Source of the DNA: Paludisphaera borealis
GTDB taxonomy: Bacteria > Planctomycetota > Planctomycetia > Isosphaerales > Isosphaeraceae
Assembly: GCF_001956985.1 (NCBI RefSeq)
Contig: NZ_CP019082.1
Location: 3,410,001-3,474,000 of the forward strand
Length of the DNA stretch: 64,000 nucleotides
Reading direction: 5' to 3'
This document shows positions 1 through 64,000 of the stretch, piece by piece. Position numbers and translations under genes: made by a program. Within the stretch, counting starts at the first letter, position 1. Each line of letters starts with the position of its first letter. The notes below the pieces were generated by a model, which had not been told where the DNA came from, made no database searches, and worked only from the letters and a program-made list of their open reading frames with translations.

Positions 1-653
1 CCGACCCGATCGTCGAGCCTTCCCACGCGGCCGATTGGTGGGAACTCGGCCTCCGCTCGGTCAACCTGGCGCACTACGGCCCCAGCCGGTACGCCATGGG
101 GACCGGCGGCGACGGCCCGCTGACCTCCTCGGGGGTCGAGCTGCTCAAGGAGTTCGAGCGGCTGGGGATGATCCTCGACGCCACGCATCTGTCCGATACG
201 AGTTTCTTCCAGGCTCTCGACGCTTTCTCGGGGCCGGTGCTGGCCAGCCACAACAACTGCCGGGCGATCGTGCCCGGCCAGCGCCAGTTCTCGGACGAGC
301 AGCTCAAGCTGTTGATCGAGCGCGGGGCGGTGATCGGCGCGGCGTTCGACGCCTGGATGCTCTACCCGGGTTGGGTCCGGGGCAAAACCCAGCCCGAGGT
401 CGTGGGGCTGGAAGCGGCGGCCGACCACGTCGACCACATTTGCCAGCTCGCCGGTAATAGTCGCCACGTCGCGATCGGCAGCGATCTCGACGGCGGCTTC
501 GGCACCGAGCAGACTCCGCGCGACCTGATCCGGATCTCCGACCTCCAGAAGCTCGAAGCCGTGTTCGCGAGCCGAGGCTACTCGGAGCAGGCGATCGACG
601 ACGTGTTCCACGGCAACTGGCTGCGGTTCTTCCGGAAGCACCTCCCGGCCTGA
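1..653 (+). CDS. Membrane dipeptidase, peptidase family M19 (5' partial)
   Basis: C-terminal part of a zinc dipeptidase of the renal-dipeptidase (M19) family; the reading frame is open to the window edge, so the N-terminus lies upstream. The visible part starts with the segment VNLAHYGPSRYAMGTGG, then carries DATHLSD, the SHNNCRA turn and IGSDLDGGFG, all typical positions of the metal site and TIM-barrel end of this family. Family members hydrolyse dipeptides, including D-amino-acid and beta-lactam-like substrates; the substrate here cannot be told. It ends at a TGA and the next gene starts 36 bases downstream on the same strand. Confidence 0.85.
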   Translation, partial: DPIVEPSHAADWWELGLRSVNLAHYGPSRYAMGTGGDGPLTSSGVELLKEFERLGMILDATHLSDTSFFQALDAFSGPVLASHNNCRAIVPGQRQFSDEQLKLLIERGAVIGAAFDAWMLYPGWVRGKTQPEVVGLEAAADHVDHICQLAGNSRHVAIGSDLDGGFGTEQTPRDLIRISDLQKLEAVFASRGYSEQAIDDVFHGNWLRFFRKHLPA

Positions 654-688
654 GGGTTCCCGTACTCGAGCGGACCGGAGCGACGCGA

Positions 689-3600
689 GTGGCCGAGATC
701 TCTGGGAACGAGCGCGCGTGGAGCGACCAGGCCCGCGCGCTGGCCGCCGAGGGCGCCGAGACCGACCCGGTCGACCGCCTGGCGCGGCTGCTGGCGCACA
801 TCGAGGCCGGCCGTCGGCTGCGCAGGCCCCTCGACCGCCAGATCATGGACGACGAAGGCGAGCAGGTCCGCCGCCTGATCGTCCGCGGCGTGGCCGTGCT
901 GCGGCAGGCGGTCGACGACCTGCTCGACGCCTGCCTTCCCGATACGGCGGCGCAGCGAATGGTCGCCGCGAAGCTCAAGGAATGGCTGGGCCTGGAACGC
1001 CTCGCGCTCCAATCGATCACCGCCGCCGCCCAGCGCGGTCCGCTTAGCCAGGCGATGGCGCTGGAGGCGATGCGCGGCGACGTCGAATGGTTCGGCCTGC
1101 TCGCCGCCCGGCTCGATCGCGAGCGCGCCGCCGGCCGCGCGGCCTGGATCGAGGTCGAGCTGGCGCGGATTCGTAAGTCGCTGATCCAGGAGGCCGGCCG
1201 GGGGGCCGACGACCGCGCCGGCAAGCGACTGATCGCCCGCTGCGAACGGATGTACGGCGTCTTGATCGAGCGGCGCGTCCAGAAAGAGCTGTCCGGGACG
1301 GTTCAGAACGCCCCTCCCGAGCGACTCGAAGCGATCCGGCTCCAGCTCTCGCGGCTTCAAGCTCGAATCGACTCGTCGCAGCCGATCGGCGACGGCGAGG
1401 CGGCCGGCGCGGGTATCGAGCTTGAGCCGTGGTCGGAAGCCCTGCGCGTCCGCCGCGTCGAACTCGCCGGCCTGGCGGAGTCGGAGCTGCTGAACGCCGA
1501 GCCGGCCGCCGCGCGACGGTCGTCCGACCTGATCGTCCAGGCCGTCCACGACGATCTGAGCGAGACCATCACCTTCCTCGAAGACATGCCGGTCGACCGG
1601 GCCGCGCGCCGGCTCGAACTGGCGCTCGAAGACCTCGATCGGCTGATCGCGACGTTCCGAAAGCTCAAGGACTCGATCGACCGCTTGCAGGAACGCCGAT
1701 CGAAATTCGACGCCGCCCAGACGATGAGCCGCGAGAGCGACGACCTGGACGAATGCCGGCGACGGGTCGACCGAAACATCCTCAAGACGCGCCGCCTCCG
1801 CCGCCGGGTCCGCAGCGAGTGGCAAGACAAAGCGCTGGCCATGCGGCTTCAGAACCTGCTCGGCCGCCGCGGCGTGAAGATCCTCGAAAACGTCATCCTC
1901 GTCTTGATCTTCGTGCTCACCGGCCTGATCATCAGCGAAACGCTGCTCGACCGGGCGGGCCGGCTCAGCGAGGCCGACCGCGCCTGGTTCGCCTGGGTCG
2001 ACCTGGCGGTCTGCTCGATCCTGCTGGCCGAATTCGCACTCAAAATGACGTTCGCGCCGCGCAAGGCGCTGTACTTTCAGCGCCATTTCCTGATCGACTT
2101 TCTGGCCTCGCTGCCGTTCGGGTTCCTGTCGTACCAGCTCGACGCGATGCAGATCGAGCGTCATGTGAGCCGGGCGGCCGAGACGCTGCGGGTGCTCCGC
2201 TCGATCCGGCTCGTGCAGTCGATCCGCTACCTCCGCGTGATGATGCCGGTGGTGCGGCTGGCGCGGATCGGCCTGTTCGTGCTCCGGCTCAGCGACCGCC
2301 TGGTGCGCAAGAATGCGGGGCTGCTCAACCGCAACATCGTGCTGTTCGAGCCCTATCACGAGCAGCATCCCGAGTCGAGCGGCCGGCATCGCATCGCCAC
2401 GTTCCGCAACGAGCTGGAGAACGCCGAGGCGCTGGTTCTGAGCTGGCTCGATCGGGGCCAGGCCGACTTGCTCGCCGCCCGGGCGCTCTCCGACCTCGAA
2501 ATCCGGCTCGAACTCCTGCCCAGCCAGGCCGTCGACGACCTCAACGAGGAGCGCATCGGCCGCGAGATCCCCGTCGAGGCGCTGGTCGAGCGGCTGATCC
2601 AGCTCACCCCCGAGGCGCTCCTGGATCGGATGGGGCAGGGGTTCGTGATCTCGGCCGACCGCTACCTCCGGCTGCTCGACGCTCCGCTCGTCCGCCGCCT
2701 GCCCCTGGTGCGCAGCCTGGTGGCCTACCGCGAGAAGAGCCCGGCCGAGGCCGTGACGTTGGCCGCCAACTACGTCGGCGACATGATCCAGCGCATGCTC
2801 GACATCATCTACTTCCTCGCCGACCTTCAGGGGACGCTGTCGCCGGCCATCTTCCTCGACCGCGTCGGCCAGGCGATCGTCAACGCCGTCCGCACGCCCG
2901 CCAAGCGGCTCCTGATTCTCGGCTCAGTGTTCTTGACCCTCTTCCTGGTCGTCAACCTGGTGAGCGTCCTGCGGCCGTTCCGGCGGTCCGTCGACGAGCT
3001 GCAAAACCTGCTGGGGTGGCCGGTGATCGTCCTGGGAGGCGTCTGCCTGGCGTTCTGGATCCTGGGCACGTGGTTCCGCAAGATCGCCAACCAGTCGGCC
3101 GACTTCTGCGAGCGCGTGGTCGAGGCCCAGTTCGCCGCCCAGACGAAGAACTTCAAGAGCAGCCGGCGCGACCAGGACGGCCGGATTCTCGCGCAGCGGG
3201 TCATCGACCCGGAGCTGCTCCTGCGCGCTTCCGACGACCAGGCGCCCGAGGTCGATGGTGCCGCCGGCCCCCGCGCCGGCGCCTCGAAGACCGGCGCGCG
3301 GACGTTCTTCGAGAACCGCGAGCTGCACTTCCTGCGGAACATTCGCTGGCTCTACCAGGACTATCTCGATGGTTCGCCGTTCCATCGCAGCGACACCAAG
3401 GCCTCGGTCCAGCTTCTGGGCAACCTCGCCCTCTCGAACCTGAGGCGCAGCCACCTCGGCCACCTGCTTCGCGAGGGGAGGGAGCTGGGACGGCTCGACC
3501 TCAACCGCTCCGGCGGCCTCCTGGGAGGCCCGTACCTCTGGTTCAACTACATCACCCGGATCATCATCCAGGAGACCGCCGTTCTGCTCCTGGATTACAA

Positions 3601-5116
3601 CCGCAACGCGATCCCGCTCGACCGGCTCTCCTGTTCGAGTGAGTCGGAGCGTCGGGCGTATCAAAAGTGGCTGGCGAAGCGGCTGCGGATCGATCCCGAC
3701 GAGGTGAGCCTGCCCGACCTGATCGTCGCGGAATCCGAGGAGAACGGGGGGCGTCGGGAGCGGCCCGAGGCGGCGCGGCGGCCCGAGGCCGCGGGGTTCT
3801 TCGAGACGGTCGAGTTCACCGCCATCGACTTCCTCAGCGACGACCCCGAGCGCGACGCCGAAATCCAGTCGCGGTTCGGCGACCAGGTCGCTCAGCTCGT
3901 CGCCCACGACCGCCAGCAGAACGTCCGCAAGGCGTTCCGCAGCTTCCCGCTCCACGAGCTTCCGCTCGCCCAGCGGACCATCAACCCGTACGTTTTTTAC
4001 GACCGCTACCTTTCCCACGGCCGGATCGTGTTCTTCCCGCTGGTCGTCGCCGGCGGCCTGCTGAAGAGCGCGGTCATGGCCGTGCGAGGGGTCTACAAGG
4101 GCGTCCTCGAAGTCCTCGACCCCCGCGTCACCCAGGATCGCGAGGTCCCGTCCGACACCTACTGGGCGGCGCTCCGGAAGATCCACCGAATGCGCAAGCC
4201 GGCCTTTATGGGATCATTGCGGCTCCGCGCCCGGTTCGACGTCGAGTATCTCGGGCTCCCCTTGCCGTCGGCCCCGGAGACGATCGCCGCCGATTCGCTG
4301 ATGGAGAAGGACCTCGACTTCATCGGCGCCTCGCGCCAGGACCGGATCATCGCCGAGCAGACCCGTCGCGGCCACCTCCGCCGGCTCGAATGGATCCACC
4401 GCTGGCTGGTCCGGTTCGACTGGAGCTTCGACCGCCTGCCCGCGTACCTGGCGCGCGAGATCCCATACCTGGCCAACCGCGGCGGCGAGGCGCTGCGCGC
4501 GCTGGTCGCCGCTTGGGTCCTCGACCACGACGACGTCGCCTCGCTGTCGTTCTCGATCGAGGCGCTGACGATGCTGATGGAATACGCCGCCGCCCCCGAG
4601 GCGAACCTCCAGACGCTGCCGCCGGGCCTCCCCGATCCGGTGCTCAACCTCCGGCGGCTCTGGCGGCCGGTCCACCGGGTCAGCCGCCCCTGGCCCGAGC
4701 TGTTCAACCTGCCGTGCTTCCCTTCGTACGACCCCGCCGCCCGCAAGCGGATCGCGACCCTGCTCCGACGCCATCGCCGGGCCGTCGGCGGCTGGGTCCG
4801 GGTGGTGTTGGGGCAGGGGGGGGAAGACCCCTGGAACGAGGTCCGGGCCCGGATGCACGACGTGTTGCTCAAGACCGATCTATGGAGCGACCAGATCCTC
4901 GTCCTCCGCGCCGTGCAGACGCTGACGATGCTCGACGTCCAGCACAACTCCGAGCTGGTCTGGACCCTGGGCGGCTACAGCCGGCGCGAGGACGACGCGC
5001 CGTCCCCCCTGTCCGCCACGACCGAGGACGACGAGGCTCCCCCTGCGCCGGGCGACGATCGGCCGGGCGACTGGTGGACCCAGAGCGTCAAGAACCAGTC
5101 GTCGCGCGGCACCTGA
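689..5116 (+). CDS. Giant membrane protein with S1-S4 ion-transport (voltage-sensor-like) module
   Basis: A 1475-residue protein of unknown function with GTG start. Residues 1-390 are charged and helical. An ion-transport-type four-helix module follows: S1 about 397-417, S2 about 436-456 with ILLAEFALKM (acidic and lysine positions as in voltage sensors), S3 about 467-483 with the LIDFLASLP Asp, and S4 about 495-545 with arginines at roughly every third position (LRVLRSIRLVQSIRYLRV). I see no S5-pore-S6 selectivity loop directly after it. Two more hydrophobic helices lie near residues 738-800 and one near 1112-1135; the long C-terminal third (about 1150-1475) is soluble-looking and resembles nothing I recognise. 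The start lies 36 bases after the M19 gene. Function is unassigned; voltage or membrane-state sensing is only an inference from S4. Confidence 0.75.
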   Translation: MAEISGNERAWSDQARALAAEGAETDPVDRLARLLAHIEAGRRLRRPLDRQIMDDEGEQVRRLIVRGVAVLRQAVDDLLDACLPDTAAQRMVAAKLKEWLGLERLALQSITAAAQRGPLSQAMALEAMRGDVEWFGLLAARLDRERAAGRAAWIEVELARIRKSLIQEAGRGADDRAGKRLIARCERMYGVLIERRVQKELSGTVQNAPPERLEAIRLQLSRLQARIDSSQPIGDGEAAGAGIELEPWSEALRVRRVELAGLAESELLNAEPAAARRSSDLIVQAVHDDLSETITFLEDMPVDRAARRLELALEDLDRLIATFRKLKDSIDRLQERRSKFDAAQTMSRESDDLDECRRRVDRNILKTRRLRRRVRSEWQDKALAMRLQNLLGRRGVKILENVILVLIFVLTGLIISETLLDRAGRLSEADRAWFAWVDLAVCSILLAEFALKMTFAPRKALYFQRHFLIDFLASLPFGFLSYQLDAMQIERHVSRAAETLRVLRSIRLVQSIRYLRVMMPVVRLARIGLFVLRLSDRLVRKNAGLLNRNIVLFEPYHEQHPESSGRHRIATFRNELENAEALVLSWLDRGQADLLAARALSDLEIRLELLPSQAVDDLNEERIGREIPVEALVERLIQLTPEALLDRMGQGFVISADRYLRLLDAPLVRRLPLVRSLVAYREKSPAEAVTLAANYVGDMIQRMLDIIYFLADLQGTLSPAIFLDRVGQAIVNAVRTPAKRLLILGSVFLTLFLVVNLVSVLRPFRRSVDELQNLLGWPVIVLGGVCLAFWILGTWFRKIANQSADFCERVVEAQFAAQTKNFKSSRRDQDGRILAQRVIDPELLLRASDDQAPEVDGAAGPRAGASKTGARTFFENRELHFLRNIRWLYQDYLDGSPFHRSDTKASVQLLGNLALSNLRRSHLGHLLREGRELGRLDLNRSGGLLGGPYLWFNYITRIIIQETAVLLLDYNRNAIPLDRLSCSSESERRAYQKWLAKRLRIDPDEVSLPDLIVAESEENGGRRERPEAARRPEAAGFFETVEFTAIDFLSDDPERDAEIQSRFGDQVAQLVAHDRQQNVRKAFRSFPLHELPLAQRTINPYVFYDRYLSHGRIVFFPLVVAGGLLKSAVMAVRGVYKGVLEVLDPRVTQDREVPSDTYWAALRKIHRMRKPAFMGSLRLRARFDVEYLGLPLPSAPETIAADSLMEKDLDFIGASRQDRIIAEQTRRGHLRRLEWIHRWLVRFDWSFDRLPAYLAREIPYLANRGGEALRALVAAWVLDHDDVASLSFSIEALTMLMEYAAAPEANLQTLPPGLPDPVLNLRRLWRPVHRVSRPWPELFNLPCFPSYDPAARKRIATLLRRHRRAVGGWVRVVLGQGGEDPWNEVRARMHDVLLKTDLWSDQILVLRAVQTLTMLDVQHNSELVWTLGGYSRREDDAPSPLSATTEDDEAPPAPGDDRPGDWWTQSVKNQSSRGT

Positions 5117-5117
5117 C

Positions 5118-5329
5118 CGTGGTCGCCATGAAAATAGCCCACGGGACGATCGGAGAGTGAAATACAAGCCCGAAGCGCCAGCGAGTGAATTCTCCCGGCC
5201 GACGTGCTGGATGGAGCAAGCTCCCGCACTCCACGTGGTCGCCATGAAAATAGCCCACGGGACGATTCGGAGAGTGAAATACAAGCCCGAAGCGCCAGCG
5301 AGTGAATTCTCCCGGCCGACGTGCTGGAT
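5118..5329. repeat. Tandem direct repeat, two ~95-bp copies
   Basis: Copy 1 (5118-5212) and copy 2 (5234-5329) are nearly identical, differing by one extra T in copy 2. Each begins with GTGGTCGCCATGAAAATAGC and contains the REP-like core AAGCCCGAAGCGCCAGCGAG. The pair sits between the giant membrane protein gene and the convergent glycosyltransferase gene. The same core recurs at about 14.5 kb and 34.9 kb. Confidence 0.9.
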
Positions 5330-5370
5330 CAGGAAACGCAGAACAATTCACTCGCTGGCGCTTCGGGCTT
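5283..5370. repeat. REP-like inverted repeat, family A, copy 1
   Basis: A 26-base arm (5283-5308) is perfectly complementary to 5345-5370, with a 36-base spacer. The arm core is GCCCGAAGCGCCAGCGAGTG. It could form a stable hairpin between two convergent genes and so might also act as a transcript end, but there is no T-tract. The same core occurs as inverted pairs near 14.5 kb and 34.9 kb, so this is a dispersed repeat and not a gene-specific terminator. Confidence 0.9.
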
Positions 5371-5401
5371 CCATTCGGAGGGTGCCCCGAAGGAGTCCTC
5401 G

Positions 5402-6565
5402 CTAAAGCCGGGCGGTCAGGGCCGCGACGAGCTGGTCGTTGGCCGTTCGCCAGCGATACTGAGCGGCGACGGCCAGGCCCAGTTCGGTCCGCCGTGCCCG
5501 TTCGAGTGGGCGGTCGAGCAGGTCGCGCAGGGTCGCGGTGATCGCCGACTCGTCGTCCGGAGGGAAATACCATCCCGCCGCGCCGCCGATCTCGGGAAGC
5601 GCGGTGGAATCGGCCAGCGCGACCGGAACGCCCTGGGCCATGGCCTCGACCACCGGGATGCCGAAGCTCTCGCAGAGCGACGGGAAGACGAGGGCCGTCG
5701 CCTCGGCGTACGCGGCCCGCAAGACCTTGCCCTGGCGATATCCGGGAAGCCGGATCAACGCCCGGGGGCCGATCGCCGCGACGGCCTCGCGGAGCGGCTT
5801 CACCTCGTGGGGGGCGCCAGCGCCCAGCAGCACCAGGGCCAGATCGCCCGAGGCCACCTCACGGAGGGCCGAGGCCGCTCGGATCAGGCGGATCAGGTTC
5901 TTGCGGGGCTGAAAGTTGGCGACCGAGAGCAGGTAAGGAACGCCCGGAGGGAGCCCGAGGTCGTCGCGGACGCTCTCGCGCTCGCCGGGTCCGCAGGGCT
6001 CGAAGAACAGGTCTTCGGCGGCGTTGGGCACGTGGGCGATCCGGTCCTTGCAGGCGGGGAACGACTCGATCAGCCGCTGGGTGTTGAAATCGGAGACCGA
6101 GAGGATCAGATCGGCCCGCTGAAACGCGGCGGCCATCATGTCCCGGCTCTTGGGAGGACCGAACCGGAGGTATTGCAAGACGTCGTGGCTTGTGACGGCG
6201 CGTCGGGCCTTGCGGGAGGGGACGAGGTACTCGGCCGGCGAGTAGACCCAGTCGGCCGGGCCGGCGATCCGCTCGATCGCGGGCCAGGGCTGCAACCGCC
6301 ACCATCGCAGGAGGTCGCGGGTGCGGAGGAACAGCTCGCGGCGGGGGAGATCTTCGAGTGAATCCCAGTAAGCCCGGCCGTCGGGCTCGGTCATCCGTCC
6401 CGAGATCAGCCGGAGCGCGACGTCGGGCCGGTGGGCCAGGCGGTCGAGCTGGGCCAGGGCGTGCCGGGTGACGCCGGTCGGGCCCTGGCAGGCGTCCATG
6501 TTGAAAACCATGACGACGCGGAGCGGCGACGACGCGACGGCGGCCGGTTGATCGGGGGTCGACAT
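5402..6565 (-). CDS. Glycosyltransferase, GT4 family (GT-B fold)
   Basis: About 387 residues. The N-terminal Rossmann half begins LRVVMVFNMDACQGPTGVTR; the C-terminal half shows LLSVANFQPRKNLIRLIRA and the E-x7-E nucleotide-sugar signature ESFGIPVVEAMAQG followed by PEIGG, as in retaining GT4 enzymes (glycosyl transferases group 1). Substrate unknown; such enzymes build surface polysaccharide or glycolipid. The frame is open to 6739, but I chose ATG 6565 because the conserved domain starts soon after it; ATG 6616 is the alternative. No strong Shine-Dalgarno is visible. Convergent with the preceding gene and divergent from rpsL. Confidence 0.85.
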   Translation of the reverse strand: MSTPDQPAAVASSPLRVVMVFNMDACQGPTGVTRHALAQLDRLAHRPDVALRLISGRMTEPDGRAYWDSLEDLPRRELFLRTRDLLRWWRLQPWPAIERIAGPADWVYSPAEYLVPSRKARRAVTSHDVLQYLRFGPPKSRDMMAAAFQRADLILSVSDFNTQRLIESFPACKDRIAHVPNAAEDLFFEPCGPGERESVRDDLGLPPGVPYLLSVANFQPRKNLIRLIRAASALREVASGDLALVLLGAGAPHEVKPLREAVAAIGPRALIRLPGYRQGKVLRAAYAEATALVFPSLCESFGIPVVEAMAQGVPVALADSTALPEIGGAAGWYFPPDDESAITATLRDLLDRPLERARRTELGLAVAAQYRWRTANDQLVAALTARL

Positions 6566-7156
6566 CGGCGCGGCGCCGGGCTCAAGCCCGGTGCGCTGGA
6601 GAATCGCGGTCGACATCCATGAGGTCGTTGGCTGCGGGTGCACTGTCGCGCAATCCGTTCCCCCAGGGTTACGCTCCATCGTGCTTCCCCGGGCAAGGGC
6701 GGCGTCGACGTCGGCGAAGTGTTGCCCGCCGGCCTCCACGCATCGCGTATCTCTACCAACCGGATCGTCCGGAAATCACCCCGATCGTAGATCCGTCCCG
6801 CCGGGCTGTCAATTCCAGCCGTGGAGGCGCCCTCCACGCCGAGGACTTTCAGGTGATTCCGTCGCGCCGAACTCCTTGACACGAGCCGGAGATTCGGTAC
6901 ACTAAATGCTTTGACTCTGGATCGACCGCCTGAATCATACCGGGGAAGGTCGTCGGAAAGCCCCCGTTCCGGCCGACTTGCCGCAGATCTCGTGGCGAGG
7001 TTGACAGCGATCGATACGGTTAATCCTGGACGGCGCGGCGACGCCCGCGACCAGGATTCGTTCGGGATGTGACCAATCCCGGCCCGGCCCGGGACGCGTC
7101 TCGAAGGGAAGCCGGGACGAACAGGCTCCGATGGATGACAGGGAAACGACGGACTC
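6566..7156. other. Intergenic region upstream of rpsL
   Basis: About 590 bases between divergent genes. It holds a good sigma-70-type promoter for rpsL (6876-6903) and so a long rpsL leader of about 245 bases. I see no convincing small gene or known leader motif in it; a second TTGACA at 7001-7006 lacks a properly spaced -10 box. Confidence 0.5.
6876..6903 (+). promoter_or_regulatory. Sigma-70-type promoter of rpsL
   Basis: TTGACA at 6876-6881, a 16-base spacer, then TACACT at 6898-6903. A transcript from about 6910 would carry a leader of about 245 bases before rpsL. Confidence 0.6.
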
Positions 7157-7555
7157 ATGCCGACCATTAATCAGTTAGTTCGCAGCCCCCGCCGGCCCGT
7201 GAAGTACAAGACGAAGTCGCCGGTGCTGGAAGGATGCCCGTTCAAGCGCGGCGTGTGCCTCCAGGTCAAGACCATGACCCCGAAGAAGCCGAACTCGGCC
7301 CTCCGCAAGGTGGCCCGCGTGCGGCTCTCCAACGGCAAGGAAATCACCGCGTACATCGGCGGCGAAGGCCACAATCTTCAAGAGCACTCGATCGTCCTGA
7401 TTCGCGGCGGCCGCGTTCGCGACCTTCCGGGCGTTCGCTACCACATCGTTCGCGGCGTCCTCGATTGCCAGGGAGTCGGCGATCGCAAGCAGGCCCGCTC
7501 GAAGTACGGCTCGCCCAAGAAGAAGGCCGCTCCCGCCGGCAAGAAGAAGAAATGA
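7157..7555 (+). CDS. rpsL: 30S ribosomal protein S12
   Basis: 132 residues, full length for S12, starting [14 protein letters not shown]. Protein of the 30S decoding centre. The conserved blocks [20 protein letters not shown] and [11 protein letters not shown] are intact. In the second streptomycin loop the motif reads [13 protein letters not shown]: arginine (CGC) stands where most bacteria have the lysine numbered 87 or 88. K42 in TPKKPNS is kept. The Lys/Ala-rich C-terminal tail is a little longer than in E. coli. It is followed after 123 bases by rpsG, the usual str order. Confidence 0.98.
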
Positions 7556-7678
7556 TCTAAGCGCCCGACGTCGGCGCGTCCCCGCTCCCTCGCCGTCCGG
7601 GCTTGAACCCGAGATCGCGCCCCGGGCGGGTCTACCCACGAATTCCTCGAATCGCACTTTTCCGCAGGATCGACATTC

Positions 7679-8152
7679 ATGGCCCGCAAGTTCACGGCGA
7701 GCAAGACCCATCTTCGTCCCGACCCTCGGTACGGCTCCAAGCTGGCCGGCAAGTTCATCAACTGCGTGATGCACAACGGCAAGAAGAGCGTCGCCCAGCG
7801 CATCTTCTACGACGCCATGGAGTTGATCCAGAAGCGGCTCCCCAACGACGAGCCGGTCGACGTCTTCACCCGCGCGGTCGAGAACGTCAAGCCGATCATC
7901 GAGGTCCGCTCGAAGCGCGTCGGCGGCGCCACCTACCAGGTGCCGATGCAGGTCAACAAGACCCGCCAGCAGACCCTCGCGATTCGGTGGCTGCTGATGG
8001 CCGCCCGCGAGAAGAAGGGCCGCCCGATGGCCGTCAAGCTCGCCGACGAACTGGTCGCCGCGTTCAACCGCGAAGGCATCGCCATCACCCGTCGCGAGAA
8101 CGTCCACCGCATGGCCGAAGCCAACAAGGCCTTCGCCCACTTCGCCTGGTGA
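7679..8152 (+). CDS. rpsG: 30S ribosomal protein S7
   Basis: 157 residues, complete, beginning [20 protein letters not shown]. Primary 16S rRNA-binding protein that nucleates assembly of the 30S head and touches the E site. The family blocks [12 protein letters not shown] and [15 protein letters not shown] are present. It is the second gene of the str locus; fusA does not follow directly but comes 4.2 kb downstream, behind two glycosyltransferase genes and a thioredoxin-like gene. Confidence 0.98.
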
Positions 8153-8229
8153 GCTAAGCCGGAACGACGACCCGGCCCGGCGTCGGGACGGTCCTCGCAC
8201 GGTTTGTCCACGCCCAGGCCGAACGTCCC

Positions 8230-9492
8230 ATGGCCCAAGACCCGCTCTCCATCCTCTGCATCGAACCGCACTTCCCCGGTCGGCTCGGCGCGACGGCCGA
8301 CTGGCTGGTGAGGAAGCGCGGGTATCGGTGCCGGTTCTACGCCAATACGCCCGAAGCCCGCGAGCACTGGCCGGCCGCCGTCGGCCAGGGGCTCGACCTT
8401 CGCGTCTTCGGCGTGGGGGGCGTTGCGCGCGAGCCCGCCGTCGCCTGGTCGCGGACCCTCGAACGCAGCCTCTGCTACGCCTACGGCTGCTGGGAAGTCG
8501 TCGACGCCGACCGGCCCAGGCCCATCGACGTCGTCGTCGGCCGCTCCGCCGGCCTGGGCTCCAGCCTGTTCGCCCCCGTCGCCCAACCGTCCGCCCCCGT
8601 CGTCAACCTGTTCGACTACTACCTCGATCCGCATCGCAACGACCTGGCGGCGGACGACGGCCCCGGCGCATCGCCGATCTACACCCACTGGCGGCGCTCG
8701 GCCGCGGCCGTCGAACTGCTCGACCTCGAAAACGCGGCGCTCGCCTGGACCCCCACGCACTGGCAGCGGTCGCTGTTCCCGGCCGAGTACCGCGACGACC
8801 TCTGGGTCTGCCACGACGGGATCGACGGCCGCCGGTTCGACCGCGCCCGCCGCAACGGTCCGCGAACCGTCGCCGGTCGGACGATTCCCGCCTCGTCCCG
8901 CATCGTCACGTTCGTCGCCCGGAGCCTCGACCGCGTTCGCGGCTTCGACCGGTTCTGGAACCTGGCCCGCGCGCTCATGAAAGCGCGTTCCGACGTCGTC
9001 TGCGTCGTCGTCGGCGATCCGGTCGTCCACCGAGGCCTCGACGTGACGTTCAACAACCGCGACTACCGCGCCGTGTTGATGGAGCGAGCGCCGCTCAACG
9101 ACGTCGACCGCCTGTTCTTTTTGGGCAAGACGCCGCCCGAGACGGTCGCCGAGGTTCTGTCGGCGAGCGACCTGCACGTCGCGCTCGGCCGGCCGTATCC
9201 GGTGGCCCGCTCGGTGCTGGAAGCGATGGCCGCCGGCTGCGTCGTGCTCGCGTCCGACTCTCCACCGTATCGCGAAGTTCTCGACGACGGTCGGACCGGC
9301 CTGCTGGTCGACCCCGACGATCCCGACGCGGTCCTTCGCGCTGCGCTTTCGGCGGTCGACGACCCGGCGGCTCATCGGCCGCTGGGCGAGGCGGCGGCCG
9401 AACGGACTCGGGAGCGGTACGATCAGGACGTCTGCCTCCCTCGGCTGGCCGACCGCCTGGAAGAGCTGACGAACTCCCGAAACGGACGTTGA
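8230..9492 (+). CDS. Glycosyltransferase, GT4-like, first of a tandem pair
   Basis: 420 residues. The N-terminal region (ILCIEPHFPGRLGATADWL) resembles the GT4-associated N-terminal domain often annotated Glyco_trans_4_3; the C-terminal GT-B half has VTFVARSLDRVRGFDRFW, a nucleotide-sugar region around VLEAMAAGCVVLASDSPPY, and GLLVDPDDPDA. Its C-terminal half is clearly homologous to the next gene's product (shared VTFV-R-L-VRGFD, VVLASD, RYxxDVC), so the two arose by duplication. The stop lies 13 bases before the next start, so they are probably co-transcribed. Substrate unknown. Placement between rpsG and fusA is unusual. Confidence 0.85.
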   Translation: MAQDPLSILCIEPHFPGRLGATADWLVRKRGYRCRFYANTPEAREHWPAAVGQGLDLRVFGVGGVAREPAVAWSRTLERSLCYAYGCWEVVDADRPRPIDVVVGRSAGLGSSLFAPVAQPSAPVVNLFDYYLDPHRNDLAADDGPGASPIYTHWRRSAAAVELLDLENAALAWTPTHWQRSLFPAEYRDDLWVCHDGIDGRRFDRARRNGPRTVAGRTIPASSRIVTFVARSLDRVRGFDRFWNLARALMKARSDVVCVVVGDPVVHRGLDVTFNNRDYRAVLMERAPLNDVDRLFFLGKTPPETVAEVLSASDLHVALGRPYPVARSVLEAMAAGCVVLASDSPPYREVLDDGRTGLLVDPDDPDAVLRAALSAVDDPAAHRPLGEAAAERTRERYDQDVCLPRLADRLEELTNSRNGR

Positions 9493-9505
9493 AGGAGCCG
9501 AGGCC

Positions 9506-10750
9506 GTGCACGTTCTGTTCATCCACGACGCCTTCCCCGCTCAGTTCGGCCGCCTTGCGCTCGAATTGACGAAGCGCCACGGCTGGCGTTGCAGCTTCCT
9601 GGTGGAAACGCTTTCGAGCTGCCCCACGCCCACCGCCGAGATGCTCGAAACGCTCGAACTGCACCAGATCCCGCCGGCCGCCGACGGCCCGGCACGGGAC
9701 GAGACCCCCTGGCCGCAGGTCCACGGTCGGTTCCTCGAACAGAGCGCCTCGGTGTTCGACGCGCTCCGCGCCAGGCCCGCATTGCGGCCGGACCTGGTGG
9801 TCGCCCACGGGGGCAGGGGGGCGCCGTCGGTCTTTCTGCGCGACGTCGTCGATTGCCCGATCGTCACGTACTGCGAATATTATTTCGCGGCCCGCCGCCG
9901 CGACATCTCTTATCGAGTCGATCTGCCGCCGGCCGAGCCCGCTCCGTTCTTCCCGCGCTGCATCAACGCGCCGACGCTGCTCGGGCTGGTCGATTGCGAC
10001 GCCGGCTATTCGCCGACCGCCTGGCAGAAGCAATCGTTCCCCGACCGGTTCCATTCCAAGATCGAGGTTCATTTCGACGGCGTCGACTCCGAGTTGTACG
10101 CCCCCGGTGCGAAGATCAAGGCGATCGACGACGTCTCGATCCCGCCCGCGACGAAGGTGGTGACGTTCGTCTCGCGAGGGCTCGAATCGGTCCGCGGGTT
10201 CGACCTCTTTATGAAGGTCGCCGACCGGATCGCCCGCCGCCGCTCCAACGTCCTCTTCATAGTGGTCGGCGGCGACGAGACCCATTACGGCTGGGACAAG
10301 CTGCACACCGGCTCGCCCAGCTTCAAGCAATGGGTGCTCGACCGGGGCTCGTACGACCTCTCGCGGTTCCTCTTCCTCGGCCGCGTCGTCCCCGAACGGC
10401 TGGCGGACATTCTGCGACGGACCGACCTGCACATCTACCTGAGCACGCCGTTCGTGACGTCGTGGTCGCTGTTCAACGCGATGTCGAGCGGCGCGGTGGT
10501 TCTGGCCTCCGACGTCGAGCCGGTCCGCGAGCTGATCGAGCCCGGCGTCAACGGCCTGGTCGAGCCGCTGTTCGACGTCGACCGCCTGACCGAAACGGCC
10601 CTCCGCGTTCTGGACGATCCCGCGACCCACTCGCCGCTCGGCCGGGCCGCCCGGCGGACGATCGAGGAACGGTACAGCGTCGACGTCTGCGTCCCGCCCT
10701 TACGTGATTTCTTCACGCGCATGAGCGAAAGATCCCGCGTCTTGTCCTGA
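9506..10750 (+). CDS. Glycosyltransferase, GT4-like, second of a tandem pair
   Basis: 414 residues, GTG start preceded by AAGGAG at 9492-9497. The N-terminal MHVLFIHDAFPAQFGRLALE is typical of the Glyco_trans_4_3-type domain; the GT-B C-terminal half has VTFVSRGLESVRGFDLFMKV, LFLGRVVPERLADIL and VVLASDVEPVRELIEPGVNG. Paralogue of the preceding gene. Enzymes with this layout add sugars to cell-surface polysaccharide or lipids from nucleotide-sugar donors; the acceptor is not inferable here. The start of the next gene is about 160 bases downstream. Confidence 0.85.
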   Translation: MHVLFIHDAFPAQFGRLALELTKRHGWRCSFLVETLSSCPTPTAEMLETLELHQIPPAADGPARDETPWPQVHGRFLEQSASVFDALRARPALRPDLVVAHGGRGAPSVFLRDVVDCPIVTYCEYYFAARRRDISYRVDLPPAEPAPFFPRCINAPTLLGLVDCDAGYSPTAWQKQSFPDRFHSKIEVHFDGVDSELYAPGAKIKAIDDVSIPPATKVVTFVSRGLESVRGFDLFMKVADRIARRRSNVLFIVVGGDETHYGWDKLHTGSPSFKQWVLDRGSYDLSRFLFLGRVVPERLADILRRTDLHIYLSTPFVTSWSLFNAMSSGAVVLASDVEPVRELIEPGVNGLVEPLFDVDRLTETALRVLDDPATHSPLGRAARRTIEERYSVDVCVPPLRDFFTRMSERSRVLS

Positions 10751-10911
10751 ATCCCCTGAATCATGGCGAGCCTTTTCTTGTTGATTTCGAGTGGTCCGCA
10801 TCCTTACGTTGAAATTGCCCGATGAAGCTTGATCACCGGCCTCGGGTGGCGGAAGGGGCGAACTGGCGCGCCGTCCGAGCCCAGATCCTTCAGAAAGGAC
10901 CAAGTGAACCG

Positions 10912-11994
10912 ATGCGACGCTTGATGAAGCCGACATGGGTCGTGACGACCCTGGGACTCTTGCTGGCCTCGGCCTCGGCGTTCGCCGACGACCGCACCGC
11001 CGAGAAGATCCTCAAGGAGCTTGACGAGGTCAAGGTTCCGGACGTGGATCGGACCAAGGTCAAGGACCGGGCCTACGTGCAGGAGTACATCGCCAAGCGA
11101 CAGGAAGTCAGCAAGAAGCGCGGCGCGCTGATCCAGGAGCTGTACAAGATCGCTCCCAACAACGAGAAGCTGGCCACGCTGCTCCCCGAGCGGTGGATGA
11201 GCTCCGACCCCGCGCAAGATCAAGGCAAGGCGCTCCTCGCGGAGATCGACGAGGTTCTGGCCCACTCCAAGAACGAGAAGCTCGTCATCGAGGGCAACTT
11301 CGTCAAGGCTCAGCTCAAGCTGTACCTGTCGAGCGATCCCAAGGTCGATATGTCGCCGGTCGAAGCGTTCCTCAAGCTGGCGCCGAAGGACCCCCGCGCG
11401 CCGAGCCTGCTGTACGCGGCGTCGCAGCGGTTGACCGATGAATCCGCCAAGAAGGCGATCGAGGAACGCATTCTCAACGACTTCCCCAACAGCTCGATCG
11501 TCGATTCGATCAAGGGGAGTCGGCGTCAACGCGAAAGCGTCGGCAAGCCGTTCGAGCTCGAGTTCACCGACGCCGTCAAGGGTTCGACCGTCTCGATCAA
11601 CGGTCTCAAGGGCAAGGTCGTGGTCGTCGACTTCTGGGCGACCTGGTGCGGCCCCTGCGTGGCCGAGATGCCCAAAATGAAGGAAATCTACGGCAAATAC
11701 CACGACAAGGGGGTCGAGTTCATCGGCGTCAGCCTGGACCAACCCAAGGAGCAGGGGGGGCTCGACGCACTCAAAAAGTACGTCAAGGAGAATGAGATCG
11801 CCTGGCCGCAGTACTATCAGGGCAACGGCTGGTCCAGCGAATTCTCCAAGAAATGGGGGATCAACAGCATCCCGAGCATGTTCGTCGTCGACGCCGAAGG
11901 CAAACTCTTCTCGGTCGAGGCGCGCGGCAAGCTCGAAACCATGATCCCCGAGCTTCTCGCCAAGAAATCCGCCGCCGCGCCCGCCGGCGGCTGA
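10912..11994 (+). CDS. Secreted TlpA-like thioredoxin-domain protein
   Basis: About 360 residues. A signal peptide (MRRLMKPTWVVTTLGLLLAS, cleavage near AFADD) is followed by a helical, Lys-rich region and a C-terminal thioredoxin fold with DFWATWCGPC (redox cysteines about 246 and 249), a cis-Pro region SIPSMFVVD, and the insert KMKEIYGKYHDKGVEFIGV typical of TlpA/ResA. Likely a periplasmic or membrane-facing disulfide reductase. ATG 10912 was chosen for the signal peptide and the AAAGGA 12 bases before it; the frame is open to 10822, and ATG 10924 is also possible. A strong hairpin follows the gene. Confidence 0.85.
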   Translation: MRRLMKPTWVVTTLGLLLASASAFADDRTAEKILKELDEVKVPDVDRTKVKDRAYVQEYIAKRQEVSKKRGALIQELYKIAPNNEKLATLLPERWMSSDPAQDQGKALLAEIDEVLAHSKNEKLVIEGNFVKAQLKLYLSSDPKVDMSPVEAFLKLAPKDPRAPSLLYAASQRLTDESAKKAIEERILNDFPNSSIVDSIKGSRRQRESVGKPFELEFTDAVKGSTVSINGLKGKVVVVDFWATWCGPCVAEMPKMKEIYGKYHDKGVEFIGVSLDQPKEQGGLDALKKYVKENEIAWPQYYQGNGWSSEFSKKWGINSIPSMFVVDAEGKLFSVEARGKLETMIPELLAKKSAAAPAGG

Positions 11995-12083
11995 GCCGTT
12001 TCGGGTTCGATGCGCCCTCCCTCTCCCAAGGGAATCGCATCGTGGCGTCCGGCCCGAGGTCGGAACGGCATGGCCCAACTGTT

Positions 12084-12117
12084 CGAGGCCCGGCGGATCA
12101 AAGGCCGCCGGGCCTCG
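12084..12117 (+). terminator. Strong GC hairpin after the tlpA-like gene
   Basis: Perfect 13-bp stem (12084-12096 with 12105-12117, arm CGAGGCCCGGCGG) and an 8-base loop ATCAAAGG. There is no T-tract, so it is either an unusual terminator or an mRNA 3'-end stabiliser. A weaker 7-bp inverted repeat lies at 12008-12042. It implies fusA (start 12310) is transcribed at least partly from its own promoter. Confidence 0.6.
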
Positions 12118-12309
12118 TCGCGTCAAACACTCGGCCGGATCACCGGTCTCGACGCTTCGGGCGAACAGGCGTTAAGCTAGAAGCCGAGAGCGCGTCGACC
12201 CCGGGTCGATGCGGGATTCGCGGCGGGCGCCCGCCCTTCCGGCTACTTCCTTCCCTGACGCCCCGTCGCGGACCGACGTCCGACGCCCGGCGAAGAACGA
12301 GACGACCCC

Positions 12310-14430
12310 ATGGCCAGCGACGACGTCACGACCGACCTACGCCGGATTCGCAACATCGGGATCATCGCGCACATCGACGCCGGCAAGACGACGACCACCG
12401 AGCGGATTCTCTACTACACCGGCGAAATCCACCGGATGGGCGACGTCGACAAGGGGAACACGACGACCGACTACCTGGAGGAAGAACGCGAGCGCGGGAT
12501 CACGATCGTCGCCGCCGCGATCACCTGCCACTGGAAGGACGCCGAGGGGCAGGCGACGACGATCAACATCATCGACACGCCCGGCCACGTCGATTTCACG
12601 GCCGAGGTCGAGCGGTCGCTCCGCGTGCTCGACGGCGCCGTCGTGATCTTCTCGGCCGTCGAAGGGGTCGAGGCCCAGAGCGAGACCGTCTGGCGGCAGG
12701 CCGCCAAGTACCAGGTCCCGCGGCTCTGCTTCATCAACAAGATGGACCGGATCGGCGCCGAGTTCGACCGCGTCTTCGGCGAGATCACCGATCGGCTCGA
12801 AGGCCATCCGATCCCGATCCAGATCCCGATCGGCGCGGGCCCCGAAGGGACCATGGGCGAGTTCCAGGGCCTCATTGACCTGATCACCATGAAGGCCCTC
12901 TTCTTCAAGACCGAGGACCTGGGCTCGACGATGACCGTCGCCGAGATCCCCGACGAACTCAGGCTCGACGCCGACGCCTGGCGCGAGACGATGCTCAACT
13001 CGCTCTCCGAGTTCGACGAGACGTTCGCCGAGAACTACATGGCCCACCTCGACGGCGCCGAGCTGACCGAGGCGATGATCCACGACGCCCTCCGCCGCGC
13101 CACGCTGACCGGCCGGGCGCAGCCGGTGCTCTGCGGGTCGAGCTTCAAGTACGTGGGGGTGCAGCGGCTCCTCAACGCGGTCTCGGCCTACCTCCCCAGC
13201 CCGCTCGACAAACCGCCGATCATCGGCCACCACCCCAAGAAGGGGACCGAGATCGTCCGCAAGCCGAGCCCCGACGAGCCGTTCTGCGGCCTCGTCTTCA
13301 AGATCACCAACGACGCCCACGGCGACCTCTCGTTCGTGCGCGTCTACTCGGGCGTCCTCAAGGCCGGCACGCGAGCGTACAACCCCGGCCGCGACAAGAA
13401 AGAGAACTGTTCGCGGCTCTACCACATCCGGGCCGACGACCGCGAGCAGATCGCCGAAGCCACGACCGGCGACATCGTCGGCGTCGTCGGCCTCAAGGAC
13501 TGCGTCACCGGCGACACCCTCTGCGACGCCGCGCACCCGATCCTGCTCGAACGGATCGAGTTCCCCGAAACGGTCATCAGCATGTCGATCGAGCCCGTCA
13601 GCTCGGCCGACAAGGGGAAGCTCGCCGACACCCTCAACTCCCTGGCCCGCGAAGACCCGACCTTCAGCTACAAGGTCAACGAGGAGACCGGCCAGACGTT
13701 GATCTCCGGCATGGGCGAGCTGCACCTGGAGATCCTCAAGAACCGGATGACCCGCGACTTCAAGCTCAAGGTCCACGTCGGCCGGCCCCGGGTCAGCTAC
13801 CGCGAGACGATCAAGAAGGCCGTCAAGCGGGTCGAGGGGGCGTGCGTCCGCCAGACCGGCGGCACCGGCCTGTACGCCAAGATCAAGGTCGACGTCGAGC
13901 CCGAGGTTCAGCCCAAGGGCGCTCCGGTGCTCCACTTCGTCAACAAGATGAAGGGGGGCGTGATCCCCGGCGAGTACGTGCCGGCCATCGAGCTGGGCCT
14001 CCGCGAAGAAGCGAAATCCGGCGGCAAGACCGGCTATCCCCTCGTCGACCTCAAGGTGACGCTGGTCGACGGCGACTATCACGACGTCGATTCAAGCGAT
14101 ATGGCCTTTCGGTTCGCCGCCTCCGACGCGCTCCGCCAGGCCATCGAAGAGGCCGGCCCGGTGCTGCTCGAACCGATCATGCGGCTCGAAGTCGTCACCC
14201 CCGAAGACTACCTGGGCAACATCACCGCCGACCTCGCCAGCCGCCGCGCCCTGATCGACCGGACCTCGACCCGGGGCAAGCTGATGGTCATCGACGCCCG
14301 CGCCCCGCTGAAAGAGATGTTCGGCTACTCGACGACCGTCCGCAGCCTCAGCCAGGGCCGCGCCAGCTACACCATGGAACCCCTCGAATACGCCGCCGCC
14401 CCCGAAAGCATGCTCGCCGCCCTGACCTGA
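12310..14430 (+). CDS. fusA: Elongation factor G (EF-G), possibly of the EF-G2/spdEFG2 type
   Basis: 706 residues, full length. GTPase motifs: AHIDAGKT (20-27), switch I GDVDKGNTTTDYLEEERERG, DTPGH (89-93), NKMD (143-146). Domains II-V follow, with GMGELHLEIL and the domain IV region RQTGGTGLYAKIKV. It catalyses ribosome translocation and/or recycling with RRF. The GDVDKGNTTTDYLEEERERGIT region and VWRQAAKYQVPRLCFINKMD resemble, from memory, mitochondrial EF-G2 and spirochaete/planctomycete spdEFG2 more than the usual EF-G1, so a recycling role is possible. It stands in the usual str position but is separated from rpsG by 4.2 kb, and no tuf follows. Confidence 0.93.
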   Translation: MASDDVTTDLRRIRNIGIIAHIDAGKTTTTERILYYTGEIHRMGDVDKGNTTTDYLEEERERGITIVAAAITCHWKDAEGQATTINIIDTPGHVDFTAEVERSLRVLDGAVVIFSAVEGVEAQSETVWRQAAKYQVPRLCFINKMDRIGAEFDRVFGEITDRLEGHPIPIQIPIGAGPEGTMGEFQGLIDLITMKALFFKTEDLGSTMTVAEIPDELRLDADAWRETMLNSLSEFDETFAENYMAHLDGAELTEAMIHDALRRATLTGRAQPVLCGSSFKYVGVQRLLNAVSAYLPSPLDKPPIIGHHPKKGTEIVRKPSPDEPFCGLVFKITNDAHGDLSFVRVYSGVLKAGTRAYNPGRDKKENCSRLYHIRADDREQIAEATTGDIVGVVGLKDCVTGDTLCDAAHPILLERIEFPETVISMSIEPVSSADKGKLADTLNSLAREDPTFSYKVNEETGQTLISGMGELHLEILKNRMTRDFKLKVHVGRPRVSYRETIKKAVKRVEGACVRQTGGTGLYAKIKVDVEPEVQPKGAPVLHFVNKMKGGVIPGEYVPAIELGLREEAKSGGKTGYPLVDLKVTLVDGDYHDVDSSDMAFRFAASDALRQAIEEAGPVLLEPIMRLEVVTPEDYLGNITADLASRRALIDRTSTRGKLMVIDARAPLKEMFGYSTTVRSLSQGRASYTMEPLEYAAAPESMLAALT

Positions 14431-14507
14431 GCCTGAAGGGGACCGGCATCGCCTCGGCTCAAGTGCGATTCGTTCGCGGTGATCACGCGGCGGCTCGAAA
14501 ATCATCC

Positions 14508-14579
14508 CTCGCTGGCGCGTCGGGCTTGTATTTCGCACCTCGCGAATCCCCGAATACAAGCCCGAAGCGCCAGCGAGTG
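14508..14579. repeat. REP-like inverted repeat, family A, copy 2
   Basis: Arms of about 27 bases, 14508-14535 and 14551-14577, with one mismatch and one extra T, around a 15-base loop. The right arm carries the core ACAAGCCCGAAGCGCCAGCG. It lies in the 285-base gap after fusA, where no gene is seen, and could also serve as a transcript end. Confidence 0.88.
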
Positions 14580-14715
14580 CATGCCCTCGCCGATCGCCGC
14601 CGCCCAATCGGAATCCTCGGAATAACCCGGAATCTTTTTTAAAAGGCGTCATCAGGCGACATCCTTATCCTCAGAGGCTTCATCGACGACGCCCCCTCTG
14701 AGGAGATTCCCCGCG

Positions 14716-16077
14716 ATGTCCACCGACGCCCAGCTCCAGGCCAATCGCGCCAACGCCAAGAAAAGTTGTGGACCGAAGACCGACGAGGGCAAGGCGAAAA
14801 GCAGGCTGAACGCCCTCAAGCACGGCTTGCGAGCGAAGACCGGCAACCCGGTCCTGCCGCACGAGGACCCGGCCGAGCTGGAAGCCAAGATCCAGGACTG
14901 GATCGACGACTACCAGCCGACCAACGCCGTCGAACGCGAGCTGGTCAGCCGCGCCGCGCGGATCTCCTGGAGCCTCGATCGGGCCGAACGGTACGAAACC
15001 GCGTTGCTTGCGCGCAAAGTCCGGAAGGCCATGCTCCGCTCGCGGGCCAAGCGAACCGAGAAGGTCTGCGACCTCGGCCGCAAGCTGTTCTACATGGCGG
15101 GCAAACGACTGCTGCCGATCTCCGGCCCCGCCTGGACCGACGACCCCTCGGCCTTCGTCGCCCGCCTCGAAGAATCGCCCGAAGGCGCGCAATGGCTGCT
15201 CGACCGCTGGGTTGAAATCCGTTGCCTCATCATCTCGAACGAAGACTGGACGTTCCTCGACCAGTTCAAGTTCGTCCGATTGCTCGGCAAGCAGCCGCTC
15301 GCCGCGATCGACGATCCCGAGCTGAACGAGATCTTCCTCGCCTGGGAGACGATCGAGGAGAAGTGGGGCACCCGGTTCTGGCTCCAGATGCAGGAGATGA
15401 CGCCGTACGAAGATCCGGCGTTCAGCGCCTGGCGGGTCTGGCGCGAGATCGTCCCACGCCCCGAATCTCCCGAGGCCGGCGTCGCGTTCCTTCGATCGAT
15501 CGCCGAGCGCGAGATTGAACGGCTTCAAGACCTGCTCGTCGACCTCGAAGAGATCGAGGGGGACGACGCGCTGGAACTCGCCGAGCAAGCCTCGTTCTCC
15601 GCCAGCGACGCCTTCGAGCGGCTCCGTCGGTTCCAGACCGCCCGGACCCGCGAGCTGCTGCGGACCATCGACTTGCTGGCGAAGCTCCGCGCCGCGGAGA
15701 AAAAAGCGACGAAGGAACCCAATCCCCCGGCCCCCCGCAAGCCGGCCGCTCGCCCGTCCTCGTACCGATCCGACCCGATCGAGAACCTCGTCGCCGAGGG
15801 AATGACCGACTACCTGGCCAAGCTGCTCGAAGCGGGGGAACGACCATCGCGAAGCCCTAAAAACCGCGCGAACGAAGCCAACGCCAGAGAGTCGGAACCG
15901 TCTACATTACAACAGGTTATGAATCCAGTTGTCGGCTCTCTCGGGAGCAAACGAAGCCAATCCGGCGCGGGCTCGTCCCGGCCTTCAGAGGCGGCGGTCG
16001 AGGCCGAGCCGGATCGCGCGGCCGGGTCAAACGGCTCAGGTCCGGTTTGTGGCGGCGACGGTGCCGTTTTGTCGTAG
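14716..16077 (+). CDS. Conserved hypothetical protein with N-terminal 'NALKHG' motif
   Basis: 453 residues. The N-terminus (ANRANAKKSCGPKTDEGKAK followed by SRLNALKHGL) matches a motif I know from many uncharacterised planctomycete and acidobacterial proteins; no function is established. The middle is charged and alpha-helical with probable coiled coil (about residues 190-335). The last 80 residues are low-complexity and Ser/Arg/Ala-rich and run into a repeat-rich intergenic region, so the true end of the conserved part may be earlier. ATG 14716 is preceded by GAGGAGA at about 14699-14705. Confidence 0.7.
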   Translation: MSTDAQLQANRANAKKSCGPKTDEGKAKSRLNALKHGLRAKTGNPVLPHEDPAELEAKIQDWIDDYQPTNAVERELVSRAARISWSLDRAERYETALLARKVRKAMLRSRAKRTEKVCDLGRKLFYMAGKRLLPISGPAWTDDPSAFVARLEESPEGAQWLLDRWVEIRCLIISNEDWTFLDQFKFVRLLGKQPLAAIDDPELNEIFLAWETIEEKWGTRFWLQMQEMTPYEDPAFSAWRVWREIVPRPESPEAGVAFLRSIAEREIERLQDLLVDLEEIEGDDALELAEQASFSASDAFERLRRFQTARTRELLRTIDLLAKLRAAEKKATKEPNPPAPRKPAARPSSYRSDPIENLVAEGMTDYLAKLLEAGERPSRSPKNRANEANARESEPSTLQQVMNPVVGSLGSKRSQSGAGSSRPSEAAVEAEPDRAAGSNGSGPVCGGDGAVLS

Positions 16078-16141
16078 GACGGCGTCCACCCTACGAGAGC
16101 GATCCACCTATGAGTTGCGCTGGCCGGAAAACCGCATCACT

Positions 16142-16218
16142 GTAGGGGCGCCCCTTGTGGGTGCCCGAGTCGCGGAGGTCGCCGATCCGGATCGGGCACC
16201 CACAAGGGGCGCCCCTAC
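16142..16218. repeat. Long perfect inverted repeat, family B, copy 1
   Basis: 27-base arms, 16142-16168 and 16192-16218, perfectly complementary, core GGGGCGCCCCTTGTGGGTGC. A related copy with nearly the same sequence and spacing is at 51565-51637. Each arm also contains the self-palindrome GGGGCGCCCC. Dispersed repeat, not a coding feature. Confidence 0.92.
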
Positions 16219-16280
16219 GTGATCACCGCGAACGAATCGCGATCGAGTGTCCTGAGTCAGAAGTCCATGTCCTTCAGTCG

Positions 16281-16363
16281 GGGTGGCACGGGTTCGAGTC
16301 GAACCCGTGGACGCGAGCTGTAGCCTGTCAAACACGGGTTCGGCAAACCGAACCCGTGGCACC
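16281..16363. repeat. Double hairpin repeat, family C
   Basis: Two adjacent inverted repeats share one arm sequence: CACGGGTTCG (16287-16296) with 16300-16309, and CACGGGTTCGG (16333-16343) with 16348-16358. The outer ends (16281-16296 and 16348-16363) also match each other as inverted repeats with one mismatch. It lies between the NALKHG gene and the sugar transferase, just after the family B repeat; no gene is seen in this 400-base gap. Confidence 0.88.
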
Positions 16364-16480
16364 CATCACCTGTTGATTATGGAATGAATTTTCGACTCAC
16401 TACACTCGTTCATCCACTCTCAACGGCCCACTACGAATTGGAGGCTCTTCGTGGACGGCCACGAATCCGGTGAATCGGAG

Positions 16481-17164
16481 TCAGTACGCCCCGCGTCCGG
16501 AGACGACGGCGGGGATGGTCAGAACCAGGATCTTGAGGTCGAGCAGCAGGCTGCGGGTGGCGACGTATTCGCGGTCGAGTTCGACCTGGCCCTCGAAGGG
16601 GATCTCGGCGCGTCCCTTGATCTGCCAGAGGCAGGTGAGGCCCGGGGTCACCGCCAGCCGGGTCTTCTGGTAGTCGGTGTATTTCGCATACTCGGCCGCG
16701 ACCGGCGGGCGAGGGCCGACCAGGCTCATATCGCCCAGGACCACGTTCCAGAGCTGCGGCAGCTCGTCGAGGCTGGTGCGGCGAAGCCAGGCGCCGACCC
16801 GGGTGATCCGGGGGTCGGCCTTCATCTTGAACGTCACCCCGTCGCGGCCGTGCTGATTGTCGGCCAGCAAGGCCGCCTTCTGGGCCTCGGCGGTGGTCTT
16901 CATCGAGCGGAATTTGTACATGAAGAACGACGCCCCGTCCTTGCCGTGGCGCTTCTGTCGAAAGAACACCGGGCCGCCGTCGTTCAGCCGGATCAACCAG
17001 GCCACGACGAGGAACAGCGGCGAGAGCACGAACAGCGCCGACGACGCCAGCACGACGTCGAGCAGCCGCTTGCCGAACGTCCCGTAAATCGAGGTCTCAA
17101 GAGGACCGGGCGAGATGATCCGCGAGGCGTCGGAACCGGAGCCGAGCGTGGTGAGGGTGTTCAT
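16481..17164 (-). CDS. Bacterial sugar transferase (undecaprenyl-phosphate sugar phosphotransferase type)
   Basis: 227 residues. Member of the WcaJ/ExoY/EpsL-like family that moves a sugar-1-phosphate from a nucleotide sugar to undecaprenyl phosphate and so starts assembly of exopolysaccharide repeat units. One membrane helix (about 34-60) is followed by the cytoplasmic catalytic domain with [41 protein letters not shown] and the C-terminal [11 protein letters not shown]. Short form without the N-terminal multi-helix domain. It is alone on the minus strand here; the assembly enzymes could be the glycosyltransferases elsewhere in the window, but linkage is not shown. Confidence 0.93.
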
Positions 17165-17666
17165 TGCAGTGATCTTTTATAAGAGCTTTTGATTGAGTTC
17201 CAGGTGACGTCAGTCGCTCTAGGTGCAAGAGCATGGGCCGTTCCGGTCGCGGACGCCCCCCTCGGATCGTCGATCCTTCACACCGCCGGTCACGAAATCC
17301 GACCGCCGCGTCGCACCCCTGCAACCTTGCAGCCATGAAACATCATTCAGGCCCCGTTCGACCCACGATCCGCGCCTCAAACTGATCGCGATTCCCTCTC
17401 AAAATGAGAATTCCCAACGGTTCTCAGGACCGGAGTCCCGCCCGATCTGGACGGCCAAGGATTGTCCATGGGCGACGCGCCGATCGCCGAAAGTTCGGCC
17501 TCTCAGGCGGCGGTCGGGCTGTGAACGCCGTAGAATGACGTGTTCAGGCGGCCTGGAACCACCGGCATGGGACTTGCTCTTTGGAGCCGGCTCGACTTCG
17601 GCCCGCGGCGATTGAATCGAGTGGTCGAAGCAGTCCCTTATCTCAGTCAACGAAAGCGACTTGTCG
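17165..17666. other. Intergenic region between divergent genes
   Basis: About 500 bases between the sugar transferase and the cyclase-repeat gene. It includes a TATAAA box on the minus strand about 12 bases before the sugar transferase start, without a good -35, and an 8-base palindrome TGACGTCA near 17204-17211. I see no gene or RNA. Confidence 0.4.
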
Positions 17667-18797
17667 ATGAGCATCAACACCCGTCGGTCGTTCCTGGGTC
17701 AGGCAGCCGGAGCAGTCGCCCTGGCGACGGCCCCTCACACCGTATTCGGCCAGGCGGCCGCGCCGCCGACGGCCGACGTCGATGCGCTGACGGCCAAGGC
17801 GGCGCGGTTCCTGAAGTCGCGTCAAGCGGCCGACGGCACGTGGTCGGCCGAGCGCAAGGAGCCGGGCATCACGGCGCTGGCGGTCGCGGCCCTGTTGCGG
17901 TCGGGCCAGGCCACTCCGTCCGAGCCGGTGATCGTCAAGGGGCTCGCCTACCTGGAGACGTTCGTCAAGCCCGAGGGGGGTCTGCCCGACGCCGCCCACG
18001 CGAATTACACGACGGCGGTCGCCCTGACGGCCTTCCACGAGGCGAACACCAACGGCCGGTACGACGCGGTCATCAAGGGCGCGCAGGCGTTTCTGAAGGG
18101 CAAGCAGTGGGACGAGGGCGAGCAGAAGACCCCCGCCGACTCGTTCTACGGCGGTGCCGGCTACGGCGGGAAGAACAGCCGGCCCGACCTCTCGAACACG
18201 ACGTTCATGCTCGAAGCCCTTCACGACTCGGGCGTCCCCGCCGACGACCCGGCGTTCAAGAAGGCCCTGATCTTCGTCTCGCGATGCCAGAACCTCGACA
18301 GCGAGTTCAACGACCAGCCGTGGGCGAAGAAGGTGAACGACGGCGGCTTCGTCTACACGGCGGCCAACGGCGGGTCGAGCGTCGCCGGTCCGGCCGATGA
18401 CGGCGGCCTGCGGTCGTACGCGTCGATGACGTACGCGGGCCTCAAGAGCATGATCTACGCCGGACTCACCCCCGACGACCCGCGCGCCAAGGCGGCCCTG
18501 GAGTACATCAAGAAGCACTACTCCCTCGATGAGAACCCGGGGCTGGGCGAGCGCGGGCTCTACTATTACTACCTGGTCTTCGCCAAGGCCCTCTCCGTCC
18601 TCGGCGGCGACCGGTTCAAGGACGCCTCGGGCGTCGACCACGACTGGCGCGCCGAGCTGATCGCCGCGCTCGCGAAGCGCCAGGGCCCGAACGGCGAGTG
18701 GGTGAACAAGGCCGACGGGTTCATGGAAGGCGACGCCAACCTCGTCACGGCGTACGGCCTGCTGGCGCTCGCCGCGACGCGTAAGAAAGCCTCTTGA
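17667..18797 (+). CDS. Prenyltransferase/squalene-oxidase-repeat protein with Tat-type signal
   Basis: About 376 residues. N-terminal twin-arginine signal (NTRRSFLGQAAGAVALAT), then repeats of an alpha/alpha-barrel type with the QxxDGTW pattern: RQAADGTWSAERKEPGITAL, LAYLETFVKPEGGLPDAAH, GGAGYGGKNSRPDLSNTTF and KRQGPNGEWVNKADGFMEGD. Such repeats occur in terpene cyclases and protein prenyltransferases, but many exported bacterial members have no known activity, and I do not see the DxDD cyclase motif. ATG 17667 is preferred over TTG 17661. A 12-bp stem hairpin follows. Confidence 0.82.
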   Translation: MSINTRRSFLGQAAGAVALATAPHTVFGQAAAPPTADVDALTAKAARFLKSRQAADGTWSAERKEPGITALAVAALLRSGQATPSEPVIVKGLAYLETFVKPEGGLPDAAHANYTTAVALTAFHEANTNGRYDAVIKGAQAFLKGKQWDEGEQKTPADSFYGGAGYGGKNSRPDLSNTTFMLEALHDSGVPADDPAFKKALIFVSRCQNLDSEFNDQPWAKKVNDGGFVYTAANGGSSVAGPADDGGLRSYASMTYAGLKSMIYAGLTPDDPRAKAALEYIKKHYSLDENPGLGERGLYYYYLVFAKALSVLGGDRFKDASGVDHDWRAELIAALAKRQGPNGEWVNKADGFMEGDANLVTAYGLLALAATRKKAS

Positions 18798-18809
18798 CGG
18801 CCCCACTCT

Positions 18810-18842
18810 CCGGCGAGCGGCCGAATCCGCGCCGCTCGCCGG
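18810..18842 (+). terminator. Perfect 12-bp hairpin after the cyclase-repeat gene
   Basis: CCGGCGAGCGGC (18810-18821) pairs perfectly with 18831-18842 around a 9-base loop, 13 bases after the stop. No T-tract follows. Confidence 0.6.
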
Positions 18843-19051
18843 AAGAGGCTCAAGAAACGAGGGCGATTCCGCTTGACCGGTTTTCGGTCCCCCGCTAGAT
18901 TCCGCCAGTCGTGGGTTGTACCTTGACCCGCGGTCGCTGGTCTCACAGGGACGTGGGCGAGCGTCAATTTCGCGATCGACGCGTCTTCATCATCCGTTCT
19001 CGATGACGCGTCCGGGGGTTCTCCCCGAGCGGTAGGCAAGGAGGCAGGCCC

Positions 19052-21151
19052 ATGTGGCGGACAGTCCCCAGGTTGACCTGGGCGGTCGGAGCCGTTGTCG
19101 CGTTGGCGACGCTGGCGGGGAATCAGGTCGGCGCGGCGGGCCCACTGGGCAAAAAGCGCGCCACGGCGCCTCCGCCCAAGGCCGAGGAGACCGTGGGAGA
19201 CCTTGCGAGCGTCTTCAAGGGCGGTGAAATCACCGTCGAGGGGGTCGGTCTGGTCGCGGGCCTGGAAAACACCGGGGGCGACATACCGCCGTCGTGGTTT
19301 CGCACCCAGCTCGTCGACGAGATGAGCAAGGCGGGCGTCGAGCACGCCAGCGAGCTGATCCAGAACAAGCAATTCGCGCCCGTCATCGTGAGGATGAAGA
19401 TCCCCACCGGCGCCGCCCCCAAGGATCGCTTCGACGTCGAGGTCGTGCTCCCGCCGGCCAGCGCCGCCAAGAGCCTCGCTGGCGGCTACCTGATGACGAC
19501 CCGGCTCCGCGAGGTCCTCGTCGCCGGCGGCACGCCGCGCACCGGCAGCGACATGGCCATGGCGATGGGCCCGGTGATGACCGGCTCCGCCCAGAACCCC
19601 GGCGACCTCAAGTCGGGCCGCGTGCTGGGCGCGGGACGCGTCAAGAAAGACTATCCGTACAAGCTCCTCCTCGGCGAGAACAAGCGGTCCATCCGAAACG
19701 CCGGGTTGATGGAGAAGGTCGTCAACGAGCGGTTCCATCAGAACGAGAAGGGCCAGCAGAAAGGGGCCGCCACGGCCAAGTCCGACAGCAACCTGGTCCT
19801 CAAAGTCCCGGACATCTACCACCAGAACCAGGAGCGGTTCTTTCGCGTGGTGCAGCTCCTGCCGATGATCGACACTCCGGCCCTGCGCGAGCAGCGAATG
19901 GCCGGGGCCGCCAAGGAGCTGCTCGACCCCAAGACCAGCGGCGTCGCGGCGTTGAAGCTCGAAGCGCTCGGCCCTTCGGCCTCCGAGGCGCTCGGAGCGG
20001 GGCTCAAGCACGCCGACCCCGAGGTTCGGTTCTTCGCGGCCGAGGCCCTGGCGTATCTCGACGACGCCGCAGGCGTCGAAATGCTGGGGCAGACCGCGAT
20101 CACTCATAAGCAGTTCCGGGCCTACGCCCTGGCGGCTCTGGCGGCCATGGAAGACGACTCGGCCCGGATCAAGCTCCGCAAGCTGCTGGACCAGCCCGAG
20201 ATGGAGGTCCGCTACGGAGCGTTCAACGCCCTCCGCACTCTCGACGAGCACGACGCGGCGCTCGGGCAGGTTAAAATCCTCGACGACCCCTATAAGGACG
20301 AGGAGATCGACCCCGAAGCGCCCGACGCCATGGCCCTGGCCATCGCCTCGGCCCGGCGCCCCCGACCGGAAGACCCGTTCGCCCTCTACATCGTCGAGAC
20401 GGAAGGTCCGCCCGTCGTCCACGTCTCGCGGTCGCGGCGGTCGGAGATCGTCGTCTTCGGCCGGGGCCAGAAGCTCCAGACCCCGATCGTGCTCGGCTCC
20501 GGCCCGGTCCTGCTGAACGCCGCGCTCAACGACGACGAGCTCGACATCTCCAAGATCGTCCCCAGCAAGTTCGGCGACGCCGACGTCAAAGTCCGCAGCT
20601 CGCTCGAGATCGGCGAGGTGATCCGCCACGTGGCGAACATGGGCTCGACCTATCCCGAGGTCATCGCCATCCTCGAAGCCGCGCAAAAGCAGAAGAACCT
20701 GCCCGGCCCGCTGTTCGTCGACTCGGTGCCCGTCTCCACCGTGGAGTACTTCGAGAAATCGATCCTGGGCGCGACGACGCCGAAGAAGGACGCCGCGGTC
20801 CAGAAGACCGCGAGCGGCTCGCGGCTCCGCAAGATGTTCAACTTCCGCGACCGGTCGTCCGCCGAGGACGACGGCAAGCCGGCCTCGGCCGCCGCCAAGT
20901 CCCCCAAGAGCGAAACCTCCAAGACCGACGCCAAGGACAAGCCAGCGGAAACGGGCAAGGCCGACGACGACGCCAAGGACAAGCCCGACGTGTCAGACAA
21001 GACGGACGCCAAGACCGACGCTTCGGACAAGCCCGCCGCCAAGAAGGACGACTCGCTGCAAAAGACCGGCGGAGCGGCCAAATCGGACGACGACTCCACG
21101 TCGACCTCGCGGTTTCGGTTCCTCGACCGCCTCCGAGGGCGCGGCGAGTAA
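19052..21151 (+). CDS. Exported FlgI-like (P-ring) / HEAT-repeat fusion protein
   Basis: 699 residues. Signal sequence at 1-29. Residues about 50-275 resemble the flagellar P-ring protein Flg[17 protein letters not shown], then IVRMKIPTGAAPKDRFDVEV and PPASAAKSLAGGYLMTTRL, matching the family's 'G-GLV-GL-GTGD' start and 'DAKSLRGG-L--T-L' block. Residues 285-405 form HEAT-like helical repeats (HADPEVRFFAAEALAYLDD). A beta-rich region follows (440-565), and the last 120 residues are a Lys/Asp/Ser-rich disordered tail ending RFRFLDRLRGRGE. No other flagellar gene is nearby, so a flagellar role is doubtful; a secretin- or pore-associated ring role is only a guess. Confidence 0.75.
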   Translation: MWRTVPRLTWAVGAVVALATLAGNQVGAAGPLGKKRATAPPPKAEETVGDLASVFKGGEITVEGVGLVAGLENTGGDIPPSWFRTQLVDEMSKAGVEHASELIQNKQFAPVIVRMKIPTGAAPKDRFDVEVVLPPASAAKSLAGGYLMTTRLREVLVAGGTPRTGSDMAMAMGPVMTGSAQNPGDLKSGRVLGAGRVKKDYPYKLLLGENKRSIRNAGLMEKVVNERFHQNEKGQQKGAATAKSDSNLVLKVPDIYHQNQERFFRVVQLLPMIDTPALREQRMAGAAKELLDPKTSGVAALKLEALGPSASEALGAGLKHADPEVRFFAAEALAYLDDAAGVEMLGQTAITHKQFRAYALAALAAMEDDSARIKLRKLLDQPEMEVRYGAFNALRTLDEHDAALGQVKILDDPYKDEEIDPEAPDAMALAIASARRPRPEDPFALYIVETEGPPVVHVSRSRRSEIVVFGRGQKLQTPIVLGSGPVLLNAALNDDELDISKIVPSKFGDADVKVRSSLEIGEVIRHVANMGSTYPEVIAILEAAQKQKNLPGPLFVDSVPVSTVEYFEKSILGATTPKKDAAVQKTASGSRLRKMFNFRDRSSAEDDGKPASAAAKSPKSETSKTDAKDKPAETGKADDDAKDKPDVSDKTDAKTDASDKPAAKKDDSLQKTGGAAKSDDDSTSTSRFRFLDRLRGRGE

Positions 21152-21168
21152 CCGTCGGAAGACCCTGC

Positions 21169-21196
21169 GCGGGGCCGTCGCCACCGGCGGCCCCGC
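21169..21196 (+). terminator. GC hairpin after the FlgI-like gene
   Basis: GCGGGGCCG (21169-21177) pairs with CGGCCCCGC (21188-21196) around a 10-base loop, 17 bases past the stop. No T-tract. Confidence 0.5.
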
Positions 21197-21960
21197 TCGC
21201 CAGGACTAGTTAAGCAGGCAAAACCCGCTCGCCGCCGAGGCCGCCCGACGGCCGGACGCCCACCCCCACCCCCGCACAATGCGCCCGAAGCCCACTCAAG
21301 TTCCTGTGATCCAACAGGAACCGCGGATCTCGCCAGCCGCACTGGCGCGTCTGAGCGTACAGCAAGCCATGCAAGGCAGCGGACAATCCTGCCCCCGCCT
21401 AATTTCTCTTGCCTCGACGAAACTCCCCGTCGTGGCACGGCTTTACAACCGATCCAACCGCGCCTTTCGGCTCTCTCGACGGGACTACTCGCGACCCCTC
21501 CTAAAGTCCCAAGCCGCGCGGCTCGAATATTAGTCTTGACGGTCAGGTTCGCTACAGCAGGGATGCGAGTCAAACGCCCTTGCGTGGTTCAGGACCGGGC
21601 CGCTTTTCCATCCTGGATGGGGTGGGAAGCTCTGCCGGGCTTTATCGAAACGGGAGTCGGGTTGCCGAGCCGTCGCCCAACTCATCGAAAGGGCCTCCAA
21701 GACCGCGGAGTCGATCGTCTCAAACTTGAGTCTCGATTCGGGTTGCAGGAAGTGTGCCTCGTGGGGCGATAAAGAACGGGGGAGGGGTCGGAGCGATTCG
21801 CACGATTGCGGTCTCTCACCACAGTTCGACCTTCTTTACCGAAGACCGGGCTGGAGAGGCCGATAAGCCGGAGCGGTCGCCGAACCGACATGGTTCCGAT
21901 CCGGAGGGAGGAGGAAGCCTCCGTGGCCTCGCACCCAACAGGGCGAGTGGAGTCCTCGAG
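21197..21960. other. Long intergenic region without a recognised gene
   Basis: About 760 bases, less GC-rich than the genes around it, leading up to the HTH-receiver gene. Short open frames occur on both strands but none has family features. I see no tRNA or known small RNA. A TTGACG at 21536-21541 lacks a well-spaced -10. A long regulated leader for the downstream regulator is possible. Confidence 0.4.
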
Positions 21961-22536
21961 ATGAAGAAAGTATTCACAACCGGCCAGGTCGCGAAGATTT
22001 GCAAAGTCGCGCCGAGGACCGTCAGCAAGTGGTTCGACTCAGGACGCTTGCGAGGATATCGAATCCCTGGTTCTCAGGATCGTAGAATACCGCGGGAGCA
22101 TCTCCTGCGGTTCCTCAAGGAGCATGGAATGCCCTTGGGCGATCTCGAGGCCGAGGTTTATAATAAAATCTTGGTGGTCGGGGCTGACGCTCCGCTCCAA
22201 GCCGTACTCCGGGATCACCTTCGCGAGGGCGACGATTTCCGGATCGAGACCGCCGCGTCGGGCTTTGAAGCCGGCATCCGCGCCGAAAGCTTCCATCCCG
22301 ATTGCATCATCATCGATATGGCTCTCGGCCGCATCGAGGCCGGACAGATCGCGCAGAACCTGCGCAAGAGTCCGGACCATCAAGCGACCATCCTGCTGGC
22401 CCTGACCAGCGACGAGCCCGGCGAAGAAACCTTCGCGCTCGGCTTCAACGACGGCTTCAAGAAGCCGTTCGACGGTGCCTTGCTGGCAGAGCGGATTCGC
22501 AGGCTGATCTCCCAGAAGAAGTCCGAAGAGCCTTGA
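21961..22536 (+). CDS. Excisionase/MerR-type HTH protein with receiver-like domain
   Basis: 191 residues. Residues 1-55 form a winged-HTH DNA-binding domain of the excisionase/BldC type (FTTGQVAKICKVAPRTVSKW, then FDSGRLRGYRIPGSQDRRIP). Residues about 66-185 resemble a response-regulator receiver: NKILVVGADAPLQ, a central IIIDMALG that keeps an Asp at the usual phosphorylation site, and FKKPFDGALLAERIRRL with the conserved Lys-Pro. The first acidic pair is replaced (VVGAD), so phosphorylation is uncertain. This layout recurs in planctomycetes. ATG 21961 is where the domain begins; upstream in-frame codons are ignored. Confidence 0.85.
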   Translation: MKKVFTTGQVAKICKVAPRTVSKWFDSGRLRGYRIPGSQDRRIPREHLLRFLKEHGMPLGDLEAEVYNKILVVGADAPLQAVLRDHLREGDDFRIETAASGFEAGIRAESFHPDCIIIDMALGRIEAGQIAQNLRKSPDHQATILLALTSDEPGEETFALGFNDGFKKPFDGALLAERIRRLISQKKSEEP

Positions 22537-22613
22537 GCCGGCCCCGGACGTCGCCTTAGGGAACCCGACGCCGATCTCGATCTCGATCTCGATCCTGATA
22601 CTCGGTTCTCGAA

Positions 22614-22685
22614 CCAGCGAGCCCGAGCGACTTCCATCCCGGCCTCACCGCCGCGGAAGGAAGGAGCCCGGGCTCGCTGGCTTTT
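22614..22685 (+). terminator. Terminator-like hairpin with T-tract
   Basis: CCAGCGAGCCCG (22614-22625) pairs with CGGGCTCGCTGG (22669-22680), followed at once by CTTTT. The loop is long (43 bases) and contains a further GC stem. Preceded by a short GATCTC repeat (about 22572-22592). It separates the regulator gene from the GT-C gene. Confidence 0.65.
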
Positions 22686-22827
22686 CCACGTCCTATCGCC
22701 GCGGCAGGCCGTGCGGTCGAGAGGGCGGCTTGATTTGATCGCGTCGACCGTTCATCCTGGTGCGGGACGCCCGCGACGGGCACTCGACGGCCACCTTCTC
22801 GAAGCAGACGGCGGGAGCGTTCGCGGC

Positions 22828-24474
22828 ATGAGTCGACCGGCGGGGACGAATGGCTCAACGGCGACCGCGACGACCCATCGCCGAGTGGGATTCGCGATGG
22901 GAGCGCTCGCCGCACTGCTGACGATCGCCACCCTGGGAGGCCCGGGTCTCACCGTCGACGAACCGCTCGACGTGCGCCCGGGACGCGATTACTTCGCGAC
23001 CTTGCAGCGCACGGGATGGCGGTTCTTCGAACGCGCGAACGTCGACCGCGCCTTCCGCGACAACGCCGAGCATCCGCCGCTGGGCCGCTGGCTGCTGGGC
23101 CTGGCCTCGCTGATCGGCGAGCCGTTCGAGCCGCTCTGGAACGGCTACGACCCGACCGGGGTCCACGTCGCCTCGGGCCGACTCGCCCCCGCATCGGCCT
23201 TCGCCGTTCTAGTCGGCCTGATCGCCGCCGAGGCCGCCCGACGGTGGGGGAACCCCTCCGGCCTCGCGGCGGGTTGGGCGCTGCTCGTCATGCCTCGGGT
23301 CTTCAGTCACGCCCATCTCGCCGCGCTCGATACGTTCCTCAGCCTCTTCTGGACGTTGGCCCTCCTGGCCGGCGCGCGAGCCGTCGAGGCGCGCCGGGTC
23401 ACGCCGGCGATGGTCGCCGCCGGCGCGCTCTGGGCGCTCGCCTTGCTGACCAAAATCCACGCCTGGCTGCTGGCTCCGCTGCTTCTGGCCTGGGCGTTCA
23501 GCCGGTTGTCGCCGTCGCGGGCGATCAAGGCGATGGCGGTCTGGACCGCCGCCGGCGTCGCGCTGTTCATGGCGGGATGGCCGTGGCTCTGGTACGACAC
23601 GGTCACGCGATGGGCCGCCTACTGGGGGACGAGCGTCGCGCGGGCGACGATCCGCGTCGAGTACTTCGGCCGGATCTGGAACGATCGCGACGTGCCCTGG
23701 CATTATCCGTGGCTCTATTTCGCCGTCACCGTCCCCGTCGTCCTTCACGCCGCCGGCGCGGTCGGCGTAGTCCGCGCCTGGCACGCCCGCCGCGAGGACC
23801 GATTTCCGTTTTTGCTGATCGCATCGATTCTCCTATTCTTAACACTCTTCAGCACAGGCGTTCCCGTATACGACGGAGAGCGTTTGTTCCTGCACGTCTT
23901 TCCCGCATGGGCGATGCTGATCGGCTACGGTTGCGGGCTCGCGTGGACGACCTTGCGGGGCTCGCGCGCCGGCCGCATCGCGGTTCTGGGAGTCTTGCTC
24001 TGCCAGTCGTACGGCGCGATCTCGATGCACCCGTTCGGGCTCAGCTATTACAATCTGCTGGTGGGGGGCCTGCCGGGGGCCGAGCGGCTCGGCCTGGAAT
24101 TGACGTACTGGGGAGACGCCGTGGACCGGGTCTTGCTCGACGACCTGGCGCGTCGGGCCGACAAGGGGAGTGTCGCGGCCCTCGCGCCGACGCTCTATCC
24201 AGGGCAGGGGGTGCTGACCACGACCGCCGCCCTGGCGCGCCGCGACGTCATCCTCCAGGACGAGTCGGCCGTCCCCCGCGCCGACTGGATCGTGGTTCAC
24301 CGCCGACGCGCCTACTGGAGCCCCGAGCTGACCGAAGCCCTCGCCACGGTGAACGAGCGCGACCTCTGGATCACGCGCCGGAGCCGCCATGGGGTCTGGC
24401 TCTCCGCTCTCTGGCACATTCCCAGGACTCTCGCCCCTCGGCCAAAGAACGATGCTAAGCCATCTTCCCCCTAG
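22828..24474 (+). CDS. GT-C family integral membrane glycosyltransferase (PMT/ArnT-like)
   Basis: 548 residues, about ten hydrophobic helices. The first extracytoplasmic loop carries the acidic pair of the GT-C catalytic site (LTVDEPLDV, residues about 42-50), followed by NAEHPPLGRWLLGLAS, the arrangement seen in dolichyl-phosphate-mannose mannosyltransferase and ArnT-like enzymes that use lipid-linked sugars. The C-terminal third is soluble (TYWGDAVDRVLLDDLARRAD). The acceptor (protein, lipid or polysaccharide) is unknown. ATG 22828 was chosen; upstream frame to 22711 lacks family similarity. moaC follows after 118 bases. Confidence 0.85.
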   Translation: MSRPAGTNGSTATATTHRRVGFAMGALAALLTIATLGGPGLTVDEPLDVRPGRDYFATLQRTGWRFFERANVDRAFRDNAEHPPLGRWLLGLASLIGEPFEPLWNGYDPTGVHVASGRLAPASAFAVLVGLIAAEAARRWGNPSGLAAGWALLVMPRVFSHAHLAALDTFLSLFWTLALLAGARAVEARRVTPAMVAAGALWALALLTKIHAWLLAPLLLAWAFSRLSPSRAIKAMAVWTAAGVALFMAGWPWLWYDTVTRWAAYWGTSVARATIRVEYFGRIWNDRDVPWHYPWLYFAVTVPVVLHAAGAVGVVRAWHARREDRFPFLLIASILLFLTLFSTGVPVYDGERLFLHVFPAWAMLIGYGCGLAWTTLRGSRAGRIAVLGVLLCQSYGAISMHPFGLSYYNLLVGGLPGAERLGLELTYWGDAVDRVLLDDLARRADKGSVAALAPTLYPGQGVLTTTAALARRDVILQDESAVPRADWIVVHRRRAYWSPELTEALATVNERDLWITRRSRHGVWLSALWHIPRTLAPRPKNDAKPSSP

Positions 24475-24592
24475 ATCTTAGCTCGTCGCCCCATTCCCCT
24501 TCGCAAGAAACGCGCGCAGGACGACTAGCCGCCGTCCGGCCAATCCGTAAAATATGTTCAGAACGAATTGAACGAAACTTCGAGGGGGAGCG

Positions 24593-25105
24593 ATGGCGGA
24601 GCTGACGCATTTCGACGATCGGGGGGCGAGTCGGATGGTCGACGTCTCGGCCAAGGCGTCGAGCCTTCGCACGGCGACGGCCAGCGGCCTGGTCCGGATG
24701 GCGGCGGAGACGCTGGCGTTGATCGTCGATCGGAAGCTGGCCAAGGGGGACGTCCTGGAGGTCGCGCGGCTGGCGGGGATCATGGCGGCGAAGCGGACGG
24801 GGGAATTGATCCCGCTCTGCCACCCCCTGGGCCTCGACGGCGTCGAGATCGACCTCACGCCCCGTCCTCCTGACGCGCTGGAGATCGTCGCAACCGCCCG
24901 GCTGAACGGCCGGACGGGCGTTGAGATGGAGGCGATGACGGCGGTCAGCATCGCGGCCCTGACGATTTACGACATGTGCAAGGCCGTCGACCGGGGCATG
25001 GTCGTCGAGCGTGTTAGACTCGAAGAGAAGACGGGCGGCAAGCGCGGGGTTTACAGGCGGACCGACGCGGGCGACGGGGGCGAACACCCCCCGGCGAAAC
25101 CGTAG
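24593..25105 (+). CDS. moaC: Cyclic pyranopterin monophosphate synthase, MoaC
   Basis: 170 residues. Converts 3',8-cyclo-7,8-dihydro-GTP to cyclic pyranopterin monophosphate in molybdenum cofactor synthesis. Family blocks are intact: [74 protein letters not shown] and [11 protein letters not shown] 24593 has GAGGGGGAG just upstream. No other moa gene is near. The polyprenyl synthase gene begins about 96 bases downstream. Confidence 0.97.
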
Positions 25106-25201
25106 CGAGCCGATCGGCGTATCGTGGATCATCTCCCCGGCCGCAGGTGCGAAGGCCGAGCCGGGGCGGTCGAACGAGTCGTAGTGGGAGCGGAGACGGG
25201 C

Positions 25202-26209
25202 ATGTCGAAACATCCAGGACTACAGGTCGAGGAGAGCCGGCGGACGCTGGGGCCGCTGTTCGCGCCGATCCAGGCCGAGCTGGCCGAGGCCGAGCGGATC
25301 TTCCAGCACGAGCTGCGCAGCCGTTTCCCGTTCGTGCAAGCGCTCGTCGAGCACTGCGGCGACTACCAGGGCAAGCGGCTCCGACCGGCTCTGGTCCTGC
25401 TGGCGGCCAAGGCGTGCGGCCGGATCACCGGCGATCACCCGGTCCTCGCGGCCGTCGTCGAGATGATCCACACGGCGACGCTCGTGCATGACGACATCCT
25501 CGACGAGTCGATCGTCCGCCGCCATGCCGCCACGGTCAACGCCGAGTGGGGCAACGAGACCGCCGTGCTGCTCGGCGACTACATGTTCACGCACGCGTTC
25601 CATCTCGCGGCTTCGCTCGACTCCACGCAGGCCTGCCGTTGGATCGGGGCGGCGACCAACAAACTCTGCGAAGGCGAGATGCAGCAGGTCCACCATCGCG
25701 GCAACCTCGACCTCGATGAAGCATCGTACTTCGCAATCATCGAGGGCAAGACCGCCGAGCTGACGGCCGTCTCCTGCCGCCTCGGCGCCCATTACGCGGG
25801 CGCGGACGACGAGGTTTGCGAGGCCCTCGACCGCTACGGCCGTTGCCTCGGGATCGCCTTCCAGATCGCCGACGACGTGCTCGACATCTGGGGAGAGGAA
25901 CGGACCACCGGCAAGAGCCTGGGAACCGACCTCGAGAAGCAGAAGCTGACCATCCCCATCATTCGGCTGCTCGAAAGCGGCGATCCCGAGACGGTCGATC
26001 TCGCCCGCCGCCTGCTCAACGAAGCCCAGGCCGAATCACGCAAACGGCTGCGGCCGTTGCTCGAAGAGTCGGGCGCGCTCGACTACTCGTGGGAAAAAGC
26101 CCGCTGGTACGTCAAGCAGGCGATCGACGCGCTCGACGTCCTCCCTCCCTCCGATTCCAAGGCCGTCCTGGTCGTGCTCGCCGAATACGTGGTCCGACGG
26201 ACTTCGTGA
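25202..26209 (+). CDS. Trans-polyprenyl diphosphate synthase (long-chain type)
   Basis: 335 residues. Condenses isopentenyl diphosphate units onto an allylic diphosphate, giving the side chain of menaquinone or another long prenyl chain. First Asp-rich motif HDDILDES, GKRLRPALVLL near the N-terminus, GDYMFTHAF, and second Asp-rich motif IADDVLDIWG are all present, plus GKSLGTDLEKQKLTIPIIRL. The exact chain length cannot be read from the sequence with confidence. ATG 25202 (MSKHPGLQ) starts just before the domain. A heptaprenyl/octaprenyl synthase (HepT/IspB-like) is the likeliest. Confidence 0.92.
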   Translation: MSKHPGLQVEESRRTLGPLFAPIQAELAEAERIFQHELRSRFPFVQALVEHCGDYQGKRLRPALVLLAAKACGRITGDHPVLAAVVEMIHTATLVHDDILDESIVRRHAATVNAEWGNETAVLLGDYMFTHAFHLAASLDSTQACRWIGAATNKLCEGEMQQVHHRGNLDLDEASYFAIIEGKTAELTAVSCRLGAHYAGADDEVCEALDRYGRCLGIAFQIADDVLDIWGEERTTGKSLGTDLEKQKLTIPIIRLLESGDPETVDLARRLLNEAQAESRKRLRPLLEESGALDYSWEKARWYVKQAIDALDVLPPSDSKAVLVVLAEYVVRRTS

Positions 26210-26484
26210 CGCCGGGCCGCGCAGATTCTCCCGTTTACGCGACCACGCGTGTTCAACACATGTTGGTCCTTGCGGATGCGGTAACATGCGGGGAATCACG
26301 CCCGTTCGTGTAAGGCGGGACGTCGCTGGTGCGTAATGTTCCGGCGCGGGGGAATCGAGCCGTCGCTCGGGCCCTCCCCGCATTCGCGCGCGGCGGGGGG
26401 CGAGCCTCGCGCCGACCGATCCTCACGCGGCGTCGAGAACGCGCGCGCCTCGCGCCGAGGCGAGCCGGCCGTGGTCCTCCCCCC

Positions 26485-26498
26485 CTTGAATATTCAAG
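26485..26498. promoter_or_regulatory. Perfect AT-rich palindrome, possible operator
   Basis: CTTGAATATTCAAG is a perfect 14-base palindrome in an otherwise GC-rich gap, about 300 bases before the XRE-type gene. It could be a binding site for a dimeric regulator; which one is unknown. Confidence 0.35.
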
Positions 26499-26759
26499 AA
26501 TTTTTGATTGCAACTCCCTTCCCGACCGCTATGATGAGGCCTGACTGGCAAGTTCGCTTACGGGACGCCTCCCGGGAGCATCCGAGCCGGCCGCGAAACG
26601 GTCTCCAATAGGACGTGGAAGGCCGGGACTCGTTCCCTCCTCCTTACATGAACAACCCCTGAAGCTTCTCCAATCGCTTCGTTCGGCTCACCCCTGGGAG
26701 CCACCCTTCGCCTGCTCCCACGGATTCGTGAATATTTTTGCGAGAACAGAAACCAAGTG

Positions 26760-26777
26760 CTCCCCCGCATCGGGGAG
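26760..26777. promoter_or_regulatory. Inverted repeat before the XRE gene, possible autoregulatory operator
   Basis: CTCCCC (26760-26765) and GGGGAG (26772-26777) flank a 6-base centre, ending 18 bases before the start codon and 6 bases before a TATAGT box (26784-26789). This is the usual place for an autoregulated operator. Confidence 0.4.
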
Positions 26778-26795
26778 ACATCCTATAGTTGAGTC

Positions 26796-27257
26796 ATGGA
26801 ACTCAAACAGAAACTCCAACTTCTGATGGCCCGCAGAAGCCTGAACGGCCAGAAACTGGCCCGTCTCTCCCAGGTCAGCGATTCGGAGATCTCCCGAATC
26901 CTCCAGGGAAAGTCGCGGCCGGGCCTCGACAACGCCCTGCGGCTCGCCCAGGCGGTCGGCGTTTCGCTCGACTTCCTGGCCGACGACACGATGGAGGCCG
27001 AGCCCTCCCCGCCCGAAGACGCACTTTCCTCCGAAGAACGCAAACTGCTCGGCGTCAGCCAGAAGATCGGCTGCACCGAAGCCCTTGCGATCCTTGAGAA
27101 CGTCCGCTTCCTGGGCTATGAAGTCGCCATGAGCCGGCTCGTCGGCGCCAAGCCGGTCATCGAGATCGACAAGGACGCCGCCGACCCCCGCGCCTCGCAC
27201 ACGCCCCCCGCGCCGCACCTCTCGCGAGCCCCCGCCTCCGCCGGCGTCTCGGCCTGA
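26796..27257 (+). CDS. XRE-family HTH transcriptional regulator
   Basis: 153 residues. The N-terminal Cro/CI-type HTH (residues about 4-65) is clear: LMARRSLNGQKLARLSQVSD followed by SEISRILQGKSRPGLDNALR. The C-terminal part (75-153) is acidic then Pro/Ala-rich, with no recognised ligand domain. An inverted repeat just upstream may be its own operator. It stands before the ABC exporter genes on the same strand and might control them, which is only a position-based inference. Confidence 0.85.
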   Translation: MELKQKLQLLMARRSLNGQKLARLSQVSDSEISRILQGKSRPGLDNALRLAQAVGVSLDFLADDTMEAEPSPPEDALSSEERKLLGVSQKIGCTEALAILENVRFLGYEVAMSRLVGAKPVIEIDKDAADPRASHTPPAPHLSRAPASAGVSA

Positions 27258-27318
27258 CGGCCCGGACGCCTCGACTCCGGATCGGCGGCCCCTTTCCTCG
27301 GCCCGCCGTCGTGGTACG

Positions 27319-28074
27319 ATGTCCCCGACTTCGACGGATGTCAGATCCAGCGATTCGGAGACGAGCACCGTGACGGCTGCGCCTCGGTCCCGGAACGGCG
27401 AGATCGCGGTGCGGACCGCCGACCTCACGAAATCCTACGGTTCCGCCGCCTCTCCCGTGTACGCACTTCGCGGGGTGTCGCTCGACGTGGCGACCGGCGA
27501 GCGAGTCGCCCTGCTCGGCAAGTCGGGCTCGGGAAAATCGACGCTGCTCAACCTGCTCGGGGGGCTCGACCACGCCACCTCGGGAGGCCTGCACGTCGGC
27601 GGCCTCGACGTCGGCCGGCTCTCCCGGCGCGAGCTGTCGCGGTTCCGATCGGCGACGGTCGGCATGATCTTCCAGTCGTTCAACCTGATCCCGTCGCTGT
27701 CGGCCCTTCAAAACGTCGAGCTGCCGATGATCTTCGCCGGCCGTGGCCCCCGCGAACGTCGGGCTCAGGCCGAAGCGGCCTTGCGGTCGGTCGGCCTGGG
27801 CGAGCGCCTGAACCATCGACCGACCGAACTGAGCGGCGGCGAGAACCAGCGCGTGGCGGTGGCCCGCGCCCTGGTCAACCGGCCCCGGATCGTCCTGGCC
27901 GACGAGCCGACCGGCAACCTCGACACCGACACCGCGCGCGAGGTCATGGGCCTGATCCTCGACCACGTCGAAACCCACGGCGCGACGCTCGTCCTGGTCA
28001 CGCACGACGAGGAACTCGCCGCCGCCAGTACCTCGCGCATCCTCCGCCTCAGGGACGGTCGGCTGCTGCCTTGA
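27319..28074 (+). CDS. ABC transporter ATP-binding protein, MacB/LolD type
   Basis: 251 residues. Walker [22 protein letters not shown]-loop [20 protein letters not shown], signature [15 protein letters not shown] (Glu where Gln is usual), Walker [13 protein letters not shown] and switch His LVTHDE. This type powers mechanotransmission exporters or lipoprotein release together with a FtsX-fold permease, which is encoded 28 bases downstream. The first 17 codons are disordered; GTG 27370, with GGAG nine bases before it, is an equally good start. Confidence 0.93.
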
Positions 28075-28102
28075 ACCTCAACGCGAAACCGGGAGAGCCC
28101 CC

Positions 28103-29635
28103 GTGCGACTGAGCGACCTGCTGACCTTGCCGTTCGCGTCGTTGCGCCGGCAGCCCCTGCGGACGGTGCTCACCACCTTGGGCGTGGTCTTCGGCGCGTT
28201 CGTCCTGGCCGCGAGCCTGTCGATCGGGCAGGGGGTTCAAGAGACGATCGACCGCGAAACCCGCCGTAACGGCGTCGCCCGCCGGGTCGACGTCTCCCCC
28301 GCATGGAAGCCCGCCGCTCCGAAGCCCGACGAGCCGGTCGCCGGTGCCATGACCGACGCCCGCCGCGATCGGCTCCGCAAGGCGATCGCCGATGCGACGC
28401 CGTGGTACAACCGGCAGGACGACCGAGTCAAGCTCACGCGCGAGCGATTGAACACGCTCGCCGCGATGCCCCACGTCGAAACGATGACGCCGATCCTCAA
28501 CCTCGGCGCGTTCGCCGTCCTCGGCGAGAAATCGCAATTTACGGGGCTGGCCTCGGCCCGGCCGACCGACGAGGCCCTCCGCCGCCGGATCATCGCCGGC
28601 CGCCTGTTCAACGCCCCGGACGAGCGCGGGCTGGTCGTCAGCGAACTACTCGCCTACCGCCTGGGATGCGTCGACGAGGCCGACGTCGCCCGCCTGATCG
28701 GCCAGACGCTCCGGCTGGAGTTCCGCCGCCAGGAGTTTGACGGCGGCATCCAGGTCTACCTGATGAAGCAGCAAGGAACCCCGACCCGCGACGAGGCCGA
28801 CGCCCTCCAGAAGATCAAGCAGCGGCTGCCGGACGCGCTCGACAAGCTCGGGCTGACGCCCAAGGAGGTCGAGGTCCTGCGGAGCGCCCTCGTCGTGAAG
28901 CCCGTCACGGCACCGGCCGTGCAGACCGAGGAATTCCCGGTCGTCGGCGTGATCCGCCAGTCGACGGAGGAAGAATTGAAGGGACCGTGGAACCCGTTAC
29001 GGGTCGATGCCGACGCGGTATTGCCCTTTCAGACGGCCGTCGACGTTCACTTTCGGGTGACCGAGCCCGACGAGCAAGGAGTGGACCGGGCGATCCTGAT
29101 CGTGGACGCCGAGGCGAACGTCAAGGACGTGGTTCAGAAGGTCCAGGAGACGGGACTCGACAGCCGGGCCGCCGTGGAATTCATCGACCGCGAGCGACTC
29201 ATTTATCTGTTGATCTTCGGCGGCATGACGTGCGTGGCGGCGGTGGCGCTCTTGGTCTCGGCGCTGGGGATCGCCAACACGATGCTGATGAGCGTCCTCG
29301 AACGGACGCGGGAGATCGGCGTCATGAAGGCCGTCGGCGCCGACAACCGCCATCTGCTTGTGATGTTCCTGATCGAGGGCGCCCTGATTGGCTTCTTCGG
29401 CGGCGTCTTCGGGCTGCTGCTCGCCTGGGCCGCGTCGTATCCGGGAGACGCCTGGATCAAGGAGATGGTGCTCCGGGATATGAAGATCGACCTGGCGCAC
29501 GGGATCTTCGTCTTCCCCCCCTGGCTGGTCGTCGCCGTCCTGACCCTGCCCGTCGTCGTCACCACCCTCGCCGCCGTCTACCCCGCCCGCCACGCCGCCC
29601 GGATCGACCCGGTGAAGGCCCTGCGACACGAGTAG
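28103..29635 (+). CDS. ABC transporter permease, MacB/FtsX family
   Basis: 510 residues, GTG start with GGGAGA upstream. Layout of MacB-type permeases: one N-terminal helix (about 18-40, [20 protein letters not shown]), a large periplasmic domain (about 45-360), and three C-terminal helices (about 370-500) with the conserved segment [20 protein letters not shown] and the closing [17 protein letters not shown]. It forms a homodimer with the preceding ATPase. No membrane-fusion protein gene is adjacent, so the exported substrate and partner are unknown. Confidence 0.92.
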
Positions 29636-29683
29636 GGCCGGAAGGGGCCGTCCACGAACAACGTCCAACTGTTTATTCCAGGG

Positions 29684-29716
29684 AATTCACCACGGAGGAC
29701 AGAAGGACACGGAGGG
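29684..29716. repeat. Short 'ACCACGGAGGACA' type repeat
   Basis: AATTCACCACGGAGGACAGA followed by AGGACACGGAGGGC, an imperfect iteration of GGACACGGAG. I recall this motif as a dispersed repeat in several bacterial phyla; only one copy was noticed here. Confidence 0.45.
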
Positions 29717-29823
29717 CAAACGATTCGATCGATCGCCCAACAACGTGAGTCAAGGCGGCCGATCTCGAATATCGATTCCGGACTCGGCGACAAGGCGACA
29801 AGGCGCAGTCCTAGATCTTGACC

Positions 29824-29852
29824 TTGCATCCTCCCCCGGTCTTTCCGACAAT
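29824..29852 (+). promoter_or_regulatory. Possible promoter of the SRP RNA
   Basis: TTGCAT (29824-29829), 17-base spacer, GACAAT (29847-29852). It matches the consensus only partly, but the spacing is right and the SRP RNA begins about 30 bases on. A TTGACC at 29818 is too far from the -10. Confidence 0.35.
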
Positions 29853-29884
29853 AGCTCTTTCGCCAGACGACCGCCTGAGGCGGG

Positions 29885-30005
29885 GGTCTCGGTGAGCCGG
29901 GGGGGACCCGGGCAATGGGGGTTTGTGAACCTGGTCAGGGCGGGAACGCAGCAGCCATAAGCATCACCCTCATGTGCGCGGGAGAACCTCCCCGGCTCTC
30001 CAAGG
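29885..30005 (+). ncRNA. ffs: Signal recognition particle RNA (small bacterial type)
   Basis: The conserved apical domain is unmistakable: GTGAACCTGGTCAGGGCGGG followed by AACGCAGCAGCCATAAGCATC, the Ffh-binding symmetric and asymmetric loops. The stem continues outward: ATGGGGGT pairs with ACCCTCAT, and GAGCCGGGG with CCCCGGCTC. Ends were set from the pairing and are approximate. It lies about 165 bases before dnaX, the classic ffs-dnaX arrangement. Confidence 0.93.
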
Positions 30006-30170
30006 CCCCTGCAAACGCGGGCGACCGGCCCGAGCGAGCGGGCTGAGGAAGCGAAGCGAAGCGAAAGCGGTAACGGACGGAGCCGAGGTCGACTCTCGCA
30101 GAGCAAGGACGCCGGACGGCCGGGCTCGGACCTCGACGACAGGGAAACCGGTCCGACGGAGCACCGTCTC

Positions 30171-32108
30171 GTGTCGCAAGGTCCCGCGCCGAAAAAGCAA
30201 GCCAGTTCCACCAACGACGACGCCGAGCCCTCGTCGGCGGCGCACGTCCCGGGCTCTCGCGACGCTTCGGCGGGCAATTACACGGTCGTCGCGCGTCGCT
30301 ATCGGCCGCAACGGTTCGAAGACGTCGTCGGTCAGGACCACGTCGTCCAGGCGCTTCGCAACGCGATCCGGCTCAACAGGTTGGCGCAGGCGTACCTGTT
30401 CTGCGGCACTCGGGGCGTCGGCAAGACGTCGATGGCCCGGATCTTCGCCAAGTGCCTGAACTGCGTGAACGGGCCGACCGAAGAGCCGTGCCAGGTCTGC
30501 GACATCTGCCAGGCGATCTCCGTCGGCCAGGACGTCGACGTGATCGAGATCGACGGCGCCAGCAACAACGGCGTCGAGCAGGTCCGCGAGCTGCGGCAGA
30601 ACGTCTCGCTCCGCCCCAGCCGGGCCAAGTACAAAATCTACTACATCGACGAAGTCCACATGCTCTCGACGGGGGCGTTCAACGCGCTCTTGAAGACGCT
30701 CGAAGAGCCACCGCCGCACGTGAAGTTCTTCTTCGCGACGACCGAAGCGAACAAGATCCCGATCACGGTCCTGTCGCGTTGCCAGCGGTACGACTTCGCC
30801 GGGATCACCCCCGAGGCGATCGTCGGCGCGCTCAAGGACATCTGTGACCGCGAGCAGGTCGACGCCGAGGTCGAGGCGCTCCAGGTCGTCGCCCGCCGCG
30901 CCGGGGGATCGATGCGCGACGCCCAGTCGCTGCTCGAACAGCTCCTGTCGTCGGGAAGCCCGAAACTGACTGTCGAGGTCGTCCACGGCCTGCTCGGAAC
31001 CGCCAGCGACGAACGGTTGCTGGGGATGCTCGAAGCGCTGTCGAGCCGCGACCCGGCCGCGGCCCTCACGCTGCTCGACCAGGCCGCGAGCCAGGGAGTC
31101 CAGGCGTCGGAGCTGCTGGCCGGCACGCTCGACTTCCTCCGCGACGCGATGGTTCTCTCGATCGGCGCCGGCTCGATCCTGCTCACCGTCTCGCCCCGCC
31201 AGCGCCCCCGTCTCCAGGCCGTCGTCGACGCCTGGTCGACCGATTCGATCGTCACGGCCCTTCAGATCCTCGCCGAAGCCCGTGCGCGAATGCGCGGCGT
31301 CGCCCACGGCAGATTGCTCGCTGAACTGGCTCTCGTGCGAGTCGCTCGACTCGAAGATCTCGAAGACTTGACCGAAATGGTCCAGCGGCTCAAGGCGCTC
31401 GAATCCGGATCGCCCCTACCGCCCAGGTCTTCGGCGCCCAGCTTAAAAAAAAAGCTAACGCCGACTGACGACGCCCCCAACCGCGCCCCGGAAGCCGAAA
31501 AAACCGCCGTGGTCGGTGCCGCCGTCGCCCCGGCTCCTCGATCCGAACCCGAGCGCGCGGCCGAAAGGCCCCGAGCGGGCAGCGGAACGGCGACGAAAGC
31601 CCAGGGTGTGAAAGAGGTTGCGACGGTCGCCCGGAAACCGGCGAAGGTCGCCGAGGCCGAGGACGAAGCCGGCGGGGCGCCGCTCGAATTGCACGTCGTC
31701 AGCGGCATCTGGCCCGACCTGATCAAGAAGGTGGGCGCGAATCTGGGATGGAAGTTGAGCCAGGCGATGCCGATCGGTCTGGACGGGCCGGACGTCCTGG
31801 TCATCGGGGCCAAGCCGGGATACAATTCGGTGGCCGACCTGTGCGGGACCGACGAGGCGCGAAGGCTGATCGCCGATTCCCTTCGAGGGTTGCTGCGACG
31901 CCCCTTGACCGTTCGCTACCAGCAATCAAACGCCGACGCCGACAGCGGCTCCGGCGCTCCCGCCGCCGAGTCGCGACGGGCCGACCAGCTCCAGAGCGAC
32001 CCGATGGTTCAGAAGGTCATCGAGCTGTTCGAGGCGCGGGTGTTGCATCTCGAATACGAAGGCGAGCAAGACAACGACGGCCCTTCGGCCGCGCAGGGTG
32101 CGGGCTGA
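30171..32108 (+). CDS. dnaX: DNA polymerase III subunit gamma/tau
   Basis: 645 residues, GTG start with GGAG nine bases upstream. Clamp-loader ATPase: Walker A GTRGVGKT (79-86), zinc cysteines C98/C107/C110/C113, Walker B/DEAD-type IDEVHML (159-165), SRC motif LSRCQRYDF. Domain III ends near residue 380. The tau-specific part (from about 430) is a Pro/Ala-rich linker and a C-terminal domain (GAPLELHVVSGIWPDLIKKV) that should bind DnaB/Pol III alpha. At codons 425-428 the gene has TTA AAA AAA AAG, a run of nine A, with stops at once in both other frames, so a shorter gamma of about 428-432 residues is probably also made. First gene of dnaX-ybaB-recR. Confidence 0.96.
   Translation: MSQGPAPKKQASSTNDDAEPSSAAHVPGSRDASAGNYTVVARRYRPQRFEDVVGQDHVVQALRNAIRLNRLAQAYLFCGTRGVGKTSMARIFAKCLNCVNGPTEEPCQVCDICQAISVGQDVDVIEIDGASNNGVEQVRELRQNVSLRPSRAKYKIYYIDEVHMLSTGAFNALLKTLEEPPPHVKFFFATTEANKIPITVLSRCQRYDFAGITPEAIVGALKDICDREQVDAEVEALQVVARRAGGSMRDAQSLLEQLLSSGSPKLTVEVVHGLLGTASDERLLGMLEALSSRDPAAALTLLDQAASQGVQASELLAGTLDFLRDAMVLSIGAGSILLTVSPRQRPRLQAVVDAWSTDSIVTALQILAEARARMRGVAHGRLLAELALVRVARLEDLEDLTEMVQRLKALESGSPLPPRSSAPSLKKKLTPTDDAPNRAPEAEKTAVVGAAVAPAPRSEPERAAERPRAGSGTATKAQGVKEVATVARKPAKVAEAEDEAGGAPLELHVVSGIWPDLIKKVGANLGWKLSQAMPIGLDGPDVLVIGAKPGYNSVADLCGTDEARRLIADSLRGLLRRPLTVRYQQSNADADSGSGAPAAESRRADQLQSDPMVQKVIELFEARVLHLEYEGEQDNDGPSAAQGAG
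31443..31468 (+). promoter_or_regulatory. Programmed slippage site in dnaX (A9 run with stops in both alternative frames)
   Basis: Nine A at 31445-31453 in a GC-rich gene. Zero frame reads on. The -1 frame reads GCT AAC GCC GAC and then TGA at 31466-31468; the +1 frame meets TAA at 31456-31458. This is the pattern of the Thermus dnaX transcriptional-slippage site, and it sits at the expected border between the ATPase/collar domains and the tau tail. Confidence 0.75.
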
Positions 32109-32154
32109 AGAATCACCGCGATCGCCACAAGGATACGTCAGAAAAGAGGCTCCC

Positions 32155-32517
32155 GTGTTCGGACAACTGGGAAACATCGCAGAACTGATGCGCAACGCGG
32201 GCAAGTTGCGGGATTCGGTCGCCAAGGCGACGGAAGCGCTTGGCCAGCTTCAGGTTGAAGGCAGCTCGGGCGGCGGCGCGGTGACGGCGAAGATCAACGG
32301 CCGGATGGAGATGATCGCGCTGCGGATTGATCCCAAGCTGCTGGCCGACGGCGATGCCGAGCTGCTCGAAGACCTGGTCGTCTCGGCGGTGAACGCCGCG
32401 ATGGTCAAGGCGCGCGATTCGGCGGCTCAGTCGCTGGCGTCGGTGGCCGGCGGCCTGCCGATGGGGCTGTTCCCCGGCGGGGACGCACCGATCGGCCCCG
32501 GGCCCGGAGGCTCCTGA
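32155..32517 (+). CDS. YbaB/EbfC-family nucleoid-associated protein
   Basis: 120 residues, GTG start preceded by GAGG. Small DNA-binding protein, dimeric in the family, encoded almost always between dnaX and recR. VFGQLGNIAELMRNAGKLRD, EGSSGGGAVTAKINGRMEM and DAELLEDLVVSAVNAAMVKA follow the family pattern; the Gly/Pro-rich C-terminal tail (PMGLFPGGDAPIGPGPGGS) is usual. Its stop is two bases before recR. Confidence 0.92.
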   Translation: MFGQLGNIAELMRNAGKLRDSVAKATEALGQLQVEGSSGGGAVTAKINGRMEMIALRIDPKLLADGDAELLEDLVVSAVNAAMVKARDSAAQSLASVAGGLPMGLFPGGDAPIGPGPGGS

Positions 32518-32519
32518 CG

Positions 32520-33131
32520 ATGGCCGGCTCCGGCTACGCGGCGGCGCTCGACCGCCTGACCACGACCCTGGGGCGGCTCCCCGGCATCGGCGCGAAATCG
32601 GCCGAGCGGCTCGCCCATCACCTGCTCAAGTGTCCCGTCGACGAGGCCCTCGAACTCGCCGAGGCCATCCGAACGGCCAAGGAGCAGGTACGCCATTGTC
32701 AAATTTGCTACCACCTCACCGAGGTGGATGCACCCATCTGCGGCATTTGCCGCGACGAGCGCCGCGATCCGAGCTTGGTCTGCGTCGTCGAGCAGTCGCG
32801 CGACCTGCTGGCGATCGAGAAAGCCGGCTCGTTTCCCGGCGTCTATCACGTCCTGCTCGGCCGCCTGGCCCCGTTGCAGGGGATGGGGCCGGACCAGTTG
32901 ACCGTCGACGCGCTGGAAGCCCGGGTCCGCGCCGGGTCGGTCCGCGAGCTGATCATGGCCACCAATCCCAACCTCGAAGGGGACGGCACCGCCCTGTTCA
33001 TCGCCAAGCGGCTGGCCGACACGTCCGTCCAGATCACCCGCCTGGCGCGCGGACTGGCCTCGGGCAGCACGCTCGAATTCGCCAGCCGCGACATGCTCGC
33101 CGACGCCCTCGCCGGCCGCCAGCCGTTCTGA
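32520..33131 (+). CDS. recR: Recombination protein RecR
   Basis: 203 residues, full length. Works with RecO (and RecF) to load RecA at gaps. HhH motif LPGIGAKSAERLAHHLL, C4 zinc finger C60/C63/C74/C77 (CQICYHLTEVDAPICGIC), Toprim domain from VCVVEQSRDLLAIEKAG through NPNLEGDGTALFIAKRL, and C-terminal Walker-B-like ITRLARGLASGSTLEFA. Start ATG 32520 follows the ybaB stop with two bases between, so translation is coupled. Confidence 0.97.
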   Translation: MAGSGYAAALDRLTTTLGRLPGIGAKSAERLAHHLLKCPVDEALELAEAIRTAKEQVRHCQICYHLTEVDAPICGICRDERRDPSLVCVVEQSRDLLAIEKAGSFPGVYHVLLGRLAPLQGMGPDQLTVDALEARVRAGSVRELIMATNPNLEGDGTALFIAKRLADTSVQITRLARGLASGSTLEFASRDMLADALAGRQPF

Positions 33132-33221
33132 GCGCCGCAACAACCGGCCGGGCGATGTGGCGTCCGTGAATCGCTCCGCGCGCCGGCCTGTCGGTTTCCC
33201 GGGCCTTCGACGAGATTGCGC

Positions 33222-33250
33222 TTGAAGTCCGCCGGAAGGTGGCATAATAC
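33222..33250 (+). promoter_or_regulatory. Possible sigma-70-type promoter of rpoN
   Basis: TTGAAG (33222-33227), 17-base spacer, TAATAC (33245-33250), about 95 bases before the rpoN start. CATAAT at 33243-33248 overlaps the same box. Confidence 0.4.
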
Positions 33251-33342
33251 TTGCTAGAGAACATGGCGTGCCGTGGCGAGAATCGTTCTGGTTTTTGTCG
33301 CGACGGTTCGACTGATTCGCGGAACTGAGGGATTGGTGGATC

Positions 33343-34800
33343 ATGCGGCTTGACACGTCCCAGCAGATGCGAACCGAGATGCGGCTGCGCATGGCGCCGC
33401 GCATGATCCAGTCGATGGAAATCCTTCAGTTGCCGATCATGGCCTTGCAGGAGCGGATCGAGCAGGAGCTGAGCGAAAACCCGGTGCTGGTCGACCTCCG
33501 CGAATCGACGCCGACGACCACCGAGGACTCCGACGACACGTCCACCCCCGCACCGGCCGAGGCCGAGACGGCCGAATCCAACGAGTTCGACAGCCTCGGC
33601 GGCCTCGACGAGAACTGGAGCGAGCTGTACGACGAAGGCCCGCGCCGCAGCCGCGCCTCGCTTAGCGAAGAGGGGGACCGCAAGCAAGACGCCATGCAAA
33701 ACATGGCGTCGCGCCCGCGTTCGTTCCATGACGGCCTGGCGGAACAGCTCGGGTTCTTCGACTGCGACCCGATCCTCCGCGACCTGGCCGAGTACATCAT
33801 CCACAGTCTCGACGACAACGGCTACCTGCCCAAGAACGTCACCCTCCACGACATCGCCCGCGACTTCGGCCACGACGTGACGATCGAACAGGCCGAGGAC
33901 GCGCTGCGGATGGTCCAGCGGCTCGACCCGCCGGGGGTCGGCGCCCGCGACCTCCGCGAGTGCCTGCTCTTGCAGTTAACGCCCGAGACGCCCTGCCTCG
34001 ACATCCTCCGCACCCTGATCACCCACCATCTCGACGACCTTCAGCACAACCGGCTGCCAACCATCGAGAAGAAGACCGGGCTGTCGATTGAGGGGATCAA
34101 GGCGGCCATCGAGCACCTGCGGCGGCTGAACCCCCGCCCGGGCTCGTCGTACAACCTCCAGGAAAACACCCACTACGTCGTGCCCGACCTGGTCGTCGAG
34201 CCCAACGAACTCGGCACGTACGACGTCCGGCTCGTCGACGAGCACACGCCGAACCTGTCGATCTCGCGGTACTACCAGAAGCAGCTCCGCAACAAGGCCA
34301 CCGACCCCGCGGCCCGCGAGTTCATCCAGAAGCGGATCCAGTCGGCCCGCTGGCTGATCGAGTCGATCGAGCAGCGCCGCAACACGCTGCTGAAGGTCGC
34401 CCGCGCGATCATCGAGCATCAGCGGCCGTTCCTGGACAAGGGCCCCGAGTTCATCGAGCCGCTCAAGATGCAGCAGATCGCCGACCGCGTCGGCGTCCAC
34501 GTCACGACCGTGAGCCGCGCCGTCGACGACAAGTGGGTTCAGAGCCCGCGCGGGATCTTCCCGCTCAAGCGGTTCTTCGGCGGCGGCACGACCACGGCCG
34601 ACGGCGACGAGATCGCCTGGGACACCATCAAGCAGAAGCTCCTCGAAGTCGTCGCCAAGGAAGACAAGCAGAACCCCATGTCCGACGAGGAGATCGTCGA
34701 CGAGATGGGCCGCCACGGCCTCAAGGTCGCCCGCCGCACCGTCACCAAGTACCGCCAGGCCCTTTCGATCCCGTCGAGCCGGCAGCGGAAGCAGTTTTAG
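33343..34800 (+). CDS. rpoN: RNA polymerase sigma-54 factor
   Basis: 485 residues. Region I starts in the family manner with a Gln/Leu-rich activator-interaction segment (MAPRMIQSMEILQLPIMALQ, then ERIEQELSENPVL). Region II is acidic. The core-binding region (about 130-330) includes YLPKNVTLHDIARDF and RLDPPGVGARDLRECLL. The C-terminal HTH region (VTTVSRAVDDKWVQSPRGIF) and the RpoN box (ARRTVTKYRQAL) for the -24 element are intact. It needs AAA+ activators, none of which are in this window. Separated from recR by 210 bases with its own likely promoter. Confidence 0.97.
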   Translation: MRLDTSQQMRTEMRLRMAPRMIQSMEILQLPIMALQERIEQELSENPVLVDLRESTPTTTEDSDDTSTPAPAEAETAESNEFDSLGGLDENWSELYDEGPRRSRASLSEEGDRKQDAMQNMASRPRSFHDGLAEQLGFFDCDPILRDLAEYIIHSLDDNGYLPKNVTLHDIARDFGHDVTIEQAEDALRMVQRLDPPGVGARDLRECLLLQLTPETPCLDILRTLITHHLDDLQHNRLPTIEKKTGLSIEGIKAAIEHLRRLNPRPGSSYNLQENTHYVVPDLVVEPNELGTYDVRLVDEHTPNLSISRYYQKQLRNKATDPAAREFIQKRIQSARWLIESIEQRRNTLLKVARAIIEHQRPFLDKGPEFIEPLKMQQIADRVGVHVTTVSRAVDDKWVQSPRGIFPLKRFFGGGTTTADGDEIAWDTIKQKLLEVVAKEDKQNPMSDEEIVDEMGRHGLKVARRTVTKYRQALSIPSSRQRKQF

Positions 34801-34814
34801 TAGCAGGTTCCGGA

Positions 34815-34855
34815 CGAATCGTCATGCCCCAGTTTGGGGTGCCCGACCTCATGAA
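34815..34855. repeat. Dispersed direct repeat D, copy 1
   Basis: A 41-base stretch starting CGAATCGTCATGCCCCAGTT and ending CCCGACCTCATGAA recurs at 51467-51507 with 37 of 41 bases the same. Both copies stand just before an inverted-repeat element. Confidence 0.8.
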
Positions 34856-34882
34856 AATGGGGATCGCGGTCGACTCGGTCCA

Positions 34883-34963
34883 AATACAAGCCCGAAGCGC
34901 CAGCGAGTGAATTTCCGGTCGGCCATTCGAATCGATTCACTCGCTGGCGCTTCGGGCTCGTAA
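34883..34963. repeat. REP-like inverted repeat, family A, copy 3
   Basis: Arms 34889-34912 and 34935-34958 are perfectly complementary (core AGCCCGAAGCGCCAGCGAGT), with a 22-base loop. It follows the end of rpoN and could form a strong hairpin in that transcript. Confidence 0.9.
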
Positions 34964-35015
34964 TGGGGCGTGCCCTATCGTCTCGCTGATCTACCTTCAT
35001 CGAGATCAGCTTCGG

Positions 35016-35231
35016 TTGAGCCGGTACAAGGGTGCCTGGCCGCTTTCGAAGCAAAGGGCGCACTGGCTCTACGACGAGGTCGACGTCGATTCCGAGTCGC
35101 AGGGAGCGTTGCTGCACCGCGTTCTCTTCAGTGACGGGATCATCCTGGAAATCCCGTTCAAGTCCGTCTGGATTCACACGGTGCCGATGCGGGCGTCAGA
35201 CGACGCGGTCTGGTCGAAACAGATCGCCTGA
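35016..35231 (+). CDS. Small hypothetical protein
   Basis: 71 codons from TTG 35016, open further upstream in the same frame. The translation has a protein-like amphipathic pattern (LLHRVLFSDGIILEIPFKSV followed by WIHTVPMR) rather than repeat-like composition. No family recognised; no clear ribosome site. It may be a remnant or a genuine short gene between rpoN and the convergent cytochrome gene. Confidence 0.35.
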   Translation: MSRYKGAWPLSKQRAHWLYDEVDVDSESQGALLHRVLFSDGIILEIPFKSVWIHTVPMRASDDAVWSKQIA

Positions 35232-35246
35232 CGCCGGCCGATCGGC

Positions 35247-37184
35247 TCACCGTCCCGCGATGGGCGGCTTGCTCTCGGTCAGCTCCGGGTGGACGCGGAT
35301 GTGGTGGTCGGTGAATTGCGAGTGCGGGATCGGGGTTTGATCCTTGGGCATGTGGCAGGCGATGCAGCCTGACTTCGGTTGCACGGGGCAGGGGGGGGCG
35401 GCTGTGAACGCGGTCTGCCGGGGGCGAAGGAGCGAGCGCGGCTCTTTCGGGGGCGACGGAGTTCCGGAGTGGCATTCGAGGCATTTCGCTTCGTAATGCG
35501 CGGGGGAGGTCTCGGCGTCGCGGTGCGGGCTGTGGCAGGTGACGCAGTCGAGCGCTTTCTGCGACTCGGTGTAACAACGGCTCCAGGAGAGCGTGGTCGA
35601 CTGGAACCGGCTGGCCGTTTCGAGCGAGGGAGTGACCTCGAAACCGACCTTCCGCGGGTCGTGACACTGTCCGCAGAGCTTCACGATCGGCTCGCCGTAC
35701 GTCATCGAAGGGCGGGCGATCGCCATGTCGCGCAAGAAGAGGGATGGGTCTTTCTTTGCGTCGGGAGCGTTGACGGCCAGCAGATGGTTGCCGCCGGGGC
35801 CGTGGCATTTCTCGCATCCGATCGCGCGATCGGCGGCCTCGGGGCCGGAGTTGCTCAGGACCGCCATGGCATTTGTCTGATGGCAGATGATGCACCGCCG
35901 GACGACGTCGAGCGTCAAAATCGATCCCTGGTACAACGCCGAGTGCTGGGGAATTCGGCTCTGGCCCGACGTGACGTCCCATTTCCCGTCGTTCCCGTAA
36001 TACGAAAGACGGCTCTCGAAGTAGTGGTTCTTGTCGTTGCGCCCGACGAGAGTCAACCCGCGATCGCCCGTGCCGAAGGCGTAGTCGATGATCGAGCGGA
36101 CGACCCGATCGTCGATCTTGGTCTCGACTTCAACGTGATCTTCGACCTTTTGAAACGAGTGAACGACCTTGGGGTCGCCGGGGTCGGGCACGGGCTGTTT
36201 CGGGAGCGGTAGCGCGGCGATCTCCGACTCGCGGAAGAAGGTCCGCCCGTGCCGGCTGGGTTGCTGCATATCGGAAATCACACGATGACAACTGACGCAG
36301 CCCGCCGCGCCCACGTAAGACGCCGGCTCGGCTTCGAGTGGATGTTCGTCGCGATATGTGCGAGCCTGATCGAGAACGGTCGGGGAGATGGGTTTACTCT
36401 CCTGGAGATCGCAACGGCTCAGCAGCCAGGAGACTTCGAGATCGGGCGAGGAGGTCGCGCCGGCGGGTTGCATCGGCTCGAGGACTTCGCGCGCCCGGGC
36501 GGGCTTGCCCGTCTGCAGGAAGCTCCGGGCCAGCAGCTTGCGATACCGTTCCCGATCCTTGGGATCGATCGACTCCCCCGGCTCGTTCAACCCCCGCTCG
36601 AGCGCGGTGATCACTTGCTCCGGGGCGTTCATCATCACGTACATTTCACCGAGCAGCAGATTGGCGCGGGCCTTCCAGCCGGGTTGGGTCAGCAATTGCT
36701 GGATCGTGACCACGGCGGGGATGTATTGATCCATCTCGGAGAGCGATTTCGCCGTCGCCGCCAGCGTCTCGGGGTGGTTCGGATTCCTGGTCAAGGCGAG
36801 CTTCCACGCCTGGTGGGCCAGATCGACGTTCCCCTTGCGGCTCTGTTCCATGCCCAGAAGGTAGAAGTCGTCGGACTCCATCGCGTCTTCGCCGAGCCCG
36901 CCGTAGATCGCCAGGGCCGACGACTCCTTCCCCTGACGGAGCGAGGCGCGGGCGAGAAGGCGAAGGGCGTCGAGGTCGCCGTTGGCGGTCTTGAGCCGGG
37001 CGCGAGCCGCCCGAGCGGCGGCGTCCCAATCCTGCCGGTCGTAGGCGGTCCGGGCCTCCTTGAGAGGGTCGACCGGGAGGAAGGATCGCCAGAAGTAAGC
37101 AACGGCCGCGCAGGACGTCGCGAAGACCGCCGTCGCCGTCAGCGCGATGAGGATTCGACGCGCCCGCCTCCCGTCATCCCACAT
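35247..37184 (-). CDS. TPR / seven-haem c-type cytochrome
   Basis: 645 residues. An N-terminal signal anchor (12-35) is followed by TPR-like helices (about 40-235), then a multihaem domain with seven CxxCH sites at residues 296, 431, 457, 504, 547, 568 and 607 (CVSCH, CIICH, CEKCH, CGQCH, CVTCH, CLECH, CIACH). Spacing and the CHGPGGNH segment fit the cytochrome c-554/NrfB-like multihaem group found in planctomycetes. Likely an exported electron-transfer protein anchored in the cytoplasmic membrane; redox partner and pathway are unknown. No cytochrome-maturation or other redox gene lies beside it. Confidence 0.9.
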   Translation of the reverse strand: MWDDGRRARRILIALTATAVFATSCAAVAYFWRSFLPVDPLKEARTAYDRQDWDAAARAARARLKTANGDLDALRLLARASLRQGKESSALAIYGGLGEDAMESDDFYLLGMEQSRKGNVDLAHQAWKLALTRNPNHPETLAATAKSLSEMDQYIPAVVTIQQLLTQPGWKARANLLLGEMYVMMNAPEQVITALERGLNEPGESIDPKDRERYRKLLARSFLQTGKPARAREVLEPMQPAGATSSPDLEVSWLLSRCDLQESKPISPTVLDQARTYRDEHPLEAEPASYVGAAGCVSCHRVISDMQQPSRHGRTFFRESEIAALPLPKQPVPDPGDPKVVHSFQKVEDHVEVETKIDDRVVRSIIDYAFGTGDRGLTLVGRNDKNHYFESRLSYYGNDGKWDVTSGQSRIPQHSALYQGSILTLDVVRRCIICHQTNAMAVLSNSGPEAADRAIGCEKCHGPGGNHLLAVNAPDAKKDPSLFLRDMAIARPSMTYGEPIVKLCGQCHDPRKVGFEVTPSLETASRFQSTTLSWSRCYTESQKALDCVTCHSPHRDAETSPAHYEAKCLECHSGTPSPPKEPRSLLRPRQTAFTAAPPCPVQPKSGCIACHMPKDQTPIPHSQFTDHHIRVHPELTESKPPIAGR

Positions 37185-37231
37185 GCAACACCATCCTGAG
37201 ATTCCCGCCGCAACGAAGCCCCTGATCCTTA

Positions 37232-37537
37232 TCAGAGTACGGAGAACAGCCCGTCAATGCGAGCGGCGGCCAGGTACATGGGACAACAGTGGGCGAGGAG
37301 GGTGAACGCGCAGCCGGTGAAGTTCTCGGCCCCCAGCGCGGCGGCCGCCGCCCGGATCGCCAGGAACTCCGCGTGGGCGGTCGGATCGTGCGTCTGCACG
37401 AGGAGGTTGACCGCCTCGGCGACGATCTCGCCGTCCCCGAAGACGATGCAGGCGACTTGAGCGGCGGGGCGAGTCGACGTTCTGGCCTGTGTTCGGCCGT
37501 TGCTCGGCGATATTCTCGGACGTCGCGCCCGGATCAT
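37232..37537 (-). pseudogene. Decayed nucleoside/guanine deaminase fragment
   Basis: 101 codons resembling the middle of a guanine/cytidine-deaminase-fold enzyme: DGEIVAEAVN, then the catalytic HAE in DPTAHAEFLAIRAAAAALG, then TGCAFTLLAHCCPMYLAAAR. The second zinc-ligand pair should read PCxxC (PCPMC); here it is CCPMY, so one Cys is lost, and the protein stops soon after, lacking the C-terminal third. The N-terminus also lacks the usual start. Probably a degraded gene. Confidence 0.65.
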
Positions 37538-37563
37538 CTTGTTCTCAATTTTCGGAACCCACG

Positions 37564-38064
37564 ATGCCCTCCACTCCGACTCCTTCCCGCTCGCCGCTGG
37601 GATTGAAATTGATCGGCGTCGCCAAGCTCGCGAGCGGGGTGCTGGCGCTTGCGGTCGGGTTCGGGTTGTTCAGGCTGTTCCGGAGCGACGTGGCGGTCAC
37701 GCTGGAGTCGTGGATAAGCCGTCTCCGGTTCGATCCCGATAATCGACTGATCCACGAGGCGGTCACGAGGGTCGCGAACATCCAGCCGGGCCGTCGCCGG
37801 CTGATCGAGGCGGGGGCGTTCTTCTATGGATCGCTCCACATGGTCGAGGGCTTCGGGCTGGTCCGGGGCAAGAACTGGGGGGCGTTCCTGACGATCATCG
37901 CCACCAGCTCGCTGATTCCGCTGGAGCTGTACGAGATCGCTCGCAAGCCGACGGCGGTTCGCATCCTGGTCTTGATCGTGAACGCGGCGTTCGTCGTCTA
38001 CCTGATCCGCTACGAGGCCCGCCACCGCCGAGAGAACGAGCCGACGGCCCCCGCGCAGCCGTGA
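37564..38064 (+). CDS. DUF2127-family membrane protein
   Basis: 166 residues with about four hydrophobic helices (LGLKLIGVAKLASGVLALAV; RRRLIEAGAFFYGSLHMVEG; FLTIIATSSLIPLELYEIA; VRILVLIVNAAFVVYLIRY). The GLKLIGVAKLASG start and the central LIEAGAFFYGSLHMVEGFGL fit DUF2127, a family of unknown function. ATG 37564 begins just before it; the in-frame sequence upstream to 37489 overlaps the divergent deaminase remnant. Confidence 0.8.
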   Translation: MPSTPTPSRSPLGLKLIGVAKLASGVLALAVGFGLFRLFRSDVAVTLESWISRLRFDPDNRLIHEAVTRVANIQPGRRRLIEAGAFFYGSLHMVEGFGLVRGKNWGAFLTIIATSSLIPLELYEIARKPTAVRILVLIVNAAFVVYLIRYEARHRRENEPTAPAQP

Positions 38065-38233
38065 CAATCCTCCCCGCGGCGGCCGAGGCGCAAGGACGGT
38101 TGGGAATGTCGGGCCCCGGAGTGTTACAATAGAGGGCGTCCTCGGGTCATGGCGAGACGGGGGTCCGCGTCGGTCTGGACGAACTCGACGTCGCCCGATC
38201 AAGCCTCGGAACGGATGGAGGGGAAGCACCGAT

Positions 38234-40939
38234 ATGGCTCGACGGCTCAAGTCCCAGCCCTCGGTCGCGCGGGTGGGCGATCAGCCGGTCTTCGAGCGGG
38301 TGCTGGGCAACGGGCTGAAAGTCCTTGTCTTGCCCCGCAAAGGGGTCCGGATCGTCGTCTGCGACCTCTTCTATCCGGTCGGGTCGTTCGACGAGCCTCC
38401 CGGAAAGTCGGGGATCGCCCACTTTCTGGAGCACATGCTGTTCAAGGGGACCGAGCGGTTCCCCAAGGGGCGGATCGACCAACTCGCGTTCCTCGCCGGC
38501 GGCCAGGCCAACGCCGACACTGGCGAAGACCGCACCCATTACTGGTTCTCCCTGCCGGCCGAACAGTGGGAACTCGCCCTGGAGATCGAAGCCGACCGGA
38601 TGGTCCACGCCCAGTTCGACCCGCGCGAGGTCGAGGCCGAGCGCCAGGTCATCGGCGAGGAGCGGGCGCGGGACGTCGAGACGCCCCTGATCCGCCTCGA
38701 TCAGACCCACCAGGCGCTCTCGTACCTGAGACACCCGTACCGCGACCCGGTCATCGGCTGGCCCGAAGACCTGGAGTCGATCGGCGCCGAGGATCTGGAA
38801 TCGTTCTACCGCCGGCATTACCGGCCCGACGGCACCGTCCTGGTGCTGGCCGGCGACGTCGAGCCGGGCCTTGTGCTCGATCGCGCCCTGGCCCACTTCG
38901 GCGCGATCCCACCGGGCCAAGTCCAGCGACCCCCGCGGCGCGACGGCATCGAAGGCCCGCAAACCGGCCGGCGCGACTTCGTGATGGACGAATCCGAGGC
39001 GCTGCCGCGCGGCATCCTCGGCTGGCACACGGTCCCCGAAGACCACCCCGACTCCCCGGCGCTCGAAGTGCTGGCCGACCTCCTGTCCGCCGGCCGGCGG
39101 TCGCGGCTGTGGCGGTCGCTGGTCGACGAGGACCGGCTGGTCGGCTGGGTCGAGGCCGCGCACGCCTGCGGCCGGCAAGCGGGCCAGTTCTTCGTCCAGC
39201 TTGAAGCCGCCGAAGACCAGATCGACCCGTCCGACGTCGAGGAGGCGATCGCCGACGTGATCGCCGACCTGGCCGAGATCGGCCCCGCGCCCGAAGAGCT
39301 GGCGCGCGTCCGCAACCGGTTCGAGGCCGGCTGGCGATGGGACCAGGAAGACCTGCTCGCCCTGGCCTGCGGGGTCGGTCAGGCCGCCCTCTGGGGAGAC
39401 TGGCGCGACTGGCAGGCCGAACACGCCGCCGCGCTCGCCGTCGACGCCGCGGCCGTCCGCCGGGTCGCCTCGAAGTACCTCGTCGAATCCAACCTCACCG
39501 CCGGCTGGCTGCTCCGCCCCGACGACGCCAAGCCCAATCAACGCCCCGCGCCCGCGCTTCCACTTCCGAAGAAACGCGAGGTCGCCGTGACGAACGCGGC
39601 CCTCGCCTCGACGACGACAATCGCTCATCCCAAGATCGAAGCGTCGACGAAGGCCGGGCGAAGGACGCCGCGACAGGTCGATTACCAGCCTCGCCGGATG
39701 CTGCTGAGCAACGGCTTGCGGGTCATCCACGAGCGCCGACCGGGGGTCGGCGTAGCGGCCGTCGACCTCTACATCGAAGGCGGCTGGGTGCGCGAGGCCG
39801 TCCCCGGCGTCTCGGCGTTGACCAGCCGGATGCTCGAAGAGGGGAGCGTCGGGCGATCGTCGCAAGAGCTGGCCGCGGCCATCGAGGACGTCGGCGGCTC
39901 GCTCGAATTGTCGACGACCTGGAATTCGCTGCGGACCCGCTCGGAAGACCTGGGCCTCGGCCTCGATCTGCTGGCCGACGTGATCCGCCGCCCGCTGTTC
40001 CCGGCCGAAGCTCTCGACTGGGCGAAACAGCGGATCATCGGCGACTTGCGGGGCGACCGCGAAGACCCCGCGTTCCGCGCCGATCAGACCTTTCGCGCGA
40101 TGGTCTACGGCGACCACCCCCTGGGCCGCGACCACCGCGGCGGCGTCCGCGAGATCGGCCGGCTGACCCGCGACGACGTCTTCGCCCACCACCGGCGCTG
40201 CTTCGCGCCCGAGACCGCGTTCCTGGTGGTCGTCGGCGAGTTCGACCCCAGGAAACTCAAGCGGATGATCGAGAAGCAGTTCGGCGACTGGGAGCCGAAA
40301 GGCGAGGCGGCCCCCTCGTGGCCAGCGTTGCCCGCGACCGGACGGCCGCGATCGCGGCGGATCACCCACCCGGGCGAGCAGGTCCACATCGTGCTGGGAC
40401 ACCGGGGGATCGCCCGCCGCCACCCCGACTACGACGCGCTTCTGGTGCTCGACCACATCCTCGGCAGCGGGCCGGGCTTCTCCGACCGGCTGGGCCGGAT
40501 CGTCCGCGACGAACTGGGCCTGGTGTACACCGTCGGCGGCGGCATGACTGACTCGGCCGACCTGATGCCCGGCCTGTTCCGGATCTACGCCGGAACCATG
40601 CCCGAGGAGGCCGACCGGGTGGTCGCGGCGATCGTCGACCAGATCCGAGCGATGCATCTCGGCCATTTCTCCGACGACGAGGTCGCCGGCGTGCAGCAGT
40701 ACCTCGCCGGGGCCGCGCTGTTCGAGCTGCAAACCGTCGAGCAGCGCGCCGAGCGGCTGGTCGACCTGGAACGGCTGGGCCTGCCGCTCGACGAGCCGAA
40801 GACCTGGCCCGAGCGGATCGCCGCGATCACGCCCCGCCAGGTTCGCGACGCCGCCCGGACCCACCTCCACCCCGACGCCCTGTTTCGGGTCGCCCTCGGC
40901 CCGCTGGCGAGGCCGACCCGGAAAGCCCGGACGCGGTGA
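38234..40939 (+). CDS. M16-family metallopeptidase with two M16 domains (one active site)
   Basis: 901 residues. The N-terminal half holds the inverted zinc motif HxxEH (HFLEH, residues 63-67) and the downstream glutamates in EVEAERQVIGEER (131-143). The second M16 unit starts near residue 489 (MLLSNGLRVIHERRPGVGVA) and lacks HxxEH, as expected for the inactive half that closes the clam-shell. Similar to PqqL/YmxG-type processing peptidases that degrade short peptides. Start ATG 38234 has GGAGGGGAAG 8-15 bases before it. No signal peptide seen, so the location is probably cytoplasmic or unknown. Confidence 0.93.
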   Translation: MARRLKSQPSVARVGDQPVFERVLGNGLKVLVLPRKGVRIVVCDLFYPVGSFDEPPGKSGIAHFLEHMLFKGTERFPKGRIDQLAFLAGGQANADTGEDRTHYWFSLPAEQWELALEIEADRMVHAQFDPREVEAERQVIGEERARDVETPLIRLDQTHQALSYLRHPYRDPVIGWPEDLESIGAEDLESFYRRHYRPDGTVLVLAGDVEPGLVLDRALAHFGAIPPGQVQRPPRRDGIEGPQTGRRDFVMDESEALPRGILGWHTVPEDHPDSPALEVLADLLSAGRRSRLWRSLVDEDRLVGWVEAAHACGRQAGQFFVQLEAAEDQIDPSDVEEAIADVIADLAEIGPAPEELARVRNRFEAGWRWDQEDLLALACGVGQAALWGDWRDWQAEHAAALAVDAAAVRRVASKYLVESNLTAGWLLRPDDAKPNQRPAPALPLPKKREVAVTNAALASTTTIAHPKIEASTKAGRRTPRQVDYQPRRMLLSNGLRVIHERRPGVGVAAVDLYIEGGWVREAVPGVSALTSRMLEEGSVGRSSQELAAAIEDVGGSLELSTTWNSLRTRSEDLGLGLDLLADVIRRPLFPAEALDWAKQRIIGDLRGDREDPAFRADQTFRAMVYGDHPLGRDHRGGVREIGRLTRDDVFAHHRRCFAPETAFLVVVGEFDPRKLKRMIEKQFGDWEPKGEAAPSWPALPATGRPRSRRITHPGEQVHIVLGHRGIARRHPDYDALLVLDHILGSGPGFSDRLGRIVRDELGLVYTVGGGMTDSADLMPGLFRIYAGTMPEEADRVVAAIVDQIRAMHLGHFSDDEVAGVQQYLAGAALFELQTVEQRAERLVDLERLGLPLDEPKTWPERIAAITPRQVRDAARTHLHPDALFRVALGPLARPTRKARTR

Positions 40940-40959
40940 GGATGAGGCCGGACGATCGC

Positions 40960-40988
40960 TTGACAGTCGCCCGAGCGTCTTCTACGAT
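40960..40988 (+). promoter_or_regulatory. Sigma-70-type promoter of plsX-fabD
   Basis: TTGACA (40960-40965), exactly 17 bases, TACGAT (40983-40988). Transcription from about 40995 would give plsX a leader of about 195 bases. Confidence 0.65.
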
Positions 40989-41188
40989 GGGACCGCTTTA
41001 TTCATGAACGCTGATGAATTCGACCGTCGCCGCTCGACTCGAACGATCGCGACGGCGGCTCGCGTTCATCGGGATCCTCGGGAAAACTCTCGGGATGCGG
41101 ACGAGGCGAGGCGCCTTGGTTCGGCATCCCGTCCTCATTTCCAAGGACGAGGGTCGGACGACGTGCTGGAAACACCGGGAGATCGACG

Positions 41189-42259
41189 ATGCGGATAGCG
41201 CTGGATGCGATGGGCGGCGACTTTGCCCCCGGCCCGATCGTCGCGGGCGCGGTGGAAGCGGTGCGCGATCAGGACGACCTCGTCGTCGTCCTCGTCGGCG
41301 ATCAGGAACGGATCGAGGCCGAGCTGGCCAAGGCGCCCGGAGCCCCTCGCGACCGCCTGCCGATCGTCCACGCCAGCCAGGCGATCGGCATGGATGAGAA
41401 GCCCGTCGACGCGCTCCGCAAGAAGCGCGACAACTCGATCTCCAAGAGCTGGGGCCTGATGGCCGCCGGCGACGTCAAGGCGATCGTCTCGGCCGGCAAC
41501 ACCGGCGCGATGGTGGCCTCGGCGCTGTTCGCCGGCGCCCACGCCAAGATGTTCCTCCCCGGCGTCCGCCGCCCCGGCATCGCGGCGATCTTCCCGTCGC
41601 ACCAGGGCCCGATCGTCATCATCGACGTCGGCGCCAACATGAACGCCAAGGCCGAAGACCTCTACCAGTACGGCATCATGGGCTCGATCTACGCCCAGGA
41701 AATCCTCGGCGTCACCTCGCCCCGCATCGGCCTCTTGAACGTCGGCTCCGAGGACGACAAAGGGAACGACCTCACCCGCGCCACCCGCGCCCTGTTCCAG
41801 GAAAGCCCTTGGGCCGCCCGGTTCGTCGGCAACATCGAAGGCCGCGACATCTACGAAGGCCACGTCCGGGTCATCATCTGCGACGGCTTCGTGGGCAACG
41901 TCCTGCTCAAGGCCGGCGAGGGCGCCGTCGAGTTCCTGTTCGCCACGCTCCGCGAGGAACTCGCCCGGCTGCTGCCCAACCTTCCCGTCGACGCCGGGCA
42001 GAAGATCGCCGGCAGCCTCAAGAACCTCAAGAGCCGGTTCGAATACGAGGAGTTCGGCGGCGCGCCGCTCCTGGGCATCCGCGGCGCCTGCATCATCTGC
42101 CACGGCTCGTCCGGCAACCGCGCGATCAAGAACGCGCTGCGGGTCGCCTACGCCATGGCCGAAGACCGCATCAACGCCCAGATCATCGAACAGCTCGGTG
42201 CCAAACTCGAAGCCTCCGAGCCGACCGCCGAGGCCGAGGGCGACGGCCCGAAGTCCTGA
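41189..42259 (+). CDS. plsX: Phosphate acyltransferase PlsX
   Basis: 356 residues. Makes acyl-phosphate from acyl-ACP, the first step of the PlsX/PlsY route to phosphatidic acid. Family motifs: MRIALDAMGGDFAPGPIVAG, VSAGNTGAMVASALF, GIAAIFPSHQGPIVIIDVGA, LLNVGSEDDKGND and VRVIICDGFVGNVLLKAGEG. The C-terminus is a short acidic tail. fabD follows after 22 bases. The rpmF gene that often precedes plsX was not found in the 250-base gap upstream. Confidence 0.96.
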   Translation: MRIALDAMGGDFAPGPIVAGAVEAVRDQDDLVVVLVGDQERIEAELAKAPGAPRDRLPIVHASQAIGMDEKPVDALRKKRDNSISKSWGLMAAGDVKAIVSAGNTGAMVASALFAGAHAKMFLPGVRRPGIAAIFPSHQGPIVIIDVGANMNAKAEDLYQYGIMGSIYAQEILGVTSPRIGLLNVGSEDDKGNDLTRATRALFQESPWAARFVGNIEGRDIYEGHVRVIICDGFVGNVLLKAGEGAVEFLFATLREELARLLPNLPVDAGQKIAGSLKNLKSRFEYEEFGGAPLLGIRGACIICHGSSGNRAIKNALRVAYAMAEDRINAQIIEQLGAKLEASEPTAEAEGDGPKS

Positions 42260-42281
42260 TCCGAATTCAAGGAAAGTCGTC

Positions 42282-43193
42282 ATGTCCAAGATCGCGTTTC
42301 TCTTCCCCGGCCAGGGCGCGCAGGCGGTCGGCATGTGCCGCGAGCTGGAAGCCGAGCTGCCGGCCGTGAAAGCCCTGTTCGACCGGGCCAACGCCGTGCT
42401 CGGCTTCGACCTGCGGGCGATCTGCTTCGACGGCCCGCCTGAAGCCCTTGAAGCGACCGACGTCAGCCAGCCGGCGATCTTCGTGGCCAGCCTCGCCGCT
42501 CTTGAGAGCCTCAAGGCGACCAACCCCGACGTCGTCCGCGACTGCCAGGGGGCCGCGGGGCTGAGCCTGGGCGAGTACACGGCCCTCGTGTTCGCCGGCG
42601 CGCTCGACTTCGAGTCGGGCCTGGAAGTCGTCCGCCGCCGCGGCCAGGCGATGCAGGCCGCCGCGCTGGCCTCTCCCAGCGGGATGATGAGCGCGCTCGG
42701 CCTCGACGAAGCCAAGGCCGACGAGCTTTGCCAGCGGGTCGCCCCCCACGGCCGGCTCTGGAAGGCCAACATGCTCGGCCCCGGCAACATCGTCGTCTCG
42801 GGCGACGCCTCGGCCCTCGAACACGTCGAGCCGATCGCCCTGGAACTCGGCGCCATGAAGTGCATCCGCCTGGCCGTCGCCGGCGCGTTCCACACCCCGC
42901 TGATGAATCCGGCCGACGAACAGCTCGCCGAGGTCCTCGCCCGCGTCGACGTCCGCGCCCCCCGCATCCCCGTCTACTCCAACGTCGACGCCTCCCCTCA
43001 CGCCGACCCCGCCGAGATTCGCAAGATCCTCGTCTCCCAGGTCCTCCAGAGCGTCCGCTGGGACGAATCGATGCGCAAGATGCTCGCCGACGGCTTCGAC
43101 ACGTTCTACGAAATCGGCCCCGGCCGCGTCCTCACCGGACTCCTCAAGCGGATCGACCGCAAAACCCCCTGCACGAACGTCCCGGCGCGGTGA
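42282..43193 (+). CDS. fabD: Malonyl-CoA:ACP transacylase
   Basis: 303 residues. Loads malonyl groups on ACP for fatty-acid elongation. FPGQGAQAVGMCREL at the start, active Ser95 in AAGLSLGEYT, Arg in VRRRGQAMQ, catalytic His in AGAFHTPLM and the Asn/Gln end region. The nucleophile elbow reads GLSLGEY where GHSLGEY is usual. ATG 42282 has AAGGAAAG upstream. In most bacteria fabG, acpP and fabF follow; here asnB follows, and the others come after about 10.3 kb. Confidence 0.95.
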   Translation: MSKIAFLFPGQGAQAVGMCRELEAELPAVKALFDRANAVLGFDLRAICFDGPPEALEATDVSQPAIFVASLAALESLKATNPDVVRDCQGAAGLSLGEYTALVFAGALDFESGLEVVRRRGQAMQAAALASPSGMMSALGLDEAKADELCQRVAPHGRLWKANMLGPGNIVVSGDASALEHVEPIALELGAMKCIRLAVAGAFHTPLMNPADEQLAEVLARVDVRAPRIPVYSNVDASPHADPAEIRKILVSQVLQSVRWDESMRKMLADGFDTFYEIGPGRVLTGLLKRIDRKTPCTNVPAR

Positions 43194-43319
43194 GGTTCGG
43201 ATCACTTCGAACCGTTCGAGCCGCCTTTCCTTCCCTGGTCCCCTTCGCTTTCCTGTATACTCGTGAAAGGAAGACCGCCGAGCGAGCAAGCTGAGACCGG
43301 GCCGCGAAGGAGACTCGGT

Positions 43320-45245
43320 ATGTGCGGGATCATCGGGATGTACTCGATGCGCGAGCCGATTTCGGCCGCCCCCTTGGAGCGGTCGACGTCGAGGCTCGCC
43401 CACCGCGGGCCGGACGGACGGCGGACGTGGATCTCCGAGGATCGACGGGTTGCGTTGGGTCACGCCCGTCTCAGCATCATCGACCTCGCCACCGGCGATC
43501 AGCCGATCGCCAGCGAGGACGAGAGTCTGCGGATCGTCGTCAACGGCGAGTTCTACGACTTCGAACGCACGCGGAGCGACCTGGAGAGCCGAGGTCACCG
43601 CCTCCGCACCCACTCCGACAGCGAGATCGCCTTGCACCTCTACGAGGACCTCGGCACGGCCTGCCTCCAACAGTTGCGCGGCGAGTTCGCCTACATCCTG
43701 TGGGACGGCCCCAACGACACGCTCTTCGCCGCCCGCGATCGCCTCGGCATCAAGCCCCTCTACTACGCGCTGCACCAAGGCACGTTGTACCTGGCCTCCG
43801 AGATCAAAGCGTTGCTCGCGGCCGGCGTCCCCGGACGCTGGGACCACGCCGCGTTCTTCCAGGCCAACCACTTCCTGGCGACTCCCCAGGACCGCACGCT
43901 CTTCGAGGGAATCGACCAGGTCCCCCCCGGTTGCTTCCTGCTCGCCTCGGGCGGCCGCATCCGGCTGATCCGGTACTGGGACTTCGATTACCCCGCGGCC
44001 GACGACTCCCGACCCGTCGAGCCCGACGCCGAGTACGCCGAGCGGTTTCGGCACGCCCTGGACGAGGCGGTCCGCCTCCGCCTACGAGCCGACGTGCCGG
44101 TCGGCTGCTATCTCAGCGGTGGGATCGACTCCTGCGCCGTGCTGGGACTGGCGGCGACCCACCGCGCCGACCCGATCCGGGCCTTCACGCTGACCTTCGA
44201 CCGGGCCGACTACGACGAAGGAGCCCTCGCCCGCGAGATGGCGGCGCACGCCGGGGCCGAGTTTCATCCGATTCCGATCCGGCAGTCCGACCTCGCCGAC
44301 CATTTCATCGATGCGATCTGGCAGGCCGAGACGCTCTGCTTCAACGCGCACGGGGTGGCGAAATACCTGCTCAGCCGCGCCGTCCGCGACGCGGGCTACA
44401 AGGTGGTGCTGACCGGAGAGGGCTCCGATGAGATCCTGGCCGGATACCCACCCTTCCGGCGGGACATGCTGCTCTACAACGCGCGAGGGCAAGACGAGGA
44501 AGAGGTCCGGCGGCTTCTGGATGAGTTGCAGTCGAGCAACCCGATCTCCCGCGGCTTGCTGCTGCCCGAGGGCGCGGCCCTTCCCCTCACGAGCGTGCGC
44601 CGCGCGTTGGGGTTCGTGCCGTCGTGGCTGGAGGCCTACGCGACGGCGGCCTTCCGGCTGCGTTCCCTGTTCGCGCCGGACTTCGCGGCCGAGTTCGCCA
44701 GGCGCGACCCCTATCGCGTCCTCCTGAACGGCCTGGACGCGCCGGGCCAGCTCACCGGCCGCGAACCGGTGGATCAGTCGTTGTACCTGTGGTCCAAGGT
44801 GATGCTGCCGAGCTACGTCCTGACCGTGCTGGGCGACCGCATGGAGATGGCGCACTCGGTGGAGGGCCGACTGCCGTTTCTGGACCACCACGTCGTCGAG
44901 CTGGCCCGGGGCTTGCCGATCTCGCAGAAGATCCGTGGGATCACCGAGAAATACGTGCTGCGCGAGGCGGCCCGCCCGGTGCTGACGGCGACCGTCCACG
45001 GCCGGCACAAACACCCGTTCCTCGCCCCGCCCGCCGCCCTGTCGCCTGGCGAGCGACTGCACGAACTGATGCAGGAGACGCTGCGCGGCCCGGCCCTGGC
45101 ATCCCTGCCGTTCTACGACCAGTCGAAGGTCGTCGCGCTTCTGGACGGCCTGCCCGCGTTAAGCGACGACGCCCGCACCGCCTTCGACCCCGTCCTGATG
45201 ATCCTCCTGAGCGCCTGCGGCCTGCACGAGAGGTACAACCTCTGA
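43320..45245 (+). CDS. asnB: Asparagine synthetase (glutamine-hydrolysing)
   Basis: 641 residues. MCGIIGMYSM puts the nucleophile Cys right after the start Met, as in N-terminal-nucleophile class II amidotransferases; RLAHRGPDG, LGHARLSIIDLATGDQP and VNGEFYDFERTR complete the glutaminase domain. The synthetase domain has the PP-loop VPVGCYLSGGIDS and LTGEGSDEILAGYPPF. It could make asparagine or amidate another acid, since planctomycetes carry several paralogues, some linked to surface polysaccharides. A TATACT box at 43256-43261 is the only promoter hint. First gene of the block that separates fabD from fabG. Confidence 0.9.
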   Translation: MCGIIGMYSMREPISAAPLERSTSRLAHRGPDGRRTWISEDRRVALGHARLSIIDLATGDQPIASEDESLRIVVNGEFYDFERTRSDLESRGHRLRTHSDSEIALHLYEDLGTACLQQLRGEFAYILWDGPNDTLFAARDRLGIKPLYYALHQGTLYLASEIKALLAAGVPGRWDHAAFFQANHFLATPQDRTLFEGIDQVPPGCFLLASGGRIRLIRYWDFDYPAADDSRPVEPDAEYAERFRHALDEAVRLRLRADVPVGCYLSGGIDSCAVLGLAATHRADPIRAFTLTFDRADYDEGALAREMAAHAGAEFHPIPIRQSDLADHFIDAIWQAETLCFNAHGVAKYLLSRAVRDAGYKVVLTGEGSDEILAGYPPFRRDMLLYNARGQDEEEVRRLLDELQSSNPISRGLLLPEGAALPLTSVRRALGFVPSWLEAYATAAFRLRSLFAPDFAAEFARRDPYRVLLNGLDAPGQLTGREPVDQSLYLWSKVMLPSYVLTVLGDRMEMAHSVEGRLPFLDHHVVELARGLPISQKIRGITEKYVLREAARPVLTATVHGRHKHPFLAPPAALSPGERLHELMQETLRGPALASLPFYDQSKVVALLDGLPALSDDARTAFDPVLMILLSACGLHERYNL

Positions 45246-45315
45246 TCGGCCGTCGAAGAGGGTCGCATGTCTCGGTTCCTGACCTCTTTTTTGCTTTCTT
45301 GGGGAGTTTTGGTTG

Positions 45316-46188
45316 ATGTCTCGACCCTGCCGTGGCGTTCGCGCCGTGCTCGGCCTCGTGATTCTGTCGGTCGTCGGTTCCTCAGCGACGGCCGACGAAC
45401 GGCTCAAGGACGTCGCCTGCCGCTCGGTGCACCTGGGATACCCTGGCGCCGAGGGGACGGCCTTTTATAACGAAGTGACGATCCGGAAGTCGGCCGTCGG
45501 GTCGTACTTCATGGTCTGCGGCTGGAACAAGGGGTATTTCGGGCTTCAGGAACTGGCGAACGGCCGGAAGCTGCTGATCTTCTCCGTCTGGGATTCCAAC
45601 CAGGACGATCCCAAGGACGTGAAGGCGGAGCTTCGCACCAAGCTTCTCTACAAGGATGAACACGTCCGCACGGGTCGGTTCGGCGGCGAGGGAACCGGAG
45701 GGCAGTCGTTCTTCGACTACGATTGGAAGCTCGACGAGACCTACCGGCTGATGGTCACGTCCAAGATCAGCGGCGATCGCACCGAGTACACCGGCTGGTT
45801 CTTCGTCCCCGAGACGAAGGGCTGGAAGCGCCTGGTGACGTTTTCGACGGTGACCGGCGGCAAAAATCCCGGCGGCTATTACGCATTCATCGAGGACTTC
45901 AAGCGCGACCGCGTTTCCACGACGCACGCTCGTCAGGCCGATTTCGCGAATGCGTGGATCAGGCCGATCGAGGGTGAACCGGTCCCGCTACTCAAGGCCC
46001 GGTTCACTGCCGACGCCAACCCGGTCATGAACATCAACGCCTTCGCCGAGGGGGGTCGCTTCACGCTGGTCACCGGCGGAGAGACCAAGAACACCGGCGC
46101 GAAGCTCCACGACGTGATGACCTTGCCCGAGACCAAGAAGCCGACGCCCCCCGAGGGGCTCTCGCTAGGTCTCGTGGGCAAGAACTAG
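45316..46188 (+). CDS. Exported DUF3472 protein
   Basis: 290 residues. Signal peptide (GVRAVLGLVILSVVGSSATA), then a beta-rich domain with CRSVHLGYPGAEGTAFYNEV, YFMVCGWNKGYFGLQEL and the DUF3472-type block NPGGYYAFIEDFKRDRVST. Function unknown; members are usually exported and sometimes linked to polysaccharide-binding domains. ATG 45316 follows GGGGAG; TTG 45313 is possible. Confidence 0.78.
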   Translation: MSRPCRGVRAVLGLVILSVVGSSATADERLKDVACRSVHLGYPGAEGTAFYNEVTIRKSAVGSYFMVCGWNKGYFGLQELANGRKLLIFSVWDSNQDDPKDVKAELRTKLLYKDEHVRTGRFGGEGTGGQSFFDYDWKLDETYRLMVTSKISGDRTEYTGWFFVPETKGWKRLVTFSTVTGGKNPGGYYAFIEDFKRDRVSTTHARQADFANAWIRPIEGEPVPLLKARFTADANPVMNINAFAEGGRFTLVTGGETKNTGAKLHDVMTLPETKKPTPPEGLSLGLVGKN

Positions 46189-46337
46189 CGAGGCGAAAGA
46201 GGCCGACGGTTTCTGACCCGTTGCGCCTCCCGAAAGAAATGCTGTCACACCCGACGCGATAAGGATGGGGTCGAGGGCGCAGCGTCCTCAGCGGCGGCCT
46301 TCGCGTCCGGTTTCCCGCATTTCTGGAGGTTCCGACC

Positions 46338-46817
46338 ATGCCGAGCATGTTGAACTCCCTCGCCCAGGGCCTGAAGAACTACAAGTCGATCGCGGAGTAC
46401 CAGCTCCACAACAACACCGTCGGCCAGAGCTACGACATGGCGAAGGCCCGCGGGCTCAACCGCGCCACGGCGGTGGCCGGGGCGATCGGCGCGGGGGCGG
46501 CCACGTTCCTCGCGCCGCCGGTGGTCATCGGCGCGCAGGCGGTCAAGGACTATCGCCAGAAGCAGAACGCCGAGATGCAGAGGGACAAACTCACCGCGAT
46601 GATCAACTGCCTCAGAGCCCGCGGCATCTCGCAATATGGCGCGGTCGAGATGGGGAACCAGATCATCATGAACCACTCGGCCGGCTACTATATCAGCGAC
46701 GCCGATTTCAAGATGTGGATGGTCGTCGCCAGCACCCTCGACCCGACCCTGGCGAGGTTCACCTCTCGGATGATCGCCCGGCTCGAATCGGCGAAGCCCG
46801 AACTCAACCTGGCCTGA
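46338..46817 (+). CDS. Hypothetical protein with one hydrophobic segment
   Basis: 159 residues, good ribosome site (GGAGG 10 bases before ATG 46338). One hydrophobic stretch at about 44-66 (AVAGAIGAGAATFLAPPVVI); the rest is helical and soluble-looking (ARGISQYGAVEMGNQIIMNH). I recognise no family. It lies convergent to the histidine kinase, stops 21 bases apart. Confidence 0.7.
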   Translation: MPSMLNSLAQGLKNYKSIAEYQLHNNTVGQSYDMAKARGLNRATAVAGAIGAGAATFLAPPVVIGAQAVKDYRQKQNAEMQRDKLTAMINCLRARGISQYGAVEMGNQIIMNHSAGYYISDADFKMWMVVASTLDPTLARFTSRMIARLESAKPELNLA

Positions 46818-46838
46818 GCCGCGCCGCTCAACGACGGT

Positions 46839-48740
46839 TCACACCATTCGAGACATGGGTTCTTGCGCCTCGCTGGGGCCATCTTGGTGAAAAACGGCCT
46901 CGCAGTGTGGGGTGAAGGGCAGGCGTACGCGGAACCGCGTGCCCTTGCCGGGGGACGACTCGAAATCGATCGTCCCGCCATGGTCCTTTATGATCCCGTA
47001 GCTGATCGCGAGCCCGAGCCCTGTTCCCTCGCCGACCGGCTTGGTGGTGAAGAATGGGTCGAAGAGCCTGTCACGGATCGCGTCGGCGATCCCACACCCG
47101 TTGTCAGAGACGCCGATCTCGATCCCGTCATGGATCGGGCACGTCTCGACGACGACCCTGCCGCCAGGCTGACAGGCGTCGATCGCGTTGGAGACCAGGC
47201 TTTGAACCACCAGATTGATCTTTGCCGGGAAGCATGTCGTTCTCGGGATCGCGAGGAGGTTCGTCTCCAGGGTGACCCGTCGGTCGTTGGCGAGATTTTG
47301 CATCAGGCGAACCGTCGCGCTGATTCCGGAGTTCAGGTCGGCTTCCTTGAAATCGGCCTCCTCGAGATGCGCGAAGTCGCGTAGGTCCGCGACGATCTTC
47401 TGAATCCGGAGCAGACCGACTCGGGACCGCTCCAGCAGGCCGTCGAGGTTCTCGAGCACGTACGTCAGGTCGACCTCCTCGGCGAGGTCGGAGATCTTCG
47501 TGTAGAGGGCGGCCTGGTATTCCGCCGAGGTTTGCTCGGCCTGCTGGTAGAGCAGGATGATGTCGTGCAGCCCGTGAACCTCGCGCTTGAGGACGACGAG
47601 GTTGTTCGTGACGAACGCCAGAGGATTGTTGATCTCGTGCGCGACCCCGGCGGCGGTCTGGCCCAGGCTGGCCAACTTCGCCTGCTGAAGCATCCGGGAT
47701 TGCGCCTGCTTCAGTTCGAGGTGGGCTCTCTGGAGCGACTCGTGGGCGAGCTGCGTGTCACGGAGCGCCTTGGCGAGGTCGGCGTTGGCCCGGCTCAGCT
47801 CGCGTGTCCGCTCATCAACCTTGGCCTCCAGCAGGTCGTGGGCCTGCTGGAGTTCCAGTTCGGCGCCCTCGATCCGCCCGCCGACGCGGCCCGCGATGCG
47901 CTCGCAGATCGCTGCGAACAAGGCGATCGCAACGGCGGCCAGCGCGGCCGACGAGAGCGCGGCCGAAGACGCCCCCACGGTCGTCGTCACCAGGTGGGTG
48001 ATCCAGGCCACGACGCCGACGGTCCCCATCACCAGCGGGAGGAAGGTACGGAGCAGTCGAGCCCGGATCGACGGCCCGGACAACCGCAACAGCGGGAACG
48101 CCGTCGGCCCGGCGGCCGCCGCGATGCCCACGCCCAGGCCGACGAAACACAAGGCCGTGTTCAAAGCCATCGGGATCGATTCGGTGCCGTAGAGCAACGG
48201 GGAGTTCGGGCTGAATATGTAGCCAAAGACGAAGATCAGACCCGTCATCGCCGCAGCCACGCCACACGCGCCGGCCATGTGCCCCAATAACACCCGCCGC
48301 CTGGGCCAGGCGAGAATCAAGACCGCCGCGCTCGCCACGACGAACGCGGACGCGGTGGCGAGCGACATCTTCCCCAACGGGGCAAGCCCGAACCGTTCCC
48401 CGGGGACGGGGATGAACCAATGGTCCACGGCCAATCCGTCGCCGCTGGCGTACTCGCCCAGCCTGAGGACTCCGATCATGCCGACCAGGACGGCCCCCAG
48501 AGCGGCGAATCGACGCCCCCATCGTCCCCCGCTGACGACCGCGACCAAGCCCGAGCCAAGCACGATGAACGCCAGGGCGGTGTTGGGCGCCATCGGAATA
48601 TAGTTCGCTCGGAGGCCGAGAAGGACGGGATCTCCCGTCGCCCAGCCCGCGAGAACCGCGACCCCGCCCATCATGACAAGCGTCCCGGATGCCTGGACCA
48701 CGCGCTGGCAAGAGGGGCGCAATCGGCGCGTTCGTTCCAC
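46839..48740 (-). CDS. Membrane sensor histidine kinase
   Basis: 633 residues. About eight N-terminal hydrophobic helices (1-275) form a membrane sensor of unknown ligand, followed by a coiled coil (about 280-350), the H-box [20 protein letters not shown] (phosphorylated His near residue 367), a dimerisation region, and an HATPase domain with N-box [18 protein letters not shown]1 DNGCGI, G2 [14 protein letters not shown] and [17 protein letters not shown]. No response regulator gene is adjacent, so the partner is unknown; it is an orphan kinase. Likely in the cytoplasmic membrane. Confidence 0.92.
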
Positions 48741-48927
48741 CGGATTTCTCCGAGCCTAAGTCCGGCGACCCACGTGGCGCGGCTTCCCGCCTCGCCCCAG
48801 GCTTCTCCCCCTCTGAATTCTAACGCGGATGACTCACGCAGCACCAACCCGAAAGGCCTCTCGCCGCGCCTAACGTGTTGATACACGGCACGTTATCCGC
48901 CGCCCCGGAAGCCCCTTCATGAGTTTA

Positions 48928-49020
48928 CAGGATGTTCCGCTCTTGTCATTCGATTTCTTGACCGCTCGGTCGGTGGAAATCGAGGTCGCGTCCGCTCCGA
49001 ATCGTTCGTACCGTGGATGA
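48928..49020. repeat. Long direct repeat, left copy
   Basis: Begins CAGGATGTTCCGCTCTTGTC and matches 49357-49450. Over the first 69 bases only three differ; the match then fades until a shared GTGGAT near the end. The two copies flank the inverted-repeat element 49045-49343. Confidence 0.85.
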
Positions 49021-49044
49021 GAAGGAGGGATTATCCACAAATAC

Positions 49045-49343
49045 GGTACCTGATCCCTTTTCTGCTTTTTTCTGTGCGTGGATTTGGAGGACTGTCAGGT
49101 GGATATTGAAGCGTCAGATTTCACATGGCGGACTCGCCATGGGTGATCAAGAGAAGGTCATTATTTGCATGTGGCTGGCAGGAGGCACCGCCACAATCGC
49201 CCTAATCCTCCCGTTTCTACGCGTAGGCCCAATATCAATATTCATAATCGGAATCCTTTTGGCATTCTATATGATCCTAAATGGAATCTTGTTGCTTCTT
49301 CGCAAGCGCTAATCGCTCGGAAGAGAAAAGGGGTCAGGTACTT
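49045..49343. mobile_element. Mini-element bounded by inverted REP-like motifs
   Basis: The left end (49045-49062, GGTACCTGATCCCTTTTC) and right end (49326-49343, GAAAAGGGGTCAGGTACT) are inverted copies with two mismatches. Almost the same motif (AAAAGGGGTCAGGCACC) lies inside the RAYT transposase gene at 50483-50499. The about 300 bases between include a small open frame. This looks like a REPIN or miniature non-autonomous element, possibly mobilised by that RAYT. Confidence 0.55.
49139..49312 (+). CDS. Possible small membrane protein inside the mini-element
   Basis: 57 codons from ATG 49139: MGDQEKVIICMWLAGGTATI, then two probable membrane helices (IALILPFLRVG; ISIFIIGILLAFYMILNGIL) ending in a basic LLLLRKR. 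Base composition is lower in GC than the flanking genes. No family recognised, no clear ribosome site; an in-frame upstream extension to 49013 is possible but looks non-coding. Confidence 0.35.
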   Translation: MGDQEKVIICMWLAGGTATIALILPFLRVGPISIFIIGILLAFYMILNGILLLLRKR

Positions 49344-49356
49344 TCTTTCGGCTTGC

Positions 49357-49450
49357 AGGATGTACCGCTCTTGTCATTCGATTTCTTGGCCGCTCGGCCG
49401 GTGGAAATCGAGGTCGCGTCCGCTCTGACCCGTCTGCACGGTGGATATGA
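49357..49450. repeat. Long direct repeat, right copy
   Basis: Begins CAGGATGTACCGCTCTTGTC and pairs with 48928-49020. Each copy contains a small inverted repeat around CCGCTCGGCCGG. It lies just outside the right end of the inverted-repeat element. Confidence 0.85.
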
Positions 49451-49527
49451 GGGGAGGGGGGTGGTGTGACATCCACATGCAAGTAGATGACCTCTTTTCA
49501 TTCTCGGGAGGAAGAAAACTACCTCGG

Positions 49528-50289
49528 TCACTTGTAGTTGTTTTCCACGACCGTCGCCAGAAGGAAATCGACCTTCAGGAGCGCCCGGAGCGCTACCGTG
49601 TCGTCGTCGAACGTGCGGTCAATAACGCCGACATAACAAGGCGTCGTTGCGTCATAATCAAACCAGGTAGAGCCGCTGAACTGGTAAGTCGAGAGACCCC
49701 CGTGCCTGCCCCAGATCCCAGGCAATTCTTTAATGCCCAAATATGTATAGCTGTTATCTACGTTTGGGAATCCGCTGGTGTTTTGATACAGGGCGATCCG
49801 AGCGCGGCCCGTTAGAGCGCCGGTCATATTGACATTCCAATGCTCGCCGTTCAAGAACAGGTCAAATTGTGACATATGCATACTATGCTTGTTCCCAATG
49901 GCAGGGATCCTGTCTCCTATCGGAATCCCTTCATCGCGGGGGCAGTCCAGAATCTTCTTTACCGTACAGACGTACATTGCCCGAATTACGTTGTCATCCG
50001 GCGTAGAATCCCAGATCACCAACCGCATCCCGGAAGTCGCGTCGACGTTGAACCAGTTGATCCCCATCACCATCATTAGGCCGAATCCGCCCCCGTTGAG
50101 AAGCGGCAGAACGGAGCCGAAATCTTTCAGGTACATGTAACTTTCGTAGACATTATATACTAAATCGCCATCGGCGTCGTGCAGGGCGATATAAGCATTC
50201 GCCCCAACAATACCGTCGATGGCGATGTTGAAGTGGCCGTACTGCACCGTAACGTCAAAGCGGTTGATCCCCTGGACGAACGACGACAT
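49528..50289 (-). CDS. Orphan protein of two related ~97-residue repeats
   Basis: 253 residues of lower GC than its neighbours. Residues about 9-105 and 140-237 are repeats of one another: FDVTVQYGHFNIAIDGIVGA pairs with FDLFLNGEHWNVNMTGALTG, then IALHDADG with IALYQNTSG, NVYESYMYLKDFG with NVDNSYTYLGIKE, NWFNVDATSG with TWFDYDATTP and DSTPDDNVIRA with DRTFDDDTVALRA. Probable all-beta domains; no signal peptide. I do not recognise the family. Its start is 13 bases after the RAYT stop, on the same strand, so it may be a passenger co-transcribed with that gene. Confidence 0.65.
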   Translation of the reverse strand: MSSFVQGINRFDVTVQYGHFNIAIDGIVGANAYIALHDADGDLVYNVYESYMYLKDFGSVLPLLNGGGFGLMMVMGINWFNVDATSGMRLVIWDSTPDDNVIRAMYVCTVKKILDCPRDEGIPIGDRIPAIGNKHSMHMSQFDLFLNGEHWNVNMTGALTGRARIALYQNTSGFPNVDNSYTYLGIKELPGIWGRHGGLSTYQFSGSTWFDYDATTPCYVGVIDRTFDDDTVALRALLKVDFLLATVVENNYK

Positions 50290-50302
50290 ACATCACCGTG
50301 TG

Positions 50303-51175
50303 TTATTGGGTTACGGGTCGGGTTAGGTAGCCACCAGGCCAGTTCCGGCCACGCCTGGGCGAAATGCTACCAGCCCACACCGCGCGTGTCACGCGAAAAG
50401 TGCGTTGGAATTTTCCACCAAAGACAGCAAATGGGTCAAAATGCCGAAGAGGGGCCACAAAGACAGAAAAGGGGTCAAAGGCAAAAGGGGTCAGGCACCG
50501 TTTCTCGGCTTCCTGGGGCGTCCCAGGGGCTTGAGGGTCGAGTCCAGGCCGAGGCGGGTTGAACGCTTCACGCCAAGGCTCCGATCCGAACGGCCGGCCG
50601 CGACGGATGCAGTGTTGCAGGGTGTCTTCTTCCTGGGGCGTCATCGCCGCGCAGACGCGGTCCAACCAATCCGGTGGACGAGGAACCGGCCACGGGCTCA
50701 GGGGTGGTTCCGGCCCGCTTCGGACGTCGGCGGAGAACCGGGCCAAACTGCCCCACGGCCAGTGCTCGGCTCGCGGAACGAGGCCGGCGCGAAGGGCGTT
50801 GCGTTCGACGTAACGGCAGGCTGCCAAGAAGTACTCGTCGCTTTGCACCGGAAACGATTTGAATCGACCCTGGTACAGATGGCCGGCACCGGTCGATCGT
50901 CGATGGGCGTGCCATCGCTGCGTGTGGGTCAGTGTCAGCCAGCGCATGAAACTCGACAGATCGCCGTCGGCGCGCGGCCAGAGCAGCAGATGAAAGTGAT
51001 TGGGCATCAGGCAATAAGCCAGAAGCCTCATCTCCCGCACAACGACGGCCTGTTCCAAGATGCGGAGAAACGCTTCGTAATCGCCGTCGTCGTCGAAAAT
51101 ACGCATGCGAGCGTTGGCGCGATTCAGCGCGTGATAAACGATCCCGCCTTCCGCCGCCTGAAGTGGTCGTCCCAT
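50303..51175 (-). CDS. REP-associated tyrosine transposase (RAYT, Y1 HUH family)
   Basis: 290 residues. VYHALNRANARMRIFDDDGD at the start, HUH motif in YCLMPNHFHLLLWP (H60-F-H62), GAGHLYQGRFKSFPV and the catalytic Tyr region CRYVERNALRAGLV (Tyr122). This family nicks REP/REPIN sequences and is thought to spread them. The last about 60 residues (FAFDPFSVFVAPLRHFDPFA) are encoded by repeated AAAANGGGTCAAA-like DNA and contain a FDPFxVF duplication, so the tail is probably read-through into REP-like sequence rather than part of the enzyme. No terminal transposon repeats seen. Confidence 0.9.
   Translation of the reverse strand: MGRPLQAAEGGIVYHALNRANARMRIFDDDGDYEAFLRILEQAVVVREMRLLAYCLMPNHFHLLLWPRADGDLSSFMRWLTLTHTQRWHAHRRSTGAGHLYQGRFKSFPVQSDEYFLAACRYVERNALRAGLVPRAEHWPWGSLARFSADVRSGPEPPLSPWPVPRPPDWLDRVCAAMTPQEEDTLQHCIRRGRPFGSEPWREAFNPPRPGLDPQAPGTPQEAEKRCLTPFAFDPFSVFVAPLRHFDPFAVFGGKFQRTFRVTRAVWAGSISPRRGRNWPGGYLTRPVTQ
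50428..50499. repeat. REP-like motif cluster in the 3' end of the RAYT gene
   Basis: Three iterations of an AAAnGGGTCA pattern on the plus strand: AAATGGGTCAAA (from about 50428), AAAAGGGGTCAAAGG (50467-50481) and AAAAGGGGTCAGGCACC (50483-50499). The last one matches both ends of the mini-element at 49045-49343. Confidence 0.7.
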
Positions 51176-51466
51176 GACCCCAGCTTACAACGCCAACTCC
51201 TCCCTCACAACGAATCGGCGGCGGCCCACTTCGCGTAGTCAGGCCCCAATAATACTCCCCATGACCGGCGGACGCCTCCGAGATTTCTCCACCCGGACCA
51301 AGCCCCTCGCGCTTGAAACGCGACGACAGGGAGTAAACTATCCTTATGGGGAACGGGGCTCACCTCGCGCTCTTCGTCAATCCGGTGGGGAGGACGGGGA
51401 TTCGCAGGGACGAGACCGACTCCGGGGCGGATCACACTCCATCGGCGGCGACGAGATCTCGCCGAT

Positions 51467-51507
51467 CGAATCGTCATGCCCCAGTTCGGGCCCCCCGACC
51501 TCATGAA
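51467..51507. repeat. Dispersed direct repeat D, copy 2
   Basis: Starts CGAATCGTCATGCCCCAGTT; 37 of 41 bases match 34815-34855. Confidence 0.8.
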
Positions 51508-51564
51508 GAGGAGCTCTGGGTCGTACCGTGAGGGGCTTCTCGCATGGAGTCACGACCGGATCCG

Positions 51565-51637
51565 GTAGGGGTGCCCCTTGTGGGTGCCCGGTTCGGCTTA
51601 CGCTCGGCGATCGGGCACCCACAAGGGGTGCCCCTAC
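51565..51637. repeat. Long inverted repeat, family B, copy 2
   Basis: 26-base arms, 51565-51590 and 51612-51637, complementary at 24 positions, the other two being G-T (wobble) pairs. Core GGGGTGCCCCTTGTGGGTGC. Related to 16142-16218, with the central GGGGCGCCCC changed to GGGGTGCCCC in both arms. Confidence 0.9.
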
Positions 51638-51856
51638 GGCAAACCACAGACCGGAATTATCAAAGCAGCAGCCCGAGCCGGGCGGAACCGAGGCAGAACC
51701 TCCCTGGTCGCCAGCGACGATCGGTCGAGGAACCCCAGAACGCGTCATGCTTTTTTAGACAAACAAACCCAATCGGCCCAGCGGGCTTGCAGCTCGGCTC
51801 GGCCCGGCGCCAGCGATCGATGGGGGAGCGAAGGAACGGTCATGAGCCTTTGGCTC

Positions 51857-52111
51857 AACCCGTCCCATGAAAATGGGGTCGGGTTGGGTTATGCTGCGGA
51901 TGTCCGGCCCTGGGCGAGAGGCCGTCATTGGCTTTGGTGTCGCGAACCCGCGAAGGAACTTGGTCCCGGCCTCGGCTCGACTTCACGTCGAACCCCGTCC
52001 TGTCGCCCCCCGGAAGCGGGGGAGCACGTAGAAGAAACTGCTTTACGCCCCGAGGTCGTCCCACCGGCTCGGACTGCTTCGTTTCCGACCACTCGAGTTG
52101 GAGGGGACGTC
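51857..52111 (+). ncRNA. Candidate bridge-RNA region of the IS110 element
   Basis: The 255 bases before the transposase contain a row of hairpins: 51857-51885 (AACCCG/CGGGTT outer stem), 51940-51953 (TCGCG/CGCGA), 51977-51991 (TCGAC/GTCGA) and 52006-52022 (CCCCC/GGGGG). In IS110 elements this position encodes the structured bridge RNA that pairs with target and donor DNA. The RNA ends and guide loops cannot be fixed from one copy. Confidence 0.4.
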
Positions 52112-53260
52112 ATGGACATCGTTCACGATCGCTGCGCCGGGCTCGACGTCCACAAGAAGACCGTCGTCGCCTGCGTCCGCCACATCAACCCCGACGGCTC
52201 GGTCGCCTCGGTGGTCCACACCTTCGGCACGATGACCGCCGACCTGCTGGCCCTGGCCGACTGGCTCGACGCCCACGGCGTCCGCGAGGTCGCCATGGAG
52301 AGCACGGGCGTCTACTGGAAGCCGATCTTCCACATCCTGGAAGGGCGATTCGACGTGATGCTGGTCAACGCCGGGCGGCTCAAGCAGGTCCCCGGCCGCA
52401 AGACCGACGTCAAGGACGCCGAGTGGATCGCCCAGTTGCTCCAGCACGGCCTGCTGTCGCCCAGCTTCATCCCCAAGCCGGAGATCCGCGAGCTTCGCGA
52501 CCTGACCCGGCAGCGCACCGAGTTGGTCCGCGACCGCGCCGCGGTGGCCAATCGCCTCCAGAAGACGCTGGAGGACGCCAACGTCAAGCTGGGGTCGGTG
52601 GCCAGCGACGTCCTGGGGGCCTCGGGGCGCGCCATGATCCGGGCGATCATCGACGGCCAGGACGACCCGGAGAAGCTGGCCGATCTGGCCAAGCAGCGGC
52701 TCCGGGGCAAGATCCCCGAGCTGAGGCGGGCGCTGTTGGGCCGGGTCACCGACCACCACCGCTTCGTGCTCCGGCTGCTGACGGATCAGATCGACGCGTT
52801 GGAACGCCTGATCGAGCGGCTGGACGAGCGGATCGACGAGGCCATGAGGCCGTTCGACGAGGCGGCGGGCCGGCTCCAGGGGATCCCCGGAGTGGGGGAT
52901 CGGGCGGCGGAGGTGATCGTGGGGGAGATCGGGCCGGACGTGGAGTCGTTCCCGACCGCGGGCCACCTCTGCTCCTGGGCGGGGCTGTGCCCGGGCAACG
53001 ACCAAAGCGCCGGCAAACGCCGCAGCGGCAAGACGACCAAGGGGAGTCCGTGGCTGCGTTCGCTCCTGGTGCAGTCGGCGTGGTCGGCCAGCCACGCCAA
53101 GAACACCGCCTTCAGCATCTGCTACCGTCGATGGGTCCCACGACTCGGGAAAAAGAAGGCTCTGATCGCCGTGGCGCACAAGATCCTGGTGGTGATCTGG
53201 CACCTGCTCAAGAACGGGGCCGACTACCGCGAACGCCAACTACCAGCCCCTGCAGCCTGA
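52112..53260 (+). CDS. IS110-family transposase
   Basis: 382 residues. N-terminal RuvC-like DEDD domain: D11 in GLDVHKKTVVACVRH, E63 in AMESTGVYWKPI, and D99/D102 in GRKTDVKDAEWIAQLL. C-terminal Transposase_20 domain with IPGVGDRAAEVIVGEIGPDV and the serine-bearing CPGNDQSAGKRRSGKTTKGS. Complete and apparently intact. ATG 52112 is preceded by GGAGGGGA. IS110 elements move as circles and lack ordinary terminal inverted repeats, so the ends are not assigned. It sits at the right edge of the block that splits the fab genes. Confidence 0.95.
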   Translation: MDIVHDRCAGLDVHKKTVVACVRHINPDGSVASVVHTFGTMTADLLALADWLDAHGVREVAMESTGVYWKPIFHILEGRFDVMLVNAGRLKQVPGRKTDVKDAEWIAQLLQHGLLSPSFIPKPEIRELRDLTRQRTELVRDRAAVANRLQKTLEDANVKLGSVASDVLGASGRAMIRAIIDGQDDPEKLADLAKQRLRGKIPELRRALLGRVTDHHRFVLRLLTDQIDALERLIERLDERIDEAMRPFDEAAGRLQGIPGVGDRAAEVIVGEIGPDVESFPTAGHLCSWAGLCPGNDQSAGKRRSGKTTKGSPWLRSLLVQSAWSASHAKNTAFSICYRRWVPRLGKKKALIAVAHKILVVIWHLLKNGADYRERQLPAPAA

Positions 53261-53361
53261 CACATGGCCCGGAAGATTTTCAGAAGAAGCCAATTTCGGG
53301 GAGGCCGGGAAAGGTCGAAGGGGAGGGGGGCGGCAATCGTTCGGGCGCGATGGTTTTGGGG

Positions 53362-53391
53362 TTGATGGCGGGGTTCGGGCGGGATTATAAC
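53362..53391 (+). promoter_or_regulatory. Possible promoter of fabG
   Basis: TTGATG (53362-53367), 18-base spacer, TATAAC (53386-53391), about 140 bases before fabG. It lies downstream of the IS110 gene and would let fabG be expressed independently of plsX-fabD. Confidence 0.5.
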
Positions 53392-53531
53392 CGGAACGAA
53401 TCTCCAGAGGGTCGGGCGACGAATCGACTGACTTGCAAGGGAGCGGGAGAGCGACAGCGGCGGTCGGCGGGGTCCGACATCGCACCAGCCTCTCGGCTCA
53501 CAGACACTTTCTCCAGCAGGACGTGCGCAAC

Positions 53532-54311
53532 ATGGCTGAAGGAGCCGGTTTACCTCAAGCGGGCTGTCGGGTGGACCTGAGCGGTCAAACGGCTCTGGTG
53601 ACGGGGGCCTCGCGGGGCATCGGTCGCGCGATCGCGGTCCGGCTGGCGGCGTGCGGGGCGCGGGTCGCCGGGGTCGCTCGCACGCTGGAGGGGCTCGAGG
53701 CGACGCTCAAGGAGATCCGCGACGCGGGGGGCGAGGCCGAGGGTTTCGCCGCCGACGTCGCCTCGTCCGAGGACGTCAAGCGAGTCGTCGACGAGGTCGA
53801 GGCGAAATACCAGAAGATTCATGTCCTTGTCAACAATGCGGGCGTCACTCGCGACGGCCTGGTCCTGCGGATGGAGGACGACGCCTGGGATCAGGTGATC
53901 GACACCAACCTCAAGGGCACGTTCCTGTTCTGCAGGTCGGTCGGCGCGGTCATGATGCGGGGACGGTACGGGCGGATCGTGAATATCAGCAGCGTGTCGG
54001 GGCTGATGGGCAACCCGGGCCAGGCGAACTATTCGGCCAGCAAGGCGGGGGTGATCGGGTTCAGCAAGACGATCGCCCGCGAGCTGGCTTCGCGGGGGAT
54101 CACGGTCAACGTGGTCGCCCCGGGGTTCATCACGACCGACATGACCGACGTCCTGCCCGAGAAGATCAAGACCGAGGTGAAAGAGCGGATTCCCGTGCGA
54201 CGGCTGGGAGCCCCGGAAGACATCGCCGACCTGGTCTGCTACCTGAGCAGCCCGGGCGCCAGCTATGTGACCGGCCAGGTGATCGCCGTCGACGGCGGCA
54301 TGACGGCCTGA
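53532..54311 (+). CDS. fabG: 3-oxoacyl-ACP reductase
   Basis: 259 residues. Short-chain dehydrogenase that reduces 3-oxoacyl-ACP with [13 protein letters not shown] (24-31), NNAG (101-104), catalytic Ser in NISSVSG, Tyr167 and Lys171 in [10 protein letters not shown], and [12 protein letters not shown] are all in place; [12 protein letters not shown] closes it. ATG 53532 was chosen; the frame is open to 53433 but the extra part lacks similarity. Next to acpP and fabF in the usual order, with an unusually long 500-base gap before acpP. Confidence 0.95.
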
Positions 54312-54808
54312 CAAGGCTGGGGTCGGTCGGAGACGGAATCGCGAGGTCCGGCTTTCGCTCCAGATTTTCCGTCCAACTGCCGATGCGATGGGGACGACGG
54401 GCGCGGCGAGCCGTTGAGATCGCAGGAATTTTATGGATCGCCCGATCCTTGACGGTCGTCGGATGGACAATCTTTCCGCGTCATGCTATTTTGACTCAAT
54501 TAATCAACGGAGCAGGGAAAGCGTCTGGGCCCCTATTGAATTCGGGGCTCGCCGTGAGCCCTTGCCCGACGGCGGCCCTGATTCGATGCGACGCGCATCG
54601 CCGAGGGCTTCCGACCGCCTTGAGGAGAGCGCGGACCGACGGCCGAGAGCCGTTTCCCGCCTCGACGTCTCTCCGAGAGGTGCCCTGAGCCGATTTTCGA
54701 GAAAGCCAGAGCCCTGGCCGTCGAGCGGCCCGCGTCCGGTAGACGCGGGCGACCGGCGGTCGTGACGACGGAATACCAGAGCTAATACGTAGACCAGGAG
54801 GTTCGCCC
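54312..54808. other. Intergenic region between fabG and acpP
   Basis: About 500 bases with no supported gene. It contains the acpP promoter candidate at 54464-54492 and so a leader of about 310 bases. I see no known riboswitch. Confidence 0.45.
54464..54492 (+). promoter_or_regulatory. Possible sigma-70-type promoter of acpP-fabF
   Basis: TGGACA (54464-54469), 17-base spacer, TATTTT (54487-54492), in a locally AT-rich stretch. acpP starts about 310 bases downstream. Confidence 0.5.
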
Positions 54809-55051
54809 GTGTCCGTGGAAGAGCGCGTAATCGAAATCGTCAGCGAGCAGATGGGTGTCTCCAAGGACCAGGTCAGCCGGGAGACGTCCTTCGTCAACGA
54901 CCTCGGGGCCGATTCGCTCGACACCGTCGAGCTGGTCATGGAGTTCGAGGAAGAGTTCGACATCACCATCCCCGACGAGGAGGCCGAGAAGATTCAGAGC
55001 GTGGGCCAGGCCATCGACTACATCGAACAGCACGGTCACAGCGCCAAGTGA
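54809..55051 (+). CDS. acpP: Acyl carrier protein
   Basis: 80 residues, GTG start with a perfect AGGAGG 8 bases upstream. Phosphopantetheine attachment Ser36 in [18 protein letters not shown]. Acidic, helical, normal length. Carries acyl chains for FabD, FabG, FabF and PlsX. fabF starts 86 bases downstream, probably in the same transcript. Confidence 0.97.
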
Positions 55052-55137
55052 CCTGACCCCGTCGGCGCCGGCCCGCCGGCCGCCGCCGAATCGCGCCTGA
55101 GTCGTTCCCACAGCCACAGGATCATTCCCGAGACGAG

Positions 55138-56403
55138 ATGAATATGGGAGAGCCGCGACGCGTCGTCATCACCGGCATGGGGCTGGTCACGTCGCTGGGT
55201 GAGAACCTGAACCCGTTCTGGGAGGCGCTGTGCGCCGGCCGGAGCGGGGTAGGGCCGCTGACCCTGTTCGACACGACCGAGTTCAAGGTGCATTTCGGCG
55301 GCCAGGTGCGCGATTGGGACCCCGTGGCGCGGTTCGGGGTCAAGGAGGCGCGACACCTCGACCGGTTCGCGCAGTTCGCGCTCGTGGCTTCCGAGCACGC
55401 GGTGGTCGATTCGGGCATCGACTTCTCGAAACTGCCCCCCGAGCAGTGCGGAGTCATGATCGGGTCGGGGATCGGCGGGCTCAACGAGTTCGAGGCCCAG
55501 CACTCGATCATGATGCAGAAGGGGCCGTCGCGGATCAGTCCGTTCACGATCCCCAAGCTGATGGTCAACGCGGGCAGCGGGCAGGTGTCGATCCGGTGGG
55601 GGCTTCGCGGCCCGTGCTCGGCGATCGCCACGGCCTGCGCCTCGGCGACCAACGCCATCGGCGACGCCATGAAGCTGATCCAGTGTGGCGACGCCGACGT
55701 CATGATCACCGGCGGCAGCGAGACGGCCATCACCCACATGGGGCTGGGGGGCTTCGCGGCCCTCCGCGCGCTGTCGCTGCGCAACAACGACCCCGAGCGC
55801 GCCAGCCGGCCGTTCGATCGCGACCGCGACGGCTTCGTCCTATCCGAAGGCGCCGGGATCTTGATCGTCGAGGCCGAGGAGATCGCCCGAGCCCGCGGCG
55901 CCCGGATCTACGCCGAACTGCTCGGCTACGGCTTCGCGGGCGACGGCTACCACATCACCGCCCCCGACGAGCAAGGGCGAGGCGCGGCCCGCGCCATGAA
56001 GCGGTGCCTGACCGACGCCCGGGCCCCCGTCGACGCCGTCGACTACATCAACGCCCACGGCACCAGCACGCCGCTGGGCGACCTCGCCGAGACGATCGCT
56101 ATGAAGACGGTCTTCGGCCCGCACGCCTCGCGGCTCCAGATTTCCAGCACCAAGAGCCAGCTCGGCCACCTGCTGGGCGCCTCGGGAGGCGTCGAGCTGA
56201 TCGCCTCCACCCTGGCCATCCACACCGGCGTCCTGCCGCCGACGATCAACCTCGACGAGCCCAGCGAAGGCTGCGACCTCGACTACATCCCCAACGTCGC
56301 CCGCGAGGCGCGGGTCGACCGCGTCATGTCCAACAGCTTCGGCTTCGGCGGACACAACGCCAGCCTGCTGATCGGCCGCTACACTCCGTCCGGCCGCCCC
56401 TGA
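55138..56403 (+). CDS. fabF: 3-oxoacyl-ACP synthase II
   Basis: 421 residues. Condensing enzyme of fatty-acid elongation. [15 protein letters not shown] at the start; catalytic triad Cys167 ([12 protein letters not shown]), His307 ([11 protein letters not shown]) and His344 ([12 protein letters not shown]); [14 protein letters not shown] at the end. ATG 55138 is used; ATG 55144 is equally possible. Last gene of the fab set. Confidence 0.96.
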
Positions 56404-56482
56404 GATCGGCGGCCGTGGACGAGAACGGCTCTGAACGACGAAGCCCAGTCAAATCGAGCCGGGCTGGAGTCGGCGTCGGCGG

Positions 56483-56920
56483 TCACTTCAGGTCGAAGTC
56501 GAAGCCCAGGATGCTGCCGTCGGGGGTAACCTCGACGAAGATCTCGCTCTCCCGGTTGAAACGAGCCGGGATGGACTCCTGGAGCTTGGCCGCCGCGCTC
56601 CCGCCTTCCCGAGCCGCCCGGATCTGCTCATCCACGCCGATACTGCTGATGTGCACCTGATACCTGCCCGCGATCAGTCCGTCCTCCTGGGAAATCACGT
56701 ACTCGCCGTTCGTGACGAACGCCCCGGAGCCCCTCGACATCGAGCCGGACGCCGGCATGAAGCGGACCGTCCCCTTGACCAGCGGGCGGCCCGCAACCTG
56801 AATGTTGCCGGCCACCGCATGGGCGGTCTCGTCGCCGGGCCCGTTGTAGTCGAACACGAGATATCCAAATCCGAGAGACGTCATCAAACCAAGAAGGCGA
56901 AGAAAGAGGGTGGCGGTCAT
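56483..56920 (-). CDS. Exported carboxypeptidase-regulatory-like protein
   Basis: About 145 residues. Hydrophobic N-terminal segment (FLRLLGLMTSLGFGYLVF) as signal or anchor, then a beta-sandwich: VAGNIQVAGRPLVKGTVRFM, then ASGSMSRGSGAFVTNGEYVI and LIAGRYQVHISSIG. This is the layout of the many small planctomycete proteins with a transthyretin-like fold. Function unknown. ATG 56920 was chosen; the open frame extends to 57019. Convergent with fabF. Confidence 0.72.
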   Translation of the reverse strand: MTATLFLRLLGLMTSLGFGYLVFDYNGPGDETAHAVAGNIQVAGRPLVKGTVRFMPASGSMSRGSGAFVTNGEYVISQEDGLIAGRYQVHISSIGVDEQIRAAREGGSAAAKLQESIPARFNRESEIFVEVTPDGSILGFDFDLK

Positions 56921-57186
56921 CAGGGCTCCAATCGCTGCCGCCGGTCGGGGCTGGAGTCGGGCGACTCGCGGGGCCGGCGAGGATCGCGTCAAGGCTTGAA
57001 TCGGCCGCTCTGGACGCACGATGGTCCACGTGGGCTCAATCCAGTATAGGTGGGGAAAATCTGCGGGGTGTCAGCTTCTAGGAGGTGAGGCAGGGATGCC
57101 ACACCATCGCTGCATTATAGGTATAACCGGGCCCAATTTCCAGCCCAAACCAGCGCAAGGCTGCAACCAATCGTGAAACGAGGGGC

Positions 57187-60099
57187 TCAGTCCGGGACGG
57201 TCGTCAGGCGGAGTTGCTCGGAGGGGACGTTGTAACGCGGGGCCAGGACCTCGCGAGAACGGCGGAGCAACCAGTGGCCGCAGGGGACGAGCAAGGGGCG
57301 GACCAGGACGGCGTCGACGGCGATGCCGACTACCAGGGCGAAGCCGAGCTGGCGGAGCGAGCCCAGCGGGCTGAACAGGAACGACGCGAAGCTGCACGCT
57401 GTGATCGCCGCGGCCGACGAGATCAGTCCGCCGGTCTGGCCGATCGCCCGGATGATGCCGCCGCGGAACCCGTGCCGGGCCGTCTCCTCGTGCAGCCGGC
57501 TCATCAAGAACACGTTGTAATCCACCCCCACGGCGACCAGCAGGACGAACAGGAAGTACGGGACCTTCCAGTCCAGTCCCTCGGCCCCCAGCAGGCTCAC
57601 GAAGACCAGGTGGGTGGCCCCCAGGGCGAACGCATAAGTGAGCACCATGGTCGCGACCAGGTTGAAGCAGGCCCAGGGATCGCGGAGGGCGATCATCAGG
57701 ACGAGGAAGACGCCGATCGGGACGACGAACCAGCTCTGGACCTGGTCGGTGTGGGTCAGCGCGCGGACGTCGGCCGATTCGGCGTTGGCGCCGGCGACCG
57801 AGGCGGTGACGTTGATCCCCTCGTACTCGCCGAGGTAGTCGTCGAGCCGCCTTCGAAGCGTCTCGACCTGGTCCATGGCCCCGTTCGAGAAGACCCGGTC
57901 GGTGAGCGTCACGTCGATCCGGGCGTGGCGGCCGTCGGGGGTGATGTAGGCGGCGAAGCTCTTGAGCAGCTCCGGGTTCTCCTTCACGGTCTCGGGCGTG
58001 ATCAGGAGGCGGTTGAGCGCGCGACGGCCCAGCGGGTCGCTCAGAATCCCACTGACCTCGCGATGAGCCCGTTCGGCCCCCAGGGCGATCTTGCCGGCGC
58101 CCTCGGCGGCCCGGGTCAGCTCGCTGAGCAGGGTCTCCCCCGGTTTGGGAGGTTGGGGCGGGGGCGGGGTCGTCGTCGAAGCGGCGGGGGGCTTGGCGGG
58201 CGCGCCGCCGACGAGCCTCACCGCGGCGTCGAACAGCCCCGAGGTCTTCGGCGCCCGCTGCCTGGCGCCCTGGGCGGCTCCTTCCAGGATGAGCTGATTG
58301 AAGCCGGACCGCAGGCTGGCGACGTTCCAGGTGGCGGGGACGCCCTGGCTCCAGAGGACGGCGTCGGCCGCCGTCTTGAGCCCTTCCGACAGGACGTCGT
58401 CGGCCGACGCGGGAGTCGCCGAGGGAGGGGGGGGCGCCGGGGGCGTCGAGGGGGGCTTCTCCGACACCTGGGGCGTGTTCCCCGCCGCGACCCCGCCGGT
58501 GATGTTCAGCCCGGTCTTCCGCTCCAGCCAGAGCGCTGCGCGAAGTTTGGCCGCGCCTTCGTTGAGCCCTTTCTGAAGCTGCGTCCCACCGTCGGCGAGC
58601 TGCTGGAAGCCCTGATCGACCTCTCCCAGCCGCGAGGCCAGGCGCGCCCGGTTGAGCGGTTCGGGGCTGCCGAGCGGTTGCGTCGCCGAGCGGACCTCCT
58701 GGTGCCGACGCTGGTGCGACAGCAGCCGGCTGACGTCGTCGATCAGCGCCAGGCCTTCCGAGCTGGTCAGGTCGACGTGGTCCGATTCGAGCACGATCGT
58801 CAGCGGGGCCGTCATACCGGGATCGAACTTCGAGAGCACCAGGCTCAGGCTCTGCGCGGAGCTGGAGTCGGGGGGCATCTCGGAGAGCAGGTCCATCACG
58901 AAATGCGTCCGCAGACCGACGACGACCAGGGGGATCATCGCGGCCATGGTGAGGGCCCAGCTTCGCAGCGGGCGGGCCATGACCGTTCGTCCCACCGCCT
59001 CCCAGTAGCCGTTCGACGCCGCGGTGAAGCCCTCGAAGCAACGCGGGCGGAACCGGGCCAGAAGCACGAGCAGGGCGGGGGTCAGGGTCAGCGTGGCGAC
59101 CAGGGTGATCGCCAGCCCGAGCGCCACGCTCGGCCCGGTCGTCGCGAACAGCGTGAACTTGGTCGTGCCCATCAGCATGAGGCCGATGATGATCGTCCCG
59201 GCGCTTGTGACCAGCGGCGTGAACGACCGCGACAGCGTCATCCGCATCACCCCGGCCGGATTGCGGGGGTTGAAGTGCTCGCCGAACCTCCACGACAGGA
59301 ACAGGCAGAAATCGGTCCCCGTTCCGAACAGGATGGCGACCAGGAACAGCTCGACCAGCGACGAGATCCGCCAGCCTCCCAGGGTCAACCAGGCGAGCAC
59401 CCCTCGGGCGATCACCAGGCTGACGCCGATCGTCGTCAGCGGCACCAGGGCCAGCCAGAACGACCGATACACGACCAGGAGGACGATCAGCAAGAGGACG
59501 ACCGTGGCCACCGCGGCGCGGTCGAGCGAGACCTGCACCTGGTGCATGTAGTCGCGGCCGATCACCGCATCACCGGTCCAGAGGACTTGCAAGCCCGCCG
59601 CCTCGGGAGCCTCTTTCACGGCCGACTCGGCCTGCTCCTGGAGCCAGCCGATTGCCTCGTGGGCCGAGGGCGCGACGTTCGCCGCGTCGAGCGGCACGAT
59701 CACCATGCTGACGGCGCCGTCGGCGCTGACCAGACGCTTGGCGATCTCGGGCTGCGACGTGGGGCCGAGCACGCGGAGCACGACGGCGGGGCGACCGGGC
59801 ACCTCGAACCGTCGCGCCAGGTCGGTCGCGAACCGGCGGTCGGCCTCGGTCAGGCCGGCGGGACGGTAGAGCGCGGCCACCGCCGTCGACTCGTACGCCT
59901 GGTCGGGCCAGCACTCCTTCACCAGCTCGGCCGCCCGGCGGCTCTCGGCCTCGCGGCCCAGCAGCTTCGACTGCCCCTCGGCCGCCAGCTTGGTCAGATT
60001 CGGCGACCCCACCCCCACGACGACCGCCAGCGTCAGCCAGGCCGCGACGATCCACGCCGGCCAGCGACTCGAAAGCGTCCCTATCATTTCCAGTGGCAT
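57187..60099 (-). CDS. MMPL/RND-family transporter
   Basis: 970 residues with twelve-helix RND layout: helix 1 (WPAWIVAAWLTLAVVVGVGS), first extracytoplasmic domain, helices 2-6 with GTGTDFCLFLSWRFGEHFNP, a long second extracytoplasmic domain (about 400-740) rich in Pro and Gly around 555-580 and 660-680, then helices 8-12 with VGVDYNVFLMSRLHEE. The paired Asp-Tyr/Asp-Phe positions in helices 4 and 10 are those of proton-driven MMPL exporters, which move lipids or hopanoids. No partner gene is near. ATG 60087 is an alternative start. Confidence 0.92.
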   Translation of the reverse strand: MPLEMIGTLSSRWPAWIVAAWLTLAVVVGVGSPNLTKLAAEGQSKLLGREAESRRAAELVKECWPDQAYESTAVAALYRPAGLTEADRRFATDLARRFEVPGRPAVVLRVLGPTSQPEIAKRLVSADGAVSMVIVPLDAANVAPSAHEAIGWLQEQAESAVKEAPEAAGLQVLWTGDAVIGRDYMHQVQVSLDRAAVATVVLLLIVLLVVYRSFWLALVPLTTIGVSLVIARGVLAWLTLGGWRISSLVELFLVAILFGTGTDFCLFLSWRFGEHFNPRNPAGVMRMTLSRSFTPLVTSAGTIIIGLMLMGTTKFTLFATTGPSVALGLAITLVATLTLTPALLVLLARFRPRCFEGFTAASNGYWEAVGRTVMARPLRSWALTMAAMIPLVVVGLRTHFVMDLLSEMPPDSSSAQSLSLVLSKFDPGMTAPLTIVLESDHVDLTSSEGLALIDDVSRLLSHQRRHQEVRSATQPLGSPEPLNRARLASRLGEVDQGFQQLADGGTQLQKGLNEGAAKLRAALWLERKTGLNITGGVAAGNTPQVSEKPPSTPPAPPPPSATPASADDVLSEGLKTAADAVLWSQGVPATWNVASLRSGFNQLILEGAAQGARQRAPKTSGLFDAAVRLVGGAPAKPPAASTTTPPPPQPPKPGETLLSELTRAAEGAGKIALGAERAHREVSGILSDPLGRRALNRLLITPETVKENPELLKSFAAYITPDGRHARIDVTLTDRVFSNGAMDQVETLRRRLDDYLGEYEGINVTASVAGANAESADVRALTHTDQVQSWFVVPIGVFLVLMIALRDPWACFNLVATMVLTYAFALGATHLVFVSLLGAEGLDWKVPYFLFVLLVAVGVDYNVFLMSRLHEETARHGFRGGIIRAIGQTGGLISSAAAITACSFASFLFSPLGSLRQLGFALVVGIAVDAVLVRPLLVPCGHWLLRRSREVLAPRYNVPSEQLRLTTVPD

Positions 60100-60313
60100 C
60101 GATGCCGTCTCCTGGGAACCTCGTCCCGCAGCGCTCTCCGTTCAGCCTGGAAACAGCGTGCCGCAGTCACTCGGATCCCACTCGACTTCGAGCAGACCCG
60201 TGAAAGAGGAGTGGGGCTGGTGGCTGAGTTTCGCACGTTTTTGATAGTTCAGTATAAGACTCCGCGTCCCCGCCAGCAACCAGAAAGCCGGCCCGGCGGT
60301 GGGTGGCGCGGGT

Positions 60314-61612
60314 TCAGTCGGCGCCTGGCGAAACGGCGGGAGCCGTCGCCGGGTGGTAGCTGTTGCAGAAGTCGATCCGCTCGCCGATGCTCGGGTGCGA
60401 GGCGCGGAAGACCCGGTAAACCCACCCTGGGCGCGGGTTGCCCAAGTTCTCGGTTTGCAGCTTCGCGAAGGCCGTCCCGCCCGAGTGGTTGGCGTGGGTC
60501 AATTCGATGGCGAAGCGGTCGGCCTCGTGCTCCTGATAGCGGCTGTACGCCATCGCCACGGGGCTCAGGAACAGGCTGGAAATCTGGAGCAGCAGGAGCA
60601 TCAGCGGCACCGAGGCGACGTCCGAGAGCTGGTCGAAACCGAGCCGACCGCGGAACCGTTGGATCAGGCGGCCGGACGCCGCGTGCACGAAATACAGGCC
60701 GAGCAGGGTGACGACGAACGAGAGGAAGACCGAGCGGACGACGTGGCCCAGGACGTAGTGCCCCATCTCGTGGGCCATGACGAACAGGACTTCCTTCTCA
60801 TTGAGCCGGGCGAGCAGGGTGTCCCAGAGGACGATCCGCTTGGTGCCGAGGAAGCCCGTGACGTAGGCGTTGACCGCCTTGGTGTCGACGCTCTTGGCGA
60901 CCTCGAAGACCCGGCTCGAATCGATGCCGGCCTTCCCGGCGAGGTCGAGGATCGACCGTTCCAGCCCCTGGTTCCGCATCGGTCCGAAGTCGTTGTACAG
61001 CGGATCGATCCAGATCGGCTTGACCAGCATGACGAAGAGCAAGAACGGGACCGACGCCAGGCTCGTATACAGCCACCACCGCCTCGGGGACCGCTTCATC
61101 AGGAGGTACGGGACCCACAGCACCCCGAAGCCGACGGCCATGCTCAGGACGAGGTCGAGGACCGAATCCTTGAGCCACTTCCCCGGCGACTGATTCGACA
61201 GCCCGTACGCGTGCAGCCGGGCGAAGCCCTGGTAATAGTCGATCGGCAGCTCGATCAGAAAGACGACCGCCAGATACAAGACGATGTAGATCCCGACCGT
61301 CAAGAACCAGACGCGCCCTCCGACCCGGGCGGCCAGGTCGCGGAGCCGGGCCGAGAAGCCCGAAAAAACGAGCAACGCGGGGAGCACGATCCCCCAGACG
61401 CGATTAAACGCCCAGAGCGCCATCCCGCCGTTGTAAAACTCCATCGCCTTCGCGCTCGGCTGGGGAACCTCCACCGGCGCCCGCTCGTCGACGGCCGCCG
61501 CCGCCGGCTGCGCGGCATCGGGCTCGGCCTGCCCGCGAGCCGGGTTCGAGACGAGCAGGAAAGAACTCACGACGAGCACCGCCGCCAACCAGCCCGCAAG
61601 CCACTTCGCCAT
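60314..61612 (-). CDS. M48-family (Ste24/HtpX-like) membrane metallopeptidase
   Basis: 432 residues. N-terminal signal/anchor, Ala/Pro-rich linker, then a Ste24-type membrane domain. Zinc motif HEMGH in FVMAHEMGHYVLGHVVRSVF (near residue 280), third ligand in RYQEHEADRFAIELTH. The ARIDGSRVFEVAKSVDTKAV-like region (here GIDSSRVFEVAKSVDTKAVN) and NAYVTGFLGTKRIVLWDTLL match CAAX protease 1. Probably removes damaged or misfolded membrane proteins. ATG 61612. The next gene on the same strand ends 47 bases upstream of it. Confidence 0.93.
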   Translation of the reverse strand: MAKWLAGWLAAVLVVSSFLLVSNPARGQAEPDAAQPAAAAVDERAPVEVPQPSAKAMEFYNGGMALWAFNRVWGIVLPALLVFSGFSARLRDLAARVGGRVWFLTVGIYIVLYLAVVFLIELPIDYYQGFARLHAYGLSNQSPGKWLKDSVLDLVLSMAVGFGVLWVPYLLMKRSPRRWWLYTSLASVPFLLFVMLVKPIWIDPLYNDFGPMRNQGLERSILDLAGKAGIDSSRVFEVAKSVDTKAVNAYVTGFLGTKRIVLWDTLLARLNEKEVLFVMAHEMGHYVLGHVVRSVFLSFVVTLLGLYFVHAASGRLIQRFRGRLGFDQLSDVASVPLMLLLLQISSLFLSPVAMAYSRYQEHEADRFAIELTHANHSGGTAFAKLQTENLGNPRPGWVYRVFRASHPSIGERIDFCNSYHPATAPAVSPGAD

Positions 61613-61658
61613 ATCGTCCGCCTCGTCGAAGACGCCCTGGAGCCGCGCCGCCCGCGTC

Positions 61659-62180
61659 CTAATTCCACGTAATCGCGCGCGGCCACTTCGGGTCGTTGTA
61701 CGCGATCGCGGTCAGGTGGGCGACGCCGTCGGTTATCAGATAGGTTTCATCCGTATACTGCCCGACCGCGCAGCAGCCGCCGCCGAGATCGGGGATGACC
61801 CTCACGCGGACGCAGAGGCCCTCCGCCGTGATCGCCAGGTCCCGAATTTCACCCGTCCAGCCCTGGATCGGGAGCTTGATCCAGGAGAAGTGCCGCGCCC
61901 GCTTCTCGGGGACGGATCGATCCGTCTCCGCCTGCCGGCCGATCAACTCGGCGGCCAGCTCCTGGATCACCCGATCGCCGCCGCCGGAGTCGTGGCGCGG
62001 GACGATCTTGAAGAGCGGGACGGCGGGAGGCTCCGTCTGCTGGGTGCCGGCGACCGGCGGCGCGTCGGCCGCGACTTGTGACTTGGGCTCGCCGGGCTGG
62101 TCCGCCGAGGAAGCCGAAACCGCGAACTGAACCACGAGAGCCGTCGAGAGCAGCGGCAACGCCTTCAGAATCCGATTCAT
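61659..62180 (-). CDS. Exported hypothetical protein
   Basis: 173 residues. Strong ribosome site (AGGAGGAGG just before ATG 62180) and a signal peptide (ILKALPLLSTALVVQFAVSA). The mature part holds VIQELAAELIGRQAETDRSV, HFSWIKLPIQGWTGEIRDLA and a C-terminal beta-rich region with GGGCCAVGQYTDETYLI; the double Cys may form a disulfide. No family recognised. Start chosen from the ribosome site although the frame is open to 62591. Possibly co-transcribed with the M48 gene. Confidence 0.8.
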   Translation of the reverse strand: MNRILKALPLLSTALVVQFAVSASSADQPGEPKSQVAADAPPVAGTQQTEPPAVPLFKIVPRHDSGGGDRVIQELAAELIGRQAETDRSVPEKRARHFSWIKLPIQGWTGEIRDLAITAEGLCVRVRVIPDLGGGCCAVGQYTDETYLITDGVAHLTAIAYNDPKWPRAITWN

Positions 62181-62378
62181 CGTGCCTCCTCCTGATTGAT
62201 CGACCTGGCTGACGGGCCTCAAGTTGACGAGCGCCGGTGATCCTGTCAAGCCGGACGGGACGCCTCCCGCGCCGACTGCTCCACGGAATTTCCCAAGAAA
62301 GGCGGACCATTCCCCGCGCTCGCCTGCATTATCCTCGTGTAAGGGGCGAGGCGTCGCGAAGGCGAGGGGGGCGGGACG

Positions 62379-64000
62379 ATGGGAAGGGCGAGAGTTCAGC
62401 GCGACGTGGTCGTCCAGCAGGTCTGCACGCTGTTCACGCTGGGGACGATCGACGGGATGACCGACGGGCGGCTGCTCGAACGGTTCACGACGTTCGCCGA
62501 CGAGTCGGCCGAGGCGGCGTTCTCGGCCCTGGTCGAGCGGCACGGGCCGATGGTCTTGCGCGTCTGCCGGTCGGTCCTGCGCGATCGGCACGACGCCGAG
62601 GACGCCTTCCAGGCCACGTTCCTGGTCATGGTCCGCCGCGCGCGGTCGCTCTGGGTGCGCGACTCACTGGGCCCATGGCTCTACCAGGTGGCCCACCGCA
62701 CCGCCACGCGGGCCCGGACGGTCGAAACCCAGCGGCGGCGCCGAGAGCGCAAGGCGGCCTTCGGGCTCGTCGCGGAGGTCGAGGAGCGGCCCCCGGACGA
62801 TCTCGACGAAGCGTTACATGAAGAGGTCGCCCGACTCCCCGAGCGGTATCGCGCGGCGGTCGTCCTCTGCCTGCTCGAAGGCCTGCCCCACGAGCAGGCG
62901 GCGCGTCGGCTGGGATGGCCGGTCGGGACCGTCCAGAGCCGCCTGGCCCGGGGCCGCGAGCGACTCAAGCGGAGCCTGACCCGGCGCGGCCTGGCCCCAT
63001 CGGTCGCCATCGCCGCCGCATCGGCCCTGCCGCCGAAGCTCGCCGAAGCCACGTTGCAATCCGCCCTGCGGTACGCCGCGACCGGCTCGCAAGCCGCCGC
63101 GATCTCGTCGTCGATCCTCGTTCTGACCGAAGGAGTCCTCCGCATGATGACGCTGGCGAAACTCAAGACCGGCCTGCTCGCATTCGCGACCGTCGGCTGC
63201 CTCGGCCTCGCAACCGCCGTCGTCCCCCGTTCGATCGGGGCTCACGGGGAGGAACCGCCGCACTTCCAAAATCCGTCGGCCGTGAGGGAGAAAGCCAAGC
63301 CGCCGGAGCCCGAAGCCTCGGTCAAGGGGATTCCCACCCCGATCGATTCGACCGTCCTGATCCGGCTCGAGCACGAAGCGACGGTGGGCTACGTCCGAGG
63401 CACGATCATCCAGAGCACGCCGACGGAGGCCATTATCTTGACGAGCAGCCATGCTTTCCCCTCGGATGCCAGGCGCAAAGAGATCGAGTCGACATCGATC
63501 AAGGTCACCTATCGCGGGCGAACGAGAGACCTCGTAGGCGCCGGCCCCTCCGCCAGGCTGACAGCGACGGCCTACCCACTCGGGCAATCCGATGCTGAGT
63601 TGATCGACTGCGACACGGCGCGCGGCGTCGCGCTGGTCCGAATCCGTCCCGGAGAGGTGCTTCCCGTTTCGCCGATCGTGCCGCCGAGTTGGGAGCCCAA
63701 GTCCGGCACGAGAATGACCACGATCTGGGGTGATTCGGGAGAGTTTTCCGGAAAGTTCGCGGAGTGCTCCGTCCTCGGCATGACCAAAGGACTGCAGGGC
63801 AATTCCATCTACGAGGCGATCGAGTGCGACCTGGCGCCGATCCAGGGATGCTCTGGAGTCGGTTTGTTTACCAAGGGGCCGGACGGAAAAACGAATCTCC
63901 TGGGGGGCGTCTGCAATTTCGCTGAGCCAGGCAGAAAGCGTGGCCTCTACGCCTCTCCAAAGATGATCTATCCCATCCTCGACAAGAACGGCCTCTCGTC
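62379..64000 (+). CDS. ECF sigma factor fused through a membrane helix to a trypsin-like domain (3' partial)
   Basis: At least 540 codons, open at the window end. Residues 1-190: ECF sigma factor, with region 2 (EAAFSALVERHGPMVLRVCR, DRHDAEDAFQATFLVMVRRA) and region 4 (LPERYRAAVVLCLLEGLPHE, AARRLGWPVGTVQSRLARGR). Residues about 190-255: Ala-rich linker. Residues about 258-280: membrane helix (LKTGLLAFATVGCLGLATAV). From about 330: trypsin/HtrA-like fold with the catalytic-His context ILTSSHAF (His358) and the Ser context IQGCSGVGLF (Ser492). The Asp position reads RGVALVRI, with Gly where Asp is usual (Asp410 and Asp412 lie just before), so activity is uncertain. ATG 62379. Confidence 0.85.
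   Translation, partial: MGRARVQRDVVVQQVCTLFTLGTIDGMTDGRLLERFTTFADESAEAAFSALVERHGPMVLRVCRSVLRDRHDAEDAFQATFLVMVRRARSLWVRDSLGPWLYQVAHRTATRARTVETQRRRRERKAAFGLVAEVEERPPDDLDEALHEEVARLPERYRAAVVLCLLEGLPHEQAARRLGWPVGTVQSRLARGRERLKRSLTRRGLAPSVAIAAASALPPKLAEATLQSALRYAATGSQAAAISSSILVLTEGVLRMMTLAKLKTGLLAFATVGCLGLATAVVPRSIGAHGEEPPHFQNPSAVREKAKPPEPEASVKGIPTPIDSTVLIRLEHEATVGYVRGTIIQSTPTEAIILTSSHAFPSDARRKEIESTSIKVTYRGRTRDLVGAGPSARLTATAYPLGQSDAELIDCDTARGVALVRIRPGEVLPVSPIVPPSWEPKSGTRMTTIWGDSGEFSGKFAECSVLGMTKGLQGNSIYEAIECDLAPIQGCSGVGLFTKGPDGKTNLLGGVCNFAEPGRKRGLYASPKMIYPILDKNGLS

Follow-up and report, generated by a model that had tools for sequence, protein, structure and literature searches.

A conserved A9/A10 run with flanking stops in the dnaX gene of Planctomycetia as a probable programmed slippage site

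Results

The 64-kb stretch of the Paludisphaera borealis genome analysed here (the window) carries a dnaX gene whose open frame runs from a GTG at 30171 to a TGA ending at 32108 and is followed by ybaB and recR, in the same gene order as in E. coli. The locus comprises the following features.

30171..32108, plus strand: dnaX, GTG start, zero frame encoding tau (645 aa); TIGR02397, 442 bits against a cut-off of 250
30330..31391, plus strand: DnaX domains I-III (residues 54-407), common to gamma and tau; Pfam PF13177, PF22608 and PF12169
31445..31453, plus strand: A9 run, putative slippage site, zero frame TTA AAA AAA AAG; read from the sequence, conserved in family and class as A9/A10
31456..31458, plus strand: TAA, first stop of the +1 frame (one A lost), predicted to end a gamma-like protein of 428 aa; frame reading
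31466..31468, plus strand: TGA, first stop of the -1 frame (one A gained, or a ribosomal -1 shift), predicted to end a gamma-like protein of 432 aa; frame reading
31454..32105, plus strand: linker and tau-specific C-terminal part, zero frame only; frame reading
32155..32517, plus strand: ybaB/ebfC, downstream neighbour; TIGR00103, 71.8 bits against a cut-off of 49.45
32520..33131, plus strand: recR, neighbour after ybaB; TIGR00615, 217 bits against a cut-off of 162.55

Domain III (PF12169) covers DnaX residues 267-407 by Pfam assignment, and the A9 run begins eighteen codons farther on, at codon 425, in the zero-frame context TTA AAA AAA AAG CTA ACG, with TAA ending 5 nt and TGA 15 nt after the run. 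Read through to these stops, the predicted gamma ends consist of 424 codons plus LKKS upon loss of one A (428 aa) and of 424 codons plus LKKKANAD upon gain of one (432 aa). The initial annotation had given the A9 and both stops at exactly these positions, and its estimate of slip products of about 428-432 residues, as opposed to 645 for tau, is confirmed by the frames. Its remark that the run uses rare codons is likewise borne out by the codon use of the window genes, counted over five stretches with the slippage site excluded, where AAA accounts for 10 of 65 lysine codons and the two leucine codons that frame the run, TTA and CTA, for 2 of 206 each.

There is no second A9 on either strand of the window (shuffle mean 0.02), and a search of the whole 7.65 Mb genome returned 12 matches that correspond to 11 distinct runs. 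Over the 10 other genomic A9 runs, the longest open frame stays below 250 codons in seven cases and is longer in three (L033, L034 and L042). In L033 57-1517 (C1:1888237-1888245), the A9 sits in the last codons of a 486-aa ORF, whose Gly/Met-rich tail finishes on QKKSN and the stop.

To follow the run through the planctomycetes, we compared the region behind domain III in the dnaX genes of relatives, 67 of the loci being anchored by match coordinates. In the window genome's own family, the Isosphaeraceae, an A9 or A10 follows domain III in 30 of 42 genomes, against 0.20 expected under a first-order Markov model; carriers include Singulisphaera acidiphila (A9; Isosphaeraceae, Isosphaerales, Planctomycetia) and Aquisphaera insulae (A10). 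This sample represents 42 of 45 genomes, three of which lacked a usable dnaX end (G013, G014 and G015), and retains one locus cut by a contig end (L128). Among the other families of the class Planctomycetia, the run is found at the same place in 75 of 98 sampled genomes, and the first 81 of these contained 60 carriers where a first-order Markov model built on these stretches gives 1.02; A9 makes up 44 of the 75 class runs, and one A8 and four A7 occur among the 23 run-less genomes. The class figures derive from 99 of 116 non-family genomes, reduced to 98 by dropping a locus cut by a contig end (L225); two of the 99 were supplied by the fetching tool, and the other 97 were picked mostly in match-table order, with several of one over-sampled genus skipped and each picked before its linker had been read. 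The last 17 genomes were added once the first class counts were known.

Codon choice for a given peptide does not account for these numbers. Given the amino acids and the codon usage of its own gene, the run has a median probability of 0.0032 per family gene, and synonymous codon usage predicts 0.77 runs in the family and 4.3 in the class, as opposed to the 30 and 60 seen. Across family and class carriers the run is 9 or 10 nucleotides long and starts in all three codon phases, so that the peptide it encodes changes from EKKK, VKKK or AKKK in the family to EKKN, QKKT, QKKS and others in the class. With length, phase and peptide all variable, selection acts on the nucleotide run itself rather than on any one peptide, and its conservation in Planctomycetia is not due to chance.

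Beyond the class, the picture is different: A9 or longer runs occur in 9 of 80 sampled genomes from the rest of the phylum, as compared to 2.30 expected (80 of 108 non-class genomes were sampled, with L242 and L302 counted although cut by contig ends), and we therefore dropped the idea of phylum-wide conservation. At 14 loci with verrucomicrobial names, there is no run of at least seven A's at the dnaX site. The conservation signal is thus strong at the level of the class, with scattered cases beyond it.

The stops in the two shifted frames are conserved together with the run. Stops within 45 nt in both frames are found in 25 of 30 family carriers, where a within-gene null gives 1.76 and synonymous resampling 2.5, and in 55 of the 60 class carriers on which the class nulls and the Shine-Dalgarno (SD) count below are based (within-gene 7.96, synonymous 12.7); the addition of 15 further carriers brought the class count to 68 of 75. 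Thinning to one sequence per cluster below 60% identity over the 60 nt after the run leaves 86 of 96 with both near stops. Taken separately, both frames are enriched: near -1 stops (again within 45 nt) occur in 27 of 30 family and 59 of 60 class carriers (within-gene 6.5 and 21.2, synonymous 10.8 and 34.9), near +1 stops in 28 of 30 and 56 of 60 (within-gene 6.9 and 21.0, synonymous 8.1 and 21.8). One of the two near stops is absent in five of the 30 family and seven of the 75 class carriers, and, in the phylum sample, L283 was excluded from the stop count, as its zero frame ends 11 nt past the run. The zero frame itself stays open for more than 150 nt beyond the run in all 105 family and class carriers. 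The comparison of related planctomycete dnaX genes proposed in the initial annotation thus finds the A-run and its flanking stops conserved in most of them, and the carrier frequencies, together with two-sided stops far above two nulls, lend strong support to its claim of a conserved programmed slippage site.

We then considered the signals by which slippage during transcription and during translation can be told apart. An SD-like motif upstream of the run is present in one of 30 family carriers (4.4 expected) and in five of 60 class carriers (5.0 expected), and in the window none was found by a test that detects AGGGAG in E. coli dnaX. For downstream hairpins, we ranked the most stable fold directly after the run among the folds found elsewhere in that gene: the window scores 0.84 (-6.4 kcal/mol), as compared to 0.02 (-19.1 kcal/mol) for the E. 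coli dnaX control, and the ranks just after the run average 0.60 in the family and 0.53 in the class, with values of 0.05 or less in only one of 30 and four of 75 carriers, respectively. A folding test by z-score against shuffles was set aside, as the E. coli hairpin, although known to exist, escaped it (z 0.10). Furthermore, AAG is the closing codon in only 27 of the 105 runs, and ARAGORN locates a tRNA-Lys(CUU) gene in the genome. Searches with two patterns gave no tRNA-Lys(UUU), although it may lie among the 37 of 67 tRNA hits that came without loci. A dense cluster of 17 same-strand tRNA family hits occupies about 2 kb at C1:1528259-1530276, outside the window.

The genus of the window genome, which includes a genome of Paludisphaera soli with no run, departs from the family pattern, as the run is absent in all five other sampled Paludisphaera genomes; two further Isosphaeraceae clades also lack it. 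In a tree of domains I-III (43 rows; L131 was too short to be placed), the run trait requires three changes, where shuffled traits require 9.9 on average and none of 500 shuffles is as low, and the window genome comes out as sister to the five run-less congeners. This topology suggests a single loss in the ancestor of the five, with the run retained in the window lineage. In the three run-less congeners with an alignable site (L003, L004 and L005), the KKK peptide remains, whereas the first shifted-frame stops end 88-632 nt away, as compared to 5 and 15 nt in the window. The run, its position and two stops, their joint conservation in the class and their joint absence in these three congeners are direct observations, and to be missing together is what a shared function of run and near stops predicts. 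Absence of the run from close relatives, named in the initial annotation as part of what would refute it, is thus seen in five of five congeners, although the run is conserved family- and class-wide; since a single ancestral loss is the simplest account and the near stops have gone too in three genomes, the absence from congeners does not refute a function. Together with the two Isosphaeraceae clades and the run-less class genomes, it rather indicates that gamma made in this way is dispensable in some lineages.

A reversed arrangement occurs elsewhere in the phylum. In four relatives labelled Phycisphaerae or Phycisphaerales (L081, L098, L104 and L106), an A10 is followed within 10-34 nt by a stop in the zero frame, and the long tau-like tail lies in the -1 frame; full-length DnaX would apparently depend on recoding here. 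These four belong to 17 run-bearing named relatives outside the family (17 of 18 such loci were checked, L088 being omitted as its contig breaks off shortly beyond the run). Of the others, seven encode the tau tail in the zero frame, five show a zero frame that extends 121-295 nt past the run and no frame longer than it, and L096 stands outside these groupings. In six loci of the phylum sample (L271, L279, L293, L296, L300 and L304), the DnaX zero frame ends 14-29 codons past the matched domains I-III, with no run of at least eight A's; L271 has a tau-tail-like motif downstream in the +1 frame, and a simple pattern found none in the other five.

Discussion

We propose that the A9 is a programmed slippage site, with polymerase stuttering as the likely source of both tau and a gamma-like subunit; that a single dnaX gene supplies a long as well as a short subunit of the clamp loader is in our view very probable. 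RNA polymerase would stutter on the A9 and release dnaX mRNAs with nine A's alongside others with at least one A fewer or extra; in-frame messages (9, 12 ... A's) would be translated into the 645-aa tau, and out-of-frame messages would reach TAA or TGA, so that translation would end after about 428-432 aa and yield a gamma-like clamp-loader subunit that has domains I-III and lacks the tau tail. Such insertions and deletions in the mRNA are in keeping with stops in both shifted frames. That the slip is transcriptional rather than ribosomal, that it occurs at a useful frequency and that the resulting gamma serves in the clamp loader is what we infer from these patterns.

The arrangement closely resembles that of Thermus, whose dnaX is described in passages of PMC1088944, PMC4320859 and PMC5009743 as a single ORF for tau with an A9, close stops in both other frames and a shorter gamma. 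The window dnaX shares with it the A9 between domain III and the tau tail, the single open frame and the near stops in both shifted frames, and local fold and SD tests found no stimulator of either kind in the window. Thermus has two lysine tRNAs, and tRNA-Lys(CUU) is found in the window genome; according to passages of PMC5009743, a separate tRNA-Lys(CUU) has been offered as a reason why Thermus slips in transcription. The two systems also differ: the planctomycete run lies about two-thirds through the gene, whereas that of Thermus lies seven-eighths along it, according to PMC1088944. Planctomycetes have A9 or A10 where Thermus has A9, and slippage is reported as shown in Thermus, whereas we infer it in planctomycetes.

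The principal alternative is ribosomal -1 frameshifting of the kind known from E. coli dnaX, where two lysyl-tRNAs would slip back at A_AAA_AAG and the ribosome would terminate at TGA 31466-31468. Gene and gene order are the same, the run again sits about two-thirds through the gene, A_AAA_AAG, the strongly shift-prone form in E. coli according to passages of PMC5009743, is in frame in the window, and a -1 stop ends 15 nt past the run, as near -1 stops do in nearly all family and class carriers. E. coli dnaX, however, combines six A's and a G with an upstream AGGGAG, a stable hairpin and a -1 stop ending 6 nt on, whereas the window has nine A's, no AGGGAG-like motif or hairpin found by tests that detect both in E. 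coli, and an additional +1 stop ending 5 nt on. Furthermore, +1 stops are enriched throughout (28/30 over 6.9-8.1 and 56/60 over 21.0-21.8), although a -1 shift has no need of them, the runs are 9-10 nucleotides long, 78 of 105 do not end in AAG, and the presence of tRNA-Lys(CUU) means that AAG is not left to a sole tRNA-Lys(UUU) that pairs weakly with it. We consider this reading improbable. The lack of an SD or hairpin signal, the presence of tRNA-Lys(CUU) and the prospect of gamma from slips in either direction favour transcriptional slippage as in Thermus, so that of the two mechanisms named in the initial annotation the SD, hairpin, tRNA and stop tests speak for the former and against E. 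coli-like -1 shifting.

Undirected sliding of ribosomes on poly(A) lysine codons would likewise be bidirectional, populate both frames and thereby give gamma, and would require neither an SD motif nor a hairpin; passages of PMC4363877 describe such sliding for E. coli ribosomes, robust at A11 and with little product at A9, and it is A9 that most class runs are, which leaves this explanation quite unlikely. Less probable still is phase variation at the DNA level, in which chromosomal gain or loss of an A would switch cells between tau and gamma only: an intragenic homopolymer followed by stops in both alternative frames would suit it, but the zero frame is open past the run in every one of the 105 carriers. 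Moreover, A9-A10 is short for a contingency locus, and DnaX tau is expected to be essential. Least probable, to the point of being negligible, is an account that does without recoding and invokes chance or the conservation of a lysine-rich peptide: KKK does persist in the run-less congeners, but codon choice and flanking stops lie far above the synonymous nulls and the peptide changes with phase while the run stays.

Transcriptional slippage in Thermus thermophilus dnaX was reportedly described by Larsen et al. in 2000. Both it and two-ORF dnaX genes with poly-A are already in print: in passages of the GeneTack study (PMC3711429), the two-ORF form comprises 17 genes, nine of them with 10 A's, and the nine species are given in its supplement. 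The four relatives with a reversed arrangement resemble this two-ORF form, in contrast to the window, where tau lies in the zero frame and slippage would yield gamma rather than tau. Among the titles, abstracts and passages covered by our search, whose scope excluded most subscription papers and all supplements, we recognised no report of dnaX slippage in planctomycetes.

Taken together, we think it likely that gamma production by slippage is the ancestral state of dnaX in Planctomycetia, maintained ever since the class arose by selection on an A9/A10 alone, with its phase and peptide free to drift, and lost three times in the Isosphaeraceae, once of these in the genus of the window genome along with the flanking stops, whereas elsewhere in the phylum an A10 would have been put to reversed use, with tau dependent on slippage. 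As far as we know, Thermus dnaX has so far been the main example of a cellular replication gene with programmed transcriptional slippage. A case conserved across a class would show slippage to be a common route to gamma and tau from one gene, and the solutions known from E. coli and Thermus would be joined by that of a well-sampled group, the planctomycetes. If the proposal is true, sister species that have kept or lost the site would constitute a natural experiment on the purpose of gamma, and the loss in the sister clade would make its debated role testable by comparison of close relatives.
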